The notes beneath the pieces are model-generated. The model worked only from the letters and a program-made list of their open reading frames with translations. It was not told the DNA's origin and did not search any database. DNA of 64,000 nucleotides from Deltaproteobacteria bacterium. GTDB lineage: Bacteria > Desulfobacterota > Syntrophobacteria > Syntrophobacterales > Syntrophobacteraceae. Numbering within the stretch: the stretch's first letter is position 1; every line of letters begins with the position of its first letter. Positions 1 to 64,000 of the stretch are shown piece by piece. The stretch spans positions 1 through 64,000 of the forward strand of contig JAJYDE010000004.1 of NCBI GenBank assembly GCA_021777755.1. Direction: 5' to 3'. A program made the translations under genes and the position numbers.

Positions 1-100
1 CATCTCCAATCAACCAAAAAATCGGAATGCTGTGGCACCACATTTTTGAGCGTTAAAAAAACCGATCAAGCATTCATGCGGGTTTGCGGCCCATGACCGT

Positions 101-262
101 ATGGTCACTGTAAAAGAAAAGTTTGGGGTTGCTATGATAACCTTGCCAGCGGTTGAGGCTTTCTTAGCACGAAGTAAAGCGCGGATTGGGGAAAAAGAAT
201 GGACTAGAGATGAACTCCACGAAAGAGGTTTTACGAATTGGCAAGATATGCCTACTCTTTAG
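101..262 (+). CDS. Possible small protein of 53 residues, unrecognised
   Basis: An ATG at 101 opens a 53-codon frame ending in TAG at 260. The second half (EAFLARSKARIGEKEWTRDE and the following residues GFTNWQDMP) has a mixed charged and hydrophobic composition that looks protein-like rather than random. No ribosome-binding site is visible before either ATG (101 or 134). It may be a remnant of a longer gene, since decayed mobile DNA lies nearby at 3810-4259. I do not recognise the family. The rest of 1-376 shows nothing I can name. Confidence 0.25.
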   Translation: MVTVKEKFGVAMITLPAVEAFLARSKARIGEKEWTRDELHERGFTNWQDMPTL

Positions 263-376
263 AGGAGTGCGCCGCCGGAGAAGGGTTCTGAAATGTTTAT
301 CATATTTTATGCTCCCTCCTCGCCCGGTCAGAATTAAGGATTCTGAACCGCTCCCGCTCAATTCGGGCCGATCGGA

Positions 377-1651
377 TTAATCATCCCGCCTCAGTTCGCC
401 CCGCCGGGGCAAATGCCATCCGCTCCGGCCGCAGTGCCCCCCGGGACCACGATAGATGTTACCGCTTTTCATGACGAAGTCCACCTTGGCCGTGACGCCG
501 ATGTCGGCAATCGGGTCGCCCGGCATGGCAACGAGATCCGCATGCTTGCCGGGCGCAAGCACGCCAATATCGTCCTGTTCGAGCAATTCAGCGGCGACGC
601 TGGTCGCGGCCTTAAGCACTCGCACCGGCTCAAGGCCCGCCGCCACCATAGCCTGGAATTCGAGAATGCCGTGACTGAAAGGAAACATGCCGCAATCCGT
701 GCCATAAGCGATTTTCACATCACTTCGCGCGATAAGTCGCTGTGATTCAATGATCTTGCCGTTATCGCGGCTGAATTTCCACACCGCCTGGCACGGCAGA
801 GTGCGGGCGTGCAAGGCGTGCAGGTCTTCTTGAGTCATCTGCATCGTGGGGACCACAAAGGTGCCCGCCTGTTTGGCCATTTCAAGGGCCTCCTGGTCGA
901 TAAGATAGGCGTGCTCCAGGCTGCGCGCCCCGGCGCGAAGGGCCTGCTTGCAGCCCTCGGCGGCACCCGTATGCACCGCTACCGGCATGCCCAATTGACT
1001 TGCAGTGGCGGCAAGGACATTCATCTCGTCATCGAACCACGTCACGCGGGCCGGATCGTCACCCGGGCTGAAATAGCCACCCGTGTTGGTTGTCTTGATC
1101 CAGTCGCCGCCGAAGGTATGCTCGCGGCGCACAAGCGCCTTGATCGCGCCCGCATCGTCGGCGATGGCGGAGACCGGGATGTCCCAGCGGGATGCGTAGA
1201 ACCCGCGCAAATCACCGTGCCCGGCAGACGAACTGATGATATGTGCGGCCACGAGGAGTCGCGGACCATCCACCAGGCCACTATCAATTGCATTACGCAG
1301 ATCCACGGTCGGAAATGCCGGGTCGACACAACCCATGTCGCGCAAGGTCGTAAAGCCGTAACGCATGTATTCTCGGGCGATGTTCAGACCTTTCAGCGCC
1401 TTGGCCGCGGATGATTTCAGCGTTTGTTGGGCCAGATCGGCGGCCTCCATTGTCAGATGCACATGCGTGTCAATGAACCCGGGGCTCACGGTGCGCTCCG
1501 AAAGATCAATGGTCCGCGCATCTTGCGGCCGGCGCACGGAGGGGCCGATCTCTGTGATGCGATCGCCTTCGACGAGAATCTCGACAGGCCCCGTCAACCG
1601 GTCGGACACACCATCAAACAGCTTGCCACACAGTAGCACAAAGGCACCCAT
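377..1651 (-). CDS. Imidazolonepropionase-like amidohydrolase
   Basis: A metal-dependent amidohydrolase of 424 residues, probably cytoplasmic, hydrolysing a cyclic amide, peptide-like or carbamate-like bond; the substrate cannot be read from sequence. The metal-binding HxH is at H63 and H65 (PGFIDTHVHL), followed by a region with a possible carbamylated Lys (GGDWIKTTNTGG), histidines in HTGA and HAYLID, and a late Asp in GTDCGMFP. The ATG at 1651 is preferred over upstream codons because GGGGAG lies a few bases before it and the family's N-terminal strand begins right after it. It lies 52 bp downstream of the TRIC channel gene and the M20 hydrolase gene on the same strand, which suggests one transcript for scavenging amidated or peptide-like compounds. 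Family assignment is firm, substrate unknown. Confidence 0.85.
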   Translation of the reverse strand: MGAFVLLCGKLFDGVSDRLTGPVEILVEGDRITEIGPSVRRPQDARTIDLSERTVSPGFIDTHVHLTMEAADLAQQTLKSSAAKALKGLNIAREYMRYGFTTLRDMGCVDPAFPTVDLRNAIDSGLVDGPRLLVAAHIISSSAGHGDLRGFYASRWDIPVSAIADDAGAIKALVRREHTFGGDWIKTTNTGGYFSPGDDPARVTWFDDEMNVLAATASQLGMPVAVHTGAAEGCKQALRAGARSLEHAYLIDQEALEMAKQAGTFVVPTMQMTQEDLHALHARTLPCQAVWKFSRDNGKIIESQRLIARSDVKIAYGTDCGMFPFSHGILEFQAMVAAGLEPVRVLKAATSVAAELLEQDDIGVLAPGKHADLVAMPGDPIADIGVTAKVDFVMKSGNIYRGPGGHCGRSGWHLPRRGELRRDD

Positions 1652-1703
1652 ATCAAGCTCCCCTGCCCTCTCGCCGACTATCCGGCACGTTCGGTTCACT
1701 GGG

Positions 1704-2324
1704 TTAGTCTCGCGGGGGCGAAACCGTGGGCAGATGCCAGCCATGGTTGATGGCCATATAGCGCAACCCGAAGCACAGAACGAAGCCGGCAATCGCCGCG
1801 GCAATGGGCGAAAGGTGTAGCACGTGCCCCGTTGTCACAACGCTTGCCGCGGCAAGCGCCGCCAGCGCATACAAGTCGGAGCGCAAGACGATGGGAATCT
1901 CCAAGACGAGAACGTCGCGCAGCATGCCACCGCCGATACCGGTCAACATGCCGAGCAGTGCCGCCATCATAGGCTCGACTCCATAGGCCAGCGCCTTCTG
2001 GGTGCCTGCGACCGCGAAGAACCCCAGGCCCACGGCATCGGACCATAGCACCGGATGGTTCAGGCGCGCGATAATCGGATACCAGAAAAAAACCGCAAAG
2101 CCCGCCAGGATGGAAACCCCGACATAGCTCAGGTTCGCGATGGCCGCAGGCGGCACCGCGCCAATCAGCAGGTCGCGGGTCATGCCGCCGACATTGCCGG
2201 CGGCGAAGGCGAGCACCATCACACCGAAGACATCCAGCCGGTGTTTGACTCCCGCCGCCGCGCCGCTAATCGCAAACACAAACGTACCCCCGAGGTCCAG
2301 TATCGTCACCAGAATATGAATCAT
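1704..2324 (-). CDS. TRIC/UPF0126 family membrane channel (YadS/YicG-like)
   Basis: An integral membrane protein of 206 residues made of two repeated three-helix units, the architecture of prokaryotic trimeric intracellular cation channels (UPF0126). Each repeat carries the family glycine signature: AGNVGGMTRDLL in the first half and TGIGGGMLRDVL in the second. The ATG at 2324 is chosen over an upstream TTG because translation then starts directly at the first helix (MIHILVTILDLGG). Prokaryotic members conduct K+ or have been proposed to move small amino acids; which applies here is not visible. It sits between two hydrolase genes with gaps of about 52 bp on each side, so it could move a substrate or product of those enzymes, though this is only inferred from position. 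Confidence 0.85.
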   Translation of the reverse strand: MIHILVTILDLGGTFVFAISGAAAGVKHRLDVFGVMVLAFAAGNVGGMTRDLLIGAVPPAAIANLSYVGVSILAGFAVFFWYPIIARLNHPVLWSDAVGLGFFAVAGTQKALAYGVEPMMAALLGMLTGIGGGMLRDVLVLEIPIVLRSDLYALAALAAASVVTTGHVLHLSPIAAAIAGFVLCFGLRYMAINHGWHLPTVSPPRD

Positions 2325-2376
2325 GCGTTCACCCGCGCAAACCAATCTATTCGATGTTGTTCAAATCAAGGCGGCC

Positions 2377-3642
2377 TCAAACTGAGAGCCAGGTCCGCGC
2401 CGCCACCACCAGCGCCTCGACCCCGGTTTCCAAAGTCGGGTGAATGGCCGGGGCAAAACGCGGGTTGTGGTTGGTGGGAATTTCACCCAGGCGACCCGAC
2501 TTGCGCGCCTGTTCAAACAAGGCTTGGTCAATGCCGCCCACAAACCAGAAAACGGAAGGCACATGCCAAGCGGTTCCGAAGCAGCCGAAGTCTTCGCTCG
2601 CACTGGTCGGCAATGTTTCCCTAACCCGCCCGGGAAAATACCCCGTGAATGCGGAAACCACGCGCTGTTCGGCGTCGGGATCGTTGCTAACGGCGGCGTA
2701 GCGATCCAGCGGCCTGATCTCGGGTTCCCTGGGCGCGCCCGAAGCGGCCGCCTCGGCCTTGACAATTCGCTCAATCGCGGCCAGCACGCGTTTGCGCACG
2801 CCTTCATCATAGGTGCGTACGTTGATTTTCAGGATCGCTTCGTCGGGGATGACGTTCTCTTTTGTTCCCGCCTGCAGCGCGCCGATAGTTAGGACGGCGG
2901 ATTCGGCAGCCGCAATTTCTCGGGAAACGACAGTCTGCAACCTCAGCACCGTCGAGGCGGCCATGACCACCGGGTCGACGCTGGCTTCCGGCATCGAGCC
3001 GTGTGCGCCGCGCCCAAACATGCGGATCTCAAAACTATCGCCCGCGGAGGTGATGACGCCGGGGCGGCAAGCCAGCAGGCCCGCCGGCATGCTCATCACG
3101 TGTTGTGCCAGAATAACATCCGGTTTGGCAAACAGGTCAAACAGGTGGTCCTTAATCATGGCCTGCGCGCCCTCGCCCGTTTCTTCAGAGGGCTGGAAAA
3201 GCGCCATCAGAGTTCCGCGCCAGAGATCACGCGCTTTCGCCATGAATGTTGCCGCGCCAATCAGCCAGGCGACGTGCATGTCATGCCCGCAAGCGTGCAT
3301 GACGGGAACGCTGTTGCCCGCGCGATCCACCGCCGTCACCTTGCTCGCATACTCCAAACCGGTTGCTTCCTGGACCGGCAGCGCGTCCATGTCGGCGCGC
3401 AGCATTACGGTCGGGCCGGGTCCATTTCGCAACACGCCCACCACCCCGGTTTTTCCAACTTCCGATGTGACCTCGTATCCGGCCGCGCGCATTCTTTCGG
3501 CTGCGATGGCGGCGGTGCGCGTTTCCTGCAGAGACAATTCGGGATGCGAATGAATATCTTTGTAAAGCGTTTCGAGGTCCGGCACTAAACTCGCCACCTT
3601 TGACGCGAGGCTACCCGGCTTTGCGGAGTCATCTATTTTCAT
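2377..3642 (-). CDS. M20 family metallo-amidohydrolase (hippurate hydrolase-like)
   Basis: A 421-residue M20D peptidase/amidohydrolase related to hippurate hydrolases and N-acyl amino acid or indole-acetyl amino acid hydrolases. Visible signatures are DIHSHPELS near residue 30, LRADMDALP at 81-89, the metal site HACGHDMH around C118-H123, QPSEE with E153-E154, and FGRGAHGSMP in the dimerisation lid domain. No signal peptide is present, so it should act in the cytoplasm. The ATG at 3642 follows AAGGAG with good spacing. It is the first gene of a three-gene minus-strand run with the TRIC channel and a second amidohydrolase. The run abuts a decayed integrase at 3810-4259, which is consistent with acquisition by transfer but does not prove it. 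Confidence 0.9.
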   Translation of the reverse strand: MKIDDSAKPGSLASKVASLVPDLETLYKDIHSHPELSLQETRTAAIAAERMRAAGYEVTSEVGKTGVVGVLRNGPGPTVMLRADMDALPVQEATGLEYASKVTAVDRAGNSVPVMHACGHDMHVAWLIGAATFMAKARDLWRGTLMALFQPSEETGEGAQAMIKDHLFDLFAKPDVILAQHVMSMPAGLLACRPGVITSAGDSFEIRMFGRGAHGSMPEASVDPVVMAASTVLRLQTVVSREIAAAESAVLTIGALQAGTKENVIPDEAILKINVRTYDEGVRKRVLAAIERIVKAEAAASGAPREPEIRPLDRYAAVSNDPDAEQRVVSAFTGYFPGRVRETLPTSASEDFGCFGTAWHVPSVFWFVGGIDQALFEQARKSGRLGEIPTNHNPRFAPAIHPTLETGVEALVVAARTWLSV

Positions 3643-3809
3643 GGCGTGTGAGTCTCCTTTGCATAACGTTCTGGCAAATCATCCCGCTTTTTTGACTGGT
3701 GATTTTTCGGATCGTTCCAAAGTCGAGCCACGCCGATGGGCCAGTGGCTCCTAAAACTCGATAACCATCATAACAGCTTAAATCAAAAAACATAAGTCCA
3801 AAGGATTTA

Positions 3810-4259
3810 TTACCAAACCGACCCAGCCCGTTTTCGGGTTCCGGGAGCGGATCTAACAGGAATTAAATGAGTTTTCGGCAAGCCGGAATGAGAGAACCGA
3901 TAAGGGGCGACAACCTTTTCCGGGGCTAATTTCAAAACGTCACCGCCCCGCATCCCTCCCCTCGCCATCAGTTCCAGGAACAGACGGTTTCGCGTTTTAA
4001 CTGTTCTGAACACTATTTAGTCTATTGTCTCTTTCTCAAAAAAGTTTCAGTGGTTGGCCTTGCCAGGCAGATAGAGTTTCAGGAGCATCGGCGTGTCGCA
4101 GGGATTTTGCAGAGTCGAATCCATGTTGCCCCTGATGAAGTTGAAAAATGCTTTCAGGTGGGAGAAAAGATTTTTCAAGCCGTAAGTTGAAAGGCGAACG
4201 CGGGGGCTGGCAACGCAGATTTTGGGAAGGTCGCAATCAGCGGTTTGACATGCCGTCAA
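3810..4259 (-). pseudogene. Decayed tyrosine recombinase (integrase)
   Basis: Two adjacent minus-strand frames together resemble one phage-type tyrosine recombinase. The upstream frame (to 4047) contains SHLKAFFNFIRGNMDSTLQN and then NPCDTPML, typical of the segment joining the N-terminal SAM-like domain to the catalytic domain. The downstream frame (4013-3810) contains RNRLFLELMARGGMR, which matches the box carrying the first catalytic Arg, followed by DVLKLAPE. A frame change near 4010-4050 separates them, the usual GMRIGEVLKL motif has drifted, and the His-x-x-Arg and Tyr boxes are not found. I call it a pseudogene. The alternative of two unrelated chance frames is unlikely because the motifs occur in the correct order and on the same strand. 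Confidence 0.65.
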
Positions 4260-4274
4260 TAGGACAAACGCGAA

Positions 4275-4296
4275 AGCCCCTCAAAATTGAGGGGCC
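4275..4296 (-). terminator. Probable intrinsic terminator of the glycine-zipper lipoprotein gene
   Basis: A perfect inverted repeat with arms CCCCTCAA and TTGAGGGG lies 45 bp beyond the stop codon of the gene at 4341-4565. On the minus strand the stem is followed by GCTTTCGCGTTTG, which is T-rich but not a pure T run, so efficiency is uncertain. Confidence 0.5.
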
Positions 4297-4340
4297 GAAA
4301 AAAACAGACAAGGCTAAACAGGCGCTGAAAAGCAGTTTTT

Positions 4341-4565
4341 CTATCTGTGCACCTGGTCGATCACGGCGCCTCCCACAACACCCGCAGCCGCACCGGCGGC
4401 AGCCCCCACGATCAGGGGTGCGCCAATAATTGCGGCCGCTCCCAAACCGGCCGCCGAGCCTATGGCGCCGCCGCTTAGAATTCTTTGATCGGTGGCATTC
4501 ATCCCCGCACAGCCACAGGTGCAGGAGATAAAAGCCAGAATCACCGCCCACTTGATTACCCTCAT
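4341..4565 (-). CDS. Small glycine-zipper lipoprotein or membrane protein
   Basis: A 74-residue protein with an N-terminal hydrophobic signal (VIKWAVILAFISCTCGC) ending in a lipobox-like Cys, then a glycine/alanine-rich stretch (SGGAIGSAAGLGAAAIIGAP and GAAAGAAAGVVGG) with small residues spaced as in glycine-zipper proteins such as the OsmB or YMGG families. Such proteins sit in the envelope and oligomerise in membranes. The lipobox (TCGC) lacks the usual Leu at -3, so lipidation is plausible but not certain. The start at 4565 follows a GGGGGGG run. It stands alone, with a hairpin downstream at 4275-4296. Function unknown. Confidence 0.7.
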   Translation of the reverse strand: MRVIKWAVILAFISCTCGCAGMNATDQRILSGGAIGSAAGLGAAAIIGAPLIVGAAAGAAAGVVGGAVIDQVHR

Positions 4566-4612
4566 ATATTCCCCCCCTCTTTTGTGACTTCCCTTTTAAA
4601 ACACCCCCTCTT

Positions 4613-5032
4613 TCAGGTCGCCGACATCTCGATTCCAGTCCCCCCGGCCGTTGCCCCCGTTTCGCCCTGGATCTCGAATCCCCCCGGATTTATTATCATC
4701 CGCTTCAAAACACTCAGCTCGAAGGGCTTTTCGAGAAAACGGCAGATGCCCATTCGCAACGCTTCCCGCCTCACTCGTGAGGTCATGCCGCCACTCATCA
4801 ACACGAATGGCAGTTTCGGACGTCTGAACGACAGGTAACGGAAAAGTTCCAAACCGGATTCCCCCGGCATCTGCAGGTCGGAGATCACCATGTCATAGTC
4901 GCAATGGATGAACCGTTTTCGTGCCAAGGAAACACTCGTTGCCGTATGGCATTCAATGCCGTTCATATTGAGGTATTCCGAGATAATGAACAGAAGGTCT
5001 TCATCATCGTCCACAACCAGCACGTTTCGCAT
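4613..5032 (-). CDS. Single-domain response regulator (CheY-like receiver)
   Basis: A 139-residue protein that is almost only a receiver domain. It has the acidic pair at D8-D10 (VLVVDDDEDL), phosphoacceptor D52 (VISDLQMPGESG), the conserved hydroxyl residue S80 (LMSGG) and K102 (LEKPF). There is no output domain; about 25 C-terminal residues rich in Gly and Thr follow. It would therefore act by protein-protein contact after phosphorylation. The ATG at 5032 is chosen because AAAGGAT precedes it and the receiver fold starts there; an upstream in-frame extension has no family support. No kinase is adjacent on the same transcript. The sigma-54 regulator cassette begins downstream at 5278-8872 on the same strand. 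Confidence 0.85.
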   Translation of the reverse strand: MRNVLVVDDDEDLLFIISEYLNMNGIECHTATSVSLARKRFIHCDYDMVISDLQMPGESGLELFRYLSFRRPKLPFVLMSGGMTSRVRREALRMGICRFLEKPFELSVLKRMIINPGGFEIQGETGATAGGTGIEMSAT

Positions 5033-5277
5033 ACCCGATCCTTTAGCTCTGTGATGAGTATCCATCCGGAAACCCCGACGGGCGCCATGGAGCTTGGAGC
5101 CAATCGCAAAACCGGGTCCCCGGATGAATACCACTTGAGAAAATCAACCACGTCTGCATCTGTAATATGCATACAGGATGCCAAGAGGGCGATGAATGCC
5201 CGAAGCGGATCGGCGAGGCTCCCAAGGTGAAAATTGCAGGCTTTGGACTACAGGATAGAAGGAAATAAGCGACAGGC

Positions 5278-6645
5278 TCAGTTGTTTTTAAAATCGGAGG
5301 GATTGATGCCGTGTTTACGCATCATCTTGTATAACTCGGCACGATATCTTCCAGCCAGGACCGCAGCCCGGGAGACATTGCCTCCGGTCTCGCTGAGCAC
5401 CTGGGTAAGGTAGGCTTTGTCGTGTTCCTCCCTTGCCTCATCAAGGGGCATAAGTCTTTTGGGGATAAGGGTTTCAGTACCTCCAAGGAACAGTGAGTCC
5501 GCATTTATGAGTTCATTGCTCGACAGTGCCACCGCCCTTTCCACCACATTGGCCAGTTCCCGAACGTTACCGGGCCAGCCGTGAAGCATGAGTCTTTGCA
5601 TCACCTCGGGGGAAAACCCGTGGACTTTTTTGTTCATCTCCCGGTTGAAGTGGTTGAGAAAGTGGTTGGCCAGAAGCGGCACATCTTCTATCCGCTCCCG
5701 CAGAGGAGGCAGGAAGATGGGGATAACATGGATGCGGTAATAGAGGTCCTCGCGGAATTTGCCTTCCTGGATGGCCTTCCAGAGATCACGATTGGTGGCC
5801 GTGACAAGGCGAATATCGATTCTTATGGGCTTTACCCCGCCGACCGAAAAAAACTCGCGGTCCTGGAAAACCCGCAACAACTTAACCTGGAGGGGGGGAG
5901 AAAGCTCGGCAATCTCATCCATGAAGAGCGTGCCGCCGTCGGCCATCTGCAGCAGCCCCTTTTTGGGTCCGTCGGCGCTTGTGAACGCGCCCTTGACATG
6001 CCCGAACAGTTCGCTTTCCAAAAGACCTTCGGGGATTGCCCCGCAGTTTATGGCCACAAAGGGCCCTTTGACCCGCGGGCTGCTGAGGTGAATGGCTTTG
6101 GCCATCAATTCCTTGCCGGTGCCGCTTTCCCCGTAGAGGCAGACGGTTGAATCGGTCGAGGCTATCTGTGCGACCTGGTTAAGTATGTTCTGCATCTTTT
6201 CGCTGGACGCGATGATATTGTCGAAGCGGTATCTTTGCTTGACCATGTGGCGGAGCCGCTCGACCTCCACTTTCAACCGGCCCACTTCCAGGGCCTTTTC
6301 TATTCGGTACAAGAGGTCCTTGGCTTCGAAGGGTTTGGTCAAAAAGTCGTAGGCGCCCTTCTTGGTGGCCTCCACCGCGCGCTCGATGGTGGCGTAGGCG
6401 GTGAGAATGATTACGGGCAAATAGGGCTGAATCTTTAAAAGCCGCTCCATGAGCGCGATGCCGTCCATGTCCTCCATCTTAAAGTCCAGAATGGCGGCGC
6501 TGAATACATTCTCGCTTGCGCAGGCAAGGGCTTCCTCGCCCCCGCAGGCTATGGTGACATCGTATTTGGCCGCTTCGAGGCGCGCCTTCATCAAGGTCAA
6601 AAGCCCTGGATCGTCATCAACTGCAAGAATCTTTTCTTTAGCCAT
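5278..6645 (-). CDS. Sigma-54-dependent response regulator, GlrR/QseF-like
   Basis: A 455-residue NtrC-family activator. The receiver domain (1-120) has D10-D12, phosphoacceptor D54 and K104. The AAA+ domain (about 143-380) has Walker A GESGTGKE at 172-179 and Walker B TLFMDEIAEL at 239-248. The sigma-54-contacting loop reads GAFTSA at 219-224 in place of the usual GAFTGA. A Fis-type helix-turn-helix closes the protein (GGNVSRAAVLAGRYRAELYK, 421-440), and its end (HGINPSDFKN) resembles GlrR of enterobacteria. The ATG at 6645 begins the receiver fold and follows AGGACAGGGG. It is the last of three genes (kinase, lipoprotein, regulator) transcribed together, so it should be phosphorylated by the kinase at 7292-8872 and activate sigma-54 promoters. 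Confidence 0.9.
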   Translation of the reverse strand: MAKEKILAVDDDPGLLTLMKARLEAAKYDVTIACGGEEALACASENVFSAAILDFKMEDMDGIALMERLLKIQPYLPVIILTAYATIERAVEATKKGAYDFLTKPFEAKDLLYRIEKALEVGRLKVEVERLRHMVKQRYRFDNIIASSEKMQNILNQVAQIASTDSTVCLYGESGTGKELMAKAIHLSSPRVKGPFVAINCGAIPEGLLESELFGHVKGAFTSADGPKKGLLQMADGGTLFMDEIAELSPPLQVKLLRVFQDREFFSVGGVKPIRIDIRLVTATNRDLWKAIQEGKFREDLYYRIHVIPIFLPPLRERIEDVPLLANHFLNHFNREMNKKVHGFSPEVMQRLMLHGWPGNVRELANVVERAVALSSNELINADSLFLGGTETLIPKRLMPLDEAREEHDKAYLTQVLSETGGNVSRAAVLAGRYRAELYKMMRKHGINPSDFKNN

Positions 6646-6702
6646 TTGCCCCTGTCCTGTAGCCGCATGGAAGCGGGAGTGATTCCCCAAAATGCAACTC
6701 GA

Positions 6703-7299
6703 TCAATGTTGAAGCCTTTTTTCCTTCTTTTCCATCTCAATGTCGATTTTCCGTGAACCCTTGAGTTGTCTGTCAAGCTCCTTGATGATCTGGTCTTTGG
6801 AGTTGATTTCGTCTTGCAAAACCTGCCGGTCCACCTGCCAGTTTTTTTCCATGGAGGCTTTGTTCTGCAAATCGGCTTGCTTCGTCTTGAGATTTTGACT
6901 GGCAATCCGGCGAAACCGGCTCTTTTCCTTCATTTCCTTCAGGACCAATTCCCGCCAGACCATGGCCTCGGCGGCCCACGAACTCTTTGGCGCCCTGGCG
7001 ATAAGGGCGGATAGAAACCTCAGGGCTCTTGGCGGATCGTAGTATGGACTGCGTGGGTAGCAGTAAAGAAAAGCCAGATTGAAAAGGGGCACGGCGCATT
7101 CGTCGGTTGCCGAACACGATTTGAGGGCGGCCGAATTTCGGGTCAAAAAGCCCTTGTAATCGCCCGATTGCATCGCCGCCTGAGGAGGAAAGTCAAGCGG
7201 CGCCCTGGACTCGGACTTGAAATGCAAAGGCATGCAGCCCGAGATAAGAGCAAGGAAGCAAAAAGCCGCCGCCTGGCGAAGAGGTCTTTTCTTACCCAT
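6703..7299 (-). CDS. Outer-membrane-type lipoprotein with coiled-coil tail, QseG-like position
   Basis: A 198-residue lipoprotein: a basic start (MGKKRPLRQAAA), a hydrophobic core, then lipobox LISGC. The middle has several Cys and aromatic residues (CSATDECAVPLFNLAFLYCY) and resembles a short helical-repeat segment. The C-terminal 70 residues are a charged coiled coil (KTKQADLQNKASMEKNWQVD). Its ATG at 7299 overlaps the kinase stop codon by eight bases, showing translational coupling. Position between a HAMP kinase and a GlrR-like regulator, plus lipoprotein and coiled-coil design, matches QseG (YfhG) of the enterobacterial glrK-qseG-glrR operon. The likeness is one of layout and architecture; sequence homology was not established. 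A role in controlling the kinase from the envelope is inferred. Confidence 0.75.
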   Translation of the reverse strand: MGKKRPLRQAAAFCFLALISGCMPLHFKSESRAPLDFPPQAAMQSGDYKGFLTRNSAALKSCSATDECAVPLFNLAFLYCYPRSPYYDPPRALRFLSALIARAPKSSWAAEAMVWRELVLKEMKEKSRFRRIASQNLKTKQADLQNKASMEKNWQVDRQVLQDEINSKDQIIKELDRQLKGSRKIDIEMEKKEKRLQH

Positions 7300-8872
7300 T
7301 GACAACTCGCATTGCTAAAGTGGAAGGCCGAGCCTTTGAAGAGAGCTCCGCTTGAACCGGCAGGACCACATGGAATACCGCGCCCTGTCCGATTCTGCTC
7401 TCCGCCCAGATCCTGCCCTTGTGAGCTTCGACGATGTGCCTGGCAATGGCCAATCCGAGACCGGTGCCTTGGCGACCTTTGGCACTTTGGTGTCTGCTCT
7501 GGTAGAAATGGTTGAAAATGTTATTGATTTCTTCAGCCGGAATACCCGGGCCCTTGTCGCAAACCAGGACCTCAACCGCGGCCGGCACCCGGTTGGCGCT
7601 CCGAACCGCGAAGGCCTCGATCCGCACCTCCGCCCCGGAGGGAGAAAACTTCAAGGCGTTGCTCAGCAGATTATCAAAAACCTGCCGCACTCTGTGCTCA
7701 TCGGCCTGAAACATCGGCAAAGGCTCGGCCACGCTGCAATTCAACTCAATCTGCCTTTTGCGGGCGATCAGGCTCACCCCCTCGATCGATTTGCCCAGTA
7801 ACGATTTCAAATCGCAGGTGGTGAATTCATAATCCATCATTTCCGCCTCCATCTTGGACAGATCGAGCATGGAGGAGATACTTTGGAAAAGGCGCTGGCT
7901 GTGATTGCGCACCACTTCCAGCACCTCTTGCTGACTCTTGGTAAGCGGCCCCGAAACGCCTTCGAGCAGCAGTGCGGTCCCTTCCCGAATGGCGGTAAGA
8001 GGGGTGCGCAGTTCGTGGGAGACGTGGGCCGTAAAATCGGCTTTCAACCGGTCGAGATGTTCCAGTTCCTCGGCCATCCGATTGAAGGATTTCGCCAGTT
8101 CGATCACCTCCGCGGGGCCCTCGATCCGTGCGGTGCGGAAAAATTCGCCTCGGCCGATGGCCCGCATTTCCCGCGCCAGCCCCCTTAGCGGACGGCTTAT
8201 TCCCCGTGCGTTTATAAACGCCATGACAAAAGCTCCGGCAATCCCGCAAAGAGCAAGCCAGTACATTACCCTGGCCGCCGAGGCCGCATTGTCCCTGGCC
8301 GCGGCCATTTTCAGCGAGGCCGCATGTTCCCGAAGTCTGATCATCTCACTGATCTTGCTTATGATCCTGTCGCCAAGGCTGGACCTCCCCGCCTCGGTGC
8401 CATTTTGGCCAAAGTTGGCAAGATCGGTCATTTTCTCGTACTCGTCGTGCAACGATACGATCCGGCCCAGCAGAGCCTTTTCGCCCGGGGCACCGACGGT
8501 CGCACGCAGCTGAGACACAGATTTTTCAAAGTCCCGCCGGTTGTTGTCGCACTCGTCCCGAAAGGAAAGATCACGCATGAGAAAATACTCCTCAGCGTTA
8601 CGCATCTCCTCCAGAAAGCTTTTGCGAAGCGCTTTTTCCTCGCTGACGCAGCGCGCATCGACGGTAAGCGCCCTGGCATTGAGCCGGGAAACGAGATTAA
8701 GCTTGCCCACGGCAAAAATACTTATGGTGATGATGATCATAATTAGAGTACTCTGGGCGATCATCACCCGTGAAAAAATCGTCATTCTCATTCGTCTTGC
8801 CCGGCGATGTAATACGGACTTCTCAGCCAGCACTTCTGGTGGATTGTCAATTGAAAATTTGCTGACAACCAT
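7292..8872 (-). CDS. Membrane sensor histidine kinase, GlrK/QseE-like
   Basis: A 526-residue sensor kinase. TM1 lies at about residues 33-53, a mostly helical periplasmic region of about 150 residues follows, then TM2 at about 210-228. HAMP runs from ISRPLRGLAREM, the HisKA box is HVSHELRTPLT, and the HATPase domain shows N box DNLLSNALKFS, G1 DKGPGIP and G2 GTGLGLAIA. A catalytic kinase lacking a receiver, it should autophosphorylate and pass phosphate to the regulator at 5278-6645. The ATG at 8872 follows GAGGA with normal spacing; a longer upstream frame starts only with weak codons and adds residues with no membrane logic. The helical sensor without PAS or Cache signature matches the GlrK layout. 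It diverges from radA across 240 bp. Confidence 0.85.
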   Translation of the reverse strand: MVVSKFSIDNPPEVLAEKSVLHRRARRMRMTIFSRVMIAQSTLIMIIITISIFAVGKLNLVSRLNARALTVDARCVSEEKALRKSFLEEMRNAEEYFLMRDLSFRDECDNNRRDFEKSVSQLRATVGAPGEKALLGRIVSLHDEYEKMTDLANFGQNGTEAGRSSLGDRIISKISEMIRLREHAASLKMAAARDNAASAARVMYWLALCGIAGAFVMAFINARGISRPLRGLAREMRAIGRGEFFRTARIEGPAEVIELAKSFNRMAEELEHLDRLKADFTAHVSHELRTPLTAIREGTALLLEGVSGPLTKSQQEVLEVVRNHSQRLFQSISSMLDLSKMEAEMMDYEFTTCDLKSLLGKSIEGVSLIARKRQIELNCSVAEPLPMFQADEHRVRQVFDNLLSNALKFSPSGAEVRIEAFAVRSANRVPAAVEVLVCDKGPGIPAEEINNIFNHFYQSRHQSAKGRQGTGLGLAIARHIVEAHKGRIWAESRIGQGAVFHVVLPVQAELSSKARPSTLAMRVVNG

Positions 8873-9112
8873 AATTGAGTTCCTCGATCGTGTCAAGAGG
8901 GGTGTTGGAAGCTGAGAGCCCGAGAGCTTAGAAGCAAAAAACAGACCACTGTTTCGGGCTTCAACAAAAAAAATCACTCGCACCGCTCTATTTATTGCCG
9001 ATTTTTAAGCGGAAAAACCGGCGGGAATTTTTTTGGCCGCCCCCGGGTCGAGCCGTGGTACTATTCCGAGTGGTAAACGGCAAGGCGACCCTCAAGGTGG
9101 AGAAGCAACGCG

Positions 9113-10504
9113 ATGGCAGACCCCAAGCTCATTTACAGATGCCAGCAGTGCGGTCATACGAGTCCCAAATGGATGGGAAAATGTCCCGAGTGCCAGGCCT
9201 GGGACAGTTTGTGCGAAGAGCTTTCGGCGGTGGGGACACGAAAGATGGCCGCAAAACTTGCAACGGGATCGGCCCGTCCCCTGAGTCTGGATGAAATTCA
9301 ATCCGATGGGGACATCCGTTTCCTGACGGGCATGGGTGAATGGGACCGGGTGCTCGGAGGGGGGCTTACGAAAGGGTCTTTGGTGCTTTTGGCCGGAGAT
9401 CCGGGTATTGGCAAATCGACGCTTCTTCTCCAGGCTCTTTCGAAGATGACCGAGGTGGGCGAGGTTCTCTACGTTTCAGCCGAGGAGAGTCCTCAGCAAT
9501 TGAAATCCAGGGCCCAAAGGCTTGGAATTTCCTCGCCCTCCCTTTTCATATTTTCCGAAACCTCGCTGGAAGCGGTTTTGGATGAAATGCAAAAAAAACC
9601 CCCGCTGGTGGTCGCCATCGATTCCATCCAGACGATGTACACCAGGGCACTCGATGTCGCCCCCGGATCGATCAGCCAGGTTCGCGAATGCGCCCAGAAG
9701 CTCATGAGAGCCGGCAAGGAAGCCGGAATCGGAATCTTCATAGTCGGCCACGTCACCAAGGAGGGGGCAATCGCGGGTCCTCGCACGCTCGAACATCTGG
9801 TGGATACGGTCCTCTACCTGGAGGGCGACAGGACCCACACCTTCAGGCTGCTTCGCGCGGTCAAAAACCGTTACGGTTCGACAAACGAGGTCGGGATTTT
9901 CGAAATGAAGGAAATCGGCATGGAAGAGGTGCCCAATCCGTCCGGGGTGCTGCTGGCCGAACGACCAAGGGGGGTGTCGGGTTCGGTTGTGGCCTGCTCG
10001 GTGGAGGGAACTCGGCCGATACTGGTCGAAGTGCAGGCGCTTGTAAGCTCCACGGGTTGGACCCAGCCGCGGCGAACCAGCATGGGCGTTGACACGAACC
10101 GCCTGTCGCTTCTGCTCGCCGTGCTCGAAAAAAAGCTTGGTTTCAACTTCGCTCAGCAGGATGTGTTTGTGAATGTGGCCGGAGGCGTGCGGCTGGTTGA
10201 ACCGGCGGCCGATCTGGCGCTAACCGTCGCCCTGATCAGCAGTTACCTCGACAAGCCCCTTCCCCAGGACTTGGTGGTCTGGGGTGAGGTGGGGCTTGCC
10301 GGTGAGGTAAGGGGTGTGGGCCACAGCGCGCTGCGGGCCGCAGAAGCCTCCAAGCTCGGGTTCAACGCATGGCTCATGCCCGCGAGCAACTCCGAGCGGC
10401 TATCTCAGGAAAAGGATTCCCGCGCCCTCGGGGTCAGGTCCCTCCAGGAGGTACTGGAGATAGTGGCGGGCAGCGGGGAGCGCAGAGCCGCTGCCTTGCC
10501 ATAG
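9113..10504 (+). CDS. radA: DNA repair protein RadA
   Basis: RadA (Sms), 463 residues, a hexameric DnaB-like helicase that extends heteroduplex DNA at recombination intermediates. The N-terminal zinc finger has C10, C13, C24 and C27. The RecA-like core has Walker A GDPGIGKST at 95-103, and the RadA-specific KNRYG motif is followed by STNEVGIFEM. The C-terminal third is the Lon-protease-like domain (LALTVALISSYLDKPLP, GEVGLAGEVRGVG). The ATG at 9113 follows GGTGGAGAA. It is full length for the family and convergent with prmA 45 bp downstream. Confidence 0.97.
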   Translation: MADPKLIYRCQQCGHTSPKWMGKCPECQAWDSLCEELSAVGTRKMAAKLATGSARPLSLDEIQSDGDIRFLTGMGEWDRVLGGGLTKGSLVLLAGDPGIGKSTLLLQALSKMTEVGEVLYVSAEESPQQLKSRAQRLGISSPSLFIFSETSLEAVLDEMQKKPPLVVAIDSIQTMYTRALDVAPGSISQVRECAQKLMRAGKEAGIGIFIVGHVTKEGAIAGPRTLEHLVDTVLYLEGDRTHTFRLLRAVKNRYGSTNEVGIFEMKEIGMEEVPNPSGVLLAERPRGVSGSVVACSVEGTRPILVEVQALVSSTGWTQPRRTSMGVDTNRLSLLLAVLEKKLGFNFAQQDVFVNVAGGVRLVEPAADLALTVALISSYLDKPLPQDLVVWGEVGLAGEVRGVGHSALRAAEASKLGFNAWLMPASNSERLSQEKDSRALGVRSLQEVLEIVAGSGERRAAALP

Positions 10505-10549
10505 CTGCCGATGGAATAAGTTCCCCTTTCCGTACCGGCTTGAATTTTC

Positions 10550-11332
10550 TCACATCCGGGTGAAAATAACCGTCGGCCAGCCTTGCAGTTCCATCACCCT
10601 TTTCACCTCGAAGGCCGGTCGGGCGAAATTTTCGACCGCTTCGAGCCTGCTGTGAAGAAAGCCCGCCAAAACGACCCTTTCAGCACTCATCCACTGCCCG
10701 GCCTCAAGAATTTTTTCCAAAATGGGCCATTCCACATTGAGTACCAAAAAATCGGCAGACAAGCCGAGGCATTCCATATTTTCGGCCCGCACCAGGGCCA
10801 GACGGCTTTCGACCCCGTTTGCCCGAGCATTTTTCCTGGTGTTTGCGAGCGCCATGGGGTTTTTGTCTATGGCCAGAGTCATTCGGGCGCCCGCCAGCGC
10901 GCACGCGATGGCAAGTATTCCGGTGCCCGTGCCGAAATCGACCGCCGTTCGGATTTTATGCACGGGGAAAATTTCCGATATTGCAAGCAGGCACCCTTGC
11001 GTGGTGGGATGAAGACCCGAGCCGAAAACCACTCCTGGTTCCATGAGTATCCGCAGCCTGTCGGACTTTTCGGGCGACGCCCCGGAGATAAGAACGTCAA
11101 AGAGTCCAAGGCTTATTTCTCGTGCTGAAATATCCTGCCATTTTTCATAAGGGATTTCATACTCGCCCGTAAGCTCCCAACCGGCATGGGATTCCAGCCA
11201 CTTTGAAACGGAGGGGGAGCAATCTTTTCCATAAAAAAGATAATAAAAGGGCGGTTCGGGCCAGATGCCCTCAAGCTCCCGCGGGGGCACATCGGGCGGG
11301 ACACCGCTTCCCTTCATTTCGTAAACCATCAT
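10550..11332 (-). CDS. prmA: Ribosomal protein L11 methyltransferase
   Basis: A 260-residue SAM-dependent methyltransferase of the PrmA family, which trimethylates ribosomal protein L11 on Lys and the N-terminus. The N-terminal substrate domain is short and divergent. The linker has the typical MEPGVVFGSGLHPTTQGCL, motif I is VDFGTGTGILAIACA, and motif IV is ADFLVLNVEWPI in place of the usual NIL. Either ATG at 11332 or 11329 can serve, both behind AGGAGA. Because the N-terminal domain and motif IV differ from standard PrmA, a different protein substrate remains possible. It converges on radA. Confidence 0.8.
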   Translation of the reverse strand: MMVYEMKGSGVPPDVPPRELEGIWPEPPFYYLFYGKDCSPSVSKWLESHAGWELTGEYEIPYEKWQDISAREISLGLFDVLISGASPEKSDRLRILMEPGVVFGSGLHPTTQGCLLAISEIFPVHKIRTAVDFGTGTGILAIACALAGARMTLAIDKNPMALANTRKNARANGVESRLALVRAENMECLGLSADFLVLNVEWPILEKILEAGQWMSAERVVLAGFLHSRLEAVENFARPAFEVKRVMELQGWPTVIFTRM

Positions 11333-11521
11333 GATGTCGCAGTCTCCTGAAAAGAACAGTCCCGGCTATGTTGGGACCCGGCCAAGCTTGCCACCGATTC
11401 AGCCGCGATCGCCACGACGTCGTCAGTACGTCGCCACGGCGTGGTAACAGGTAAAACGAATATTTGGGGGACCGTCCCGCAAGCTCCTGTTCAACAAAGG
11501 CGGGTTCCCCGAACGCTTGCA

Positions 11522-12256
11522 CTATTTTGAAGCCACAATATATGAAACAAGGATTGCAAGCTCCGATGGAGAAAACCGAGCGAAATCGGGATACACTTTG
11601 ATATCACCGATCCTGACAAGGCTGTTTTCATTCGGATTCAAACCTGAAATTAAATTAAATGTCCGGTTGGAAAATTTTAAGAAATTCAGACCGGATATTG
11701 TTTTGTCGCTATGCGCCCGGTGGTAGGAGTTATCCATTACATGACACATAGCGCCGCCTTTTTTGATGCATTTATGCAATGAACGCAATATATCAGGTAG
11801 AACGTCTTTTGAAATATGTTCAAAGACCGCGTTGGACGTAGCTATGTCTACTGATTCTTTTTTTAAATTATCGGACAATATATCGAAAGGTGCCAAATAC
11901 TCAAATCCGAATTTTTCCAGCATGTTTAACTAAGAAGCCTCTTATCCATTTGTATATGCAAATCAACAAGGATTATTCTTTTACAACCTGCCAGATAAAA
12001 GATCAAGGGGATGACCGGTCGCCAGCCGCTCCCCTGCTCCAGAATGTCTCCGCCTTGGAGAGGCGAATCCTTAAGATCGTAACATTTCTACTTGTCTTAG
12101 GCCCTGTTCCAGTGTCCAGTCGGTTTCTTTGCAAGAATTCGTAACGGCATGTTGCCCGATCCTTGCGACTATCTCTTGCACAAATGGCGGAAGCAGCCCC
12201 ATAACCGTATTTTTCGCCAGTCGAATCTGCCATCTCATTTTTCTTGCTCCAAACAT
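11522..12256 (-). pseudogene. Broken SAM-dependent methyltransferase gene
   Basis: Three minus-strand reading frames in order make up one methyltransferase. Frame one (from about 12256) encodes MRWQIRLAKNTVMGLLPPFV and ends after TLEQGLRQVEML. Near 12078 the frame shifts, and the next frame encodes ILEQGSGWRPVIPLIFYLAG (motif I) and ILVDLHIQMDKRLLS before a TAA. After another break, frame three (11923-11522) encodes SVDIATSNAVFEHIS and GGAMCHVMDNSYHRAHSD, a normal motif IV and beyond. The segment between DKRLL and the third frame seems shorter than in related proteins, so a deletion is likely. The last part is clearly more AT-rich than the neighbours. Such enzymes are common in surface-polysaccharide loci; the original target is unknown. 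Confidence 0.75.
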
Positions 12257-12487
12257 CAAAAGCTTTATCAGGCCAGCGGTCTTCTTCTCCCATGTAACGT
12301 CGCCACGCCGGCCGTTGTGAGCTTTTGGCCGGGGTGAGCATCGAAAGAAAAAAATCCTTGCAGAGCCGGTCCCGCTCATTTAAAGGAGACAAACAGCCCG
12401 GGTGGCTGCTCCAGCAAAAAAGCTCCAAAAACGATAGATAGCATGATTGCCAGAATAGGTTAAACGGAGATTTGAATCGGAGGCTTA

Positions 12488-13225
12488 ATGGTCGGATTAT
12501 CCTGGAAAATGAAGCTGGCGTTGGTCCTGATCGGCTCCAGCGCCGTTTTGGCGCTCTTTCACGTCCTTATTTTCGAAGACTTTCACTCGCTGCTCTTCTA
12601 CCTCGCCCTGGACGTGGTTTTTGTTCCCGTCCAGGTTTTGCTGGTCACCGTTTTGATAGAGCGGCTGATGAACGAAAGAGAGCGGCAGGCGCTGCTGCGG
12701 AAATTGAACATGGTCATAGGGGCGTTTTTCGGCGAACTTGGCAACTCGCTTATGAAAACGATGGGCGCTTCTCCCCTCGATCATTCGCCGTTGGAGAAAG
12801 GGCTGGCCGTGGTGCGGGAGGCCCGCTACAAGGAGGCCGCGGAGTTCATCGAGGGATACCGGTGGAATTTCGACGCCCATCCCCTGCGGTTGCAGGAGCT
12901 CAAGGAATTGCTCCTGGGGAAACGCATTTTTGTGCTGGGGCTGTTGCAGAACCCCAACCTTTTCGAACACGACACCTTCACCGATTTGCTCTGGGCCGTA
13001 TGTCATCTTACCGAGGAACTGGAAGCAAGAGAAAATCTCGAAGGATTGCCGCGTTCGGATCTCAATCACCTGGAGATGGACATTCAGCGTGCCTTCGGCC
13101 TTCTGGTTCGAGAATGGCTGGCCTACATGCGGCACCTGGAAACCCATTACCCCTACATGCATTCGCTTTCGCTAAGAACCAACCCCTTCGATCCGGCCGC
13201 AAACCCGGTGGTTTTTGACAACTGA
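12488..13225 (+). CDS. Conserved membrane protein with two N-terminal helices, unrecognised
   Basis: A 245-residue protein with two hydrophobic segments at about 9-27 (LALVLIGSSAVLALFHVLIF) and 33-57, then a long charged, mostly helical cytoplasmic domain beginning IERLMNERERQALLRKLN. No catalytic motif or named domain was found. The C-terminal part contains HLETHYPYMHSLSLRTNPFD. The ATG at 12488 follows GGAGG. It stands between a broken methyltransferase gene and a CMD-family gene, with 135 bp to the latter. A role as a membrane-anchored helical signalling or scaffold protein is a guess only. Confidence 0.7.
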   Translation: MVGLSWKMKLALVLIGSSAVLALFHVLIFEDFHSLLFYLALDVVFVPVQVLLVTVLIERLMNERERQALLRKLNMVIGAFFGELGNSLMKTMGASPLDHSPLEKGLAVVREARYKEAAEFIEGYRWNFDAHPLRLQELKELLLGKRIFVLGLLQNPNLFEHDTFTDLLWAVCHLTEELEARENLEGLPRSDLNHLEMDIQRAFGLLVREWLAYMRHLETHYPYMHSLSLRTNPFDPAANPVVFDN

Positions 13226-13360
13226 GGAGGGGGTCGGATAAAGAAATCCCTCGACACCGCACCTTTGGCATCATATCTTCATTCGGGCGGAACCTGCCGC
13301 CCGTTGCCCTGATGTGGAGAGACTGCCCTGTTTGGAAAAATACTTTAAGGAGGTCGTGGT

Positions 13361-13681
13361 ATGGACAAAAATTTTCCGGAATGGTACGCGAAGCTTAGAG
13401 AAGAGTATCGGGACTACCTGGGGGCGGTGGAAAATCTTGGAGAAACAGTGAGAAGGGGGGGACCGCTGGATGAGAAGACATCCCATCTGATTCAATTGGC
13501 GGCCTCGGCGGCCATAAGGTCCGAGGGTGCGGTGCACAGCCATACCAGAAGAGCCCTCGAAGCGGGCGCCTCGACGGAGGAAATCTGCCAGGCCATACTG
13601 CTACTGACGAGCACGATAGGCTTTCCCGCCGCATCGGCTGCTTTGTGCTGGGTCCATGACATCGTTGGCGCCAAGAAGTAG
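13361..13681 (+). CDS. Carboxymuconolactone decarboxylase (CMD/AhpD-like) family protein
   Basis: A 106-residue helical protein of the CMD family: LDEKTSHLIQLAASAAIRSE, then the family core EGAVHSHTRRALEAGASTEE, then a C-terminal helix ending HDIVGAKK. AhpD-type members use a CxxC plus His for peroxide reduction; here the positions corresponding to the CxxC read AVHSH, so no redox pair exists and AhpD-type activity is unlikely. The family also includes decarboxylases and many uncharacterised small proteins. The ATG at 13361 follows AAGGAGG at ideal spacing. Convergent with the CBS protein gene at 13764. Confidence 0.85.
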   Translation: MDKNFPEWYAKLREEYRDYLGAVENLGETVRRGGPLDEKTSHLIQLAASAAIRSEGAVHSHTRRALEAGASTEEICQAILLLTSTIGFPAASAALCWVHDIVGAKK

Positions 13682-13694
13682 CTTTCCGCCCGAC

Positions 13695-13730
13695 GGAGGA
13701 TGGAAGAGCCTTCCGGGATTTCCATTCTCC
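13695..13730. repeat. Inverted repeat between convergent genes
   Basis: Arms GGAGGATGGAA and TTCCATTCTCC can form an 11-bp stem with one G-U pair and a 14-base loop. It lies between the CMD gene stop and the stop of the convergent CBS gene. No T run follows on either strand, so it is not a standard intrinsic terminator, though it may limit read-through or protect 3' ends. Confidence 0.35.
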
Positions 13731-13763
13731 GGGTCTTGCAACCCGACATGGCCCAACCCGCGC

Positions 13764-15047
13764 CTATCCGGGATTGAAGATGGTTTTTAGAAGGGACTCC
13801 CGGCTGATCATGCCTTTGAATTGGCCCTCGGCATCCAGCACCGGCAGCCTTTTGATCGCCTTATCGAGCATCAGTCGAATCGCCTCGTCAAGGGAGGTAT
13901 CCTCCCGAACGGTTACGATGTCGGTATTCATCACCTCGCCGGCGGTTTTCATCCGCAAACGCTCTTTGAGTTCCCTGTGCCGCCTGCCCCGTTCGCCGAA
14001 GGGGATTTTTGCGGCGAAAAAGTCCCAGATCCCGGGGTGCAGGTCGCGGAAGGCGAACAGAAGGTCCCGATCCGAAATGAGGCCCTTGAACACTCCTTGG
14101 CCGTCAATAACGCAGACCCGCTGGATATCATTGCAGTCAATTGTGCGAATCACTTCCTCGATGGGCGTATCGATCCGAACCGTATGAACGTCGCGGCGCA
14201 TGATATCCGAGACATGGTTCAAGCCCGAAACCGAAATGCTTTTCTGCTTGAAAGCCGACCAATCGGGGCAAACGTTCATGATTGTCCGAAAGATATCGAC
14301 CCGCGACAGGTTTCCAACGAGTTTGCCCGATTCATCCACAACCGGAAGCCGCTTGACCTTCCTTTCCAGCATCAACTCCACGGCCTCGGTAACCGGTCGA
14401 TCCAGCCCAATGGTGATGGCGGGCCGGGTCATAATTTCCGTTGCGGGCTTCGTATCGAGCTCTTCAAGTACCCGGTCGATCCTTTCTCGATCCGCCACGG
14501 CCAATAGTCCCAGGCGCATGGGCAATCGGGCCTTGTAGAGAAGGTCTGTCTGGGCGATGACCCCAACGGGGCGATCCCGCTCGTCCACCACCGGAAGCCC
14601 CGTGAAGTCCGAAGAAAGCAGCAGGCGAGCCACCTCGCTTACGGCCGCCCCGGTTCCAACTCGTACGGGATCCGGGGTCATGATTTCCCGGACCCTGGCA
14701 TTTCGGGGCACAAGGAGACCGACTGTTTTATGTGAGATCACATCCACATCGCGAACGGCGATTATCCCGTCGTTTACCATTTCACTCAGCAGGGAGACAA
14801 CGGCGGCCGAATCCGTTGCGGGGACGATGATTTCAATGCGCAGCGGCATGCGGTAGGAAGCAACTTCGAGCCGATCGGTGGCAATTTCACCGTTTTCGTA
14901 GCACCCCTCAATCCCCCTGGTAACGATACACCTGGCGGGGATTTTGAGGTCTCTCACACGCTCGACGACCACGCTGCGCAGAGGCCTGCCTTCGTAGCGC
15001 TCCGCCTCGTTGGTGAAAATTTCGATCAGTTTGTACTGAAGCATCAT
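13764..15047 (-). CDS. DUF190 (PII-like) plus four-CBS-domain protein
   Basis: A 427-residue cytoplasmic regulator. The first 100 residues are a DUF190 domain, which has a PII-like fold (QYKLIEIFTNEAERYEGRPL, then PLRIEIIVPATDSAAVVSLL). Four CBS modules follow, each opening with a MTP/MTR-type motif (VREIMTPDPVRVG, ATEIMTRPAITIG, VSDIMRRDVHTVR, AGEVMNTDIVTVR). CBS pairs usually bind adenosyl nucleotides. ATG at 15047 or 15044 follows AAGAGAAAAG. It starts 8 bp after the crcB stop, so both genes form one operon under the fluoride riboswitch at 15617-15669. DUF190 genes are often found beside crcB, but their role in fluoride tolerance is not settled. Confidence 0.9.
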   Translation of the reverse strand: MMLQYKLIEIFTNEAERYEGRPLRSVVVERVRDLKIPARCIVTRGIEGCYENGEIATDRLEVASYRMPLRIEIIVPATDSAAVVSLLSEMVNDGIIAVRDVDVISHKTVGLLVPRNARVREIMTPDPVRVGTGAAVSEVARLLLSSDFTGLPVVDERDRPVGVIAQTDLLYKARLPMRLGLLAVADRERIDRVLEELDTKPATEIMTRPAITIGLDRPVTEAVELMLERKVKRLPVVDESGKLVGNLSRVDIFRTIMNVCPDWSAFKQKSISVSGLNHVSDIMRRDVHTVRIDTPIEEVIRTIDCNDIQRVCVIDGQGVFKGLISDRDLLFAFRDLHPGIWDFFAAKIPFGERGRRHRELKERLRMKTAGEVMNTDIVTVREDTSLDEAIRLMLDKAIKRLPVLDAEGQFKGMISRESLLKTIFNPG

Positions 15048-15055
15048 CTTTTCTC

Positions 15056-15433
15056 TTACAGTACTCGGCCCACCCACAGCCCGACAAAGACCAGGGCTCC
15101 ACCGATCAGATTGTTGGATAAAAAGTTGGTCGCGGTGATAAGATAAGTACCCGCACGAATCGTGTTGGCCGTCTCGACGGCGTAACTCGAAAAGGTTGTC
15201 AACCCGCCAAGAAAGCCTGTAATGAACAAAAGGCGAACCGTGGGGTTCATGATCTTCAGCCCCCGTTCAGCCATGGCAAAGGCCACTCCGATCAAAAAAC
15301 AGCCCGTAAGATTGACTATAAGGGTGCCGAACGGAAATCTCGTTCCGAAAAGCCTGACGGCAAGAAGTGAAACGCCGTATCGGACTAAGGAACCCAGACC
15401 TCCACCAACCAAGACAAGAAGTACATTAATCAT
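15056..15433 (-). CDS. crcB: Fluoride exporter CrcB/Fluc
   Basis: A 125-residue membrane protein with four helices that forms dual-topology dimeric F- channels. Family signatures are GGGLGSLVRYGV near the start, NLTGCFLIGVAFA around residue 41, and GFLGGLTTFSSYAVE around residue 73, including the Na+-binding and Phe-box regions. The ATG at 15433 follows a weak GGGAGAA. It is the first gene after a fluoride riboswitch and an intrinsic terminator, giving direct support for function and regulation: F- should relieve termination and allow export. The DUF190/CBS gene follows immediately. Confidence 0.97.
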   Translation of the reverse strand: MINVLLVLVGGGLGSLVRYGVSLLAVRLFGTRFPFGTLIVNLTGCFLIGVAFAMAERGLKIMNPTVRLLFITGFLGGLTTFSSYAVETANTIRAGTYLITATNFLSNNLIGGALVFVGLWVGRVL

Positions 15434-15523
15434 GAATTCAGAACATTCTCCCGAATCCGGCCGGTTTGAGTGATGACAACGCCGTTTCTCCCGGGGAGAA
15501 CGAGCGATTTTCGAGCAGGCCGC

Positions 15524-15563
15524 AAAAAAAAGCTCTTCCAGGCCTCCGAGCCGGTAAGAGCTT
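15524..15563 (-). terminator. Intrinsic terminator in the crcB leader (riboswitch expression platform)
   Basis: On the minus strand AAGCTCTT, an 18-base GC-rich loop and AAGAGCTT are followed by an uninterrupted T run (15524-15529). It stands 53 bases after the fluoride aptamer and 90 bases before crcB. This is the position expected of an expression platform that stops transcription when fluoride is absent. Confidence 0.85.
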
Positions 15564-15616
15564 GCATTTGCTCAAATCAACAACACCCTACCAGGCCCTA
15601 CTCGATCCAGTTATCC

Positions 15617-15669
15617 AGGTAGGAGTCATCAGCCAATAAATGGCGGTTGAGGTGGACTCCATCACCGCA
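15617..15669 (-). promoter_or_regulatory. Fluoride riboswitch (crcB motif)
   Basis: Read on the minus strand this segment contains GGTGATGGAGTCCACC, then TCAACCGCC, a short hairpin with ATTTATT, and GGCTGATGACTCCTAC. These match the crcB-motif consensus: the GATGG-GTxC-CC opening, the AACCGCC strand that forms the pseudoknot and second helix, and the invariant GATGACTCCT end. It lies directly downstream of a sigma-70 promoter (15685-15713) and upstream of an intrinsic terminator and crcB. A chance 81-codon frame crosses it and is not a gene. Confidence 0.93.
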
Positions 15670-15684
15670 ATTGACATTAGGGAA

Positions 15685-15713
15685 TTCATAGTAAAACTCT
15701 TTGTGCAAGTCAA
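15685..15713 (-). promoter_or_regulatory. Sigma-70 promoter of the crcB operon
   Basis: Minus-strand -35 TTGACT (15708-15713), a 17-base spacer, and -10 TATGAA (15685-15690). Transcription would start roughly 8-10 bases before the first conserved base of the fluoride aptamer, which fits a riboswitch at the very 5' end of the transcript. Confidence 0.7.
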
Positions 15714-15869
15714 CAGCAAACGGCGTCTGGCACAGGGCAATCGCATGAGGAAGTGTTGGAAATTCGGGCGCTGGTGTGAAAAAATAAAGTTTTGCAAAAG
15801 GGGGGCGATCGCGTTTCCGCGCAATTACCACATTACCGACCACGGGCAGTGGAAAAGAGGTTTCACAAA

Positions 15870-16292
15870 ATGAAGAACGGCTACAGAATTCCTATTCAGG
15901 TAAGGTTCAGGGATCTCGATGTCATGGGGCATGTAAACAACGCGGTGTTTTTCACCTATTTCGAGACGGGAAGAGTCGCCTTTTACCGCGAGCATGTCTC
16001 GAAGGCCCTGGACCGGGAATCTTCCTCCTTCATCCTGGCGAGGGCCAGTTGCGACTATATCAGGCCGATCCCGCCCGGTGTCGAGTTGATTTTGCACATG
16101 GGGACAAAAAATCCGGGCAAGAAGAGCTTCCAGCACGTCTACCTGCTAACGGACGCGGCCGATGAGTCGGTTATCTATGCCAGGGGGGAATCCGTGCAGG
16201 TTTGCTACGATTATGCGCGGCAAACCTCGATAGAGATCCCCCCCGAGCTTCGAGAGGCGCTGTTGAAATTTCAGTGCGAAGATCAGGCCTGA
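15870..16292 (+). CDS. Acyl-CoA thioesterase, hotdog fold (YbgC/4HBT family)
   Basis: A 140-residue single hotdog-domain thioesterase. The active-site segment is VRFRDLDVMGHVNNAVFFTY with D15 or D17 as candidate catalytic Asp and the classic GHVNN. Conserved RASCDYIRPIPPG forms the long strand. Members hydrolyse aryl-, hydroxyacyl- or short-chain acyl-CoA; specificity is not readable. The ATG at 15870 follows AGAGG and starts exactly at the fold. Its 3' end overlaps the convergent acyl-CoA synthetase gene by ten bases. Both enzymes act on CoA thioesters, but they are transcribed separately. Confidence 0.88.
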   Translation: MKNGYRIPIQVRFRDLDVMGHVNNAVFFTYFETGRVAFYREHVSKALDRESSSFILARASCDYIRPIPPGVELILHMGTKNPGKKSFQHVYLLTDAADESVIYARGESVQVCYDYARQTSIEIPPELREALLKFQCEDQA

Positions 16293-18358
16293 TCCAGGAG
16301 CACCCTGGCGTCGAGGGCCAACGCACCCTCCCCCTCATCGCCCAGGCTTACCGGGTTCAAATCGATTTCGCGTATCCGTGGGAATCGGCTTATGAGCAGG
16401 GAGACCCGCGAAATAATGCGGGCGGCGGCCTTGAGATCGGCTTCACGCATGCCCCGGAATCTGCCCAGAACGCGGCTGCCGGAAAGCTCGCCCAGCATTT
16501 CCAGGGCGGCTTCGGCAGTAACGGGCGCAAGGCGGATGCTCACATCTTTCAAGACCTCGACCAGGATTCCCCCGAGGCCGGTTAGAACGACCTGGCCGAA
16601 GGAGGGGTCGTTTTTACCCCCGACCACCAGTTCCCTTCCCGTCGGGACCATCTTTTGCACCACGATGCCCGCAACATCGCCGGCGAGATCACTGAGCCTG
16701 CGCCACTTGCTCGAAAGCGAATCGGGACCAGCGACACCCAGCGCAATGGCCCCCTTGTCGCTTTTGTGCAGAAGAGAGGGGGCTACCGCCTTTAGCGCCA
16801 CCGGAAAGCCGAGGGCGGTTGCCGCTTCCAGGGCGTTTTCCGCATCGAAGGTCATGCGCCATGGAACCGCGGGTATGCCGGCAAGTTCGACCAAACTCAG
16901 CGCCTCGTGAAGCAGAGGCTGCCGCTCCTCAAGGCGAATCCGGGAAAACCATTGCTCTATTTTTGCATCATCGAGATCGCGGCCTGTTGCCGCATCGACC
17001 GCGGGGGGTGCTTTACGGCTTCTCAACTGGATGGCGAGGGCTTGCACGGCTTCAACCGGGTCCAGGAAAAAGGGTGTCTCCGAGTTTTGTTCTAGCCTCA
17101 CACGATCTTCGAAGGGGATTTCCACCACGGTGGCAACCGGCTTTCCCGATTTTGCGGAAAGTGCCGAGAGGTTTTCGAGCAACTCGCGCGAGGCCTGCCC
17201 TTCAAGTGTCATCTGCGAGACGTGCATAAATACCACGCCGTCGATATTATCCTGCGCCAGAGCCATCTCCACGGCTTTGAAATAGAAGGGAATATCGTAG
17301 ATGTCGCCCAGATCGAGCGGGTTTCCCAGCTTGATGACCCCGGCTCGGGTGCGGGTTTGCGCATAGTCAAGAATGCGGCTGTCCAGGGGGGGAAGATGAA
17401 AACCGTGGGCCGAGCAGGCATCGGTAATGACCACCGCATGGCCGCCCGATCGAGAAATGACGGCCAGATTTTTGCCCTTGAGTGGCGGAAGCGACAAGCC
17501 TTTCAAAACCGCCAGGGCTTCGGAGAGGGAATGGACTCGAAGTATTCCGCATTCCCGGCACACGGCTTCGACCACCGAATCATCGGCGGCAAGGACCGCG
17601 GTGTGGGATTGGGCGATTGTTAGACTCTGGGGGCTGATGTTGGATTTGTGTAAAACAATCGGCTTTTGGCAGCGCTTGGCAAGTTCGGCAAAGGTGCGAC
17701 CGTTTTTGAAGCCCTCCAGGTACAAATAGATGATTTCGGTTTCCGGATCGTCCATAAGATAGGCCAGGTAGTCGGCTTCGTTGCGGTCGAGCTTGTTGCC
17801 CATGCTGACAAACTTGCTTATTCCCACCCCGCAGCGGCACAGCCTTTCGGCCATGCTCAGCCCGACTCCGCCGCTTTGCGCGAACACCCCTATCCCGCCC
17901 TTCCTGTAGGGACCCGGAAGCAGGGCGAAGGGAGTGTAGAGATTGTTGGCCGTATTTGCGGTTCCCACGCAATTGGGGCCGACAAAATGGATGGAGTACT
18001 TTTGACAGGTCTTAAGAATTTGCCGCCCCAGGGCTTCCCCGGCTTCTTGTCCGCTCTCGTGAAAGCCGGCGGTTTCGATCACCGCCGCGCGCACTCCGTT
18101 TTCGCCGCACTGAATGAGCACTTCGTTTACCAGCCGTGCGGGCGTAAGTATGACGGCCAGTTCGGCTTTTCCGGGCAATTCCCCTATCGAGCGATAAATC
18201 GGCAGGCCATGGACCTCGCCCCCGCGAGGGCCGACGGGATAGATTTTCCCCCGGTAGCCGAAATTGACCATATTTGCCACCACATTCTTACCGAGGTTGT
18301 CGATCGCTTCGGAAACCCCGACCACAACCACCGATTCGGCGTTGAACACTGCGTCCAC
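16283..18358 (-). CDS. ADP-forming acyl-CoA synthetase (acetate-CoA ligase family, alpha-beta fusion)
   Basis: A 691-residue fused NDP-forming acyl-CoA synthetase, which converts an acyl-CoA, ADP and phosphate to the acid, CoA and ATP, or the reverse. The CoA-binding Rossmann domain is at 1-130 (VVVVGVSEA, VGPNCVGTANT). A succinyl-CoA-ligase-like domain follows with FAQSGGVGLSMA and the likely phospho-His H252 in AQSHTAVLAADD. From about 485 comes the ATP-grasp beta part (FPVALKAVAPSLLHKSDKGA, QKMVPTGRELVVGG). The start is GTG at 18358 behind GGAGGGAG. It is 32 bp downstream of ahbC on the same strand. Substrate-level ATP formation from acyl-CoA suits a syntrophic or sulfate-reducing anaerobe; the acid used is unknown. 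Confidence 0.9.
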   Translation of the reverse strand: MDAVFNAESVVVVGVSEAIDNLGKNVVANMVNFGYRGKIYPVGPRGGEVHGLPIYRSIGELPGKAELAVILTPARLVNEVLIQCGENGVRAAVIETAGFHESGQEAGEALGRQILKTCQKYSIHFVGPNCVGTANTANNLYTPFALLPGPYRKGGIGVFAQSGGVGLSMAERLCRCGVGISKFVSMGNKLDRNEADYLAYLMDDPETEIIYLYLEGFKNGRTFAELAKRCQKPIVLHKSNISPQSLTIAQSHTAVLAADDSVVEAVCRECGILRVHSLSEALAVLKGLSLPPLKGKNLAVISRSGGHAVVITDACSAHGFHLPPLDSRILDYAQTRTRAGVIKLGNPLDLGDIYDIPFYFKAVEMALAQDNIDGVVFMHVSQMTLEGQASRELLENLSALSAKSGKPVATVVEIPFEDRVRLEQNSETPFFLDPVEAVQALAIQLRSRKAPPAVDAATGRDLDDAKIEQWFSRIRLEERQPLLHEALSLVELAGIPAVPWRMTFDAENALEAATALGFPVALKAVAPSLLHKSDKGAIALGVAGPDSLSSKWRRLSDLAGDVAGIVVQKMVPTGRELVVGGKNDPSFGQVVLTGLGGILVEVLKDVSIRLAPVTAEAALEMLGELSGSRVLGRFRGMREADLKAAARIISRVSLLISRFPRIREIDLNPVSLGDEGEGALALDARVLLDQA

Positions 18359-18390
18359 GATTATCTCCCTCCGCCTTAATGAGTCGGCTT

Positions 18391-19572
18391 CTATTTTGCC
18401 GTTTCTTCGTCCGTAAGATAGCAGGCCGGATCACAGGCCCACAGGTCACCGGTGGCGGCTTCGGCCCGGACGCGAAAGTTCCCCCCGCACACCGGCAGCC
18501 ATTTGCATTGCTCGCAACGCCCCTTCACATAGAGCTTCTTATTCTTTAAGCGCATCATCAGCGGATCGTTCATGTCGGTCCAGATTTCGCTGAATTTGCG
18601 CTCCCTTACATTCCCGAAAGAGTGATGTCTCCAAAACTGGTCGGCGTGCACGCTTCCGTCCCAGCTCACACACCCTATGCCACGCCCGGAACTGTTGCCC
18701 TCGTTCATCTCCAACAGTTCCAGGACTTCCCCGGCCCGGGAGGGATTTTCCCGCAACAAGCGCAGGTAGAGATAGGGGCCGTCGGCGTGATTATCCACGG
18801 TCAAGACTTCCTTCGGCTTGCCCCGGCGGTGCAGATCGGCGGTCCTGTCTATTATGAGGTCCACCGCCTCGCGGGTTTGCTCATGGGACAGATCTTCTTT
18901 TATCAAATCGGAGCCCCGCCCGGCATAGACCAGGTGATAGAAGCAGACCCTGGGGATATCGTATTTTTCCAAAAGATCGAAGATCCCCGGGATTTCGAGG
19001 GCATTCAGCCTGTTCATGGTGAAGCGAAGGCCGACCTTAACGCCCGCGTCCCGGCAGGCGATAATGCCCCGCAGCGCCCGCTGGAAGGCGCCCTTTACGC
19101 CTCTGAACCGATCGTTGACCTCGCCCAGTCCGTCCAGGCTCACCCCGACATAGGAAAGACCCACCTCTTTGAGTTTGCCCGCAAGCTTGGAATCGATCAG
19201 GGTCCCGTTGGTTGAAATCACCGCCCGCATGCCCTTGTCAACCGCGTACCGGGCCAGTTCCAAAAGGTCGGGGCGCACCAGGGGTTCTCCGCCCGAAAAA
19301 AGGATCACCGGCGAACCGAAGTCGGCCAGATCGTCGATAAGGGCCTTGCCCTCGTCCGTGGAAAGCTCGTCCCGGGCCTGTTCCTCGGTTGCGTGCGCAT
19401 AACAGTGAATACACTTGAGATTGCACCGCCTGGTCACATTCCAGACGACCACCGGTGTTTTGTCCGATGAAAACTGCAGAAGGTGAGAGGGCAACTTGCC
19501 GCTGTGACGACCGTAGCGCAAGGCGTCGGAAGGTTCGACCGTTGCGCAGTAAAGTTTGGATATGCCTATCAT
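18391..19572 (-). CDS. ahbC: Radical SAM enzyme AhbC (didecarboxysiroheme deacetylase-like)
   Basis: A 393-residue radical SAM/SPASM protein closely resembling AhbC of the alternative haem pathway, which removes acetate side chains from 12,18-didecarboxysiroheme to give Fe-coproporphyrin. The radical SAM cluster ligands are C50, C54 and C57 (CNLKCIHC). Further features are the SGGEPL SAM site and a C-terminal Cys-rich segment (CEQCKWLPVCGG, CDPACYL) for auxiliary clusters. The opening MIGISKLYCATVEPSDALRY is characteristic of the family. The ATG at 19572 is preferred because longer versions would run into the terminator at 19617-19668. It precedes the acyl-CoA synthetase by 32 bp. No ahbA, ahbB or ahbD is in the window. 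Confidence 0.85.
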   Translation of the reverse strand: MIGISKLYCATVEPSDALRYGRHSGKLPSHLLQFSSDKTPVVVWNVTRRCNLKCIHCYAHATEEQARDELSTDEGKALIDDLADFGSPVILFSGGEPLVRPDLLELARYAVDKGMRAVISTNGTLIDSKLAGKLKEVGLSYVGVSLDGLGEVNDRFRGVKGAFQRALRGIIACRDAGVKVGLRFTMNRLNALEIPGIFDLLEKYDIPRVCFYHLVYAGRGSDLIKEDLSHEQTREAVDLIIDRTADLHRRGKPKEVLTVDNHADGPYLYLRLLRENPSRAGEVLELLEMNEGNSSGRGIGCVSWDGSVHADQFWRHHSFGNVRERKFSEIWTDMNDPLMMRLKNKKLYVKGRCEQCKWLPVCGGNFRVRAEAATGDLWACDPACYLTDEETAK

Positions 19573-19616
19573 GCGTTCCCCGATGCTGACTTTTCCGATT
19601 GCCCCGGCGGGGGGCA

Positions 19617-19668
19617 CGATAAAAGCGCCCACCCCGCCTTGGCCGGCGCCTTAAGCAGGGTGGGCGCT
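19617..19668 (-). terminator. Intrinsic terminator of the ClpX-like gene
   Basis: An 11-bp perfect inverted repeat with arms AGCGCCCACCC and GGGTGGGCGCT is followed on the minus strand by TTTTATC. It lies 40 bp past the stop codon of the gene at 19708-21492 and separates that gene from ahbC. Confidence 0.75.
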
Positions 19669-19707
19669 ATTTAGCAAAACTCGGCTGAATCTCTACTGGC
19701 CCCGCAA

Positions 19708-21492
19708 TTATACCTCCTCGGCTATTTCACCCGGCCTCAGAGGATATTGCTTATAACTTTCGCGGATCAACTCGTCGAGGTATTTCTTGTGGTCCACGAC
19801 GGCCTCCCTGGGCATGATGAACTGGGTCCGCCCGCTTCGATCCGATATCAACCTGAATCCATAGTCATAGTCAACAGAAATCCTGTTGCAGATCTCGGTT
19901 GCGCTTTCGTTTTGCCCAAGCCCCCGCAAGATGAGCTCGTTTATGGCCTGCTCGTTGAAATGGACCTTGAAGCCGTGTTTTTGATAAAAATCGGACTCGA
20001 ACATTCTGACCTGGTTGTAGAGAGACTGGACTTCGAGGAAGATCGCCTCGGGGGCGATCCCGGTCTTGACGTGATGGTTTATCACCAGGTCGGTTCTGTC
20101 CGGAGTGAATATGAGAGGATACTTTTCGGCAAAAGATGTTCTTGCCTGCAATACGGCTTGGCGCACAAGCGCTTTTTCCTGTTCGACAAGCCCCCGGTAT
20201 ATCTCGAAATTACCTTCGGAGGGAGCTTTCAGCATGTTTTCCAGCTCACCTTCGGGATTTCGGACGATATCGGCAGTCACCGCAAGATGGCGGACCTCCG
20301 AGGAGGGGAGCTTTTTTTCAAAAGGCAGAACAACTCTTTCCAAAACGCTCACCAAGCCGCGAGCACCGGTCTTTTCCAGAAAAGCTCGCTCGGCGATCAG
20401 ACTGAGCGCTTGCCCTTCGAACTTGAGATCGATGCCGTAGCTGCGGAAATCTTCCTTTTTGCCATTTATAATCGGGTTATTGGGGTTTTTCAAAATCTCG
20501 CACAAATCCAAGGCTTCCAGGGATTCGAGGACGGCAACCACAGGGATGCGCCCCACGAATTCACTCTCAAAGCCGAACTGAATCAGATCCTCGGCCTTGA
20601 CACTCTTAAGAAATCGAATGTCGCTTTCACGGCTGTGCACCGAGGCGCCGAATCCGATTTCCTGCTTCTGAAGCCGCCCTTTGACAATCTCGGCAAGGCC
20701 GTTGAAAGCCCCGCTCATGATGAAGAGAATGTTTTTAGTATTGACCGTGCGCTTTTCACGTTTTCCGGTCTTGCGAAATTGCTCGATCGCCTGCATCTGC
20801 GAAACCGGATCATGGGGCACCTTGAGGTCGATTTCGGTTTCTTCCATCGGCTTTAAAAGGGCCCTTTGGACTCCGGTGCGCGAAACATCCGGGCCGATCA
20901 GGTGCTGCGAGGAGGCGATCTTGTCGATCTCGTCGATGTAAATGATTCCATGCTCGGCCAGTTCGATGTCCTCGTCCGCCTGGATCACCAACTCGCGTAC
21001 GAGATCTTCGACATCGCCGCCAACGTAGCCGGTTTCACTAAATTTGGTGGCATCCCCTTTTACGAAGGGCACGCCCAGCTTCTGAGCGATCAGCTTCACC
21101 AGGTAGGTCTTCCCCACACCGGTTGGGCCGATCAGAAGGATGTTGTTTTTTATCCTTCCCACCATCGGTTCGGCGCCAAACCGGGAGATGCCCTTGAGAT
21201 ACCTGATCCGGTTGTAGTGCGTGCAGACCTTGGTGGCAAGAACCGCCTTGGGTTCGTCCTGGCGGATCACGTACCGGTTGAGGTAGGCTTCGAGTTCCTC
21301 GGGCTTCATGTCGAATCGGATGCTGTCAATCCCGCTCGGCTTCTTTGCATTTTCGCCCGGCTCATGAGGGTGCTCGGCGGCCATCATCGGAGATATCACC
21401 TTGATTCGATAGCCATATTTTTTGGTTAGATAATCGCTAAGCTCTTTTTCAAGAGTTTCCTGATCGGGAAAATTTGGAGGTTCGCCATGCAT
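19708..21492 (-). CDS. ClpX-like AAA+ ATPase without zinc-binding domain and with a long C-terminal extension
   Basis: A 594-residue AAA+ unfoldase-type ATPase. Walker A is GPTGVGKT at 122-129 and Walker B is IIYIDEIDKI at 183-192. The pore-loop region GYVGGDVEDL, and RTGVQRALLKPMEETE, match ClpX. The ClpP-docking IGF tripeptide is kept at 279-281 (QEIGFGASVH). ClpX itself is about 420 residues and begins with a four-Cys zinc domain; here the N-terminus has no such Cys and about 170 extra residues follow the small AAA subdomain (from roughly LENMLKAPSEGNFEIYRGLV). The start at 21492 follows AAAGGGAA. It is monocistronic with its own terminator. A ClpP partnership is inferred from the loop; adaptors and substrates may differ from those of ClpX. 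Confidence 0.85.
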   Translation of the reverse strand: MHGEPPNFPDQETLEKELSDYLTKKYGYRIKVISPMMAAEHPHEPGENAKKPSGIDSIRFDMKPEELEAYLNRYVIRQDEPKAVLATKVCTHYNRIRYLKGISRFGAEPMVGRIKNNILLIGPTGVGKTYLVKLIAQKLGVPFVKGDATKFSETGYVGGDVEDLVRELVIQADEDIELAEHGIIYIDEIDKIASSQHLIGPDVSRTGVQRALLKPMEETEIDLKVPHDPVSQMQAIEQFRKTGKREKRTVNTKNILFIMSGAFNGLAEIVKGRLQKQEIGFGASVHSRESDIRFLKSVKAEDLIQFGFESEFVGRIPVVAVLESLEALDLCEILKNPNNPIINGKKEDFRSYGIDLKFEGQALSLIAERAFLEKTGARGLVSVLERVVLPFEKKLPSSEVRHLAVTADIVRNPEGELENMLKAPSEGNFEIYRGLVEQEKALVRQAVLQARTSFAEKYPLIFTPDRTDLVINHHVKTGIAPEAIFLEVQSLYNQVRMFESDFYQKHGFKVHFNEQAINELILRGLGQNESATEICNRISVDYDYGFRLISDRSGRTQFIMPREAVVDHKKYLDELIRESYKQYPLRPGEIAEEV

Positions 21493-21607
21493 CGGATTCC
21501 CTTTACGCTAATTGGATTTTGCTGTCAGGTAATATTATAAACGCTATCCGCTCAAGAGTCATCCGTTAGCAACCGAGCAGCCCGATTCCCGCGCTGTCCA
21601 CCGTGTT

Positions 21608-23347
21608 CTATATGACATCGAACAAAGGCACATGGCAAAACTGCGAGACATCGACAAGTCCGAGGTCTGTCAGCTTCAACTCCGGTATGACTGAAAGGGA
21701 CAAAAAGGAGAGGGCCATGAAGGGGTTGTCCAGCTTTGCTCCCCATTGTTTTGCACATTCTTTCAGCTTTATGAGTTTTTCCGACACCACGGGAGCCGCA
21801 AGAGAAGACATGAGCCCGGCGATTGGAAGAGGCAGAATCTCGACGACGCCACCCCTGGCCGCCGCCATCCCGCCGCCGTTTTCCTTCAGTGCGCAAACCG
21901 CCGCGATTATGTCATCATCGCTAGCGCCAACGGCGATGATGTTATGGGAATCATGGGCCACCGAGGTGGCAAGTGCGCCCTCTTTGAGCCCCAGGCCGTG
22001 AACGAACCCCAAGGCCGGTTTGGCCCCCGGGGTGTATCTGTTGTAAACGGCGGCTTTTAACAAATCCCGCTCGATATCGCTGACGGCGAAGCCGTTTTCA
22101 ACCTTGGGCGCCATCAAGAGTTTACGGGTAAAAAGCGTGCCTTCGAGCACCTCGATGACCCGCATCTTCGTCTCCAGGGCAGGCACGAGCAACTGCTGGC
22201 CCGCGATGAGGTCGAGACGCATGGGGCTTGCGGGTGCCGAAGGCGTGAGCCGGCAGTCGCGGGAGGCGAGCATCCGGCCGTCGCGGGCGACTTCGGTTCC
22301 GTTTTTAAAGACCCTCACCGGGTTCCAGGGGTTAAGAGTCGGACTGAGGCTGAAGTCGGCCACAAAACCGGGCGCCAGCGCTCCTCGTCTTTGCAGGCGA
22401 AAATGGTTGGCCGCGGTCCACGAGGCCATGGCGATGGCCCGCGCGGGCGCCATTCCCAGGGCCATCGCCTCATTTACTATGGCGTTCATATGGCCCTTCG
22501 GGACAAGATCGTCGGGGTGGACATCGTCGGTGACAAACATGCAGCGGTGCCAGGTGGAGTCGTTGACAACCGAAATGAGTTTTTCAAGATCTTTTGACTG
22601 GCTGCCCTGGCGAATCATGACGGCCATTCCCCGAGCGAGCTTTTCGGCCGCTTCGCCGGCACAGGTGCATTCGTGGTCGGAGCCGATTCCCGCGGCGATA
22701 TAGGCATTTAGACCCATGCCCGTTAAACCCGGGCAGTGGCCGTCGACCAGCCGTTGCTGAAAGAGCAGGAGTTTGTCCAGCACCTCGGCGCCTGCGCCCA
22801 CGACCCCGGGGAAATTCATCATTTCCGCCAGGCCGAGCAGATTTTCGTCCGGAAGCAGGGACTCGAGGTCAACGGCCCTGAGGACGGCCCCGGAGGTCTC
22901 AAGAGGCGATGCCGGAACGCAGCTTGGGAGGTTGAGAAAAATGTCGAGGGGAAGAGTTCGGGCACACTCGAGGAAGTACCTTATCCCCGGCAGGCCGAGC
23001 ACGTTTGCGATTTCGTGGGGGTCGGCCACCACGCAGGTCGTGCCCCACGGCATCACGGCCGAGCAATAGTTTTCGGGACTAAGAAGGGAGCTTTCGATAT
23101 GGGTGTGGCCGTCTATGAAGCCGGGACAGATAAACATTCCATCGGCCCGAAAAATCACCTGGCCGTCGTAGTCGCCCAGCCCGGCAATCAAGCCGTCGTG
23201 AATGGCAAGGTCATTTTCTTCGATCTCGCCGGTAAAAACATTGACCAGACGGCAGCCCTTGATGCAAAGCTCGGCCTGACGCCTGCCGGAGGCCACTTCG
23301 ATCAGGCCGGTCAAACGCACGGTATCCAACTTCACGGTCCCCTCCAT
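21608..23347 (-). CDS. ade: Adenine deaminase
   Basis: Adenine deaminase of the amidohydrolase superfamily, up to 579 residues, converting adenine to hypoxanthine and ammonia in purine salvage. Metal-site signatures are GFIDGHTHIESS and VVADPHEIANVLG, then GIGSDHECT and TDDVHPDDL. The C-terminal domain carries VAHDSHNIIAVGASDDDI, typical of this family. The ATG at 23347 has no upstream Shine-Dalgarno sequence, while a TTG six codons later (23329) follows GGAGGGG at good spacing, so translation may begin there (MDTVRLTGLIE). The upstream intergenic region holds a long hairpin at 23370-23434. Confidence 0.93.
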   Translation of the reverse strand: MEGTVKLDTVRLTGLIEVASGRRQAELCIKGCRLVNVFTGEIEENDLAIHDGLIAGLGDYDGQVIFRADGMFICPGFIDGHTHIESSLLSPENYCSAVMPWGTTCVVADPHEIANVLGLPGIRYFLECARTLPLDIFLNLPSCVPASPLETSGAVLRAVDLESLLPDENLLGLAEMMNFPGVVGAGAEVLDKLLLFQQRLVDGHCPGLTGMGLNAYIAAGIGSDHECTCAGEAAEKLARGMAVMIRQGSQSKDLEKLISVVNDSTWHRCMFVTDDVHPDDLVPKGHMNAIVNEAMALGMAPARAIAMASWTAANHFRLQRRGALAPGFVADFSLSPTLNPWNPVRVFKNGTEVARDGRMLASRDCRLTPSAPASPMRLDLIAGQQLLVPALETKMRVIEVLEGTLFTRKLLMAPKVENGFAVSDIERDLLKAAVYNRYTPGAKPALGFVHGLGLKEGALATSVAHDSHNIIAVGASDDDIIAAVCALKENGGGMAAARGGVVEILPLPIAGLMSSLAAPVVSEKLIKLKECAKQWGAKLDNPFMALSFLSLSVIPELKLTDLGLVDVSQFCHVPLFDVI

Positions 23348-23369
23348 CCACTGTGAAAATCGACTGACA

Positions 23370-23434
23370 GAGGACAGAGGACGGGAAATGAATGGTGATT
23401 TCGGAGATTATCCGGCCTTCCGTCCTCCGTCCTC
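23370..23434. repeat. Large inverted repeat upstream of adenine deaminase
   Basis: Arms GAGGACAGAGGACGG and CCGTCCTCCGTCCTC pair over 15 bases with one mismatch around a 35-base centre. Each arm is itself a near-tandem repeat of a GAGGAC unit. It lies in the 155-bp gap between the bifunctional nuclease stop and the adenine deaminase start. No T run follows. It may be a dispersed palindromic element or a structured untranslated leader. Confidence 0.6.
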
Positions 23435-23502
23435 GGTTTAAAGGACCGAATCGGGCTGAAAGACAAGCCGGCCTCGAATCCTTCTCACTTTCGGTTTTTA
23501 AT

Positions 23503-23997
23503 TTACATCTTGTACTTGCTAAAATCGGAAGGATCAAGTTTGTCGAGCATTTCGCTCCAACGTTCCTTGTTTCTTTCATCAAAGGAGGGCTTGGCCTCAT
23601 CGGATCTGAGATACTTGGTGATGACCTCGTCTTTGACAAAAATGGGGGCGTTCGTGCGCAGCGCGATCGCGATTGCGTCGCTTGGACGAGAATCGATGGA
23701 GCTCAGCTCTTCGCCGTTTCTAATATGAATCAGGGCGTAGTAGGTATTGTTTTTCAGCTCGCAGACCTCTATACGCTCCACCTTGACGTTCAAATGGTCG
23801 AAAAGAATCCGTATCAGATCATGGGTCATGGGCCGCGGGAACTGAATGTTTTCCAGTTCCGTCGCTATTGCCGTGGCTTCGAGCAGACCTATCCAGATGG
23901 GCAAAGTGGTGTCGTCGGCAATGTCTTTGAGCACCAGGATGGGGGTATTGGAATGGGGGTCCATCACCAACCCGGTCACTTTCATCTGCTTAAACAT
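23503..23997 (-). CDS. Bifunctional nuclease family protein (DUF151)
   Basis: A 164-residue DUF151/BFN domain protein. Family landmarks are the N-terminal strand KVTGLVMDPHSNTPILVLKD, LPIWIGLLEATAIATEL, PRPMTHDLI, and DSRPSDAIAIALRTNAPIFV. Plant and cyanobacterial homologues have been reported with DNase/RNase activity or effects on transcription termination; bacterial roles are poorly defined. The ATG at 23997 follows GGAGG with short spacing. It is transcribed after miaB with a 134-bp gap and before adenine deaminase. Confidence 0.9.
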   Translation of the reverse strand: MFKQMKVTGLVMDPHSNTPILVLKDIADDTTLPIWIGLLEATAIATELENIQFPRPMTHDLIRILFDHLNVKVERIEVCELKNNTYYALIHIRNGEELSSIDSRPSDAIAIALRTNAPIFVKDEVITKYLRSDEAKPSFDERNKERWSEMLDKLDPSDFSKYKM

Positions 23998-24131
23998 GCT
24001 CGCCTCCAAACATTACCGGCATCCCCCGGCCTGGATTTGGCAGAGTCGGTGGTCATGAGGTTTTCCTTACTGGCAGGCCACGATTATCACTATAACCGCA
24101 ACCAGAACGCGAAGCAAGGCGAAGCAGGCCC

Positions 24132-25499
24132 TTATCGACCTTTTTCACCGCCCGCAGAGATCGCCTCGCCTCCAAGAGAGTGCGAGTAGGCAAAGTCGAT
24201 TCTTACCTCCAGGATTTTTCCCGTCGAAGAGACGGGAGCCTCGAAGTTGACTATCTTGTTTTGGGAGGTGCGCCCGCTCATCTGTCCGTTTGAGGCTTTG
24301 CTCGGCCCTTCAACGAGCACTTCCCGAATCGATCCCACTTCGGCCAGGTTTTTGCCCAGCGTGATTTCGGCCTGGCGGCCCTGAAGCTCAAAGAGCCTGG
24401 CCGAGGCCGTCTCGGGATCGACCTTGTCGGCAAAACCGCTCGCGCGGGTGTTGGGCCGATCGGAATAACAGAAGGAAAACAGATTATCGAACCGGACTTC
24501 TTCGATCAACTCCATGGTCTTTCGGAAATCCTGCTCGGTTTCCCCGGGGAATCCCACGATGACATCTGAGCTAAGAGCGATCTCGGGACAGGTGCGGCGA
24601 AGCCTTGCGACCTTTTCCAGGTAGGCCTCGGCGGTGTAGCCCCTGTTCATTCGGGCGAGCACCCGGTCCGATCCGGCCTGCACGGGCAGATGGAGGAACT
24701 TGCAAAGGGGCCCAAGCTCGGCAAAGCAAAGCATGAGAGCCTCGGTGAGGTCCTTGGGATGGGAGGTGGTGAACCTTATGCGCGAGAGTCCCGTTTCGGA
24801 GACGATGCGCCGCAAGAGATCGGCGAAGCTTATCGTCTCCTCCAGGCCCCGGCCGTAGGAATTGACGTTTTGGCCAAGAAGCAGCACCTCCTTTACTCCC
24901 GAGCGCTCCAGCAGCCCTATTTCTTCCAGGATTTCTCCGGGCCGCCTGCTTTTTTCCGGCCCTCGAACGCTTGGGACGATGCAGTAGGCGCAATGGTTGT
25001 CGCAGCCCCGCATAATGGTTAGCGGGGCGGTTATGCTCCCGTGCGCCGTTTTTAGCTCGAAGTCGAATCCGGCAAAGCTTGCCTCCTCGTGGACGAAAGC
25101 CCCCCTGGTTCCGCTATCGAGAAGATTCTGGAACAGTTTCCCGATGCGATTGACCGCCGAGGTGCCCACCACCATGTCCAGATGGTCGAACCTGTCGAGG
25201 AGTTTTTTCCCCGACTGCTGGGCTACGCATCCTCCGGCAATGATTTTGAGGTTGGGGTTCGCCTGCTTCAGACGCCTCAGACTTCCCAGAAACGAGTGGA
25301 CCTTCTGTTCGGCCTTGCCTCGCACCGAGCAGGTGTTGAGAAATATAACGTCGGCCCGGGCAATGTCTTCGACCGGAGTGTAGCCAAGGGCCGCGAACTG
25401 CCGCAGGACCTGGAGCGAATCGTATTCATTCATCTGGCAGCCGAGGGTGCGAACATAGAGCCGGCCGGGACCGCATGAACCAAGGAGTTGTTCCGACAT
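24132..25499 (-). CDS. miaB: tRNA-2-methylthio-N6-dimethylallyladenosine synthase
   Basis: MiaB, 455 residues, a radical SAM methylthiotransferase that adds a 2-methylthio group to i6A37 of tRNAs reading UNN codons. The N-terminal UPF0004 domain supplies three cluster Cys (LGCQMNEYDS, LNTCSVRGKAEQK, GGCVAQQ). The radical SAM motif is CDNHCAYC, followed by VPSVRGPEKSR, and a TRAM domain ends the protein (ILEVRIDFAYSHSLGGEAIS). The ATG at 25499 follows AGGA and matches the normal start; an upstream extension of 54 codons has no family match. Confidence 0.95.
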   Translation of the reverse strand: MSEQLLGSCGPGRLYVRTLGCQMNEYDSLQVLRQFAALGYTPVEDIARADVIFLNTCSVRGKAEQKVHSFLGSLRRLKQANPNLKIIAGGCVAQQSGKKLLDRFDHLDMVVGTSAVNRIGKLFQNLLDSGTRGAFVHEEASFAGFDFELKTAHGSITAPLTIMRGCDNHCAYCIVPSVRGPEKSRRPGEILEEIGLLERSGVKEVLLLGQNVNSYGRGLEETISFADLLRRIVSETGLSRIRFTTSHPKDLTEALMLCFAELGPLCKFLHLPVQAGSDRVLARMNRGYTAEAYLEKVARLRRTCPEIALSSDVIVGFPGETEQDFRKTMELIEEVRFDNLFSFCYSDRPNTRASGFADKVDPETASARLFELQGRQAEITLGKNLAEVGSIREVLVEGPSKASNGQMSGRTSQNKIVNFEAPVSSTGKILEVRIDFAYSHSLGGEAISAGGEKGR

Positions 25500-25645
25500 C
25501 TTTTCCTGACTCGTTTGAAGAGCATATCGCCACCGGCCGCAATGCCGGATTTTTGCCTTTTTGGGCCTGAAAAGCCACCCCGCTTTTTTAACCCTTGTGG
25601 AGGTCGAGGACAATAGCTTTGCAGTTTGCGGGCAGCGATTTGCGT

Positions 25646-26797
25646 TCAATCCTGTTCCCATAGGCCGGTGTTGAAATTATAAAACCATCGCGGATTGAAG
25701 CTCCCTGTCTGATAATAGAGCCAAGCTCGGTCGTAAGACCGGTAGACGGACGGATAGACTGTCTGGCTGGTCCACCAGAAGGTGTTCATCCCGGGGTCCC
25801 AGAACCAGATGTTGTCGGTCGAGGTGCCGTAAGGATAGAGCCAGCCGAGGGTGCGGTGGTAAATCCAGGGCGCCTGGCTGATATTGAAATAGTCGAACCA
25901 GGCGAGCCATAGCCATCCGTTTCCGCAGTCGGAGGCCGATTGCCAGAGATAGGGCGCGGGGGCAAGCGAGGCCGTGATTGTGACCGGGCTTGCCTGCGTG
26001 CCGACATTGAAGGCCCCGTCAATGGCTCCGAGCCAGGAGACACTGCCGGGGGTGATGTTGAGGTTGTTAAAAGAGGTCGCTATGCCCGCAGTCCCGGCAA
26101 TGCCTCCCGTAGCGGTGACACCCGAAACGGCCACGACGAACTGGTAGGAGTCTCCGGCCACAAGCGTTACGCCCGCCTGCTGAGACGAGGCCGCAAGATT
26201 TGCCAGGCTGAAGGTTTGCGGGTCCAATAGCATCGTGGTCATGTTGTGGGGATCGGTCTGGAAGATTTGGACCTCTCCGGTCAGCTGGGGCCGGGGCGCC
26301 GAGGCTGTTCCCGAACTCGTCCCGCTCCAGTCGATCGGGGCAAGGGCCGAAACCGACAGGGTATAAGTCGCAGTCGAATCGACCGTGAAGGACCTGTCGA
26401 TGTAAGAACTCACATTCTGGCCGTCGAGGCTGACGCCCAGGGAATTATCCAGGGCGAAGCAGTTGTCCGCGTAAGCATAGACCGTGGCCCCGCCCGAGTC
26501 GCCGGCCAAAATTTGAAACGAGTTGCCCCAGGCCCCCGCCCCCATTGTCAATCCCGTCTGCCGCGGTTCGATCGCGGTTGCAATCTCGGTATTTTCCAAG
26601 GTGGAGCTCGAGCCGGATTTGACGCTCGAAGCGCTTAGAAGAACCGGAACCCCTCCATTGCAATCATAGTATATCCCCCCCAGGTCTTGGGCGGTGTAGT
26701 TGAAAACGTCGCCCGTCCATGAGATGCGGGCATCCGACTTCGAAACGATGAGGAGCGAAAATCCCAACAGAAACAGCAGGCAGGCTTTGGGTTTCAT
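25646..26797 (-). CDS. Secreted protein with aromatic-rich C-terminal region, unrecognised
   Basis: A 383-residue exported protein. The signal peptide is MKPKACLLFLLGFSLLIVSK ending near SDA. The middle, about 40-290, is rich in Ser, Thr, Gly and Ala with beta-strand patterns (YTLSVSALAPIDWSGTSSGT), as in surface adhesins or PEP-CTERM-like exoproteins, but no sorting signal is seen. The last 90 residues are extremely rich in Trp, Tyr and Phe (WLYPYGTSTDNIWFWDPGMN, FWWTSQTVYPSVYRSYDRAW) in repeats of a GWLYP/AWLYY type. The ATG at 26797 follows GGAGGGGG. The aromatic repeats could bind carbohydrate or surfaces. Function unknown. Confidence 0.75.
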   Translation of the reverse strand: MKPKACLLFLLGFSLLIVSKSDARISWTGDVFNYTAQDLGGIYYDCNGGVPVLLSASSVKSGSSSTLENTEIATAIEPRQTGLTMGAGAWGNSFQILAGDSGGATVYAYADNCFALDNSLGVSLDGQNVSSYIDRSFTVDSTATYTLSVSALAPIDWSGTSSGTASAPRPQLTGEVQIFQTDPHNMTTMLLDPQTFSLANLAASSQQAGVTLVAGDSYQFVVAVSGVTATGGIAGTAGIATSFNNLNITPGSVSWLGAIDGAFNVGTQASPVTITASLAPAPYLWQSASDCGNGWLWLAWFDYFNISQAPWIYHRTLGWLYPYGTSTDNIWFWDPGMNTFWWTSQTVYPSVYRSYDRAWLYYQTGSFNPRWFYNFNTGLWEQD

Positions 26798-27012
26798 GGC
26801 TTTACCCCCTCCGAGCAAGATCGATAATTTGCGAAACCGTGAAAGGCCCGGACGTTTCTCATAAAAACGGCCGGATGAGTCGACAGGTCGAAAAGTCCGG
26901 TCATGACGAACGGAACACGTCATGGGATGATGGGGCTATATTAGTCGAGCCGAAAAGGCAGGGGATCATTTCCGGTTTTTTAATAAGGCATGCAACAAGA
27001 GGGATTGGCTTT

Positions 27013-27048
27013 TTTTGACCGGCAGGGAGTTTGGACGGCCGGTCAAAA
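27013..27048. repeat. Inverted repeat downstream of 27092-28173 gene pair
   Basis: Arms TTTTGACCGGC and GCCGGTCAAAA form a perfect 11-bp stem with a 14-base loop. It stands 44 bp past the stop codon of the small membrane protein gene. Neither strand has a T run after the stem, so it is more likely a binding site or RNA-stabilising hairpin than a simple intrinsic terminator. The remainder of 26798-27091 shows nothing else recognisable. Confidence 0.45.
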
Positions 27049-27091
27049 GGGGTGGCCCCGGGAGTCCGTGGCTGTTACGAACGGGCAAAAA

Positions 27092-27412
27092 TCATGAGAT
27101 TTCGATTTTTAACGGTTTATCTTCCAGGGTCTCCTCCCGCTCTTCAGGAGCTTTTTTCACCGAACCGATGCGCTCGGGCGGGCGCCCGGGCTCGAAGCGC
27201 TCCCTCGGGCGGTGCTGAAGACCTTCATGACCCATGTCCAGATCGAATATCTCGCAGGGCTTTTCGGGGGAATCGGAGAACCCGAGGGACAGTTTTCCCG
27301 CTTGGACCGGGTCCGGCCGGCCACGCTTGCCGCTAACAAGTCCATAGGCAATCAGGCACAGGCCGGCAAAAGAAATGCCACCAAAAACCATGAGCATATG
27401 CATTCGGGTCAT
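27092..27412 (-). CDS. Small single-pass membrane protein, unrecognised
   Basis: A 106-residue protein with one N-terminal membrane helix (MLMVFGGISFAGLCLIAYGL) and a charged, Pro-rich soluble tail (CEIFDLDMGHEGLQHRPRER, EEREETLEDKPLKIEIS). The start at 27412 follows AGGAG. Its ATG overlaps the stop of the upstream gene at 27409-28173 in an ATGA junction, so the two products are probably made together and may interact. No domain recognised. Confidence 0.6.
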   Translation of the reverse strand: MTRMHMLMVFGGISFAGLCLIAYGLVSGKRGRPDPVQAGKLSLGFSDSPEKPCEIFDLDMGHEGLQHRPRERFEPGRPPERIGSVKKAPEEREETLEDKPLKIEIS

Positions 27413-28173
27413 ACTAAACTCCTCGGCATGATCCGCCACCGGTTATTGGGATAGATTCTCACCTGGATGACATAATAACCGCGGCCGCCCCGGAAAGATA
27501 CGGGACGCTCGAAAGAATACATCGTCCTTAACCGCAGGACGGCGCCCCGGCGCGAATCAAGTCCTCTTGAAAAAGTGAAATAGACACGACGACCGACATC
27601 TCCGATTCTTTGGACATGCACCCTGATCCGGTCGCCCAGGTGCACGGAAGCCACCCCGACGGGGCGGTCCCGGGCGGGATCGAAAGTGAACTTGATCACG
27701 ACGGGCCGGGTTGGGGCAAAAGAATCGCGATCGACCGGGCGGCTATTACGGTAAACTCGAACCGCGCGCCAGCGCGGGTGGTTAGGTCCCGATTTTGCCG
27801 AGGCTTGGCCGGCCGGTGCGCTGTGGGCGAGAGGCCGGGATGTCTCCCGCGCCTTTAATCGGGCGGCAATGCGATGCGCCCTGTTGGCGTTGGAGGCGAC
27901 CGGGGCTTTGGGGATTTTCTTGTGAACGGGTGCGCTTTGCGCCAAAGGCCTGGCGGGAGACGCCCCGGAAGAGGCGGGTAGCGCTTCAGGCGGCTTTGGC
28001 GGCGCTTGATCGGCCACGGTCTGCCGCGCCCCTCCCGCGTCCTCGGCCACCCCGGGAGGTTTTACCGCCTGGCTCCCCGGCAAGAGCACTCCGGTTTGCA
28101 CCAGTCCCAAGCCCGCCAGTCCGACAACCAGCAGTGCCGCCCCAACAACTGTCATGACCGTACGCTTCGCCAC
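27409..28173 (-). CDS. Exported or membrane-anchored protein with Ala/Pro-rich linker and beta-rich C-terminal domain
   Basis: A 254-residue protein starting at a GTG behind AGGAGGG. Residues 7-30 form a membrane anchor or uncleaved signal (VVGAALLVVGLAGLGLVQTG). An Ala/Pro/Ser-rich linker (about 35-130) resembles envelope-spanning linkers. The C-terminal 120 residues are beta-rich and basic (VVIKFTFDPARDRPVGVASV, HLGDRIRVHVQRIGDVGRRV, SFRGGRGYYVIQVRIYPNNR). The design is that of an inner-membrane protein reaching into the periplasm. It is translationally coupled to the small membrane protein downstream. No family recognised. Confidence 0.65.
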   Translation of the reverse strand: MAKRTVMTVVGAALLVVGLAGLGLVQTGVLLPGSQAVKPPGVAEDAGGARQTVADQAPPKPPEALPASSGASPARPLAQSAPVHKKIPKAPVASNANRAHRIAARLKARETSRPLAHSAPAGQASAKSGPNHPRWRAVRVYRNSRPVDRDSFAPTRPVVIKFTFDPARDRPVGVASVHLGDRIRVHVQRIGDVGRRVYFTFSRGLDSRRGAVLRLRTMYSFERPVSFRGGRGYYVIQVRIYPNNRWRIMPRSLV

Positions 28174-28341
28174 TTTCGCCCTCCTTGCCGTGATCTGGAC
28201 CGGACCTGCCCGGGGAAACCGCCGCGCGAGCCGCCGTCATCACCATGCCGTGAAAATTGATTTTGAAAAATTTTTGTTTTCCAAATCACAAAGACGTGAA
28301 CGGGGCGAATTTAGTCGACAAAAGTTCTCGGGCGGGCAAAA

Positions 28342-28366
28342 GAAACCGGCCGCGGGCGACCGGTAA
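28342..28366 (-). terminator. Possible weak intrinsic terminator
   Basis: Immediately after the stop of the Cys-rich protein gene, minus-strand ACCGG, a 10-base GC-rich loop and CCGGT are followed by TTCTTTTG. The five-base stem is short, so strength is doubtful. Confidence 0.35.
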
Positions 28367-28573
28367 TCATCGACTGCTGGGACAAAGGGGCTCGAACCGC
28401 TCGCAGCAACGCCTGGCGGAAAGGAGGCGGTCGGTTAGCACACAAATTCCGTCTTCACTTCGCACCGAAGCATAGGCGGAACCGAGCACCCTCAGGCCGC
28501 TCAGTTCGGATTCCAGATACTCGGGAGAATTTCGGAAATGTTTGCATCGCAGGCATTGCGCCCCCTGGCTCAT
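28367..28573 (-). CDS. Small Cys-containing protein, unrecognised
   Basis: A 68-residue cytoplasmic protein with five Cys: CLRCKHF at the start, GICVLTDR in the middle, CCERFEPLC at the end. The pairing of CxxC with later Cys suggests a small metal- or Fe-S-binding fold. The central SGLRVLGSAYASVRSEDGIC looks conserved in pattern. The ATG at 28573 follows GGGGG. It lies 21 bp after the stop of the transporter gene at 28595-30004 on the same strand, so it is probably in that operon. Confidence 0.6.
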   Translation of the reverse strand: MSQGAQCLRCKHFRNSPEYLESELSGLRVLGSAYASVRSEDGICVLTDRLLSARRCCERFEPLCPSSR

Positions 28574-28594
28574 ACGACCCCCAGTTTCCGTTGT

Positions 28595-30004
28595 CTATTT
28601 GCCCAAAGCGGTCCAGTAGGCTCCGAAAACGAAGTGCGACAGGACAAATCCCAGCACAACATTTATTGCCACCCCGGCTGTGAAGGCGCCAAAAGGCTTC
28701 AAGCCGGCCGCCTTGAGTTCCCGAAACCGGGTGGTAAGCCCGATGCTCAGAAAGCAAAAGATAAAAGCCCACGATCTTATGGAAACCAGCGGCTGGATCA
28801 GGTCGGGCTTCAACGTGCTGTTAAATGCTTGCGTCGAGAACCCGGCCGTAACCAGGGTCATCAGCGTGGTGGCAAGAAAAAAGCCGATGACAAATTTGGG
28901 AAAACGCCACCAGATTTCCATTGCGCTGGGCTTTGTTCCGCATTCTTCCTTTTCCCATTTGAGGCAGGCGATCATCGCGAAGACAAAAGACCAGATGCCG
29001 ATCCACATATCCCGGCCAATCACCTTCATGAGCGTAAAGCTCTGAATGGCGGCGTTTTCGTTTCCGGCCATCTTTCCATAGGCGCTTGCGGCGGCAAAAC
29101 CGGCGGCATCGGCGAATTCCGAGGTCCCGATCCATGCCCCGGCAACGCCCGGCGAGAGGTGGAGCGCTTTTGAAACGAACGGCAGAACGATGATCATCAC
29201 AAGCGCCCAGACCACCACCAGGGTAACGGAGGTATAGAGGTCTTCCTTCCTGGCCTTTACCGAACTGGCAATGGCCATGGAGGCGGAGACGCCGCAAACC
29301 GATCCTCCAACGCCGATAACCGAAGCCAACCGCTTGTCGAGTCCGAAGAACCGCGTGGCGACAAAATAGATGGTGAGGCAGGTGGTAAGGGAAATGATCG
29401 TGGCCTGCAGCAGAGCGACGGGGCCGGCGGTGACGATGAGAGTTACGGGAAAGGTTGCGCCCAGAAGGACAATGCCCGTTTTTATGTAGTATTCCACCCT
29501 GAAACCGGCGTCCAGCCATTTGGGCAGTGAAACAACATTGGCCAGGATCAACCCCAGGATAAGGGCCACCAGCGGAGGTTCCAGATTATACCGGGCGGCA
29601 TTGGCCCACCCGCCGATCGAGAACATGATGACCGCAAGGATGTATAAGCACAGGAAGCCGGGAAGGAACTGAGAAGGTTTTATCCCCATTATGGTCGTGC
29701 TGATCCCGAAAACAACCAGCCAGAAAAGAAACTGAAACAGGTAGAGGTGGAAATTTTGTTGAAAATGGGCCCGCAACTGGTCGAACGTGGTCCACTTCAC
29801 TCCGCCCGGATTAATGAACAGTAACTTTACGGCATCGCTTCCCATCCAATAGGAGATCAGGGTAATCACCATGAGCCCGATTCCCAGATAGATCGCCCAC
29901 CAATCCTCTTTGAGGTAGAGTTCCTTCCAGCCCATCGGCGCGGGTCCGAGTGCGCCTTTGCCGGTGTCGGAGACTTCCGGTCCGGGATTTGCCTGATTCG
30001 CCAT
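28595..30004 (-). CDS. YeiH/UPF0324 family putative sulfate exporter
   Basis: A 469-residue integral membrane protein with about 11-12 helices. The C-terminal two thirds match the YeiH (PSE, putative sulfate exporter) family: PPLVALILGLILANVVSLP, EYYIKTGIVLLGATFPV, the conserved GVGGSVCGVSASMAIA, and WIGTSEFADAAGFAAASAYG. The N-terminal 110 residues add extra helices not in the minimal family (YLGIGLMVITLISYWMG). The ATG at 30004 follows AGGAGAGGG. In sulfonate or sulfite users, YeiH-type proteins are thought to export sulfate or related anions; in a sulfate reducer the direction and ion remain open. Confidence 0.85.
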   Translation of the reverse strand: MANQANPGPEVSDTGKGALGPAPMGWKELYLKEDWWAIYLGIGLMVITLISYWMGSDAVKLLFINPGGVKWTTFDQLRAHFQQNFHLYLFQFLFWLVVFGISTTIMGIKPSQFLPGFLCLYILAVIMFSIGGWANAARYNLEPPLVALILGLILANVVSLPKWLDAGFRVEYYIKTGIVLLGATFPVTLIVTAGPVALLQATIISLTTCLTIYFVATRFFGLDKRLASVIGVGGSVCGVSASMAIASSVKARKEDLYTSVTLVVVWALVMIIVLPFVSKALHLSPGVAGAWIGTSEFADAAGFAAASAYGKMAGNENAAIQSFTLMKVIGRDMWIGIWSFVFAMIACLKWEKEECGTKPSAMEIWWRFPKFVIGFFLATTLMTLVTAGFSTQAFNSTLKPDLIQPLVSIRSWAFIFCFLSIGLTTRFRELKAAGLKPFGAFTAGVAINVVLGFVLSHFVFGAYWTALGK

Positions 30005-30291
30005 GCCCTCTCCTCGGATAGGATTTTTCGAGTATTTTCCCCGGGCTCTTTTGGCCCCGATTGAAAATCACGTCCTTGCCGGTGCAACATGGATGCCAGT
30101 CCACAAAACTACTTTTCCCAATATATTCCGGATAATAGACGGGGGCTTGCGTCTGATCGCGAGGGTGTGAATCCTGCCAGGTTACATGGACTGTAACCCT
30201 TCGGTTTCCTTCTTGAAGACAAATGAGATGATCAGGCAGATACGCGAACGGCGCGGACCTGCCCCTTGCTTGTCATGAGCGCCGCAACGGT

Positions 30292-30399
30292 TCAGCCTTC
30301 CTTTGCCATTTTCTTGGACTTTTTTTCAGCCTTTTTCTCCTTCACCGACTTGGCAGGCTTTTTCTTTTCATCCTTTTTCGTATCCTTGTTCTTGCCCAT
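30292..30399 (-). CDS. Very small Lys-rich protein (35 residues)
   Basis: A 35-codon gene starting at ATG 30399 behind a strong GGAGGTGA and ending at TGA 30292. The product (MGKNKDTKKDEKKKPAKSVK and then EKKAEKKSKKMAKEG) has about 16 Lys and no aromatic residue, so it is unfolded and highly basic, as in nucleic-acid-binding tails or small ribosome-associated proteins. The strong ribosome-binding site and clean stop make it likely to be translated despite low complexity. No known family. It is alone, 287 bp upstream of the YeiH-type gene on the same strand; that gap contains the inverted repeat GGTTAC-N7-GTAACC at 30180-30198. Confidence 0.55.
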   Translation of the reverse strand: MGKNKDTKKDEKKKPAKSVKEKKAEKKSKKMAKEG

Positions 30400-30712
30400 G
30401 ACTTCACCTCCGTTTCGACTGTGAAAATATCCCGGATCTCTTGCGCCTCGGTCGTCAATTTCGCCAAATCCCCAACAGTTTATACTCTTAACAAGCCGGT
30501 TACAAGAAGGAACAGCAGGAACAAAGATAGCCCCCTCGCCACAAGACCGGGCATGCGGGCGTGCGGAGAAATGCGGGCGCCGGGGGCGGGAAAAAACCAG
30601 TAAGGGACGGCTTTAACGATCACGCCGCGCACGGATGATCGTGGCGTGATGCGGGATGATCAGCGTAAAAATGCATTTCGAAGCCGTATTTTCTCAACAA
30701 CCGCCACGCTTG

Positions 30713-30741
30713 TTGACATAGGTAAAATCAATATGTAGGAT
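30713..30741 (+). promoter_or_regulatory. Sigma-70 promoter of the transglutaminase-like gene
   Basis: A perfect -35 TTGACA (30713-30718), 17-base spacer and -10 TAGGAT (30736-30741). It would give a 5' leader of about 94 bases before the GTG at 30842. Upstream, ATCACGCC (30619-30626) and GGCGTGAT (30643-30650) form an inverted repeat that could bind a regulator. The rest of 30400-30712 shows no gene. Confidence 0.65.
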
Positions 30742-30841
30742 AGAGTTGCCCCATTCAACGCAGCTTCGAAACAGCTCCGGACGGTTGTGTGGAAAGTTCT
30801 GGGGAAAACGGGAAAATCAACCTTTCAGATGGAGACGGATA

Positions 30842-31849
30842 GTGAGGGTAAAGTTTTTACCGGCGATTTTGTTCCTTTTCCTTACGGTGTCCACCACCGT
30901 TTGCATGGCGAAGTCGGGGACCATAACTTACAATATCAAGCTGAATGCGGCCAAAGGCGCCAAACAGGCCCGATTGTGGCTTCCTTATCCCATGTCCGAC
31001 CCGCACCAGACAATTTCGGATGTCCAGGTCAAGGGGAATTTCAACAGTTGGGCCGTGTACCGGGAGCCAGCCGGCGGGGCCACCTACCTCTATGCGCAAT
31101 GGAGCGAAATCAACAGACCTCCCCGGTTGGTCATGAGCTTCCATGCCCTATCCAAAGACCGTAGAATCGGAGAGCTGAAGGATTCGGGAAAACCTGTCCC
31201 CGAGACAGTGAAGAAGTATCTCGAGTCTTCCGAGTGGGGGCCGGTGGAGGATTACAGGAAGCTTGCCGGACAGATCACGAAGGGCAAAAAGAGCTATCTT
31301 GCCAGGGTGCGGGCGGTCTATGACTGGGTGATAGGGAACACCTTCAGGGATGAGGGGGTAAAGGGGTGCGGTCTGGGCCTCACGACCCGGACCCTCACGA
31401 AGTTCAACGGCGGCGGGAAATGCGCGGATATCAGTTCGGTGTTCGTGACCATCGCACGTGCGGCCGGCATCCCGGCGCGGGATATTTTCGGCCTGCGACT
31501 CGCCGATCCGAAAAGCGGGGACATCACTACCGCATTCCATTGCTGGACACAGTTCTATCTGCCGGGGACGGGCTGGGTCATGGCCGATCCCGCCGATGTG
31601 CGAAAGATGATGCTCGATAACAAAATCGGGCTGAAGGACGCCGGGAAATGGAAGAAATTCTTCTGGGGCGGCGACGATCTTTTCCGGGTGGTGCTGGAAA
31701 GGAATGCGCGCGACGTGGTATTTAACCCGCCACAGAAAGGCGGACCTCTGGGCTACTTCATGTACCCCTTCGCGCAGGTCGACGGGAAAAGCCTCGATTA
31801 TTTCTCCCCCAAGGATTTCCGCTACAGAGTCCGGTTCAAGGCGGATTGA
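30842..31849 (+). CDS. Periplasmic transglutaminase-like (cysteine protease fold) protein
   Basis: A 335-residue exported protein. A GTG start at 30842 behind GGAGA gives the signal peptide MRVKFLPAILFLFLTVSTTV followed by CMA. The N-terminal beta domain (TITYNIKLNAAKGAKQARLW) resembles the region preceding transglutaminase cores. The catalytic triad is visible as C194 (NGGGKCADISS), H233 (TTAFHCWTQFY) and D249 (GWVMADPADV). Such proteins in bacteria act as peptidases or amidases on envelope substrates. An upstream ATG frame lacks a ribosome-binding site and would bury the signal peptide. It has its own promoter and terminator, so it is a single-gene unit. Confidence 0.88.
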   Translation: MRVKFLPAILFLFLTVSTTVCMAKSGTITYNIKLNAAKGAKQARLWLPYPMSDPHQTISDVQVKGNFNSWAVYREPAGGATYLYAQWSEINRPPRLVMSFHALSKDRRIGELKDSGKPVPETVKKYLESSEWGPVEDYRKLAGQITKGKKSYLARVRAVYDWVIGNTFRDEGVKGCGLGLTTRTLTKFNGGGKCADISSVFVTIARAAGIPARDIFGLRLADPKSGDITTAFHCWTQFYLPGTGWVMADPADVRKMMLDNKIGLKDAGKWKKFFWGGDDLFRVVLERNARDVVFNPPQKGGPLGYFMYPFAQVDGKSLDYFSPKDFRYRVRFKAD

Positions 31850-31905
31850 TGCTCGCACCGACGAAGGCGAGATGGACCTCGGAAGCCTTCCGGCCGGAGA
31901 ATTGA

Positions 31906-31935
31906 AGCCCCCCTTTAAAAGCGGGGGCTTTTTTT
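31906..31935 (+). terminator. Intrinsic terminator after the transglutaminase-like gene
   Basis: AGCCCCC, a 10-base spacer and GGGGGCT are followed by a seven-base T run. It lies 57 bp after the stop codon at 31849. Confidence 0.9.
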
Positions 31936-32087
31936 GTGCCTTGAACCCAACCGATATGGACCAAACTTGTCACAGTTGCTTACCGCGCCAGGGCATGGAT
32001 CATGAAAACCTATTGAAATTTGAAAAACTATCGGAAAAATATATGCTATACTCCTCTCCAAGAGATTCTCTTCACATGGGGGCGGCC

Positions 32088-32840
32088 ATGAACGGAGTAT
32101 TTACCCAAGAAACCATAAAGAAAATAGAGGAAGGCATCCGGCAAAGGTACGCGGCGGCGGCAAAAAGTCCCGAGGGCCGCTTCCGTTTTCCGACCGGGAA
32201 AGCGGGCCTTGAGGCTTTGGGCTATGATCGCGGCATTCTAGCCACTCTGCCCGATGAGGTTTTGGCCTCCTACTGCGGGGTGGGGCAGCCGTTTGCGCTG
32301 GCCCGCATCGAGCAAGGCGAGTCCGTGCTGGACGTGGGTTGCGGGGCCGGAGTCGATACGATCATCGCCGCCGTCATGACCGGACCGCACGGGAAAGCCA
32401 CCGGCATCGACTTTGTCCCGGAAATGATTGAGCGAGCAAAGCAGAACCTTGAAGAGACAAAACTTGACAATGTGGCTTTCGCGCAGGGTTCCGGAGAAAA
32501 TCTGCCTTTCCCGAACGAGAGTTTTGATTGCGTCATTTCCAACGGCGCATTCAACCTCATTCCCGATAAGGCAAAAGCGATGCGGGAAGCGTTCAGGGTA
32601 TTGAAGCACAACGGAAAAATCATGATTGCCGACCAGGTTCTCGAAAAATCCCCACCCTTTTCGAGTCCCGCGGACATCGTTGCAACCTGGGCCAGGTGAC
32701 AAGGCGGGGCCATACCGGGAATGGATTTCCTGGCAATTATCGAAAAAGCCGGCTTTACGGGTTGTGAGTTGGTCTCGGAGACCGGCTTCAACAGTTCCGC
32801 CGTGACCAAAGGCGTTTTATTTCGAGCTTACAAGGAATAA
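32088..32840 (+). CDS. ArsM-like SAM-dependent methyltransferase, candidate selenoprotein (in-frame TGA at 32697)
   Basis: A class I methyltransferase of 250 residues if TGA codon 204 is read as selenocysteine. Motif I is VLDVGCGAGVDTIIAA (80-95). YCGVGQPFA (C63) and SNGAFNLIPDK (152-162) lie where arsenite methyltransferases (ArsM) carry two of their As-binding Cys; the second is Gly here. The frame continues past TGA without a shift through QGGAIPGMDFLAIIEKAGFT to a normal end at TAA 32838. Sec204 falls where ArsM relatives have a C-terminal Cys before a GGA motif. A hairpin at 32715-32733 fits a bacterial SECIS. The ATG at 32088 follows GGGGGCGG; ATG 32076 is an alternative. A nonsense mutation is the competing explanation. 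Arsenic need not be the substrate given the missing middle Cys. Confidence 0.75.
32715..32733 (+). promoter_or_regulatory. Candidate bacterial SECIS hairpin
   Basis: CCGGGAA and TTCCTGG pair over seven bases (one G-U) around the loop TGGAT. The stem begins 15 bases after the in-frame TGA and the loop guanines fall about 23 bases after it. Bacterial SECIS elements have the stem just downstream of UGA, within the coding region, with a G near the start of the apical loop. Confidence 0.6.
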
Positions 32841-32933
32841 GCGATTCTTATCCGGGGACGTAACACGGGAACGCCCCCGGTTTGCTCTTCGCCTCGGCAA
32901 GAATCGCCCCCTGGACAAATCGGCCGGTTGCAC

Positions 32934-33356
32934 TCAATCAGGGAATTTGAGCACAACTTCCTCCCCTCCGTCGTTACTGTCGATCCTCATTTCCAGCTCT
33001 ATACTGCCGTCCCGGATACCGATCACAACGGGCATCCGTCCCGTGTTTCCCTCTATGTGGGTGATGTCTTTCACCACGGTGAAAACCTTTTCCCCGATGG
33101 CCCGGGGAGGGCCGGGCAATTCGGTTTTCCTGTACTTGGCGGTTACTGAAATAGCCCCGCCTTCCTCCCTGCGCAGTGAAATCTTTTCAGCGTTTCTGTC
33201 GATTCCATGCAAAACGGCCAATGCAATCCACTTCAAAGCGCCTTCCTCGGAGTCCCGCTCTCTTACGAGGCCGGCCATTTCAGCCAGCAGATCCGTATCG
33301 GCCAAGCAATCGGCATGTTCCTGCACCTTGGCGTGCAACGATCTTTTATCGAGCAT
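32934..33356 (-). CDS. Conserved hypothetical protein of 140 residues
   Basis: A soluble protein: a helical first half (HAKVQEHADCLADTDLLAEM, SEEGALKWIALAVLHGIDRN) and a beta-rich second half (GGAISVTAKYRKTELPGPPR, RMPVVIGIRDGSIELEMRID). No signal peptide, membrane helix or known motif. The ATG at 33356 follows AGGAGGGG; longer versions upstream add low-complexity residues and lack a ribosome site. It lies 179 bp after glyS on the same strand, and its 3' end faces the methyltransferase gene. Function unknown. Confidence 0.7.
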   Translation of the reverse strand: MLDKRSLHAKVQEHADCLADTDLLAEMAGLVRERDSEEGALKWIALAVLHGIDRNAEKISLRREEGGAISVTAKYRKTELPGPPRAIGEKVFTVVKDITHIEGNTGRMPVVIGIRDGSIELEMRIDSNDGGEEVVLKFPD

Positions 33357-33535
33357 TTGAATTCCCCTCCTTACCGGGCAGATCGACACAATACAAACGG
33401 CGACCTTGGGGGCGCCGGGGTTCAAGCCAATCCCGCCTCCGGTCGGCGGGCGCAGCAAACCCTTTTGGTCCGGGCCGAGGCAAAAAGCCACGGCCCGGCA
33501 TATTTAAAGGTAATTATTGGTGTCCCCGAATCCAG

Positions 33536-35611
33536 TCAGGAGGTTTGGATCTTGCGAAAATCGGCCATACGATCGAAAAAAGCGCGGGTGCGTGTCAGGA
33601 GGGCAAGGCGGTTACGCTTTACCAACTCGTCGGGGTCCATGACCAGGACCGAATCGAAGAAGGAATCTATCATGGGTTTCATTTGCGCCATGGCTTCGAG
33701 GGCTCCGGGGTAATCAGCCCCGGCGAGCAAGGCGCCGGCCTCGCTTTCGGCCTTGGTCAATGCCTCGAAGAGGACCCCTTCGGCGGGGGATTTGAACAAA
33801 GAGACGTCAACGGGTGCGGTCTCGGGGGTTTTAATGATGTTCGCCACCCGTTTAAAGGCCGCGGCCAGGGCTGCGAAATCGGCGCGCCGGGTGAAGCGGG
33901 CGAGCGCCCTGGTCCTTTCGACGGCTTCGAGCAGATCGTCTATGCCCGCGGCAAGGCTGGCGTCGATCACATCCGGGCTGAACCCTTCCTCCGAAGAGGC
34001 CAGGTAATTTTGAAGGCGTCCCTGGAAAAAGGCCGTTATCTCTTTTTTGACCTCGGGGGCCGGCTTGGCGAGTTTGCGGGAAAGCAGTTCGAGCGCCTTG
34101 TCCAGAAGTGCGCCAAGAGAAATCCGAAGCGGAGTTTCAAGCACTATCCTTATGATGCCGAGCGTCTGGCGCCTCAGGGCGAACGGATCGGTCGTTCCGG
34201 TGGGCAGAAGCCCCACCCCGAAGCAGGCCGCGATGGTATCGATCTTGTCGGCGATACTAAGAAGCGCCCCCTCCAGGCTTCGGGGCACGGGCCCGCCCGA
34301 GCGGTTGGGCAGGTAGTGTTCGTAGATGGCCTGGCAGACGGCTTCGGGTTCGCCTTGGAGCCGGGCGTATGTTTTTCCCATTATGCCCTGCAGTTCGGGA
34401 AATTCGCCGACCACACCCGAGACCAGATCGGCTTTGCAAAGCAGTGCGGCGCGCTCGATATGGGCACCGCGCTCGGGGGCCGCGCCCCCGGCCAGCAGGA
34501 GCGCAAGCTTGCTGAAACGCTCCATCTTCTCGAAGCTGGTACCGATTTTCGAGTGGAAAACCACCCCCTTGAGATGTTGGACCCTTTGGTCCAGGCGCAC
34601 CTTCCGATCTTCCCCGTAGTAGAAGCGGGCATCCTCGAGCCTGGCCCTTACAACCCGGGCATTGCCTGCGGCAACCACGGAAAAATCGCGGGGAACCACG
34701 TTGGAGATGGTGACAAAATATGGCAGAAGGCTGCCCGCGTCGTCTATTACGGCGAAGTAGCGCTGGTGTTTTTTGATAACGGTAATCAAAAGCTCGGGGG
34801 GAAGCTCGAGATACTTGTCTTCGAAGCGACCGACTATCGGCTGAGGGAATTCGACCAACTGGGTCACTTCGTCAAGGAGTTCCTCATCGGCCAAAATTTT
34901 TCCGCCGACCTCGCGCGCCGCCTCTTCCGCCCCCTTGCGGACCAGTTCGCGCCTTTCGGCGATATCCAGGACGACGTGGTTTTTTCTAAGATTTTCCCGG
35001 TGGGTTTCGAAATCTTTTACCTCGATCCACACGGGACTCATGAACCTGTGGCCCATGGACTTGTTGCCGCTGGAAACATGGGCATAGGAGCACTTAAGGA
35101 CGTCTTGACCCAGCATGGCGACGATCCACTGGACCGGCCGGGCGAAAGTCTCGCTGTAGGAGGCCCAGTGCATCGATTTGGGAAAGGGAATCCTGGAGAT
35201 AAAGTCGGGGAGCGCTTTTTCGATGATTTGGCGGGCCGCAAGGCCGGCCTCCTCCCTGACAACGCACAGGTACTCGCCCTTCGGCGTCTGCTTTATGCGG
35301 ATATCGGCAAGACTAGCCCCCTGCCCTTTTGCAAACCCCTCGGCGGCTTTGGTGGGTTTGCCCTCCGCGTCGTAGGCCGCGCTTTTCGGGGGCCCTACCA
35401 CCTCGATGCTCACCGCCTGCTGGGCATCGGCCACACCGGGGACATCGAGCACCAGTCTTCGGGGTGTTCCCGCGACCGCGGCCGCGCCGTGCGCTATGCG
35501 GTTATCATCCAGGAACCCGGTCATCCAGGCGGACATCCACTCCAGGGCCGGCTGGATATAGCCCGCCGGCATTTCTTCGGTCCCGATCTCTATGTACAGG
35601 GTCTGCGCCAT
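33536..35611 (-). CDS. glyS: Glycyl-tRNA synthetase beta subunit
   Basis: GlyS, 691 residues, the tRNA-recognising subunit of the alpha2-beta2 bacterial glycyl-tRNA synthetase. Recognisable stretches are TLYIEIGTEEMPAGYIQPAL at the start, GVVFHSKIGTSFEKMERF, KADLVSGVVGEFPELQGIMG and a C-terminal anticodon-binding helical region (FFDSVLVMDPDELVKRNRLA). The ATG at 35611 follows AGGTGA. It starts 24 bp after the glyQ stop, forming the standard glyQ-glyS operon. Confidence 0.97.
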   Translation of the reverse strand: MAQTLYIEIGTEEMPAGYIQPALEWMSAWMTGFLDDNRIAHGAAAVAGTPRRLVLDVPGVADAQQAVSIEVVGPPKSAAYDAEGKPTKAAEGFAKGQGASLADIRIKQTPKGEYLCVVREEAGLAARQIIEKALPDFISRIPFPKSMHWASYSETFARPVQWIVAMLGQDVLKCSYAHVSSGNKSMGHRFMSPVWIEVKDFETHRENLRKNHVVLDIAERRELVRKGAEEAAREVGGKILADEELLDEVTQLVEFPQPIVGRFEDKYLELPPELLITVIKKHQRYFAVIDDAGSLLPYFVTISNVVPRDFSVVAAGNARVVRARLEDARFYYGEDRKVRLDQRVQHLKGVVFHSKIGTSFEKMERFSKLALLLAGGAAPERGAHIERAALLCKADLVSGVVGEFPELQGIMGKTYARLQGEPEAVCQAIYEHYLPNRSGGPVPRSLEGALLSIADKIDTIAACFGVGLLPTGTTDPFALRRQTLGIIRIVLETPLRISLGALLDKALELLSRKLAKPAPEVKKEITAFFQGRLQNYLASSEEGFSPDVIDASLAAGIDDLLEAVERTRALARFTRRADFAALAAAFKRVANIIKTPETAPVDVSLFKSPAEGVLFEALTKAESEAGALLAGADYPGALEAMAQMKPMIDSFFDSVLVMDPDELVKRNRLALLTRTRAFFDRMADFRKIQTS

Positions 35612-35635
35612 CGATTCACCTTTTTTGGGGAGCTT

Positions 35636-36517
35636 CTATTTTTTCACCCACTTGTTGCCCAGCGGGAAACCCATCTGCTCGCGCTGCGCGTAGTAGGCGT
35701 GCGCCACGCTTCGCGCCATGTTTCTCACCCTGGCGATGTAATTGGTTCTTTCGGTAACGCTGATGGCTCCCCGCGCATCGAGAAGATTGAACACATGCGA
35801 GCACTTCAAAGTATAGTCGTAGCTGGGCAGAACCAGCCCCTTCTCCTTCATGCGCAGCGATTCGGCCTCGTACATACCGAAGAGTTTCAGCAGCATGTCC
35901 ACGTCGGCCTCTTCGAAGTTGTAGTGCGACCACTCGACTTCGCCCTGGTGGTGGACGTCGCCGTAGGTGACATCTCCTTTCCAGATGAGATCATAGACCG
36001 AATCGACCCCCTGCAGGTACATCGCGATTCTTTCGAGCCCGTAGGTAAGCTCGAGTGTGACCGGGCTCAAAGCTATCCCGCCGACCTGCTGAAAATAGGT
36101 AAACTGTGTTATTTCCATCCCGTCGAGCCAGACTTCCCAACCAAGCCCGGAAGCCCCGAGAGTGGGGGATTCCCAGTCGTCTTCAACGAATCGGATGTCG
36201 TGGTCCAAAGGATCGACGCCAAAACTTCTGAGGCTTTCAAGATATATTGCCTGCGCATCCGAAGGGGAAGGCTTCAAAATCACCTGGTATTGGTAGTAAT
36301 GCTGCAGCCGGTTGGGGTTTTCCCCGTAGCGGCCGTCGGTTGGCCGCCGGGAGGGCTGCACGTAGGCCACGTTAAACGGCTCGGGCCCAAGCACCCGAAG
36401 GAAGGTTGCGGGGTTGAACGTACCGGCTCCGACTTCCAGATCGTAGGGCTGCTGAATGAGGCATCCCCGGTCCGACCAGAATTTATTAAGGGAAAGTATG
36501 AGTTCCTGGAATGTCAT
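35636..36517 (-). CDS. glyQ: Glycyl-tRNA synthetase alpha subunit
   Basis: GlyQ, 293 residues, the catalytic class II core of the tetrameric glycyl-tRNA synthetase. Landmarks are [40 protein letters not shown] (class II motif 2 region), [20 protein letters not shown] and [14 protein letters not shown] (motif 3). The ATG at 36517 follows GGAGAAC. It is first in the glyQ-glyS pair, 90 bp downstream of rpiB on the same strand. Confidence 0.97.
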
Positions 36518-36607
36518 TTGTTCTCCAGATAAATCGAATGCAAACCATAGAGAATCCCCCCTGCAAAAAGGTGAATCCCGGAGGGCGGGAGGGGTTCCTG
36601 AGAGACG

Positions 36608-37045
36608 CTACCCGGGTGGATTGTCCATGAGATCGAGGCGTCTTTTGTGCCTTCCGCCTTCAAAAGGCTCTTCGAGCCATTCGCGCACTATCGCCAGGGC
36701 CAGATCGACGCCGATAAACCGGGCGCCAAGGCACAAAACGTTACTGTCGTTGTGGCGACGGCTCATACGGGCCTCGTAGGTCCCCTGGCCGTTGACCGCC
36801 CGCACGCCGCGCACACGGTTGGCGGCCATGGACATGCCTATCCCGCTGCCGCACACCAGTACACCTCGGTCGGCCCGGCCACCGGCCACCGCCTCGGCAA
36901 CCCGAAAGGCGAAGAGGGGGTAATCGACCGAACCGGGACCCTCGGTTCCAACGTCAACGACCTCGACGCCCGACTTCCTGAGAGCCTCGGCAACGATGTC
37001 TTTCAACTCGAAACCGGCGTGGTCCGCCCCGACATAGACTTTCAT
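36608..37045 (-). CDS. rpiB: Ribose-5-phosphate isomerase B
   Basis: RpiB, 145 residues, interconverting ribulose 5-phosphate and ribose 5-phosphate in the pentose phosphate pathway; the LacA/RpiB fold. Signatures are VYVGADHAGFELKDIV, VDVGTEGPGSVDYPLFA, and the active-site VLVCGSGIGMSMAANRVRG with the catalytic-base Cys. HNDSNVLCLGARFIG is the second phosphate-binding region. The ATG at 37045 follows GGGGGG. It precedes glyQ by 90 bp. Confidence 0.95.
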   Translation of the reverse strand: MKVYVGADHAGFELKDIVAEALRKSGVEVVDVGTEGPGSVDYPLFAFRVAEAVAGGRADRGVLVCGSGIGMSMAANRVRGVRAVNGQGTYEARMSRRHNDSNVLCLGARFIGVDLALAIVREWLEEPFEGGRHKRRLDLMDNPPG

Positions 37046-37230
37046 AATCCAGCCCCCCGAAAAATAAAAAACAACCGTCCGCAATCTTTCTGGATTCTTA
37101 TTTGGACTATTTTTCGTACCGAATCAAGTTTTTCCGTTCACCTCGAAAAAATTTGAGCGCTTCCGGCAGCCGGACAGCGCGAGGCCCCGGATCAATAACC
37201 GAGAGATTTTTTCGCCAGCAGGGGAAGGTC

Positions 37231-37443
37231 TTAGCGGAGGGGGCCACGGTTTTCCGGGTCATGGCGCTCGGTTTCCTCCCGCATTCCGCGGCGCTTCATG
37301 GCCACCACCCAGACATAGTAGACGAAAAGAAACGGCAGAGTGGCGTAGGCGCCAATGAAATTTCCCATAAACAGGCATACCGTTCCGTAGATTACGATAA
37401 GGCCGATGATAGCCATCATGACTATGGAAAAGCCCTTTTTCAT
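37231..37443 (-). CDS. Small two-helix membrane protein, unrecognised
   Basis: A 70-residue protein with two membrane helices (FSIVMMAIIGLIVIYGTVCL and AYATLPFLFVYYVWVVA) and a basic cytoplasmic tail (MKRRGMREETERHDPENRGP). The ATG at 37443 follows GGAG. It lies 185 bp upstream of rpiB. No family recognised. Confidence 0.6.
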   Translation of the reverse strand: MKKGFSIVMMAIIGLIVIYGTVCLFMGNFIGAYATLPFLFVYYVWVVAMKRRGMREETERHDPENRGPLR

Positions 37444-37699
37444 TCATGCTCCATAAACGACAGGGTCGGCCGGACAGCACATCCGAACCGCCAGAATAGA
37501 TAAACAAAGGTTTGGAAACAGTCAAGACGGATTGCGCCAGGGGAGCCGAGGAAGCACCTCGTTTGGAAAATCTTCGCCGGCTCCGAGGAGGGACCGCGAT
37601 TTCCGTCACAGGAATGTCGCTTGCGAAATGGAGCACCAGGACCGATATGATAGCAGAAAATCACGGGACCACAATTGGCTTCCTGGAGGCAGACACGAT

Positions 37700-39562
37700 A
37701 TGAAGCAGGTAAAATTAGGGACGAAAATCGGTTTGGGATTCGCGGTCCTCATGCTGTTGGCCCTGGCCATCGGCGCCGCGTCGATCTGGAACACAATCGC
37801 CGTAAAGACCTCGGCCCAGAGGCTCACCGGGGAATTCCTGCCCCGCGTGCGGCTTGCGAGCCAACAGGAACGCAACTTCGGGCGCGTGGTCCACGCGGAT
37901 ACCATCTACGCCTACACGCAGGACGTGAGGTACCTGCAAGCCGGCCAAAAAGCCCTGGAGCAGGTCAAAAAGAATCTGCAAGAGGCTTTGGCGCTGGCAA
38001 AAGCCTTTCCCGGAACGGGCACTTATCGCAAACTGAGCGAAAACACAGGCGCCAAATTGAGCCTTTTCGAACGGGAGGTGAACCAGGCGGCGGTCACCTA
38101 TGCGGATTTGATGCGTAATTACGGGCAGATGAGAACGACGCACGAATTTTTCCGGCAAAGCGCATGGCGGTATCTAAGCGATCAACTCGCCGGGCTCAAG
38201 GGCGGGAAGGCCGAAGAGCCTGGCACCGATAGATTCAAAAAACTCTCCCTGATCGGCGATGTGATGAAGCGGAGCGACAAATTACTCCTTGCCACTTCGG
38301 CCGCCCAGGCGGAGGGAAATTTAAAGGCGATCGATGCGCAGAAGGCCTTCGTCGCCATCGACGCGGAACTCGACACCCTCAAGGCACTTACGCATTCACA
38401 ACGCGGGGCCGAGGCGCTCGGGACCCTGGAGGTCGCCCGCAGGCTCTATAAGCATGCCCTGGGCGATCTTGTCAAGGTCTGGTCGAAGGTCGAAGAACTC
38501 GACGGGCAGCGGGAGAAGACCGAAGAAGAAATCACGGGGCTTGCAAGGACAGCCCACGACTCGGGGCTTGCCGAGACCAGAAGGGCTTCGGACATAACGG
38601 TCGGGAAGGTTTCGTTTGCTTCGGCCATCATGATATCGGCAATTTTTCTTGCCGCGATGCTGGGAACGGGGATAGGCATATTCCTGCGGCAGGCGGTCAC
38701 CAAGCCCATCGAGCAGGTTGTAAGAGGCCTTAGCGAAGGAGCCGAAAAGGTCGCCTCGGCTTCCTCGAAGGTGGCCTCCACAAGCCGTTTGCTCGCCGAG
38801 GGCGCCTCCCTGCATTCCGCGGCCCTCAATGAGAGCACCGGGGACCTTGGCCGGATCGGTTCCATGACGGAACTAAATGCCCGCAACGCTTCCCGGGCCA
38901 ACGACCTTATGCGCGAGACCTCCTCTCTTATCGGCATAGCCTCGCAATCCATGAGCCGGCTCACATCGGCCATGATGGAAATCACAAGCGCAAACGAAAA
39001 TACCCAAAAGATCATAAGGACCATCGACGAAGTTGCCTTCAAGACCAGACTGCTTGCGCTTAATGCCGCCGTTGAGGCCGCCAGGGCCGGGGAAGTGGGC
39101 GCCGGGTTCGCGGTGGTGGCCGAGGAGGTAAGAAGCCTGGCCACTCAGACCGCCAAAGCGGCCCGGGAGACGGCCGATCTGATCGAGCATACGACCGGGC
39201 GGGTCAAGGGCGGCTACGCCATGGCGATCAAGACGAAGGAGGAATTTTCCGATGTGGCCCTTTCGGTCGAAAACTGCGCGGAGCTGATCTCGGAGATAAC
39301 CTCGGCCTCGCGACAGCAGACCGCGGATCTGAGTCGGCTGAGGAGTTCGGTCGTCAAAATGGAAAAGATCGTGCAACGAAACGAAGCCGGTTCGCAGGAA
39401 TCGGCCGCGGCTTCCCAGGCCATGTACGCCCAGGCCGAACAGATGAAGGGTTTTGTCGGTGAACTCGTGGTGCTGGTGGCCAGGCGCGATGAGGTGGAAA
39501 AACCCGATGAGGCGGCGCAACCCCAAGAGGTGGACGAAGAGCGGAGCGCCGAAGCGGCTTAG
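37700..39562 (+). CDS. Methyl-accepting chemotaxis protein
   Basis: A 620-residue transmembrane chemoreceptor. TM1 is at about 10-30 ([19 protein letters not shown]) and TM2 at about 307-328 ([19 protein letters not shown]). Between them is a roughly 275-residue periplasmic helical sensor (a long four-helix or double-bundle type). After TM2 the HAMP-like segment is poor ([20 protein letters not shown]), and the hairpin tip that contacts CheA and CheW is [20 protein letters not shown] at about 445-464. No C-terminal NWETF-type tether is present. The ATG at 37700 follows GGAGG. cheZ lies 9 kb away, but no cheA or cheW is in the window. Ligand unknown. Confidence 0.92.
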
Positions 39563-39582
39563 AGTCGTGGACCCCTTATTTT

Positions 39583-40599
39583 TCAGAAGTCGAGCTCGGG
39601 CGCCGGAGCAGGAGGCTGCGCCAGCAGTTTGAGTACACTTTCGGGCAGAAGTTCGTCGAATTTGAGGTTGACTGTGCAATCGTCAAAGGGATGGAACTGA
39701 ACCCCGACAACCATTCCGGATTTTTCGAGATTTCTTGAGCAGTCACCGGGTTCGAAATAGCTTATCCCGAGCCTGTTTCCAAGCAGTTGCCGGGCGGCGT
39801 CCCTTCCGGAAATCCTCATCATGAAACAAACCCCGCCCCTGGAGATATCGCACAAGTCCACCCTGAAAGGATTGCCCAACGGTTTTCCGGCCATACTGAG
39901 CAGGGAGGCCGTTGCCTTTCCCCCGAGGAAAATCCTTCTCATGCGCCGCCGGTCCATTTCCCTGGATTTCAGCAATTGGGAAGTGCTCTCCACGTTCCCG
40001 ACAAAGGCAAGCAATTTGGATTCGAGTTCCGGATGCAGGCTGCGCCATCCCTTAAGGAGGTCCGCATCGAGGTGGCGCACCTCCATCCGAGACCGGGCTA
40101 TCATGGAGGTCGTGCAGACCGCGAGCGGGAAGAAGACATCCTCTCCGGCAAACTGGCCCGCTTCCACCGATTTCAAGAATAGAGCCACACCGTCCTGAAA
40201 ATAGATGATATTGGCTCGCCCGCTGTCGATCAAATAGAGTCGAGGCTTCCAGTCCCCTTGCTCGAAGATGGTTTCCCCCGCCTCATAGCTTGCTTTGCGC
40301 GAACCGAAATAAAGGGCGTTTGCCTCCTCGAGGCCAAGCACATCGTAGAGGGGCGCCCAGAGTTGCCGATGACCCGGGTCGATATGTCTATTCTTTTCCC
40401 GCTCGAGGATCTCCCCGGAGCGGATTATCTCGCCAAACGCCATGGGGTCCAGCGCCACGATACGCGATCTCATCGCCTCGGCCTCCTCGAAATTGCCGGC
40501 CTCCGCACATTCGATGACAAGAGCGAAGAGAAGCTCTATGGCCGCTCTCTTATTTCCTCGATCGACATGGTCCTGTACAAGTTTTTGCTTCTCGATCAT
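39583..40599 (-). CDS. Cyclic nucleotide-binding-like domain plus PilZ domain protein
   Basis: A 338-residue cytoplasmic protein. Residues 1-60 are helical and TPR-like (AAIELLFALVIECAEAGNFE). A CNB-like domain (about 100-195) shows YEAGETIFEQGDWKPRLYLI and GQFAGEDVFFPLA, the usual beta-roll hallmarks. From about 217 a PilZ domain begins with RRRMRRIFLGGKATASLL, followed by CDISRGGVCFMM; RxxxR plus (D/N)xSxxG is the c-di-GMP-binding signature. A protein joining cNMP-type and c-di-GMP-type modules could integrate two second messengers. The phosphate-binding cassette of the CNB domain is degenerate, so ligand binding there is uncertain. Convergent with the chemoreceptor gene, 20 bp apart. Confidence 0.85.
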   Translation of the reverse strand: MIEKQKLVQDHVDRGNKRAAIELLFALVIECAEAGNFEEAEAMRSRIVALDPMAFGEIIRSGEILEREKNRHIDPGHRQLWAPLYDVLGLEEANALYFGSRKASYEAGETIFEQGDWKPRLYLIDSGRANIIYFQDGVALFLKSVEAGQFAGEDVFFPLAVCTTSMIARSRMEVRHLDADLLKGWRSLHPELESKLLAFVGNVESTSQLLKSREMDRRRMRRIFLGGKATASLLSMAGKPLGNPFRVDLCDISRGGVCFMMRISGRDAARQLLGNRLGISYFEPGDCSRNLEKSGMVVGVQFHPFDDCTVNLKFDELLPESVLKLLAQPPAPAPELDF

Positions 40600-40840
40600 A
40601 TCTTCCCGTTCGTTTCAGCCATAACGGCTTTGCCAAGGCCGGCCCGTGCCGCCGCCTTGGCTTGTATCGGAACCCGACGGCTCCTTCGGTATTGTAGTTC
40701 GCAATTTCGCCACCGTCCATCGCTTTTGTTTGCAAAGCCAAGAACGCGTTGACCGAACGGGGCGAAAAACAATATCATGACAAACTTCAACCCTGATTAA
40801 TAGTATCACCTGCTTTAGAAGGCAAAGGATCGAGGCCAAA

Positions 40841-42058
40841 ATGGCGTCTTCGCCAATAAAAAAGGGATCGGATAGCGCCAACGCCACCCGGATGAGTCGC
40901 CGACTCGTACTACTGATGGCCGCCGGGGCCGGATTGACGGTAGCAAGCATCTACTACGCCCAGCCCCTGCTCGACGTCATCCGCGAAAGCCTCGGGATGT
41001 CGGTTGCCGGGGCCGGCTTCATCATTACGGCCTCCCAACTGGGGTACGCTCTGGGGCTTACGTTTCTGGTGCCCCTGGGAGATCTCGTCGAACGGCGGAT
41101 GCTGGTGGTGTCGATGACTGCGGGGATCTCCATAGGTTTGGCGGCAATGGCTTTTGCCCCTTTCCCCCGGTTGCTCCTTGCGGCCGCCTTCATGGTGGGC
41201 GCGCTCTCCGCGGTTGCCCAGGTGCTGGTGGCCTTTGCCGCCACACTGGCCGGGGCCGCCCAAAGAGGACGGGTTGTGGGAACGGTCATGAGCGGACTTC
41301 TGCTCGGGATACTTCTCGCTCGCACAGCGGCCGGCTACCTGGCGCAACTGGAAGGCTGGAGGGCGGTCTTCGGGGCGGCTTCGGCAATGATGCTCCTGCT
41401 TGCGCTCGGCCTTCGCCTCGGGCTTCCACCCTGCCGCGCCCATCTTGGCATACGCTACCCCAAGTTGATGAAATCGGTATTTTCCCTGCTCCTCGAAGAG
41501 CCCCTGCTGAGGCTTCGAACCCTTTACGGCGCGATTGCCTTCGCCGCCTTCAGTGTCTTGTGGACCCCCCTGGCCCTCATGCTATCCCGGCCTCCCTTCC
41601 AGTTTTCTTCGGGAACGATCGGGATGTTCGGTCTGGCCGGCGCCGCGGGCGCCCTTTCCGCTTCCCTGGCCGGGCGGATGTCCGATATGGGCAAGGCGCG
41701 CTTCATGACGGGGGCGACTTCGGCCCTCATGGCGCTTTCCTGGCTTCCCCTGAAGCTCGGGGCACACTCCGTGCGGATACTGCTCCCGGGCATCATTGTG
41801 CTCGACTTCGCCGTTCAGGGGCTGCACATAACAAACCAGGGCGAAATCTACAGGTTGCGGCCCGAGGCCCGCAGCCGTATCACCTCGGCCTACATGGCCG
41901 GCTTTTTTGCAGGCGGGGTCTTTGGCTCGGCGGCCTCCTCCCTTGCTTTCGCTCACTTTGGCTGGAACGGAGTCTGCCTATTGGGCGCGGGCCTCGGGGT
42001 GGCGGCCTCGGTTGTATGGACCCTTACGCCCGCGAAAAAACCGGCTCCGAAGAACTGA
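40841..42058 (+). CDS. MFS transporter
   Basis: A 405-residue major facilitator with 12 predicted helices. The start (TRMSRRLVLLMAAGAGLTVA, YYAQPLLDVIRESLGMS) and the loop after TM2 (VPLGDLVERRMLVVSMT, the G-x-L-x-D-R-x-R variant) are typical of drug/sugar-efflux-like MFS proteins of the YgaY/YtbD type. The second half repeats the fold (GRMSDMGKARFMTGATSA). The ATG at 40841 follows GAGG with short spacing. It is divergent from the CNB/PilZ gene. The likely job is export of a small organic molecule; substrate unknown. Confidence 0.88.
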   Translation: MASSPIKKGSDSANATRMSRRLVLLMAAGAGLTVASIYYAQPLLDVIRESLGMSVAGAGFIITASQLGYALGLTFLVPLGDLVERRMLVVSMTAGISIGLAAMAFAPFPRLLLAAAFMVGALSAVAQVLVAFAATLAGAAQRGRVVGTVMSGLLLGILLARTAAGYLAQLEGWRAVFGAASAMMLLLALGLRLGLPPCRAHLGIRYPKLMKSVFSLLLEEPLLRLRTLYGAIAFAAFSVLWTPLALMLSRPPFQFSSGTIGMFGLAGAAGALSASLAGRMSDMGKARFMTGATSALMALSWLPLKLGAHSVRILLPGIIVLDFAVQGLHITNQGEIYRLRPEARSRITSAYMAGFFAGGVFGSAASSLAFAHFGWNGVCLLGAGLGVAASVVWTLTPAKKPAPKN

Positions 42059-42547
42059 GCGCTCTTCAACTCAAGGCTTGCGCCCCCGGCTCGGGGCCTA
42101 AACGAAAAACTAAGAACCCGATCCGGGATTTTCCTCCCTGCCGGCTGTTTTTCACCACATTTTTACCATCCCGCAACTCGATCCTCGATTTACAGGCTAA
42201 GTTGTTTTACCCAGCCGGAACCGAATGGATACGGCCCTTTATTCATGGCTGAACTATATATTTTGCTGGCGCTATGAGAACTTAATTGTTATAGACTTAT
42301 CATCATTGAATTTACTATTTATGAATATGCGATTCATAATATCGTTGATTTGAGAAACTCGTACAAACAATGCAATATCTATTGCACATGCAGTTTCAAA
42401 AGTAGCAGCAATCTACCATCAATTATTCATTACATGTTATTCGCGATTCATATAGCCTCTTTTCACTGAAACAGGTTCGGCAAGGGATGTCGAAACAGAT
42501 TTGAATGATCCCTGTTGAACTCACTCATGAGAATCGGGCGGCGGCTT
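42059..42547. other. Gene-free AT-rich region with palindromes before the ABC exporter
   Basis: From about 42240 to 42480 the sequence is far more AT-rich than its surroundings. It contains the inverted repeat ATGAAT-N5-ATTCAT (42321-42337), the palindrome TGCAAT-ATCT-ATTGCA (42371-42386), and two direct copies of GCGATTCATA (42329-42338 and 42443-42452). These look like regulator-binding sites for the following gene, though no promoter could be fixed with confidence. No coding frame is credible here. Confidence 0.5.
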
Positions 42548-44317
42548 ATGAAACTGTTTACCGACGATAGACTTGCAAAGCTCGGGGTTAACAAGGACCA
42601 TCTGCGTGAAATCATGGGGCTGGCCCGGCCCCATTCGAAAAAGCTCGCCCTTTCGGTGCTGTGCATGATCGGGGTGGGCTGGGCCGCGGCGGGCACGGCC
42701 TATTTGATAAGGCCGGTCCTTGACAGTATATTTGTCAGCAAGGACGTGACCATGCTGAAGATACTTCCCCTGGTGGTTTTGGCGCTGGTAAGCGGCAAGG
42801 GGCTGTGTCTTTGGGGCAACGCCTATCTTACGAGTTTTGTGGGCCAGTCGGTTGTGGCGGAGCTTCGCAGAAAGCTTCACGATCACCTCCAGATGCTGCC
42901 CCTGTCGTTTTTCGACAACAACAAGACAGGAGATCTGATGTCGCGGATGCTAAACGACGTCGATTTTCTGCAAAACGTGGTCACCGGCTCGCTTACCGGA
43001 TTGGTGCGCGACGGTTTCAGCGCGGCCGGGCTTCTCTACGTGGTTTTCTACCAGAACTGGCGGCTTGCCCTGATCGCGCTCGTGCTCCTGCCGGCCGGCT
43101 TTTATCCTCTTTTCCGGATAACAAAAGTGATACGGGAGCTGGCCAAAAAGGCCCTGGTATACATGGCCGAGATCACCATCCGCCTGCACGAGTCGCTTGG
43201 AAGCATTCGGATCGTCAAGGCCTTCGGAATGGAGGACTACGAAAAAGCGCGCTTCAGGGCCGTAAATGACATGAACCTCAAATTTTCGATAAAGATAACG
43301 GCCATCACCGCGCTTTCCTCACCCATCATGGAGTTTCTGGGCGGTTTGGTCATCGTTTTCACGATATGGTACGGGGGATGGTGTGTTATAGGCGGCACGA
43401 CGACGCCGGGGGCCTTCTTTTCCTTTATAGCGGCCCTGCTGATGCTCTATGAGCCCGTAAAAAGGATCAATAAAACGATCGGGCTGCTCCCGGTGGGGCT
43501 GATGGCCGCATCGCGGGTTTTCGACATAATGAAAATACCCGGGGAGGTCCTGGAGCCCGAAGGCGCCCTTGATTTACATTCCATGGAGGGTGCGATCGAG
43601 TTTCGGAATGTGAGCTTTTCCTACGGGGGCCGGCGGGTATTGAAGGATATCGATCTTGCCGCCCGGGCCGGAGAGGTCATTGCGCTTGTGGGGGCGAGCG
43701 GGGCGGGAAAGAGCACTCTGGTCAATCTCATCCCCCGTTTCTACGAGGTGAGCCAGGGGGGGATATTTCTCGACGGGGTGGACATCCGGCGGATCAAGTT
43801 GTCCCGCCTGCGCTCCATGATCGGGATGGTGACCCAGCAGTCCATACTTTTTAACGATACTATACGCAACAATATCGCCTACGGCGACATCACCCGGGGA
43901 GAAGATGAAATCATCGCCGCGGCCAGGGCGGCAAACGCTTTGCATTTCGTTATGAAACTGCCCCTGGGCTTGGACACTTCGATCGGCGACCAGGGGGTGC
44001 GGCTCTCCGGGGGAGAAAGGCAGCGGATCTGCATCGCGAGAGCGCTTTTAAAAAATGCTCCCATACTTATCCTCGACGAAGCCACCTCCTCTCTTGACAG
44101 CGGGTCTGAAAGCGAAGTCCAAAGCGCCCTCGACAACCTCATGGCGGGGCGGACCACTTTTGTCATCGCCCACCGTCTTTCCACCATCCGCAATGCCGAC
44201 CGCATATTTACGCTGATCGACGGCCAGGTCCTCGAAGAGGGCCGCCATGACGATCTTTTGAGGCTGGGCGGCGAGTACAGCCGCCTCTACGAACTCCAGT
44301 TCTCGCAGCTTCAGTAG
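42548..44317 (+). CDS. msbA: MsbA-type ABC exporter (fused permease and ATPase)
   Basis: A 589-residue half-transporter, homodimeric in related proteins, that flips lipid A-core or other lipids across the inner membrane using ATP. Six helices occupy residues 30-310 (LALSVLCMIGVGWAAAGTAY, TNLF-free coupling helix). The ATPase has Walker A GASGAGKST, Q loop VTQQS, signature LSGGERQR, Walker B LILDEATSSLDSGSE and the H loop AHRLST. The ATG at 42548 gives a length normal for MsbA; upstream TTG and ATG codons lack ribosome sites. The long AT-rich upstream region suggests control. A drug- or peptide-export role is possible, since half-transporters look alike. Confidence 0.88.
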   Translation: MKLFTDDRLAKLGVNKDHLREIMGLARPHSKKLALSVLCMIGVGWAAAGTAYLIRPVLDSIFVSKDVTMLKILPLVVLALVSGKGLCLWGNAYLTSFVGQSVVAELRRKLHDHLQMLPLSFFDNNKTGDLMSRMLNDVDFLQNVVTGSLTGLVRDGFSAAGLLYVVFYQNWRLALIALVLLPAGFYPLFRITKVIRELAKKALVYMAEITIRLHESLGSIRIVKAFGMEDYEKARFRAVNDMNLKFSIKITAITALSSPIMEFLGGLVIVFTIWYGGWCVIGGTTTPGAFFSFIAALLMLYEPVKRINKTIGLLPVGLMAASRVFDIMKIPGEVLEPEGALDLHSMEGAIEFRNVSFSYGGRRVLKDIDLAARAGEVIALVGASGAGKSTLVNLIPRFYEVSQGGIFLDGVDIRRIKLSRLRSMIGMVTQQSILFNDTIRNNIAYGDITRGEDEIIAAARAANALHFVMKLPLGLDTSIGDQGVRLSGGERQRICIARALLKNAPILILDEATSSLDSGSESEVQSALDNLMAGRTTFVIAHRLSTIRNADRIFTLIDGQVLEEGRHDDLLRLGGEYSRLYELQFSQLQ

Positions 44318-44505
44318 ATTGTTGCGCGGCCCGAAGATTTGCAACCATATGCAAAGATCGACAGAGGTCGCAGCCTTGATTTCCAGACTGATCTGTGGTT
44401 TGCTCAAAAAATTGCTTTGGTCCTCCGGGCTTTCCGTGAAACCGGGGCGATGGCGTGGGGGATATTCCGCGTAAGCCACTCCAGCCCCTCGGGACCCGTT
44501 ACGGG

Positions 44506-44676
44506 ATGCGAAGAGTGATGGAAATGTCTCGGAAGGTTTTAAAACTTCTGTTATTTGCCGCTGTTGTCGCCGGAGCGATTCTTTTCATCCTGAGCGGATC
44601 GCGGTCCGTTTTGGTGATTTTCCACGGAGTTTCGCCCTCGATGCATGCCATCACCTTTGAAATCCTGGTCGCATGA
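44506..44676 (+). CDS. Possible small single-helix membrane protein
   Basis: A 56-codon frame with a basic start (MRRVMEMSRKVLK), one strong membrane helix (LLLFAAVVAGAILFILSG) and a short polar tail. ATG codons at 44506, 44518 and 44524 are all possible and none has a strong ribosome site. A terminator-like hairpin 51 bp downstream (44727-44747) supports a real short transcript. No family known. The 190 bp before it, after the ABC exporter, shows nothing else. Confidence 0.35.
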   Translation: MRRVMEMSRKVLKLLLFAAVVAGAILFILSGSRSVLVIFHGVSPSMHAITFEILVA

Positions 44677-44726
44677 TCAAACCGGGGGTGCCCGGGAAAT
44701 TTCTTCCGCCCTCGGTCGATTTTGCT

Positions 44727-44747
44727 AAACACGGGCGGTGTTTTTTT
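44727..44747 (+). terminator. Intrinsic terminator-like hairpin before the CoA-transferase pair
   Basis: AAACAC, the loop GGGCG and GTGTTT form a short stem that runs into a T tract of about eight bases. It would separate the transcript of the small membrane protein from the CoA-transferase genes. Confidence 0.55.
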
Positions 44748-44852
44748 ATAACGTATTCCGGTAAGAAGTTATCATCCGAGTGCGTGGCGGATAGTCGAAT
44801 TCCGGGACGGGGAGCGCACCCGAAATGCAAGCTCGCGGTCAAAGGAGAGACC

Positions 44853-46394
44853 ATGACGACCAAGAACGGATTTGCCCTGCTGACTGCCCGGGAGGCGGCC
44901 GCATGCGTTCCCCACGGGGCGACCGTGGCGTTTAGCGGCTTTGCCGGTGCGGGGGCCGCCAAGGCCGTGCCGCGCGAACTTGCGATGCAGGCGCGCAGCA
45001 GACACGACCGGGGAGAGGCGTTTGCGATACGAGTGCTTTCCGGAGCTTCCTGCGGAAGCGAGGTGGACGAAGCGCTGGCGCTGGCGGGGGCCATCAGTTG
45101 GCGCGCCCCCTATCAGAGTTCGCATGCCCTGCGCGACCAGATAAACAGGCAGGAAGTCGAGTACGTCGACATGCACCTGTCGCACCTCGGGCGGACCGTG
45201 GCCTCGGGTTTTTTCGGCAAGGTGGACCTGGCGATCGTCGAAGCTTGCGAACTCACCTCGGACGGACGGGTTTATCTCACCACATCGATCGGGGCGACGC
45301 CCACCTTTCTTCGATACGCCGAAAAGGTGATCATCGAAATAAACGGGCATCACTCGCCAAGGCTTCGCGAGATGGCGGACATAACCATTTTGTCCGCCCA
45401 GCCTCATCGCGATCCCGTCCCGATTCGCGATCCCATGACCAGGCTTGGATCGAACTTCGCGGTCGTTGACCCCAAGAAGGTTATCGGGGTGGTGGAAAAT
45501 AATGAAGCGGATCATTTCCAATCCTACGGTGCGGCGGATTCGGTGAGCCACAGGATCGCCGAGCATATCAGCAGGTTTATTTTCGACGAGATGCGCGCGG
45601 GTCGTATTCCGGAGGAGTTTCTGCCCCTTCAGGCCGGGACGGGCCGGGTGGTCAACGGTTTGCTTGCCGCCCTCGGGGAAAACCCCTATATACCGCCTCT
45701 CAGGATGTTTACCCTGGTGATCCAGGAGGCGCTGATTGAGCTCCTCGAGCAGTGCAAGATCTTGAGCGCGGGGGCTACCGGCATGGCCATTCCCGTCGAG
45801 GTGCTCAAAAGAGTCTACGACAACATGAATTTTTTCGTTCCCCGAATAGTGCTTCGCCCCCAGGAGGTCTGCACCAGCCCCGGAGTCATTCGCAAGCTCG
45901 GGGTGATCTCCATCAATCAGGCGGTCGAGATGGACATATACGGCAACGTGAATTTCTCCCATTTGTTTGGCACGGACATAATGAACGGAGTGGGAGGAGC
46001 CGGCGAGTTCATCCGAAACGGCTACCTGCCGATCATCGTGTGTCCTTCGATCGCCAAGGGAGGAAGGATTTCCTCGGTTGTCCCCATGACGCCGCACGTG
46101 GACAGCAATGAACATTCGGTGAAAATAGTCGCCACCGAACAGGGCTTGGCCGATCTTCGCGGCCTTGGCCCCATGCAGCGGGCAAGGGCGATTATTGACA
46201 AATGCGCCCATCCGATGTACCGGGACTACCTGAATCGATACATCGAAGACTCCAGGGTCGGACATATTCGCCATAATCTCGGAAGCTGTTACGAGCTCCA
46301 CAGGAATTTCATCGCCCACGGCAGCATGCTGCCCGACTCGGAGGCCCCGGGAGCCGGCCAGGCGGCCAGCAGAAAAGGAAAGGGTTGGACATGA
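44853..46394 (+). CDS. Acetyl-CoA hydrolase/transferase family protein (first paralogue)
   Basis: A 513-residue enzyme of the acetyl-CoA hydrolase / succinyl-CoA:acetate CoA-transferase family (Cat1, ScpC, Ach1-like), moving CoA between short-chain acids. Landmarks are PHGATVAFSGFAGAGAAKAV near the start, TSIGATPTFLRYAEKVIIEI, then NGVGGAGEFIRN, and the C-terminal signature IVATEQGLADLRGLGPMQRA. The catalytic Glu should lie in the FLPLQAGTGRVVNGLLAALG to C-terminal half; the usual residue could not be fixed by eye. The ATG at 44853 follows AAAGGAGA. Its TGA overlaps the ATG of the second paralogue. Such enzymes activate acetate, propionate or butyrate during anaerobic oxidation or fermentation. 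Confidence 0.9.
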   Translation: MTTKNGFALLTAREAAACVPHGATVAFSGFAGAGAAKAVPRELAMQARSRHDRGEAFAIRVLSGASCGSEVDEALALAGAISWRAPYQSSHALRDQINRQEVEYVDMHLSHLGRTVASGFFGKVDLAIVEACELTSDGRVYLTTSIGATPTFLRYAEKVIIEINGHHSPRLREMADITILSAQPHRDPVPIRDPMTRLGSNFAVVDPKKVIGVVENNEADHFQSYGAADSVSHRIAEHISRFIFDEMRAGRIPEEFLPLQAGTGRVVNGLLAALGENPYIPPLRMFTLVIQEALIELLEQCKILSAGATGMAIPVEVLKRVYDNMNFFVPRIVLRPQEVCTSPGVIRKLGVISINQAVEMDIYGNVNFSHLFGTDIMNGVGGAGEFIRNGYLPIIVCPSIAKGGRISSVVPMTPHVDSNEHSVKIVATEQGLADLRGLGPMQRARAIIDKCAHPMYRDYLNRYIEDSRVGHIRHNLGSCYELHRNFIAHGSMLPDSEAPGAGQAASRKGKGWT

Positions 46395-47893
46395 CCAGGA
46401 TGGGAGTCTTCCCGGTTGTCTGCGCCGAGGAGGCGGCGGCGCAAATTCCCGACGGGGCGACCGTGGCCTTCAGCGGCTTCGGTCATGCGGGGGCCGCCAA
46501 GGCGCTTCCGAAGGCTTTGGCCGCTCGGGGGCGAAACGAGCATCAGAGCGGACGGCCCTACAAATTGCGAGTCATGACCGGCGCATCGGCCCAAAGCATT
46601 GACGATCCCCTGGCCGAGGCTTGTGCGATAAGCTGGCGCACCCCCTATCAAAGCGCCTCGGGGCTGCGAAAAATGATCAACCGGCAGGAAGTCGAATATG
46701 TCGATACCCACCTGTCCCAGGTCCCGGAGATGGTGCTGGCCGGATTTTACGGGAAAATCGACTTTGCGGTTGTCGAGGCGACCGAGGTCACAACAGATGG
46801 CCGGGTTTATCTCACCACCTCGATAGGGGCCTCTCCCACCTACCTCAAATACGCCGACCGAGTGATTATCGAGTTGAATCGCTATCACTGCGTGCGCTTG
46901 CGCGAAATGACCGATATCACGATACTCTCAGCCCCGCCGCACCGGGGCGGGGTCCACTTGCACACCCCACTTTCCAGGATCGGCCATCCCTATGCCGAGG
47001 TCGATCCCCGAAGGATCGTGGCCATCGTGGAAAGCGACGGCCCGGACATGATCGGCGAGTATTCGCCTCCGGATGAGCGAAGCGGCGGGATTGCCGGGCA
47101 TGTGGTCAGGTTCCTGGTCGAAGAGCTTGGCTCGGGACGAATCCCGCCGGAGTTTCTCCCCTTGCAGGCGGGGGTGGGCAATGTGTCGAACGGGGTTATG
47201 GCCGCGCTGGGGGAATCCGATGAAATTCCGCCCTTTCAGATGTATTCGGAAGTGTTCCAGGATTCCCTGATAGACCTCATGGAGCGCGGAAAATTGCAGG
47301 GCGTAAGCACCACCGGGCTCATCCTGACGCCGCAAAATCTGCAGCGACTCTATGATAACATGGATTTTTTCGCGCCCCGGATAGTACTAAGACCACAGGA
47401 AATCTCCAACCACGGCGGCGTGGTCTTCCGCCTGGGGGTGATCGCCATGAACACGGCCCTTGAAGTTGACATCTACGGCAATGTCAACTCCTCTCACGTC
47501 TACGGGACCGACATCATGAACGGGGTGGGAGGAAGCGGGGAGTTCACCCGGAATGCTTTTCTTTCCATCTATGTGTGCCCTTCGATTGCCAAGGGCGGCA
47601 GGATCTCTTCGATCGTACCCATGACGCCCCATATCGACAATAACGAGCACTCGGTGCAGATTGTCGCAACCGAGCAGGGGCTGGCGGATTTGCGGGGCCT
47701 TGGCCCCCTGCGGCGGGCTCGGGCCATAATCGACAACTGCGCCCACCCGGCCTACCGCGACTACCTTCATCGTTACGTGGAAAGAGCCCGGGCGGGGCAC
47801 ATACGCCATGATCTCGACACCTGTTTCGAACTGCATAGAAACCTGATGGAACAGGGCGCGATGCTCCCGGAGCTGGATTTGACGCAGTTTTGA
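46391..47893 (+). CDS. Acetyl-CoA hydrolase/transferase family protein (second paralogue)
   Basis: A 500-residue enzyme clearly paralogous to the gene just before it: the same order of motifs with small changes (IPDGATVAFSGFGHAGAAKA, TSIGASPTYLKYADRVIIEL, NGVGGSGEFTRN, IVATEQGLADLRGLGPLRRA). The ATG at 46391 overlaps the upstream stop in ATGA, so the two are translationally coupled and may form a heteromer or two isozymes with different acid preferences. AGGAAAGG precedes the start. Tandem duplication followed by divergence is inferred from the shared layout. Cytoplasmic. Confidence 0.9.
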   Translation: MTRMGVFPVVCAEEAAAQIPDGATVAFSGFGHAGAAKALPKALAARGRNEHQSGRPYKLRVMTGASAQSIDDPLAEACAISWRTPYQSASGLRKMINRQEVEYVDTHLSQVPEMVLAGFYGKIDFAVVEATEVTTDGRVYLTTSIGASPTYLKYADRVIIELNRYHCVRLREMTDITILSAPPHRGGVHLHTPLSRIGHPYAEVDPRRIVAIVESDGPDMIGEYSPPDERSGGIAGHVVRFLVEELGSGRIPPEFLPLQAGVGNVSNGVMAALGESDEIPPFQMYSEVFQDSLIDLMERGKLQGVSTTGLILTPQNLQRLYDNMDFFAPRIVLRPQEISNHGGVVFRLGVIAMNTALEVDIYGNVNSSHVYGTDIMNGVGGSGEFTRNAFLSIYVCPSIAKGGRISSIVPMTPHIDNNEHSVQIVATEQGLADLRGLGPLRRARAIIDNCAHPAYRDYLHRYVERARAGHIRHDLDTCFELHRNLMEQGAMLPELDLTQF

Positions 47894-47963
47894 TACGCCG
47901 CGGGGGGCGCTCTGTCATTTAACCGCCCGGGCAGCCCGGGCACGGCGGGAGGTAAGCCAAAGA

Positions 47964-48566
47964 TTGGAAAAATTCAGTATTGTTGAACACACCGGGGCGC
48001 AGGCAACGCTTTCGGCCACGAGCGCGAGCCGGGACGATGCGTCCTCAAGGCCTTCTCGACCGGCAGGAAAACAGTCCACCCTGTCGCGCATGTTTTGGTT
48101 TTGCGCCGGGGCCGGGGTCAAATATTTCGTGATCCTTCTGCCGTTCAAATTCCTCAAGGCTCATACGTCGCTTTCCACGCTTGTTATCTCCGGGGCGAGC
48201 CTGGCGGTCAGCACGGTTTTCTTTTTCTTCTGGAACTTTTTCCTGAATTTCAGGACCGATTCACGCCCCAAAGACGCTCTGGCGCGCTATCTTGCGGCTG
48301 CTTTCTTCATGTGGCTGCTTTCAACCGCGGTGCTGAGTTTTTTAAAAGGGGTGAGCTTTTGTTCCGGATTTAAAATCGGAAAGTATCCGGTCGATATCGA
48401 TATTCTTGCCATGCAGGGTTTTCTTAGCGGCTTCAAGTTCCTGCTCTATCACAAGTGGGCCTTTCCGGTGGAGAGCGCGAGAGTGAAAAGAGAGGCCGGG
48501 GCGGTTTTGAGGACCTCAGGTGCCGCGGATTGCGACTCTGCCGAATCCGCCGGAGCCGGCCCGTGA
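47964..48566 (+). CDS. GtrA-like membrane protein
   Basis: A 200-residue protein with four membrane helices (VKYFVILLPFKFLKAHTSLS, ISGASLAVSTVFFFFWNFFL, YLAAAFFMWLLSTAVLSFLK, LAMQGFLSGFKFLLYHKWAF). The second helix leads into NFFLNFRTDSR, the hallmark placement of the Asn/Arg in GtrA-type proteins, which help move polyprenyl-linked sugars. The start is a TTG at 47964 behind GGGAGGT; an ATG at 48090 lacks a ribosome site and would sit within the first helix. N- and C-terminal tails are soluble and Ser/Arg-rich. Substrate unknown; no glycosyltransferase is adjacent. Confidence 0.7.
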   Translation: MEKFSIVEHTGAQATLSATSASRDDASSRPSRPAGKQSTLSRMFWFCAGAGVKYFVILLPFKFLKAHTSLSTLVISGASLAVSTVFFFFWNFFLNFRTDSRPKDALARYLAAAFFMWLLSTAVLSFLKGVSFCSGFKIGKYPVDIDILAMQGFLSGFKFLLYHKWAFPVESARVKREAGAVLRTSGAADCDSAESAGAGP

Positions 48567-48695
48567 TCGTGGGGGCGCAAGCGACTGCTCGAAATACAGG
48601 CAACCCTACCGGGCTTCTACTGCTTTTTACCCGCTTCACAACTCTTCAAGTTCTGCCTATTTTACTGCGGATATTAAAAGTTGAGAGGAGCCCCC

Positions 48696-48884
48696 ATGAC
48701 CGCAGAACAGAAATTGCGCCTGATCCGACTTCACCAGAGGGCCGAACAGCACTCGAACGAATACAAGAGGTTATCGCTTGACCGCGGCACACGATCCAAA
48801 GCCCTGAAGCATCTGCGGAAGGCGGAAAGACTCTATTCCCGCGTTCGAGATTTGATCATGGCCTATACTTCCCTTACAGCCTGA
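48696..48884 (+). CDS. Small basic helical protein, unrecognised
   Basis: A 62-residue highly charged protein (LRLIRLHQRAEQHSNEYKRL, then KALKHLRKAERLYSRVRDLI) predicted to be helical, with no Cys or membrane helix. The ATG at 48696 follows GAGAGGAG, a strong site. It converges on cheZ. No family recognised; a nucleic-acid or protein-binding helical hairpin is possible. Confidence 0.6.
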   Translation: MTAEQKLRLIRLHQRAEQHSNEYKRLSLDRGTRSKALKHLRKAERLYSRVRDLIMAYTSLTA

Positions 48885-48934
48885 ACCGCGGGTGAAAAGA
48901 CCCCGTTTGCCCCGGCGAGATCGGTTCACAAGGG

Positions 48935-49633
48935 CTAAAGTCCATATTTTTCGAGAAGCGCATCGACATCTTCCTGTTCGGCCAATTCGGGCTTGCCCTT
49001 GAGGTCGGTCACCAGTTCCTTGACTTCTTCCTTAAGCTCGTCGATATCCTTTTCCGGGGATCTTTCCTTCGATTTGCGCAGGGCTTCGGCCATCAGATAG
49101 ACTTCATAGACCAGTTCTTCAACCCTTTTGAGAGACCTGATAACCAATCTGATCTTCTGGCCGGTCAGATCCTGAAAACTCAGCTCGGTCATGATCTTTG
49201 TGATGACCCGGTCCACGTCATCAAGCGTGGCGTCCTGAGCGGCGGGGTCCCCTCCGTTGCGGCGGCAATTTCGCGCCTGTTTCATGAGCAGTTGAATTTC
49301 ATCAAGATAATCCAAAATGTTCAAAGTTGCTTTTTCAGTGGAATTGAGAATATCGTCGAGTGTGGATGCGGAGTTATTGAGTATTCCGTCGGAGTCGGGA
49401 TGGGAGGTGCCAAGGCTTTTCTTAAACGAACTGATTTCATTGAAAATGTTCTCGATACCGGTGAAGACCTCTTTGCTGACCCCGCGGTGGAACGCGCCTT
49501 CGCTAAGAGCCTTGGCGAGCGATCTTGAGATTTCCGTCTGGACAATTTCAGAAAGGTTTTCCCTGATGACATTGGACACATTAGTCGTGACGCTATCGGT
49601 CAGTTTGTCAATGATATCCATTTCCGTAATCAT
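48935..49633 (-). CDS. cheZ: CheY-P phosphatase CheZ
   Basis: CheZ, 232 residues, which speeds dephosphorylation of CheY-P to end a chemotactic signal. The central helical hairpin carries the catalytic segment LSFQDLTGQKIRLVI, with D155 and Q159. The C-terminal tail EQEDVDALLEKYGL is the CheY-binding peptide (compare the DVDxLLxxLGF type). The N-terminal 70 residues are a helical domain. The ATG at 49633 follows GAGGGCTC. It lies 8 bp after the stop of the diguanylate cyclase gene, implying joint expression of chemotaxis and c-di-GMP functions. CheY is not in the window; the lone receiver at 4613-5032 is far away. Confidence 0.92.
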   Translation of the reverse strand: MITEMDIIDKLTDSVTTNVSNVIRENLSEIVQTEISRSLAKALSEGAFHRGVSKEVFTGIENIFNEISSFKKSLGTSHPDSDGILNNSASTLDDILNSTEKATLNILDYLDEIQLLMKQARNCRRNGGDPAAQDATLDDVDRVITKIMTELSFQDLTGQKIRLVIRSLKRVEELVYEVYLMAEALRKSKERSPEKDIDELKEEVKELVTDLKGKPELAEQEDVDALLEKYGL

Positions 49634-49641
49634 AAGAGCCC

Positions 49642-50442
49642 TCAATGCTCGCTCAACTGATAATTGTTCTTTCCAAGCTTTTTAGCCCGATACATCGCTT
49701 CATCGGCATTTTTCAGCAGCTCTTCCAAAACCATCCCGTCATGAGGAAAACTTGCAATCCCGATACTTGCCCCAACCTTGGCCGAAGTGGATCCATCGAG
49801 TATTATATTCTGACCGATGGTGTGAATGAGTCTTCTGGCGACAAGACACGGATGGAGCCTGTCTTTGATATCTTTTAGCAAAATCACGAATTCATCGCCC
49901 CCCAGTCTGAAACACGGATCAGTCCTGTGGACCGTTTTTCGCAATCTTTCGGCAACTGTTTTGAGGACCAAGTCACCTTTTTCATGACCGTAGGTATCAT
50001 TAATCAACTTGAAACCATCGAGATCGACGAAAAGGATTGACATCATTTCATTATTCGATTTGGCATTCCGAATGAGATCGCCGAACATGGGTTCAAAGCA
50101 ATCTCTACTCAAAAGGCCGGTAAGCGGATCGTTTGATATCTCTATTTCCTTTTTCTTATCCAAAATTATCAATAATATTTCAGGCGTCAGTTTGATACGC
50201 CAAACGGTATAGACGGAGGTTTGTATAGCAAGCTCTTTGGAATTTGAAATATAATTGTCATCCAAAAAGATGGATGGTTCCATCCCGTTAATTTTTTCAT
50301 TGTACGCTGTGTTAGAACATATGATGTTGCCCGCCTTGATAAGGCATGCGGGCCTAATGTGCCGATAAACTATGTCACAGAGCGCATCAAATCCGACATT
50401 GACGAATTCCAAATTTGTTACAGGATCCATAGAATTTCTCAT
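49642..50442 (-). CDS. Diguanylate cyclase with N-terminal sensor-like region
   Basis: A 266-residue soluble protein. The first 100 residues form a small alpha/beta domain like a PAS fold (ACLIKAGNIICSNTAYNEKI, TVWRIKLTPEILLIILDKKK). The GGDEF domain follows from DPLTGLLSRDCFEPMF, with the Mg2+ Asp in LFVDLDGFKLIND and the intact active loop RLGGDEFVILL. The usual inhibitory RxxD site reads HRTD, so product inhibition may be lost. The ATG at 50442 is chosen, with 50430 as alternative; AAGG lies close upstream. The gene is noticeably AT-rich compared with neighbours, as if recently acquired. It is coupled to cheZ. Confidence 0.9.
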   Translation of the reverse strand: MRNSMDPVTNLEFVNVGFDALCDIVYRHIRPACLIKAGNIICSNTAYNEKINGMEPSIFLDDNYISNSKELAIQTSVYTVWRIKLTPEILLIILDKKKEIEISNDPLTGLLSRDCFEPMFGDLIRNAKSNNEMMSILFVDLDGFKLINDTYGHEKGDLVLKTVAERLRKTVHRTDPCFRLGGDEFVILLKDIKDRLHPCLVARRLIHTIGQNIILDGSTSAKVGASIGIASFPHDGMVLEELLKNADEAMYRAKKLGKNNYQLSEH

Positions 50443-50541
50443 CCGCCTTACCTGGCAAATCAATTATTGGCAAAGGGGTCGAGGACTTCCGTTCGTGAAG
50501 TCGGTGGAAATTCACGGTATTGGCGCGGAATACCCGACCTT

Positions 50542-50564
50542 GTTTGGAAACCGGATTTCCAAAC
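50542..50564. repeat. Perfect inverted repeat in the gene-free gap 50443-50919
   Basis: Arms GTTTGGAAA and TTTCCAAAC flank CCGGA, a perfect 9-bp palindrome with a 5-base centre, about 100 bp upstream of the diguanylate cyclase start on the minus strand. No T run follows, so an operator is more likely than a terminator. The remaining gap holds no credible gene; an AT-rich stretch with TATATAT near 50835 may contain the ileS promoter. Confidence 0.5.
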
Positions 50565-50919
50565 TCATTACTCCTATTTTCGGAAAAAGTACACAAACAG
50601 ATAAATACAAATATGCTAATTCAACGACCTCACGACCAAAGGGATCCACTTTACTGAAGGCTCTCCGCGTCTGTGAAGGATCGGATTTCCTCCTCTTTCG
50701 GCGCCACGGCCAAAGGAATTGGATCGGCCCGCAAGGTCGGGGTGGCAAGCATGGGCCCAAAACCGAAATCCGGGCAACGCCGGCAAGGGACCTGCAATCT
50801 TGCACATCAGCCTTCCTGTTCAGGTCGTTAAGTGTTATATATGTGACTTTAATTAAAGAGAAATGACAATGATCATTCCCCCTTGGAATAGATCAGGAGA
50901 AAGGACGCCGGAGACCTCG

Positions 50920-53700
50920 ATGGACTACAAAGATACGCTCAATCTTCCACAGACCGATTTCCCGATGAAGGCAAACCTGACCGTCCGTGAACCCGAACTT
51001 TTGAAAAAATGGGACGAAATCGGTCTCTACAAGCTTTTGCGCCAAAAAGGCAAGGGGCGCCCGCGCTATATTCTCCACGACGGTCCGCCTTATGCCAACG
51101 GGCATATCCATCTTGGCACGGCACTGAACAAAATCCTGAAGGACATAATCATCAAATCGCACCAGATGAGCGGGATGGACGCTGCCTACGTTCCGGGTTG
51201 GGACTGCCACGGGCTTCCGATCGAACACCAGGTGGACAAGGAGTTGGGCAAGAAGAAAGAGACCGTGTCCCAGTGCGAAAGACGCTCATTATGCCGGGGC
51301 TATGCGCAGAAGTTCATCGACATCCAGCGCAATGAATTCAAAAGGCTCGGGGTGCTGGGGGAATGGGACGATCCCTATCTTACAATGGCTTATTACTACG
51401 AGGCGACAATAGCCCGGGAACTCGGGAGATTTTTCGAAAAGGGCAGCGTGATTCGAAGCAAAAAACCGGTCTATTGGTGCACCAGTTGCCGCACAGCCCT
51501 GGCGGAAGCCGAAGTTGAATACGCCGACCACAAGTCGCCTTCGGTTTACGTTAAATTTGCCCTGCGGGGAGAAGCCGCGGCGAGTTTACCCGGACTTGCG
51601 GGCAAGAACTGTTTTGTACTGATCTGGACGACCACGCCCTGGACGCTTCCGGCCAACCTGGCAATCGCGCTGCACCCCGAGTTCACTTACGTCGCGGTCG
51701 AGGTGGAAGACGAGGTCTGGATCCTGGCCGAAGGGCTTCTGGAAAATGTGATGGCCGCGGCCGGTGTGCAAAACCACAAAACGGTCGGGACTTTGAGCGC
51801 CGGGCAACTAAAAGGCCTTAAGGCTCGCCACCCCTTTGCCGATCGCGATTCTCTCATAATCCTCGGACGTCACGTCACCCTGGAAGCCGGAACGGGAGCG
51901 GTCCACACGGCTCCGGGCCACGGGCGTGAAGACTACGAAGCGGGGCTCGAATACGGGCTGGATATCTATTCGCCCGTAGATGACGACGGGCGGTTTACAA
52001 AGGATGTGGAATTTTTCGCCGGTCAGTTCGTCTTCGATGCCAACAAGGGGGTAATCGCCAAGCTGGAAGAAAACGACAGACTGTTGCTAAAAGGAGAGCT
52101 ATCCCACAGCTATCCCCACTGCTGGCGGTGCAAAAAACCGGTGATCTTCCGCGCCACGCCCCAGTGGTTCATTTCGATGGACAAGACCGGGTTGCGGGAA
52201 AAGGCGCTGGACTGGATAGACCGTGTGCAATGGCTCCCGGGCTGGGGTCGGGAGCGCATTTACGGCATGGTGGCAAACAGGCCTGACTGGTGCATATCGA
52301 GGCAGCGCTCCTGGGGAGTCCCGATTTCGGTTTTCCGATGCACCGATTGCGGCGCCTACATTACATCCCGGGAACTTTTCGATCATATCGTGGCGATGTT
52401 TGAAAAAGAGGGTGCCGACGCCTGGTTTACACACCCGGTGGAGGAGCTTCTGCCCGAGGGGGTTTCCTGCCCCGGATGCGGGGGCAGGAAGGTTGAAAAG
52501 GAAACCGACATACTCGACGTATGGTTTGATTCCGGAACCTCCTTTGCCGCCGTGTTGGAAAGAAGAGAGGAACTGGGCCTGCCCGCCGATTTGTACCTGG
52601 AGGGAAGCGACCAGCACAGGGGCTGGTTTCATTCCTCTCTTCTGGCTTCCGTTGGGACAAGAGACACGGCCCCTTACAAGACGGTTCTCACCCACGGGTT
52701 CGTTGTGGACGGCCAGGGCCGCAAGATGTCCAAATCCATTGGAAACGTTATCGCGCCCGAGGAGATCATTCGCCAATACGGGGCGGAAATTCTGCGCCTT
52801 TGGGTATCGGCCGAAGACTACAGGGACGACGTGCGAATTTCGCCTGATATCCTCAAAAGGCTTAGCGAGGCCTACAGAAGGATCCGCAACACCTGCAGGT
52901 TTCTTTTGGGAAATCTCTACGACTTCGATCCGGCATCCGACGGGGTCGGCCGAGAGCAGATGAACGAGTTGGACCGCTTCGCGCTGCATCAACTCCAGGA
53001 GTTGATCGAAAAAGTCCGCCAGGGATATGATCGTTTCGAATTCCACCGGGTCTATCACGCCCTTCACAACTATTGTGTCGTGGATTTGAGTTCCTTCTAT
53101 CTCGACATCTTGAAGGACCGGTTGTATACCTCGACGGCCGCGGGCACGGCCAGACGTTCGGCCCAGACGGTGGTGCACACCATACTGAACACCCTGGTGC
53201 GGCTGATGGCCCCCGTGCTCTCATTTACCGCGGAGGAGATCTGGCTTCGGATGGGCCACGGGGCCGAACCTTCGGTGCACTTGCAGGCTTTCCCGGAGGC
53301 GGACCCCGCTCTCAGGGACCAACAGCTTGCGGAGCGGTGGGAAAAGATCCTCGCCATTAGAAACGAGGTGCTTCGCGCCCTGGAAACAGCCCGCAAGGAA
53401 AAAACGATCGGCCACCCCCTCGATGCCCGTGTGCGCATGGCTCTGCCCCCGGAGTTTGAAAGCGAGTTCACCGATTGCGAAGAGCTTTTCCGCTCCGTTT
53501 TCATTGTATCGCAAGTCTCCATAGAACCGGCCTCGGCCCTTGAGGCCCCGGTGGGCGAAGTCGATCTGGCGGGCCTTAAAATCCAGGTCGAGGCGGCTTC
53601 AGGCGAAAAATGCGAGCGATGCTGGGTAAGATCGGACAAAGTCGGGCAATTTGCCGACCAGCCCAAGATTTGCGACCGGTGCTATTCGGTTGTGGGATAA
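50920..53700 (+). CDS. ileS: Isoleucyl-tRNA synthetase
   Basis: IleRS, 926 residues, class I synthetase that charges tRNA-Ile and edits valine. The HIGH-type motif is in NGHIHLGTALNKILKDI near residue 60, the editing CP1 domain spans about 190-400 (LIWTTTPWTLPANLAIALHP), and the KMSKS loop is GRKMSKSIGNVI. The C-terminal zinc-binding tail has four Cys (CERCWVRSDKVGQFADQPKI, then CDRCYSVV). The ATG at 50920 follows GGAG; an upstream frame start lacks support. The signal peptidase gene lspA, often next to ileS, is replaced here by a DUF362 gene 57 bp later. Confidence 0.97.
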   Translation: MDYKDTLNLPQTDFPMKANLTVREPELLKKWDEIGLYKLLRQKGKGRPRYILHDGPPYANGHIHLGTALNKILKDIIIKSHQMSGMDAAYVPGWDCHGLPIEHQVDKELGKKKETVSQCERRSLCRGYAQKFIDIQRNEFKRLGVLGEWDDPYLTMAYYYEATIARELGRFFEKGSVIRSKKPVYWCTSCRTALAEAEVEYADHKSPSVYVKFALRGEAAASLPGLAGKNCFVLIWTTTPWTLPANLAIALHPEFTYVAVEVEDEVWILAEGLLENVMAAAGVQNHKTVGTLSAGQLKGLKARHPFADRDSLIILGRHVTLEAGTGAVHTAPGHGREDYEAGLEYGLDIYSPVDDDGRFTKDVEFFAGQFVFDANKGVIAKLEENDRLLLKGELSHSYPHCWRCKKPVIFRATPQWFISMDKTGLREKALDWIDRVQWLPGWGRERIYGMVANRPDWCISRQRSWGVPISVFRCTDCGAYITSRELFDHIVAMFEKEGADAWFTHPVEELLPEGVSCPGCGGRKVEKETDILDVWFDSGTSFAAVLERREELGLPADLYLEGSDQHRGWFHSSLLASVGTRDTAPYKTVLTHGFVVDGQGRKMSKSIGNVIAPEEIIRQYGAEILRLWVSAEDYRDDVRISPDILKRLSEAYRRIRNTCRFLLGNLYDFDPASDGVGREQMNELDRFALHQLQELIEKVRQGYDRFEFHRVYHALHNYCVVDLSSFYLDILKDRLYTSTAAGTARRSAQTVVHTILNTLVRLMAPVLSFTAEEIWLRMGHGAEPSVHLQAFPEADPALRDQQLAERWEKILAIRNEVLRALETARKEKTIGHPLDARVRMALPPEFESEFTDCEELFRSVFIVSQVSIEPASALEAPVGEVDLAGLKIQVEAASGEKCERCWVRSDKVGQFADQPKICDRCYSVVG

Positions 53701-53757
53701 ATGGCGGGATTGGTGCATTTGGAGATCCGATCGGCGATTTTTGAGGAGGTGGAACAG

Positions 53758-54825
53758 ATGAAAAGCCAGGTGTTTTTTACGCCAGTCAAGGATGCCGATG
53801 ATATCGAGGCCGTTAATGCCAGCCTCGACGGTTTGCTGGAAAAAAGCCGCGTGGCGCAGGTGGCCGCCGCGGGCAACAAGGTGGCCGTAAAGCTCCACTT
53901 TGGAGAAGAGGGCACGGATTCATTCGTAAGGCCCGATCATTTGCGGGTTATCTGCGAGAAGATAGCGCAAAGAGAGGCCAAACCTTTTCTATCCGATGCC
54001 AACACGCTCTATCGGGGCAAACGGCTGAACAGCCAGGATCACCTCCAGGTGGCCATCGAACATGGATTTACCCGCGAGGCCGCGGGCGCCGACATTTTCA
54101 TCCCCGATGATACGCGGGACGAAGATGTCGCGGAGGTTTCAATCGATCAGAAATTTATCAAGACCGCCAGCATCTGCCGCTGCTACCTGGATGCCGACGC
54201 ATTCATCGCGGTGACTCATTTCAAGGGCCATGCTCTTACGAGTTTCGGCGGTTCCTTGAAAAACGTCGGGATGGGATGTGCGACCCGGCGTGGCAAACTT
54301 GCCCAGCACTGTGACGCCACCCCCACTTTTTATGAAGACAAGTGCATCGGCTGCGGCGAGTGCGAGAAGGTCTGCCCGGTTGGCGCCATTCAGATGGAAA
54401 ACGACAAATCGGTGCTTACCAGGGACAAATGCATCGGGTGCGCGAGCTGCGTTGCGGCCTGCCCCAACACGGCGCTTTTTATCGATTTCAAGGCGGGTGA
54501 CGATGTCCAGAAAAAGATGGTCGAGTACGCCTACGCTATTTTGAAGGAAAAGGAAGGCAAGGCCGCTTTTTTGAATTTTGCCCTGAGAATAAACAAGGAA
54601 TGCGATTGCTGGCGTTACGGCAACCAGCGGATCGCCCCCGATGTGGGGATTTTCGCATCGACCGACCCGGTGGCGATCGACAAGGCCAGTCTCGACCTGG
54701 TGAACAAGGCCTGCGGGAAGGAGATCTTCAAAGAGTTTCATCCCGATCAAAACCCGCTGCTGCAGATCGAATATGCAAACCGGATCGGCCTTGGAAACCT
54801 CGACTACGAACTCGTAAGGCTGTGA
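53758..54825 (+). CDS. DUF362 protein with two [4Fe-4S] ferredoxin motifs
   Basis: A 355-residue cytoplasmic iron-sulfur protein. The DUF362 part includes VAVKLHFGEEGTDSFVRPDH, then SDANTLYRGKRLNSQDHLQV and VTHFKGHALTSFGGSLKNVG. A dicluster ferredoxin domain is inserted at about 200-250: CIGCGECEKVCPVGAIQ and CIGCASCVAACPNTALF. C-terminally CDCWRYGNQRIAPDVGIFAS returns to DUF362, with more Cys. The ATG at 53758 follows GAGGAGGTGGA. Homologues are widespread in anaerobes and presumed to be electron carriers or maturation factors; the precise role is unproven. Confidence 0.92.
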   Translation: MKSQVFFTPVKDADDIEAVNASLDGLLEKSRVAQVAAAGNKVAVKLHFGEEGTDSFVRPDHLRVICEKIAQREAKPFLSDANTLYRGKRLNSQDHLQVAIEHGFTREAAGADIFIPDDTRDEDVAEVSIDQKFIKTASICRCYLDADAFIAVTHFKGHALTSFGGSLKNVGMGCATRRGKLAQHCDATPTFYEDKCIGCGECEKVCPVGAIQMENDKSVLTRDKCIGCASCVAACPNTALFIDFKAGDDVQKKMVEYAYAILKEKEGKAAFLNFALRINKECDCWRYGNQRIAPDVGIFASTDPVAIDKASLDLVNKACGKEIFKEFHPDQNPLLQIEYANRIGLGNLDYELVRL

Positions 54826-54926
54826 CGGCGTGTGGTTGGCGCGAAGAAGGGAAAGCCGAGCGCTTCGGCTGTGGAGCGGGGCGCCCGGTAAATTTCTTTT
54901 CTTCCGATTTCGATCCAACTGTGCGC

Positions 54927-55487
54927 TCAGACCGGCATGAGTTTTAAGAGGGCGCCCAGCGCAACGGCTTTCTCCTGGCTGAGTTCGCCTATCTGCCCCC
55001 TTCTTTCGGTCATTCTTCGAAAATGGGTAAAATCGGTCGGCAGGATTTCTCTTTCCACCAGGAAAGCTATTTTTTGTATAATTTTACGGATTTGTTCCGG
55101 ATTTCTTATCCTGCCCGCATCTCCGGAGGTCCTGACGAAATACTCTATCTTCATTCTGCCGCCCGCGGCGTTATATTCCAAGTCCTTTACCCGATGGAGG
55201 GTGAGGATGGCATAATCGCCGAGAGCCTGCCAGAAAACCTCGTCATAGCCCCGCCAGGCGGGCAAATAGAATCGCAGCAACGCGGGCGCCTTGTTTCCCT
55301 CCGTTAGAACGGCCTTGTAGAGATGGACGGGCGTCCGTTCGACTTCCTCACCGCCTATGGTCTCAAAGATTCCAAAGAGTACCCGCCTTTGCATTTTCCG
55401 CAACCGTTTTTCAAACTGCTCGATCAGACCGCCCTGCCCTGGAATGTTGCTCAGGTTTTCCAAAATTTTTTCAATAGCCGCTTCCAT
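54927..55487 (-). CDS. Conserved hypothetical protein of 186 residues
   Basis: A soluble alpha/beta protein. The first 50 residues are helical (AAIEKILENLSNIPGQGGLI, EQFEKRLRKMQRRV). The middle has HLYKAVLTEGNKAPALLRFY and a conserved-looking LPAWRGYDEVFWQALGDYA. The end reads VEREILPTDFTHFRRMTERR. No signal peptide, membrane helix or catalytic motif is recognisable. The ATG at 55487 follows AGGAGAAT, a strong site; longer versions have no support. Convergent with the DUF362 gene and downstream of the radical SAM gene by position, with a 244-bp gap (55488-55730) showing nothing. Confidence 0.65.
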   Translation of the reverse strand: MEAAIEKILENLSNIPGQGGLIEQFEKRLRKMQRRVLFGIFETIGGEEVERTPVHLYKAVLTEGNKAPALLRFYLPAWRGYDEVFWQALGDYAILTLHRVKDLEYNAAGGRMKIEYFVRTSGDAGRIRNPEQIRKIIQKIAFLVEREILPTDFTHFRRMTERRGQIGELSQEKAVALGALLKLMPV

Positions 55488-55730
55488 GCCATTCTCCTTC
55501 GGGGGGGGACCATAAAGGCGCCAAAATCGGCGGATCGGTCCGGCTTTTTTGGGAATTCCTCTTGTTGGCGCCCATCCTGGAACCATGGTGGCCTCGTTCC
55601 CACAGCATCGGTTTTCCGAATCGACACCAATTCAATTATACATAATTTGCCTTGAGAAGTTTCGCCAGTGCGGGGAGCGGGGCGGCAAGCAACGGGGCTT
55701 TTTGCCAAAGCTTTGGTTGACGGCTTTGCA

Positions 55731-57056
55731 CTACAGCCTTTGAATCAGATAGAGAAAGGTCGGTACGGGGATTTTCATCTTCAATTTGTAGAATTCTCTT
55801 TTAATGTTCTTTTTCCACCCGGAAATATCGGCGTCGAGCAAGGGGGAAAAATAGACGGTCCCCTTTGGGCAGTGGTGGTCGAAGTGTTTTCCAAGCAGTC
55901 CGAGGACGGATTCGATATGGCCGTCGGGCAGGTTCGGACCGAAGACGAAGTTGGAAGTGACCTCGATGCGTTCATATCTCCTGTTGATTTCGACGATTTT
56001 TGCAAAAGCGGTCCGCACCCCTTCGGCCGTGATGCCTTTGCGCAGACCGGAAAGGGTTTGCGGGTCGGCCGATTCGAGTCCCACATTGATATAGGTTTTA
56101 AAGGAAAGCCGGTCTATTCGCTCGAAGGTTTCAAAGCTGGCCCCGATAATCGAATCGACACTGCCGAAGAGGAAAAGACAGGGGTCTTGAAGGTTCGAGT
56201 TCTTCAGATCGAAGGCTTCGAAAGCGCGCTTGGCGGCGAATTCCAGCAGTCCGGGGTCCGAGTTCAAAGCATCGTGCTGGCCGAGAAACAGGGAGTTGTA
56301 ATTTGGAAGATCGTTGGCGAAAAAGTTCCGCAGGGCCGCGATCTGCGCGTCTATGTTCTGCCTTGAGCGATTTCTGAAACCCAAACGGGACTTGACCCGG
56401 CAAAATCCACACTTGTAGAGACACCCGTCGGCTATGATGAGCGGGACCAGGTCATAATCCACATGCCTGGAATCGGGAGGAAGCACCGTTATGCTGTCTC
56501 CGACAATATCGGAGAGGCGGCGGGCTTTTTTGGAGAGTTCGGCCGGGGGCTTGGATTTTACGAGATCGAGGAATTTGCCAAGGCTTGCCGGGAGCACGCC
56601 GGAAGACAGTTCGGTGAGCTTTCGGTGCAAGGGCCCCAGGGCCTCGATTGCCGATTCCACCGCATGGTCTTCGAAGGGATCGCACGAATTGATGCCGTTA
56701 CTCGCATAGTGAAGACACGGAAGGTAATATTCGCCAAAGCAATCGTAAGGGCCGTCATAGCCCCCGGTGGAATAATAGACCCAGTCGCCTGAAACAGTAC
56801 TTTTGAGCCATTCGGAAGGATTGGGCCAGTCTTTTCCCCTGCCGGTTATAAACTTCACTTCCCCGTTCAGGTTGAAGTGGAAAAGGTGCCCGGGGGTCTT
56901 GATCTCGGCGTAACGGCCGTAGCGCAACGGGTAACTGACCTTGGAGTAGCCGCTGGCGCCAAGTTTATCCAGCGTGATATGCAGATTGTCTATTTCGAAT
57001 GTTTCCACAAGCTCAAAAGTCGGATAGAGAAAATTAATACGAAATCGCGCTGCCAC
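55731..57056 (-). CDS. Radical SAM protein, unassigned subgroup
   Basis: A roughly 441-residue radical SAM enzyme. The cluster motif is CLYKCGFC (IADGCLYKCGFCRVKSR), about 210 residues from the start, unusually late. The region before it is a large extra domain (HFNLNGEVKFITGRGKDWPN, WVYYSTGGYDGPYDCFGEYY) with no known match. Later the TIM-barrel shows FKTYINVGLESADPQTLSGL and VTSNFVFGPNLPDGHIES. The start is uncertain: GTG at 57056 is given because longer frames would run over the opposite gene at 57221. Ribosome-site evidence is weak. Reaction unknown. Confidence 0.75.
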   Translation of the reverse strand: MAARFRINFLYPTFELVETFEIDNLHITLDKLGASGYSKVSYPLRYGRYAEIKTPGHLFHFNLNGEVKFITGRGKDWPNPSEWLKSTVSGDWVYYSTGGYDGPYDCFGEYYLPCLHYASNGINSCDPFEDHAVESAIEALGPLHRKLTELSSGVLPASLGKFLDLVKSKPPAELSKKARRLSDIVGDSITVLPPDSRHVDYDLVPLIIADGCLYKCGFCRVKSRLGFRNRSRQNIDAQIAALRNFFANDLPNYNSLFLGQHDALNSDPGLLEFAAKRAFEAFDLKNSNLQDPCLFLFGSVDSIIGASFETFERIDRLSFKTYINVGLESADPQTLSGLRKGITAEGVRTAFAKIVEINRRYERIEVTSNFVFGPNLPDGHIESVLGLLGKHFDHHCPKGTVYFSPLLDADISGWKKNIKREFYKLKMKIPVPTFLYLIQRL

Positions 57057-57220
57057 GGCGCCGGTTTTTATTATGTATCCCGGCGGGCGGCGTGTCCATA
57101 CAAAAGACAACGGCTTTTCAGGTCCGGTTGCCCGTTTCGGACTTCCTGTTGTACCTTCGGGCCAATCAATGTGATATTCTCGGAGCGGGAAAAGATCACC
57201 GCAGGGAAAGGGTCTTGAAA

Positions 57221-58981
57221 ATGGCTTTAGACACAAAAATCGCCGCACTCATTTTGGCTGCCGGATATTCCTCGCGCATGGGCGAATTTAAACCCCTTCT
57301 CCCGCTTGGCGCGTCCACGGTCATGGAGGAGGCCGTGGAGCGGTTTCGACGCGCGGGCATCGAAGACATAAGGGTGATCTGCGGCCACAGGGCCGATGAG
57401 TTGAGGCCGGTTATCGCGAGGCTGGGAATAAGGGGAATATTGAATTCCCGTTTTGAAAGGGGGATGTATTCATCCGTATTGGCGGGTGTAGAAAGCCTCG
57501 AGGCTGAAATAGAGGCCTTTTTTGTGCTTCCCGTGGACGTGCCGCTTGTAAAACCGGCAACGATAGCGGCCCTGGCCGCGAGTTACCGCCAAACCCGCCC
57601 GAAGATCGTCTACCCGAGGTTTGAAGGTCTTAGAGGACATCCCCCCGTTATTTCGACTGAACTTGCCGCGAAGCTGCCCGATGATTGTGAAGGAGGGCTT
57701 GCGGCTTTTCTCGGCGGGTATGAAGAGGAGGCCGCGGACCTCGATGTGATCGACCAGGCGGTCTTGATGAACTGCAACACCCGGCTGGATTATCTCAAAC
57801 TGAAGGCTTACCGGTCGAGGGAAGAGATCCCCGCCTATCGTGAATGCATGGCTCTTTTGAAAGGGCGAAACGCTACCGGGGAGTTGATCTCCCACTGCCA
57901 AACGGTGGCCGAAGCGGCCCGGATGCTGGCAGTCGAATTGTATTCGGCGGGCCTTGATCCTGATTTCGAACTCGTCGGGGCCGCGGGGCTGCTTCACGAT
58001 CTGGCCAAGGGGCTTGCCCCCGACCACGCCGAGGCCGGCGCCCGGTTTCTGGAAACAATCGGCTATAGCCGCGTTGCCAGCGCAGTGGCCTCCCATACCG
58101 ATATCGAACCCGAAAGGCAGGCCTGCCCGGATGAGGCGGACATAGTTCATCTGGCCGACAAGTTCGTCAAAGGCGACAAGGTGGTAAGCCTGGAGGAAAG
58201 ATTCGAGGGAGCGTTAAAAAAGTTTGCGGCAAGGCCCGAGGTCCTCGAAGCGGTGCAAAGGCGCCTTCGCAATGCCAGGACTATAAACGCCCGGTTTGAG
58301 AACATCCTTGGAGTTTCCCCGCACGACCTGGTTGGAAAATACGGCGCCCTTATGCGGGCGGCTGTGGGCGGCCCGAGAAACATATACCTCGCAAGGCACG
58401 GGGCTGTCGAGCACCAGTCAGGCGTCAAATGCTACATTGGCCAAACGGACCTGTGTCTAAGCAAGGAAGGGATCGAGCAGGCTGAAAAACTGGCGGCGAA
58501 GCTTCGGCCCATCCCGCTTACCGCCATCTTCTCAAGCGATCTGGGCAGGGCTTCGGACACCGCGAAAATCATCGGTGCGCTCCATGGGATAGAGACCACG
58601 GCGATGAGCAGCTTCCGGGAAATCGCCCTGGGAGACTGGGAGGGGCTGACCTTCGAAGATGTTCGCCGCCTCCATCCCGCGGAATATGAACAAAGGGGGC
58701 GGGATATCGCGCACTTCAGACCCTCGGGGGGTGAAAGCTTCACAGATTGCGCTCGAAGGGTCATCCCGGCTTTCCGCGATGCGATTTACTCGACCCGAGG
58801 CGATATCCTGATAGTTGCCCACGCGGGGGTAAACCGGATACTGCTGTGTTTTGCGATGGGAAAACCGCTGAGTGAACTCTTCGAGATCGAGCAGGATTAC
58901 TGTTGCTTGAACAGGATCGGGTGCCGCGACTTTTCATTGGAGCTGGAGAGCCTCAACGAACCTCTTTCTTTGGTGCGTTGA
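57221..58981 (+). CDS. Three-domain fusion: MobA-like nucleotidyltransferase, HD phosphohydrolase, histidine phosphatase
   Basis: A 586-residue fusion. Residues 1-195 form a MobA/MocA-like nucleotidyltransferase (ALILAAGYSSRMGEFKPLLP, with VLPVDVPL carrying the metal Asp D106). Residues 210-345 form an HD domain (LLHDLAKGLAPDHAEAGARF, ending VHLADKFVKGD). Residues 385-580 are a CobC/phosphoglycerate-mutase-like phosphatase (IYLARHGAVEHQ, with R392-H393, and ILIVAHAGVNRILL). The first domain suggests cytidylyl transfer to molybdopterin or a related cofactor; the phosphatase resembles alpha-ribazole phosphatase. The ATG at 57221 follows AAGGG. Combination in one chain implies one pathway, possibly molybdenum- or corrinoid-cofactor handling, but the substrates are not evident. 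Confidence 0.88.
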   Translation: MALDTKIAALILAAGYSSRMGEFKPLLPLGASTVMEEAVERFRRAGIEDIRVICGHRADELRPVIARLGIRGILNSRFERGMYSSVLAGVESLEAEIEAFFVLPVDVPLVKPATIAALAASYRQTRPKIVYPRFEGLRGHPPVISTELAAKLPDDCEGGLAAFLGGYEEEAADLDVIDQAVLMNCNTRLDYLKLKAYRSREEIPAYRECMALLKGRNATGELISHCQTVAEAARMLAVELYSAGLDPDFELVGAAGLLHDLAKGLAPDHAEAGARFLETIGYSRVASAVASHTDIEPERQACPDEADIVHLADKFVKGDKVVSLEERFEGALKKFAARPEVLEAVQRRLRNARTINARFENILGVSPHDLVGKYGALMRAAVGGPRNIYLARHGAVEHQSGVKCYIGQTDLCLSKEGIEQAEKLAAKLRPIPLTAIFSSDLGRASDTAKIIGALHGIETTAMSSFREIALGDWEGLTFEDVRRLHPAEYEQRGRDIAHFRPSGGESFTDCARRVIPAFRDAIYSTRGDILIVAHAGVNRILLCFAMGKPLSELFEIEQDYCCLNRIGCRDFSLELESLNEPLSLVR

Positions 58982-59144
58982 AGCCATCCCGTGCGATTTC
59001 ATTTTGCCCCCGACCCCGCGATATGGTAGCTTACGCTGCCGAAAACGACCGCATTTCAGAACCGGAAGAAATCAAGATCGACCCATTGCGAGCCGTCTCG
59101 ATCATTTGGCCAATGATGACGGGATGGTTTGATCGAGGAGCAAC

Positions 59145-59774
59145 ATGTCGTTCAGTTTTTTCCCCAAATCTCCCAAATTCTTCGAGCTGTTTCGTGAACA
59201 GAATCGGATCATCGTCAGTGCCGCGACCGTGCTCGACAAGATGGTACGGGAATTTGGAAATTGCGAAAGTCAGTGCCAGGCCATCAACATACTCGAGGCC
59301 GAAGGCGATGTGCTCAACCGCACGATCCGCCGGGAACTGTCCACAACCTTTATTACGCCCATCGACCGGGAGGACATTCACGAGATCAACTCCTCCCAGG
59401 AAACCATTCTCAATCACATCCAGGCCGTCTCCAACCGCATCGGGGTCTACGAGGTGCAACAGATCCGTTTTCCGGCCATGAAAATGATCGGCAACGTAAA
59501 GGACATGGTTATCGGCATCGGGGTCATGCTCGGAAAGCTGGGCGGAGGCAAAGAGGTAAACGACACCGTATCGCAGTTGCAACATCTCAAGAAGGAATGT
59601 GAGATGCTGCTGCTTAGCGGCCTGGGAGAGCTATACGACCGTTCTCCGGAAAAACCCTCGGTTGTTGTCGATATCGTCAAATGGACCCAGATTTACGATC
59701 GAATCGACAAGCTTTTCAACCGGACCTGGCAATTGACCAAATCCATCGAAGGAATCGTGCTCAAGAATGCTTGA
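59145..59774 (+). CDS. DUF47/PhoU-like Pit accessory protein
   Basis: A 209-residue all-helical cytoplasmic protein of the DUF47 family, related to PhoU. It opens FFPKSPKFFELFREQNRIIV, has the metal-binding type segment CQAINILEAEGDVLNRTIRR and FITPIDREDIHEINSSQETI, and ends with helical repeats. The ATG at 59145 follows GAGGAG. Its TGA overlaps the ATG of the Pit gene by eight bases. DUF47-Pit pairs are a common arrangement in which the DUF47 protein probably controls phosphate uptake. Confidence 0.92.
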   Translation: MSFSFFPKSPKFFELFREQNRIIVSAATVLDKMVREFGNCESQCQAINILEAEGDVLNRTIRRELSTTFITPIDREDIHEINSSQETILNHIQAVSNRIGVYEVQQIRFPAMKMIGNVKDMVIGIGVMLGKLGGGKEVNDTVSQLQHLKKECEMLLLSGLGELYDRSPEKPSVVVDIVKWTQIYDRIDKLFNRTWQLTKSIEGIVLKNA

Positions 59775-60774
59775 GATTCCCATATCCCTGGTTGTAGTGA
59801 TTGTAATAGCCCTGGTCTTCGATTTCACCAACGGGGCGCATGACTCCGCAAACGCCATCGCGACGGTTGTTTCCACCAAGGTGCTTTCGCCTGTGGCCGC
59901 GGTCATCATGGCGGCCGTTCTAAACCTTTTGGGCGCTTTAATAGGAACTCACGTCGCCCAGACCGTGGGAAGCGGCATCGTGCATCCCGGGATGATCAAA
60001 GGTTGCCAGGCGCTGGCCTTGGCGGCTCTTTTCGGCGCCATAGCCTGGAACGTCCTGACCTGGTACCTGGGGCTGCCCTCCTCGTCTTCCCACGCCCTGA
60101 TCGGGGGGTTGATCGGAGCGACCCTGGCCTACACCGGTCCGCACGCTCTCAATTTTTATTCCATTTTCCACAAGGTCATCGCGCCACTGATTGTTTCGCC
60201 CATTGCCGGCTTTATCGTCGGATATCTTTTGATGCTCACCCTTTCCTGGATTTTCTGCAACTCACATCCTCGAAAAGTGAACAAAGCTTTTCGACGGCTG
60301 CAGATTGTCTCCTCGGCTTTCATGGCCACGAGCCACGGCACAAATGACGCTCAAAAGACCATGGGGCTCATTACCCTGGCCCTTTTTATCAGCCACAGGA
60401 TAACGGATATGACAGTGCCTTTCTGGGTGCAGATCACTTGCGCCACGTGCATGGGGCTTGGCACGGCCATAGGGGGTTGGAGGATAATCAAGACCATGGG
60501 CCACAAGATATTCAATCTTCAAGCGGTACACGGCTTTTCGGCGGAAACCTCGGCCGCGGGAGTCATTTTGACCGCTTCCGCCCTGGGCGCTCCGATCAGC
60601 ACGACTCATGTCATTTCAGCCACGATCCTCGGGGTGGGTTCCTCGAAGCGCCTTTCGGCGGTTCGCTGGGGAGTCGCGGGGCAAATGGCGGTGGCCTGGG
60701 TGCTTACGATCCCGGCGGCGGCGCTTATAGCCGCGCTTTGCTTCAAACTGATCATGATGACAGGTCTAATGTAG
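59767..60774 (+). CDS. pit: Inorganic phosphate transporter, Pit family
   Basis: A 335-residue inner-membrane phosphate:cation symporter with about ten helices arranged as an inverted repeat. Both PiT signatures occur: DFTNGAHDSANAIATVV in the first half and ATSHGTNDAQKTMGLITLA in the second. PSSSSHALIGGLIGATLAYT and GAPISTTHVISATILGVGSS are the matching loop motifs. The start at 59767 is coupled to the DUF47 gene. Length is normal for short bacterial Pit proteins. Energy coupling (H+ or Na+) is unknown. Confidence 0.95.
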   Translation: MLEIPISLVVVIVIALVFDFTNGAHDSANAIATVVSTKVLSPVAAVIMAAVLNLLGALIGTHVAQTVGSGIVHPGMIKGCQALALAALFGAIAWNVLTWYLGLPSSSSHALIGGLIGATLAYTGPHALNFYSIFHKVIAPLIVSPIAGFIVGYLLMLTLSWIFCNSHPRKVNKAFRRLQIVSSAFMATSHGTNDAQKTMGLITLALFISHRITDMTVPFWVQITCATCMGLGTAIGGWRIIKTMGHKIFNLQAVHGFSAETSAAGVILTASALGAPISTTHVISATILGVGSSKRLSAVRWGVAGQMAVAWVLTIPAAALIAALCFKLIMMTGLM

Positions 60775-60802
60775 CCGAATCGCCGGAAGTCTTTATCGAC
60801 GA

Positions 60803-60961
60803 TTAACTCATGCCGAGGGCTTTTGCGCCGGCCGCAATCGCCCGGTGCTCCTCGAGCGCGCTTGACATTCGCATGTCTCCCGCACCCGAGACAGCCTTTC
60901 CCTCTTGGTCCTCCATCCATATTTTGAATTTTATTTTAAGCCCCGTATGATTGGCATTCAC
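60803..60961 (-). CDS. Truncated ModE-like winged-helix protein
   Basis: A 52-residue product starting at GTG 60961 behind GGAGG. The sequence LKIKFKIWMEDQEGKAVSGA and then IAAGAKALGMS matches the beginning of ModE-type DNA-binding domains, where a strand pair precedes a helix-turn-helix ending AAKALGMSYRxAW. Translation stops at TAA exactly after LGMS, so the recognition helix and the molybdate-binding part are missing. It is probably a remnant or a gene cut by rearrangement next to the Pit gene. A complete short protein is less likely. Nothing else is visible in 60962-61163. Confidence 0.5.
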   Translation of the reverse strand: MNANHTGLKIKFKIWMEDQEGKAVSGAGDMRMSSALEEHRAIAAGAKALGMS

Positions 60962-61163
60962 GTTCGACCGGCCTCCAGGAAAGGCAAAAACCGCCGCGGA
61001 ATAGAAGAGCGCCGGCCGCGCCGTTGAATCATCTCGGAAATTTAGTCGGGCCGTGATAATAAAGAGAACAATAACGGCCCCTGCGCGGCAGGTGGAAACC
61101 GCCCTTTCATACGGGCGAACAGGGATGGAATTGAAGCCCGCAATCGGGCAAGACCGGGATTTT

Positions 61164-62738
61164 ATGAGAAATATCTCCAATTCGCTTGCTTTCAGGCTTC
61201 TTTACCTCCTACTGCTCGTTAGCGCCGTGGTGTTCATTTCTCTTACAACCTTCATTATACGGGCTGCCAAACTTCACATCGCGGGCGAAGCCATCCGCAC
61301 CAACCAACTCCTTCTCAGATCCATGCGCCAGAGCATGCTGCTCAATCGTCAGCGCGACGTCGGCCATACGATAGACGCTCTTGGAAAGGGTCCCGGAGTT
61401 TACGGAATAAGGATTTACGACAAAGACGGAAAAATCGTTTTCAGCGCGAAAAGGCGGGAAATCGGGCAAAAGGTGGACACCAAGGTCAAGGAATGCATCG
61501 TGTGCCATAGCGGCCGCAAACCGCTCGAAAATATACCCGAAGCCGACCGTACCAGGACTTTTATCTCAAAGGAGGGCTACCGGATACTGGGGGCCTTCGA
61601 GCCGATTCACAACGAGCCGGCCTGCTCGGCGCCCGAATGCCATCCGCCGCTATCGAAGCAGAAAATCCTTGGCATGCTCGACTCCCAGTTCAACCTGGAG
61701 GGGGTGGACAGCAACATTTTCAGCAGCCTCCACCTGCTGATTCTCTATTCCCTGGGGGCGATACTTCTGATCGAGCTTTTCGCCGGGCTTTTTATCATTC
61801 GAAACGTCCACATACGACTGGGCAAGCTTGCCGAGGGACCGCGCGAAGTCAAGATGGGCAATCTCGACTTCAGAATTCCCGTTGAAGGAAACGATGAAAT
61901 AGCGGATCTGGCCCGTTCTTTCAACAGCATGGTGATCAGCCTCAAACGGGCCGAAGCTGAAAACAGGGAACTGTCCCAACGGGTGGTCCACATCGCCAAG
62001 ATGGCTTCGATCGGCAAGCTGGCCGCCTCGGTGGCCCATGAGATCAACAACCCCTTGAGTGGCGTACTCGCCTACGCCCGGCTGATATCGAGGCAATTGA
62101 GCGAAGGGCCGATGACGGAGGAAGAGAGCAAGGTGGCCCTCAAGCACTTCGACACATGCATAGGCGAGATCAAACGGTGCGGAAATATCGTCAGGAACCT
62201 GCTCCGCTTTTCCCGCAATTCCGAATCCGTGGTGGAAAAGGTCGATATAAACAATATTATCGACAAGAGTCTTTTAATCACAAACCACCATTTTCAGATA
62301 CACAACATCCGGACGCTAACGGAGCTTGAAGCCGGGGATTCCGCCTTTTTCGGAGACCCGAACCAGATTGAGCAGGTGTTGGTAGCCCTTTTCATGAACG
62401 CCTTGGAAGCCATGCCCCAGGGCGGCGTGCTAACCGTAACGACCAAGGACGCCCCGGACGGCAAGGCCCTGCAGGTGGGCGTAAAGGATAGCGGCCGTGG
62501 AATTCCGGCGGAAATCCGGTCGAAAATTTTCGAGCCCTTTTTCACCACCAAGGAGGGGGGGCACAGCGCCGGGCTAGGCCTTTCAATCGTTTACGGAATC
62601 ATGCTGAAACACTGCGGGCAGATCGAGGTCGAATCCGAACCGGGCCGGGGGGCTTCCTTCGTGCTCACATTTCCAAGGCAATTGACGCCAGACGAGGTCA
62701 ATGGTTCCTCCGATGAAGGCATCATTTCCGAGATGTGA
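61164..62738 (+). CDS. Sensor histidine kinase with c-type haem motifs in the periplasmic domain
   Basis: A 524-residue sensor kinase. TM1 is at 10-31 and TM2 at 188-212. The periplasmic domain between carries CIVCH at 111-115 (a CxxCH haem c site) and CSAPECH at 154-160 (CxxxxCH), suggesting one or two covalent haems for redox, O2, NO or ligand sensing. HAMP follows (213-266), then HisKA with H292 ([20 protein letters not shown]) and HATPase ([44 protein letters not shown]). The ATG at 61164 follows GGGA; ATG 61125 is an alternative. The sigma-54 regulator gene begins 68 bp later on the same strand and is the presumed partner. Confidence 0.9.
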
Positions 62739-62806
62739 GAAAAACCGGGGGCGGAGAGTGAAAAGCGGGCAACTGAGCGGTTCGGGCTGTGCGGGACGGG
62801 GAGACA

Positions 62807-64000
62807 ATGGCAGAACAAGCTTCAATACTGATCGTAGACGATGAACCCTCGGTCCGGGATTCTCTCAAACACTGGTTTTTGCAGGAAAAATACCTCGTGG
62901 AAACCGCCGCCGACGCACTGGAAGCCCTGGCAAGGATCGGCGAATCGAGTTTCGACATCGTTCTTCTCGACATCAAGATGCCAGGGATGGACGGAATCGA
63001 GCTTCAACGGCGCTTGAGGGAAATCGACAGCCAACTGGCCATCATTATCATGACGGCCTATGCGTCGGTGGACACCGCCGTTCAGGCCCTGAAACAGGGG
63101 GCCTACGATTACATAACCAAGCCGGTGGACCCAGACGATCTGAGCAGACTTATCCGCAACGCGGCCGTACAGCGCCGGCTCCAGAGGGAAAATCTCACCC
63201 TCAAGCAGGAAATCCATTCCCTCATTTCCACAAACAAGATCGTCGGTGAAAGCCGGCAGATGCAGGATGTGCTCAACACCATTCAAACGGTGGCCAAAAC
63301 CGACGTAACGGTGATGATCCAGGGGGCTTCGGGCACAGGCAAGGAGCTCGTGGCCAGGGCGATCCACTTCAACAGCAAACGCAAATACTTCCCGCTGATT
63401 ACCATAAACTGCGGAGCCCTTACCGATACGCTGGTCGAATCCGAACTTTTCGGCCATGAACGGGGGGCCTTCACCGGAGCCCAATACAAGCGCAAAGGGA
63501 AATTGGAACTCGCCGACAAGGGCGTTCTATTTCTCGATGAAATAGGCAACATCGGCCCCAAGACGCAGATGGATCTTTTACGCGTTATAGAAACCAAGCG
63601 CTTCACCCGGCTTGGCGGAAACGAGGTGGTGCAGGCGGACTTTCGGATCATTTCGGCGACCAACAAGAATCTGGAAGACGCGGTGAAGGAAGGTACGTTC
63701 AGAGAGGATCTCTACTACCGGTTGAACGTGTTCAACATCCAGTTGCCCCCGCTGAAGGAGCGGGTCTCGGACATTGCCCTGCTCGCAAATCATTTCGTGC
63801 GCAAGTTCGCCGCGGCCATGAACAAACCCTTCACGGGAGTCGAAGCGGCGACCATGGAGCTTCTAAAGCAACAAGCCTGGCCCGGCAATGTGAGGGAACT
63901 CCAGAACGCCATAGAACGGGCGATCGTCGTGGGAAAGCCCCCCCTGATCACTGTGGAGGATTTTGCCGGCCTTGTGGCGCAAAATGGTCCCTCGAAGTCG
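62807..64000 (+). CDS. Sigma-54-dependent response regulator, NtrC family (partial, cut by window end)
   Basis: The first 398 codons of an NtrC-type activator. The receiver has D11-D12, phosphoacceptor D55 (VLLDIKMPGMDG) and KPVDPDD. The AAA+ domain has Walker A GASGTGKE, a canonical GAFTGA (HERGAFTGAQYKRKGKLE), Walker B GVLFLDEIGNI, and the sensor regions ISATNKNLEDAV and WPGNVRELQNAIERAIV. The Fis-type DNA-binding domain lies beyond position 64000. The ATG at 62807 follows GGGGAG. It is directly downstream of the haem-motif kinase, so it should convert that signal into transcription from sigma-54 promoters. Confidence 0.92.
   Translation, partial: MAEQASILIVDDEPSVRDSLKHWFLQEKYLVETAADALEALARIGESSFDIVLLDIKMPGMDGIELQRRLREIDSQLAIIIMTAYASVDTAVQALKQGAYDYITKPVDPDDLSRLIRNAAVQRRLQRENLTLKQEIHSLISTNKIVGESRQMQDVLNTIQTVAKTDVTVMIQGASGTGKELVARAIHFNSKRKYFPLITINCGALTDTLVESELFGHERGAFTGAQYKRKGKLELADKGVLFLDEIGNIGPKTQMDLLRVIETKRFTRLGGNEVVQADFRIISATNKNLEDAVKEGTFREDLYYRLNVFNIQLPPLKERVSDIALLANHFVRKFAAAMNKPFTGVEAATMELLKQQAWPGNVRELQNAIERAIVVGKPPLITVEDFAGLVAQNGPSKS

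Follow-up and report, generated by a model that had tools for sequence, protein, structure and literature searches.

Arsenic is bound by the methyltransferase CmArsM via Cys72, Cys174 and Cys224; the C174A and C224A mutants act on neither arsenite nor methylarsenite, and the C72A mutant still methylates methylarsenite (PMC3877260). A selenocysteine (Sec)-containing arsenite methyltransferase was listed in a 2008 GOS survey (PMC2398784) and is listed again, with reference to Fomenko 2007, in a 2026 review (PMC13188914), which also lists Sec families in which the methyltransferase is fused to other modules and names them arsenite methyltransferase (PMC13188914). The window analyzed here (the whole 64,000-nucleotide stretch of DNA) contains a gene whose product, on the basis of sequence comparison, is a stand-alone member of this already described selenoprotein group.

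The gene at 32088-32840 and its in-frame TGA

The features of the locus, with the evidence for each, are as follows.

32088..32840, + strand: predicted selenoprotein gene for a stand-alone ArsM-like methyltransferase of 250 aa, Sec204 included (Methyltransf_31, 3.5e-34; ArsM_AhpD_UU, 355 bits, residues 1-249)
32697..32699, + strand: TGA codon 204, predicted to be read as selenocysteine and equivalent to CmArsM Cys224 (only TGA or Cys in homologues; alignment with solved ArsM structures)
32715..32733, + strand: putative bacterial SECIS-type hairpin, CCGGGAA-UGGAU-UUCCUGG (folding and homologue comparison)
32274..32276, + strand: Cys63 codon, invariant in the Sec clade, two residues before the Cys72 column, which is Val65 (alignment)
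32544..32546, + strand: codon for Gly153, at the column of a canonical ArsM cysteine, CmArsM Cys174 (alignment)
32310..32645, + strand: SAM-binding methyltransferase core, residues ~75-186 (Pfam match)
31910..31935, + strand: terminator-like hairpin and T run between the upstream gene and the methyltransferase gene (weak: 1 found vs 2.0 in shuffles)

The reading frame extends from an ATG at 32088 to a TAA at 32838-32840 and contains one in-frame TGA, at codon 204, and no other in-frame stop. Forty-six codons lie between the TGA and the TAA, giving a product of 250 residues when Sec204 is counted, and the original prediction of a single TGA followed by 46 codons and a natural stop was thus borne out. 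The product matches the Pfam family Methyltransf_31 (3.5e-34) and a SAM-dependent methyltransferase core is present, which on sequence grounds places the protein among the SAM-dependent methyltransferases of the ArsM superfamily. The gene lies between an upstream gene encoding a transglutaminase-like protein and a downstream gene without assignment that is followed by glyS/glyQ. The hairpin at 31910-31935 weakly suggests transcription separate from that of the upstream gene, shuffled sequences yielding 2.0 such hairpins vs the 1 found. No ars genes were found adjoining the methyltransferase gene, and neighbour clustering across homologues revealed no conserved partner gene. A membrane protein gene nearby (28598-30004, - strand; Pfam Cons_hypoth698, PF03601) has no known link to it.

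A search that covered 395 genomes from the phylum and 39 from the order provided the homologues, whose codons were re-read from the DNA; the resulting 62 rows represent 61 distinct loci, L002 and L089 being a single one. At the codon-204 column, 48 of 62 rows carry TGA and 14 of 62 carry TGC or TGT, with no other codon present; counted by distinct locus, the numbers are 47/61 (including the window) and 14/61. Because 46 distinct loci besides the window share TGA at exactly the same alignment column, the in-frame TGA is not a chance occurrence. The expectation that codon 204 would be either Cys or TGA in relatives therefore held for all 61 loci, and the proposal that Sec occurs in place of Cys agrees both with the 14 Cys rows at the TGA column and with the alignment of residue 204 with CmArsM C224. 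The nearest relative, L002, from a Syntrophobacteraceae MAG placed in the same genus, is 74% identical and also has TGA at this column. Compared with L002, the frame after the TGA has a dN of 0.10 and a dS of 1.4 (dN/dS about 0.07) and the frame before it a dN of 0.18 and a dS of 2.2, indicating from these substitution rates that the frame beyond the TGA evolves as protein, under purifying selection.

The genome from which the window derives encodes SelA, SelB, SelD and a tRNA-Sec with anticodon tca, such that all four components (selA, selB, selC and selD) for which a search had been proposed are present and, judging from gene content, the host can make selenoproteins. The SelD gene (L136, contig C50) carries a TGA of its own, within the N-terminal peptide ...RAAGUAAKIG..., and SelD therefore appears to be a selenoprotein itself, with the TGA in an AAGUAAK motif.

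The downstream hairpin and probable decoding of the TGA

A hairpin with arms at 32715-32721 and 32727-32733 and the loop UGGAU starts 15 nt past the TGA. Taken alone it is unexceptional (z -1.0 vs dinucleotide shuffles; p 0.025 vs synonymous shuffles), and its weight stems from comparison with homologues rather than from the window. When folding was compared with that of synonymous-codon shuffles, the TGA genes gave a mean z of -2.06, with 67% at p 0.05 or below, vs a mean z of -0.40 and 7% for the Cys genes. With a simple search for stems, every Sec row yielded a hairpin of 6 pairs or more and the Cys rows only 5-pair stems, in 4/14, although the rows are related by descent and these fractions hence do not represent independent trials. 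The sequences of the hairpin arms are unrelated between the three Sec groups (I, II and III) described below. An Rfam scan matched no SECIS family and no other meaningful RNA, returning only weak chance matches. The SECIS-like hairpin with a G in its loop that had been noted downstream of the TGA is present and has counterparts in all TGA homologues.

The presence of the sel genes, the restriction of the column to TGA and Cys, the purifying selection after the TGA and the association of the hairpin with TGA together provide very good support for selenocysteine. We consider it highly probable (roughly 85%) that UGA codon 204 is decoded as selenocysteine and that the gene encodes a genuine selenoprotein; the decoding would be done by SelB and tRNA-Sec, with the hairpin that follows the codon as their guide. 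Alternatively, the TGA could be a true stop, with the functional protein ending at residue 203 and the downstream frame persisting as a relic. TGA is normally a stop in bacteria and the entire SAM-binding core lies within residues 1-203, but a relic would not be expected to show strong purifying selection on its codons, nor would a stop explain why TGA is kept across many genera with Cys as the sole alternative, why a strong hairpin occurs only with TGA, or why the genome has Sec machinery, and we regard this explanation as very improbable. A sequencing error converting TGC or TGT to TGA, or a recent nonsense mutation, is less probable still, since, although a Cys codon is one base away, the same TGA and the hairpin are shared by independent genomes from different genera and families.

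Cysteine positions and the possible substrate

In an alignment with solved ArsM structures, the Sec204 column corresponds to Cys224, the last arsenic-binding cysteine of CmArsM (Cys206 in human AS3MT). At the Cys72, Cys174 and Cys224 columns, the window protein has Val65, Gly153 and Sec204, and the set of three arsenic-binding cysteines of ArsM is therefore incomplete; Gly153 at the Cys174 column is the replacement of the middle cysteine that had been predicted.

The homologues partition into three Sec groups and one Cys group, and the Sec-containing ArsM proteins thereby fall into three kinds according to the cysteines they keep. In group I (7 rows), cysteines are retained at the Cys72 and Cys174 columns, and the third column is Sec. 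Group II, which includes the window and comprises 35 loci, is characterized by Cys63, Val65 (replaced by Ile in a single row), Gly153 and Sec204; a branch with 100/98 support, computed after removal of the four columns concerned (63, 65, 153 and 204), separates it from the rest. Cys63 is invariant in this group, yet it lies two residues before the Cys72 column and is not the same residue as Cys72. No Cys members were present within the group II clade in our sample of 35 loci. Group III (5 rows) has Sec only, without C63 or cysteines at the Cys72 and Cys174 columns; its members (L061, L062, L074, L075 and L099) have their own unrelated hairpin sequences. The genome that contains the window also encodes a Cys paralogue (L138; contig C39, 24796-25458) in which Cys occupies the Sec204 position and Gly the Cys174 position (motifs ILNGVFNL ... 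AWCMSGAV); it is possibly a Cys counterpart of the Sec type.

By alignment, Sec204 stands where ArsM has Cys224, which is catalytic and binds arsenic. We infer that the selenolate, probably together with Cys63, would hold a soft metal(loid) or organometal(loid) substrate beside SAM, where the substrate would then be methylated. Homology and the fused relatives are the grounds for metal(loid) chemistry, and we put metal(loid) methylation as the function at about even odds. With Val and Gly in place of Cys72 and Cys174, the enzyme probably acts on another substrate than the classical arsenite methyltransferases or binds it in another way. A structure prediction had pLDDT values below 50 at residues 184-210, around Sec204, and was built from six sequences, the extra rows being mostly UbiE-like paralogues; the model is unreliable in this region, and the shared C63-Sec204 site is an unproven candidate.

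At somewhat less than even odds, the proteins with C63, Gly153 and Sec204 would constitute a distinct enzyme that is not an arsenite methyltransferase: a selenolate-thiol pair would capture a different soft element, or an organometal(loid), for methylation, the first cysteine being shifted by two residues and the clade offering no Cys counterpart of its Sec. It is also conceivable that the Sec enzyme is a classical arsenite methyltransferase in which Sec merely substitutes for Cys224 and As(III) is methylated as by ArsM. Arsenite methyltransferases are the closest relatives with solved structures (E 7e-24), and both NCBIfam and the 2026 review apply that name to the Sec families. However, the loss of two of the three arsenic ligands (to Val65 and Gly153) argues against ordinary arsenite methylation, as does the inactivity of CmArsM C174A on arsenite and methylarsenite (PMC3877260), and Sec group I, which keeps all canonical ligands, is a better candidate for this role than the window clade. 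We therefore consider the classical role unlikely, and the three-kind split offers a concrete test of the 'arsenite methyltransferase' label for the clade that lacks Cys174. A redox or regulatory role for Sec204, such as a reversible Se-S bond with Cys63 and no metal(loid) binding, seems no likelier; redox enzymes make up most of the selenoproteins whose function is known (PMC2398784), all clade members have C63 and some are fused to AhpD-like domains, but group III homologues keep Sec without C63, and the Sec position aligns with a metalloid-ligand Cys.

Relationship to described families

Three NCBIfam models with Sec exceptions align with the window protein along its full length: NF041537 (ArsM_AhpD_UU) with 355 bits over residues 1-249 (cut-off 510), NF041536 (ArsM_DUF2284_UU) with 349 bits over the same residues (cut-off 575) and NF047649 (MTase_UXPK_star) with 282 bits (cut-off 460). 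The score for NF008823 (ArsM), 183 bits, is under the curated cut-off of 263. Group II loci that are fused to AhpD, DUF2284 or UXPK modules exceed the Sec-exception cut-offs, with the fused loci L043 and L042 doing so for the NF041537/NF041536 pair. A count by eye of the 35 group II loci gives about 22 stand-alone forms, 5 with AhpD, 3 with DUF2284 and 5 with UXPK, and some late TGAs in these tails could be further Sec codons. The window protein, which ends at residue 250, has neither a C-terminal partner module nor further Sec residues, and it falls under every fused-family cut-off because the partner modules are missing. The annotation models thus catch the fused forms, and the stand-alone form, being below all three Sec-exception cut-offs, is probably cut at the UGA by routine annotation, as the original prediction had anticipated.

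Among the DUF2284 fusions, L042, L044 and L070 have tails with further in-frame TGAs, which in L042 and L044 sit in repeated GGGUP/GGTUP-like motifs. At L133 in the genome that contains the window (contig C71, 16800-19600), a DUF2284 domain is joined to a methyltransferase-like domain of another kind; this locus has cysteines and lacks TGA. Another DUF2284 homologue of that genome (contig C10, 88669-89244) does carry a TGA but was rejected as a selenoprotein, as the codon appears to be an ordinary stop.

The window protein shares its methyltransferase domain, Sec position and clade with NF041537 and NF041536 but lacks their AhpD or DUF2284 C-terminal module and further Sec. It likewise has the same methyltransferase domain as NF047649, the methyltransferase/UXPK-star double selenoprotein, with Sec at the same place, but without the C-terminal UXPK tail. 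With the Sec arsenite methyltransferase of the NF008823/PRK11873 type it has in common an ArsM-like sequence and Sec followed by xxG (UxxG); the two differ in that L077, the one group I locus scored (326 bits with NF008823, over the 263 cut-off), keeps the Cys72 and Cys174 columns where the window protein has Val and Gly; the reviews do not state which cysteines their Sec arsenite methyltransferases keep. Finally, the window protein resembles CmArsM and human AS3MT in the sequence of its SAM-binding core and in the alignment of U204 with Cys224/Cys206, but it is shorter, without their extra C-terminal region, and it has Sec in place of that Cys and replacements at the other two arsenic ligands.
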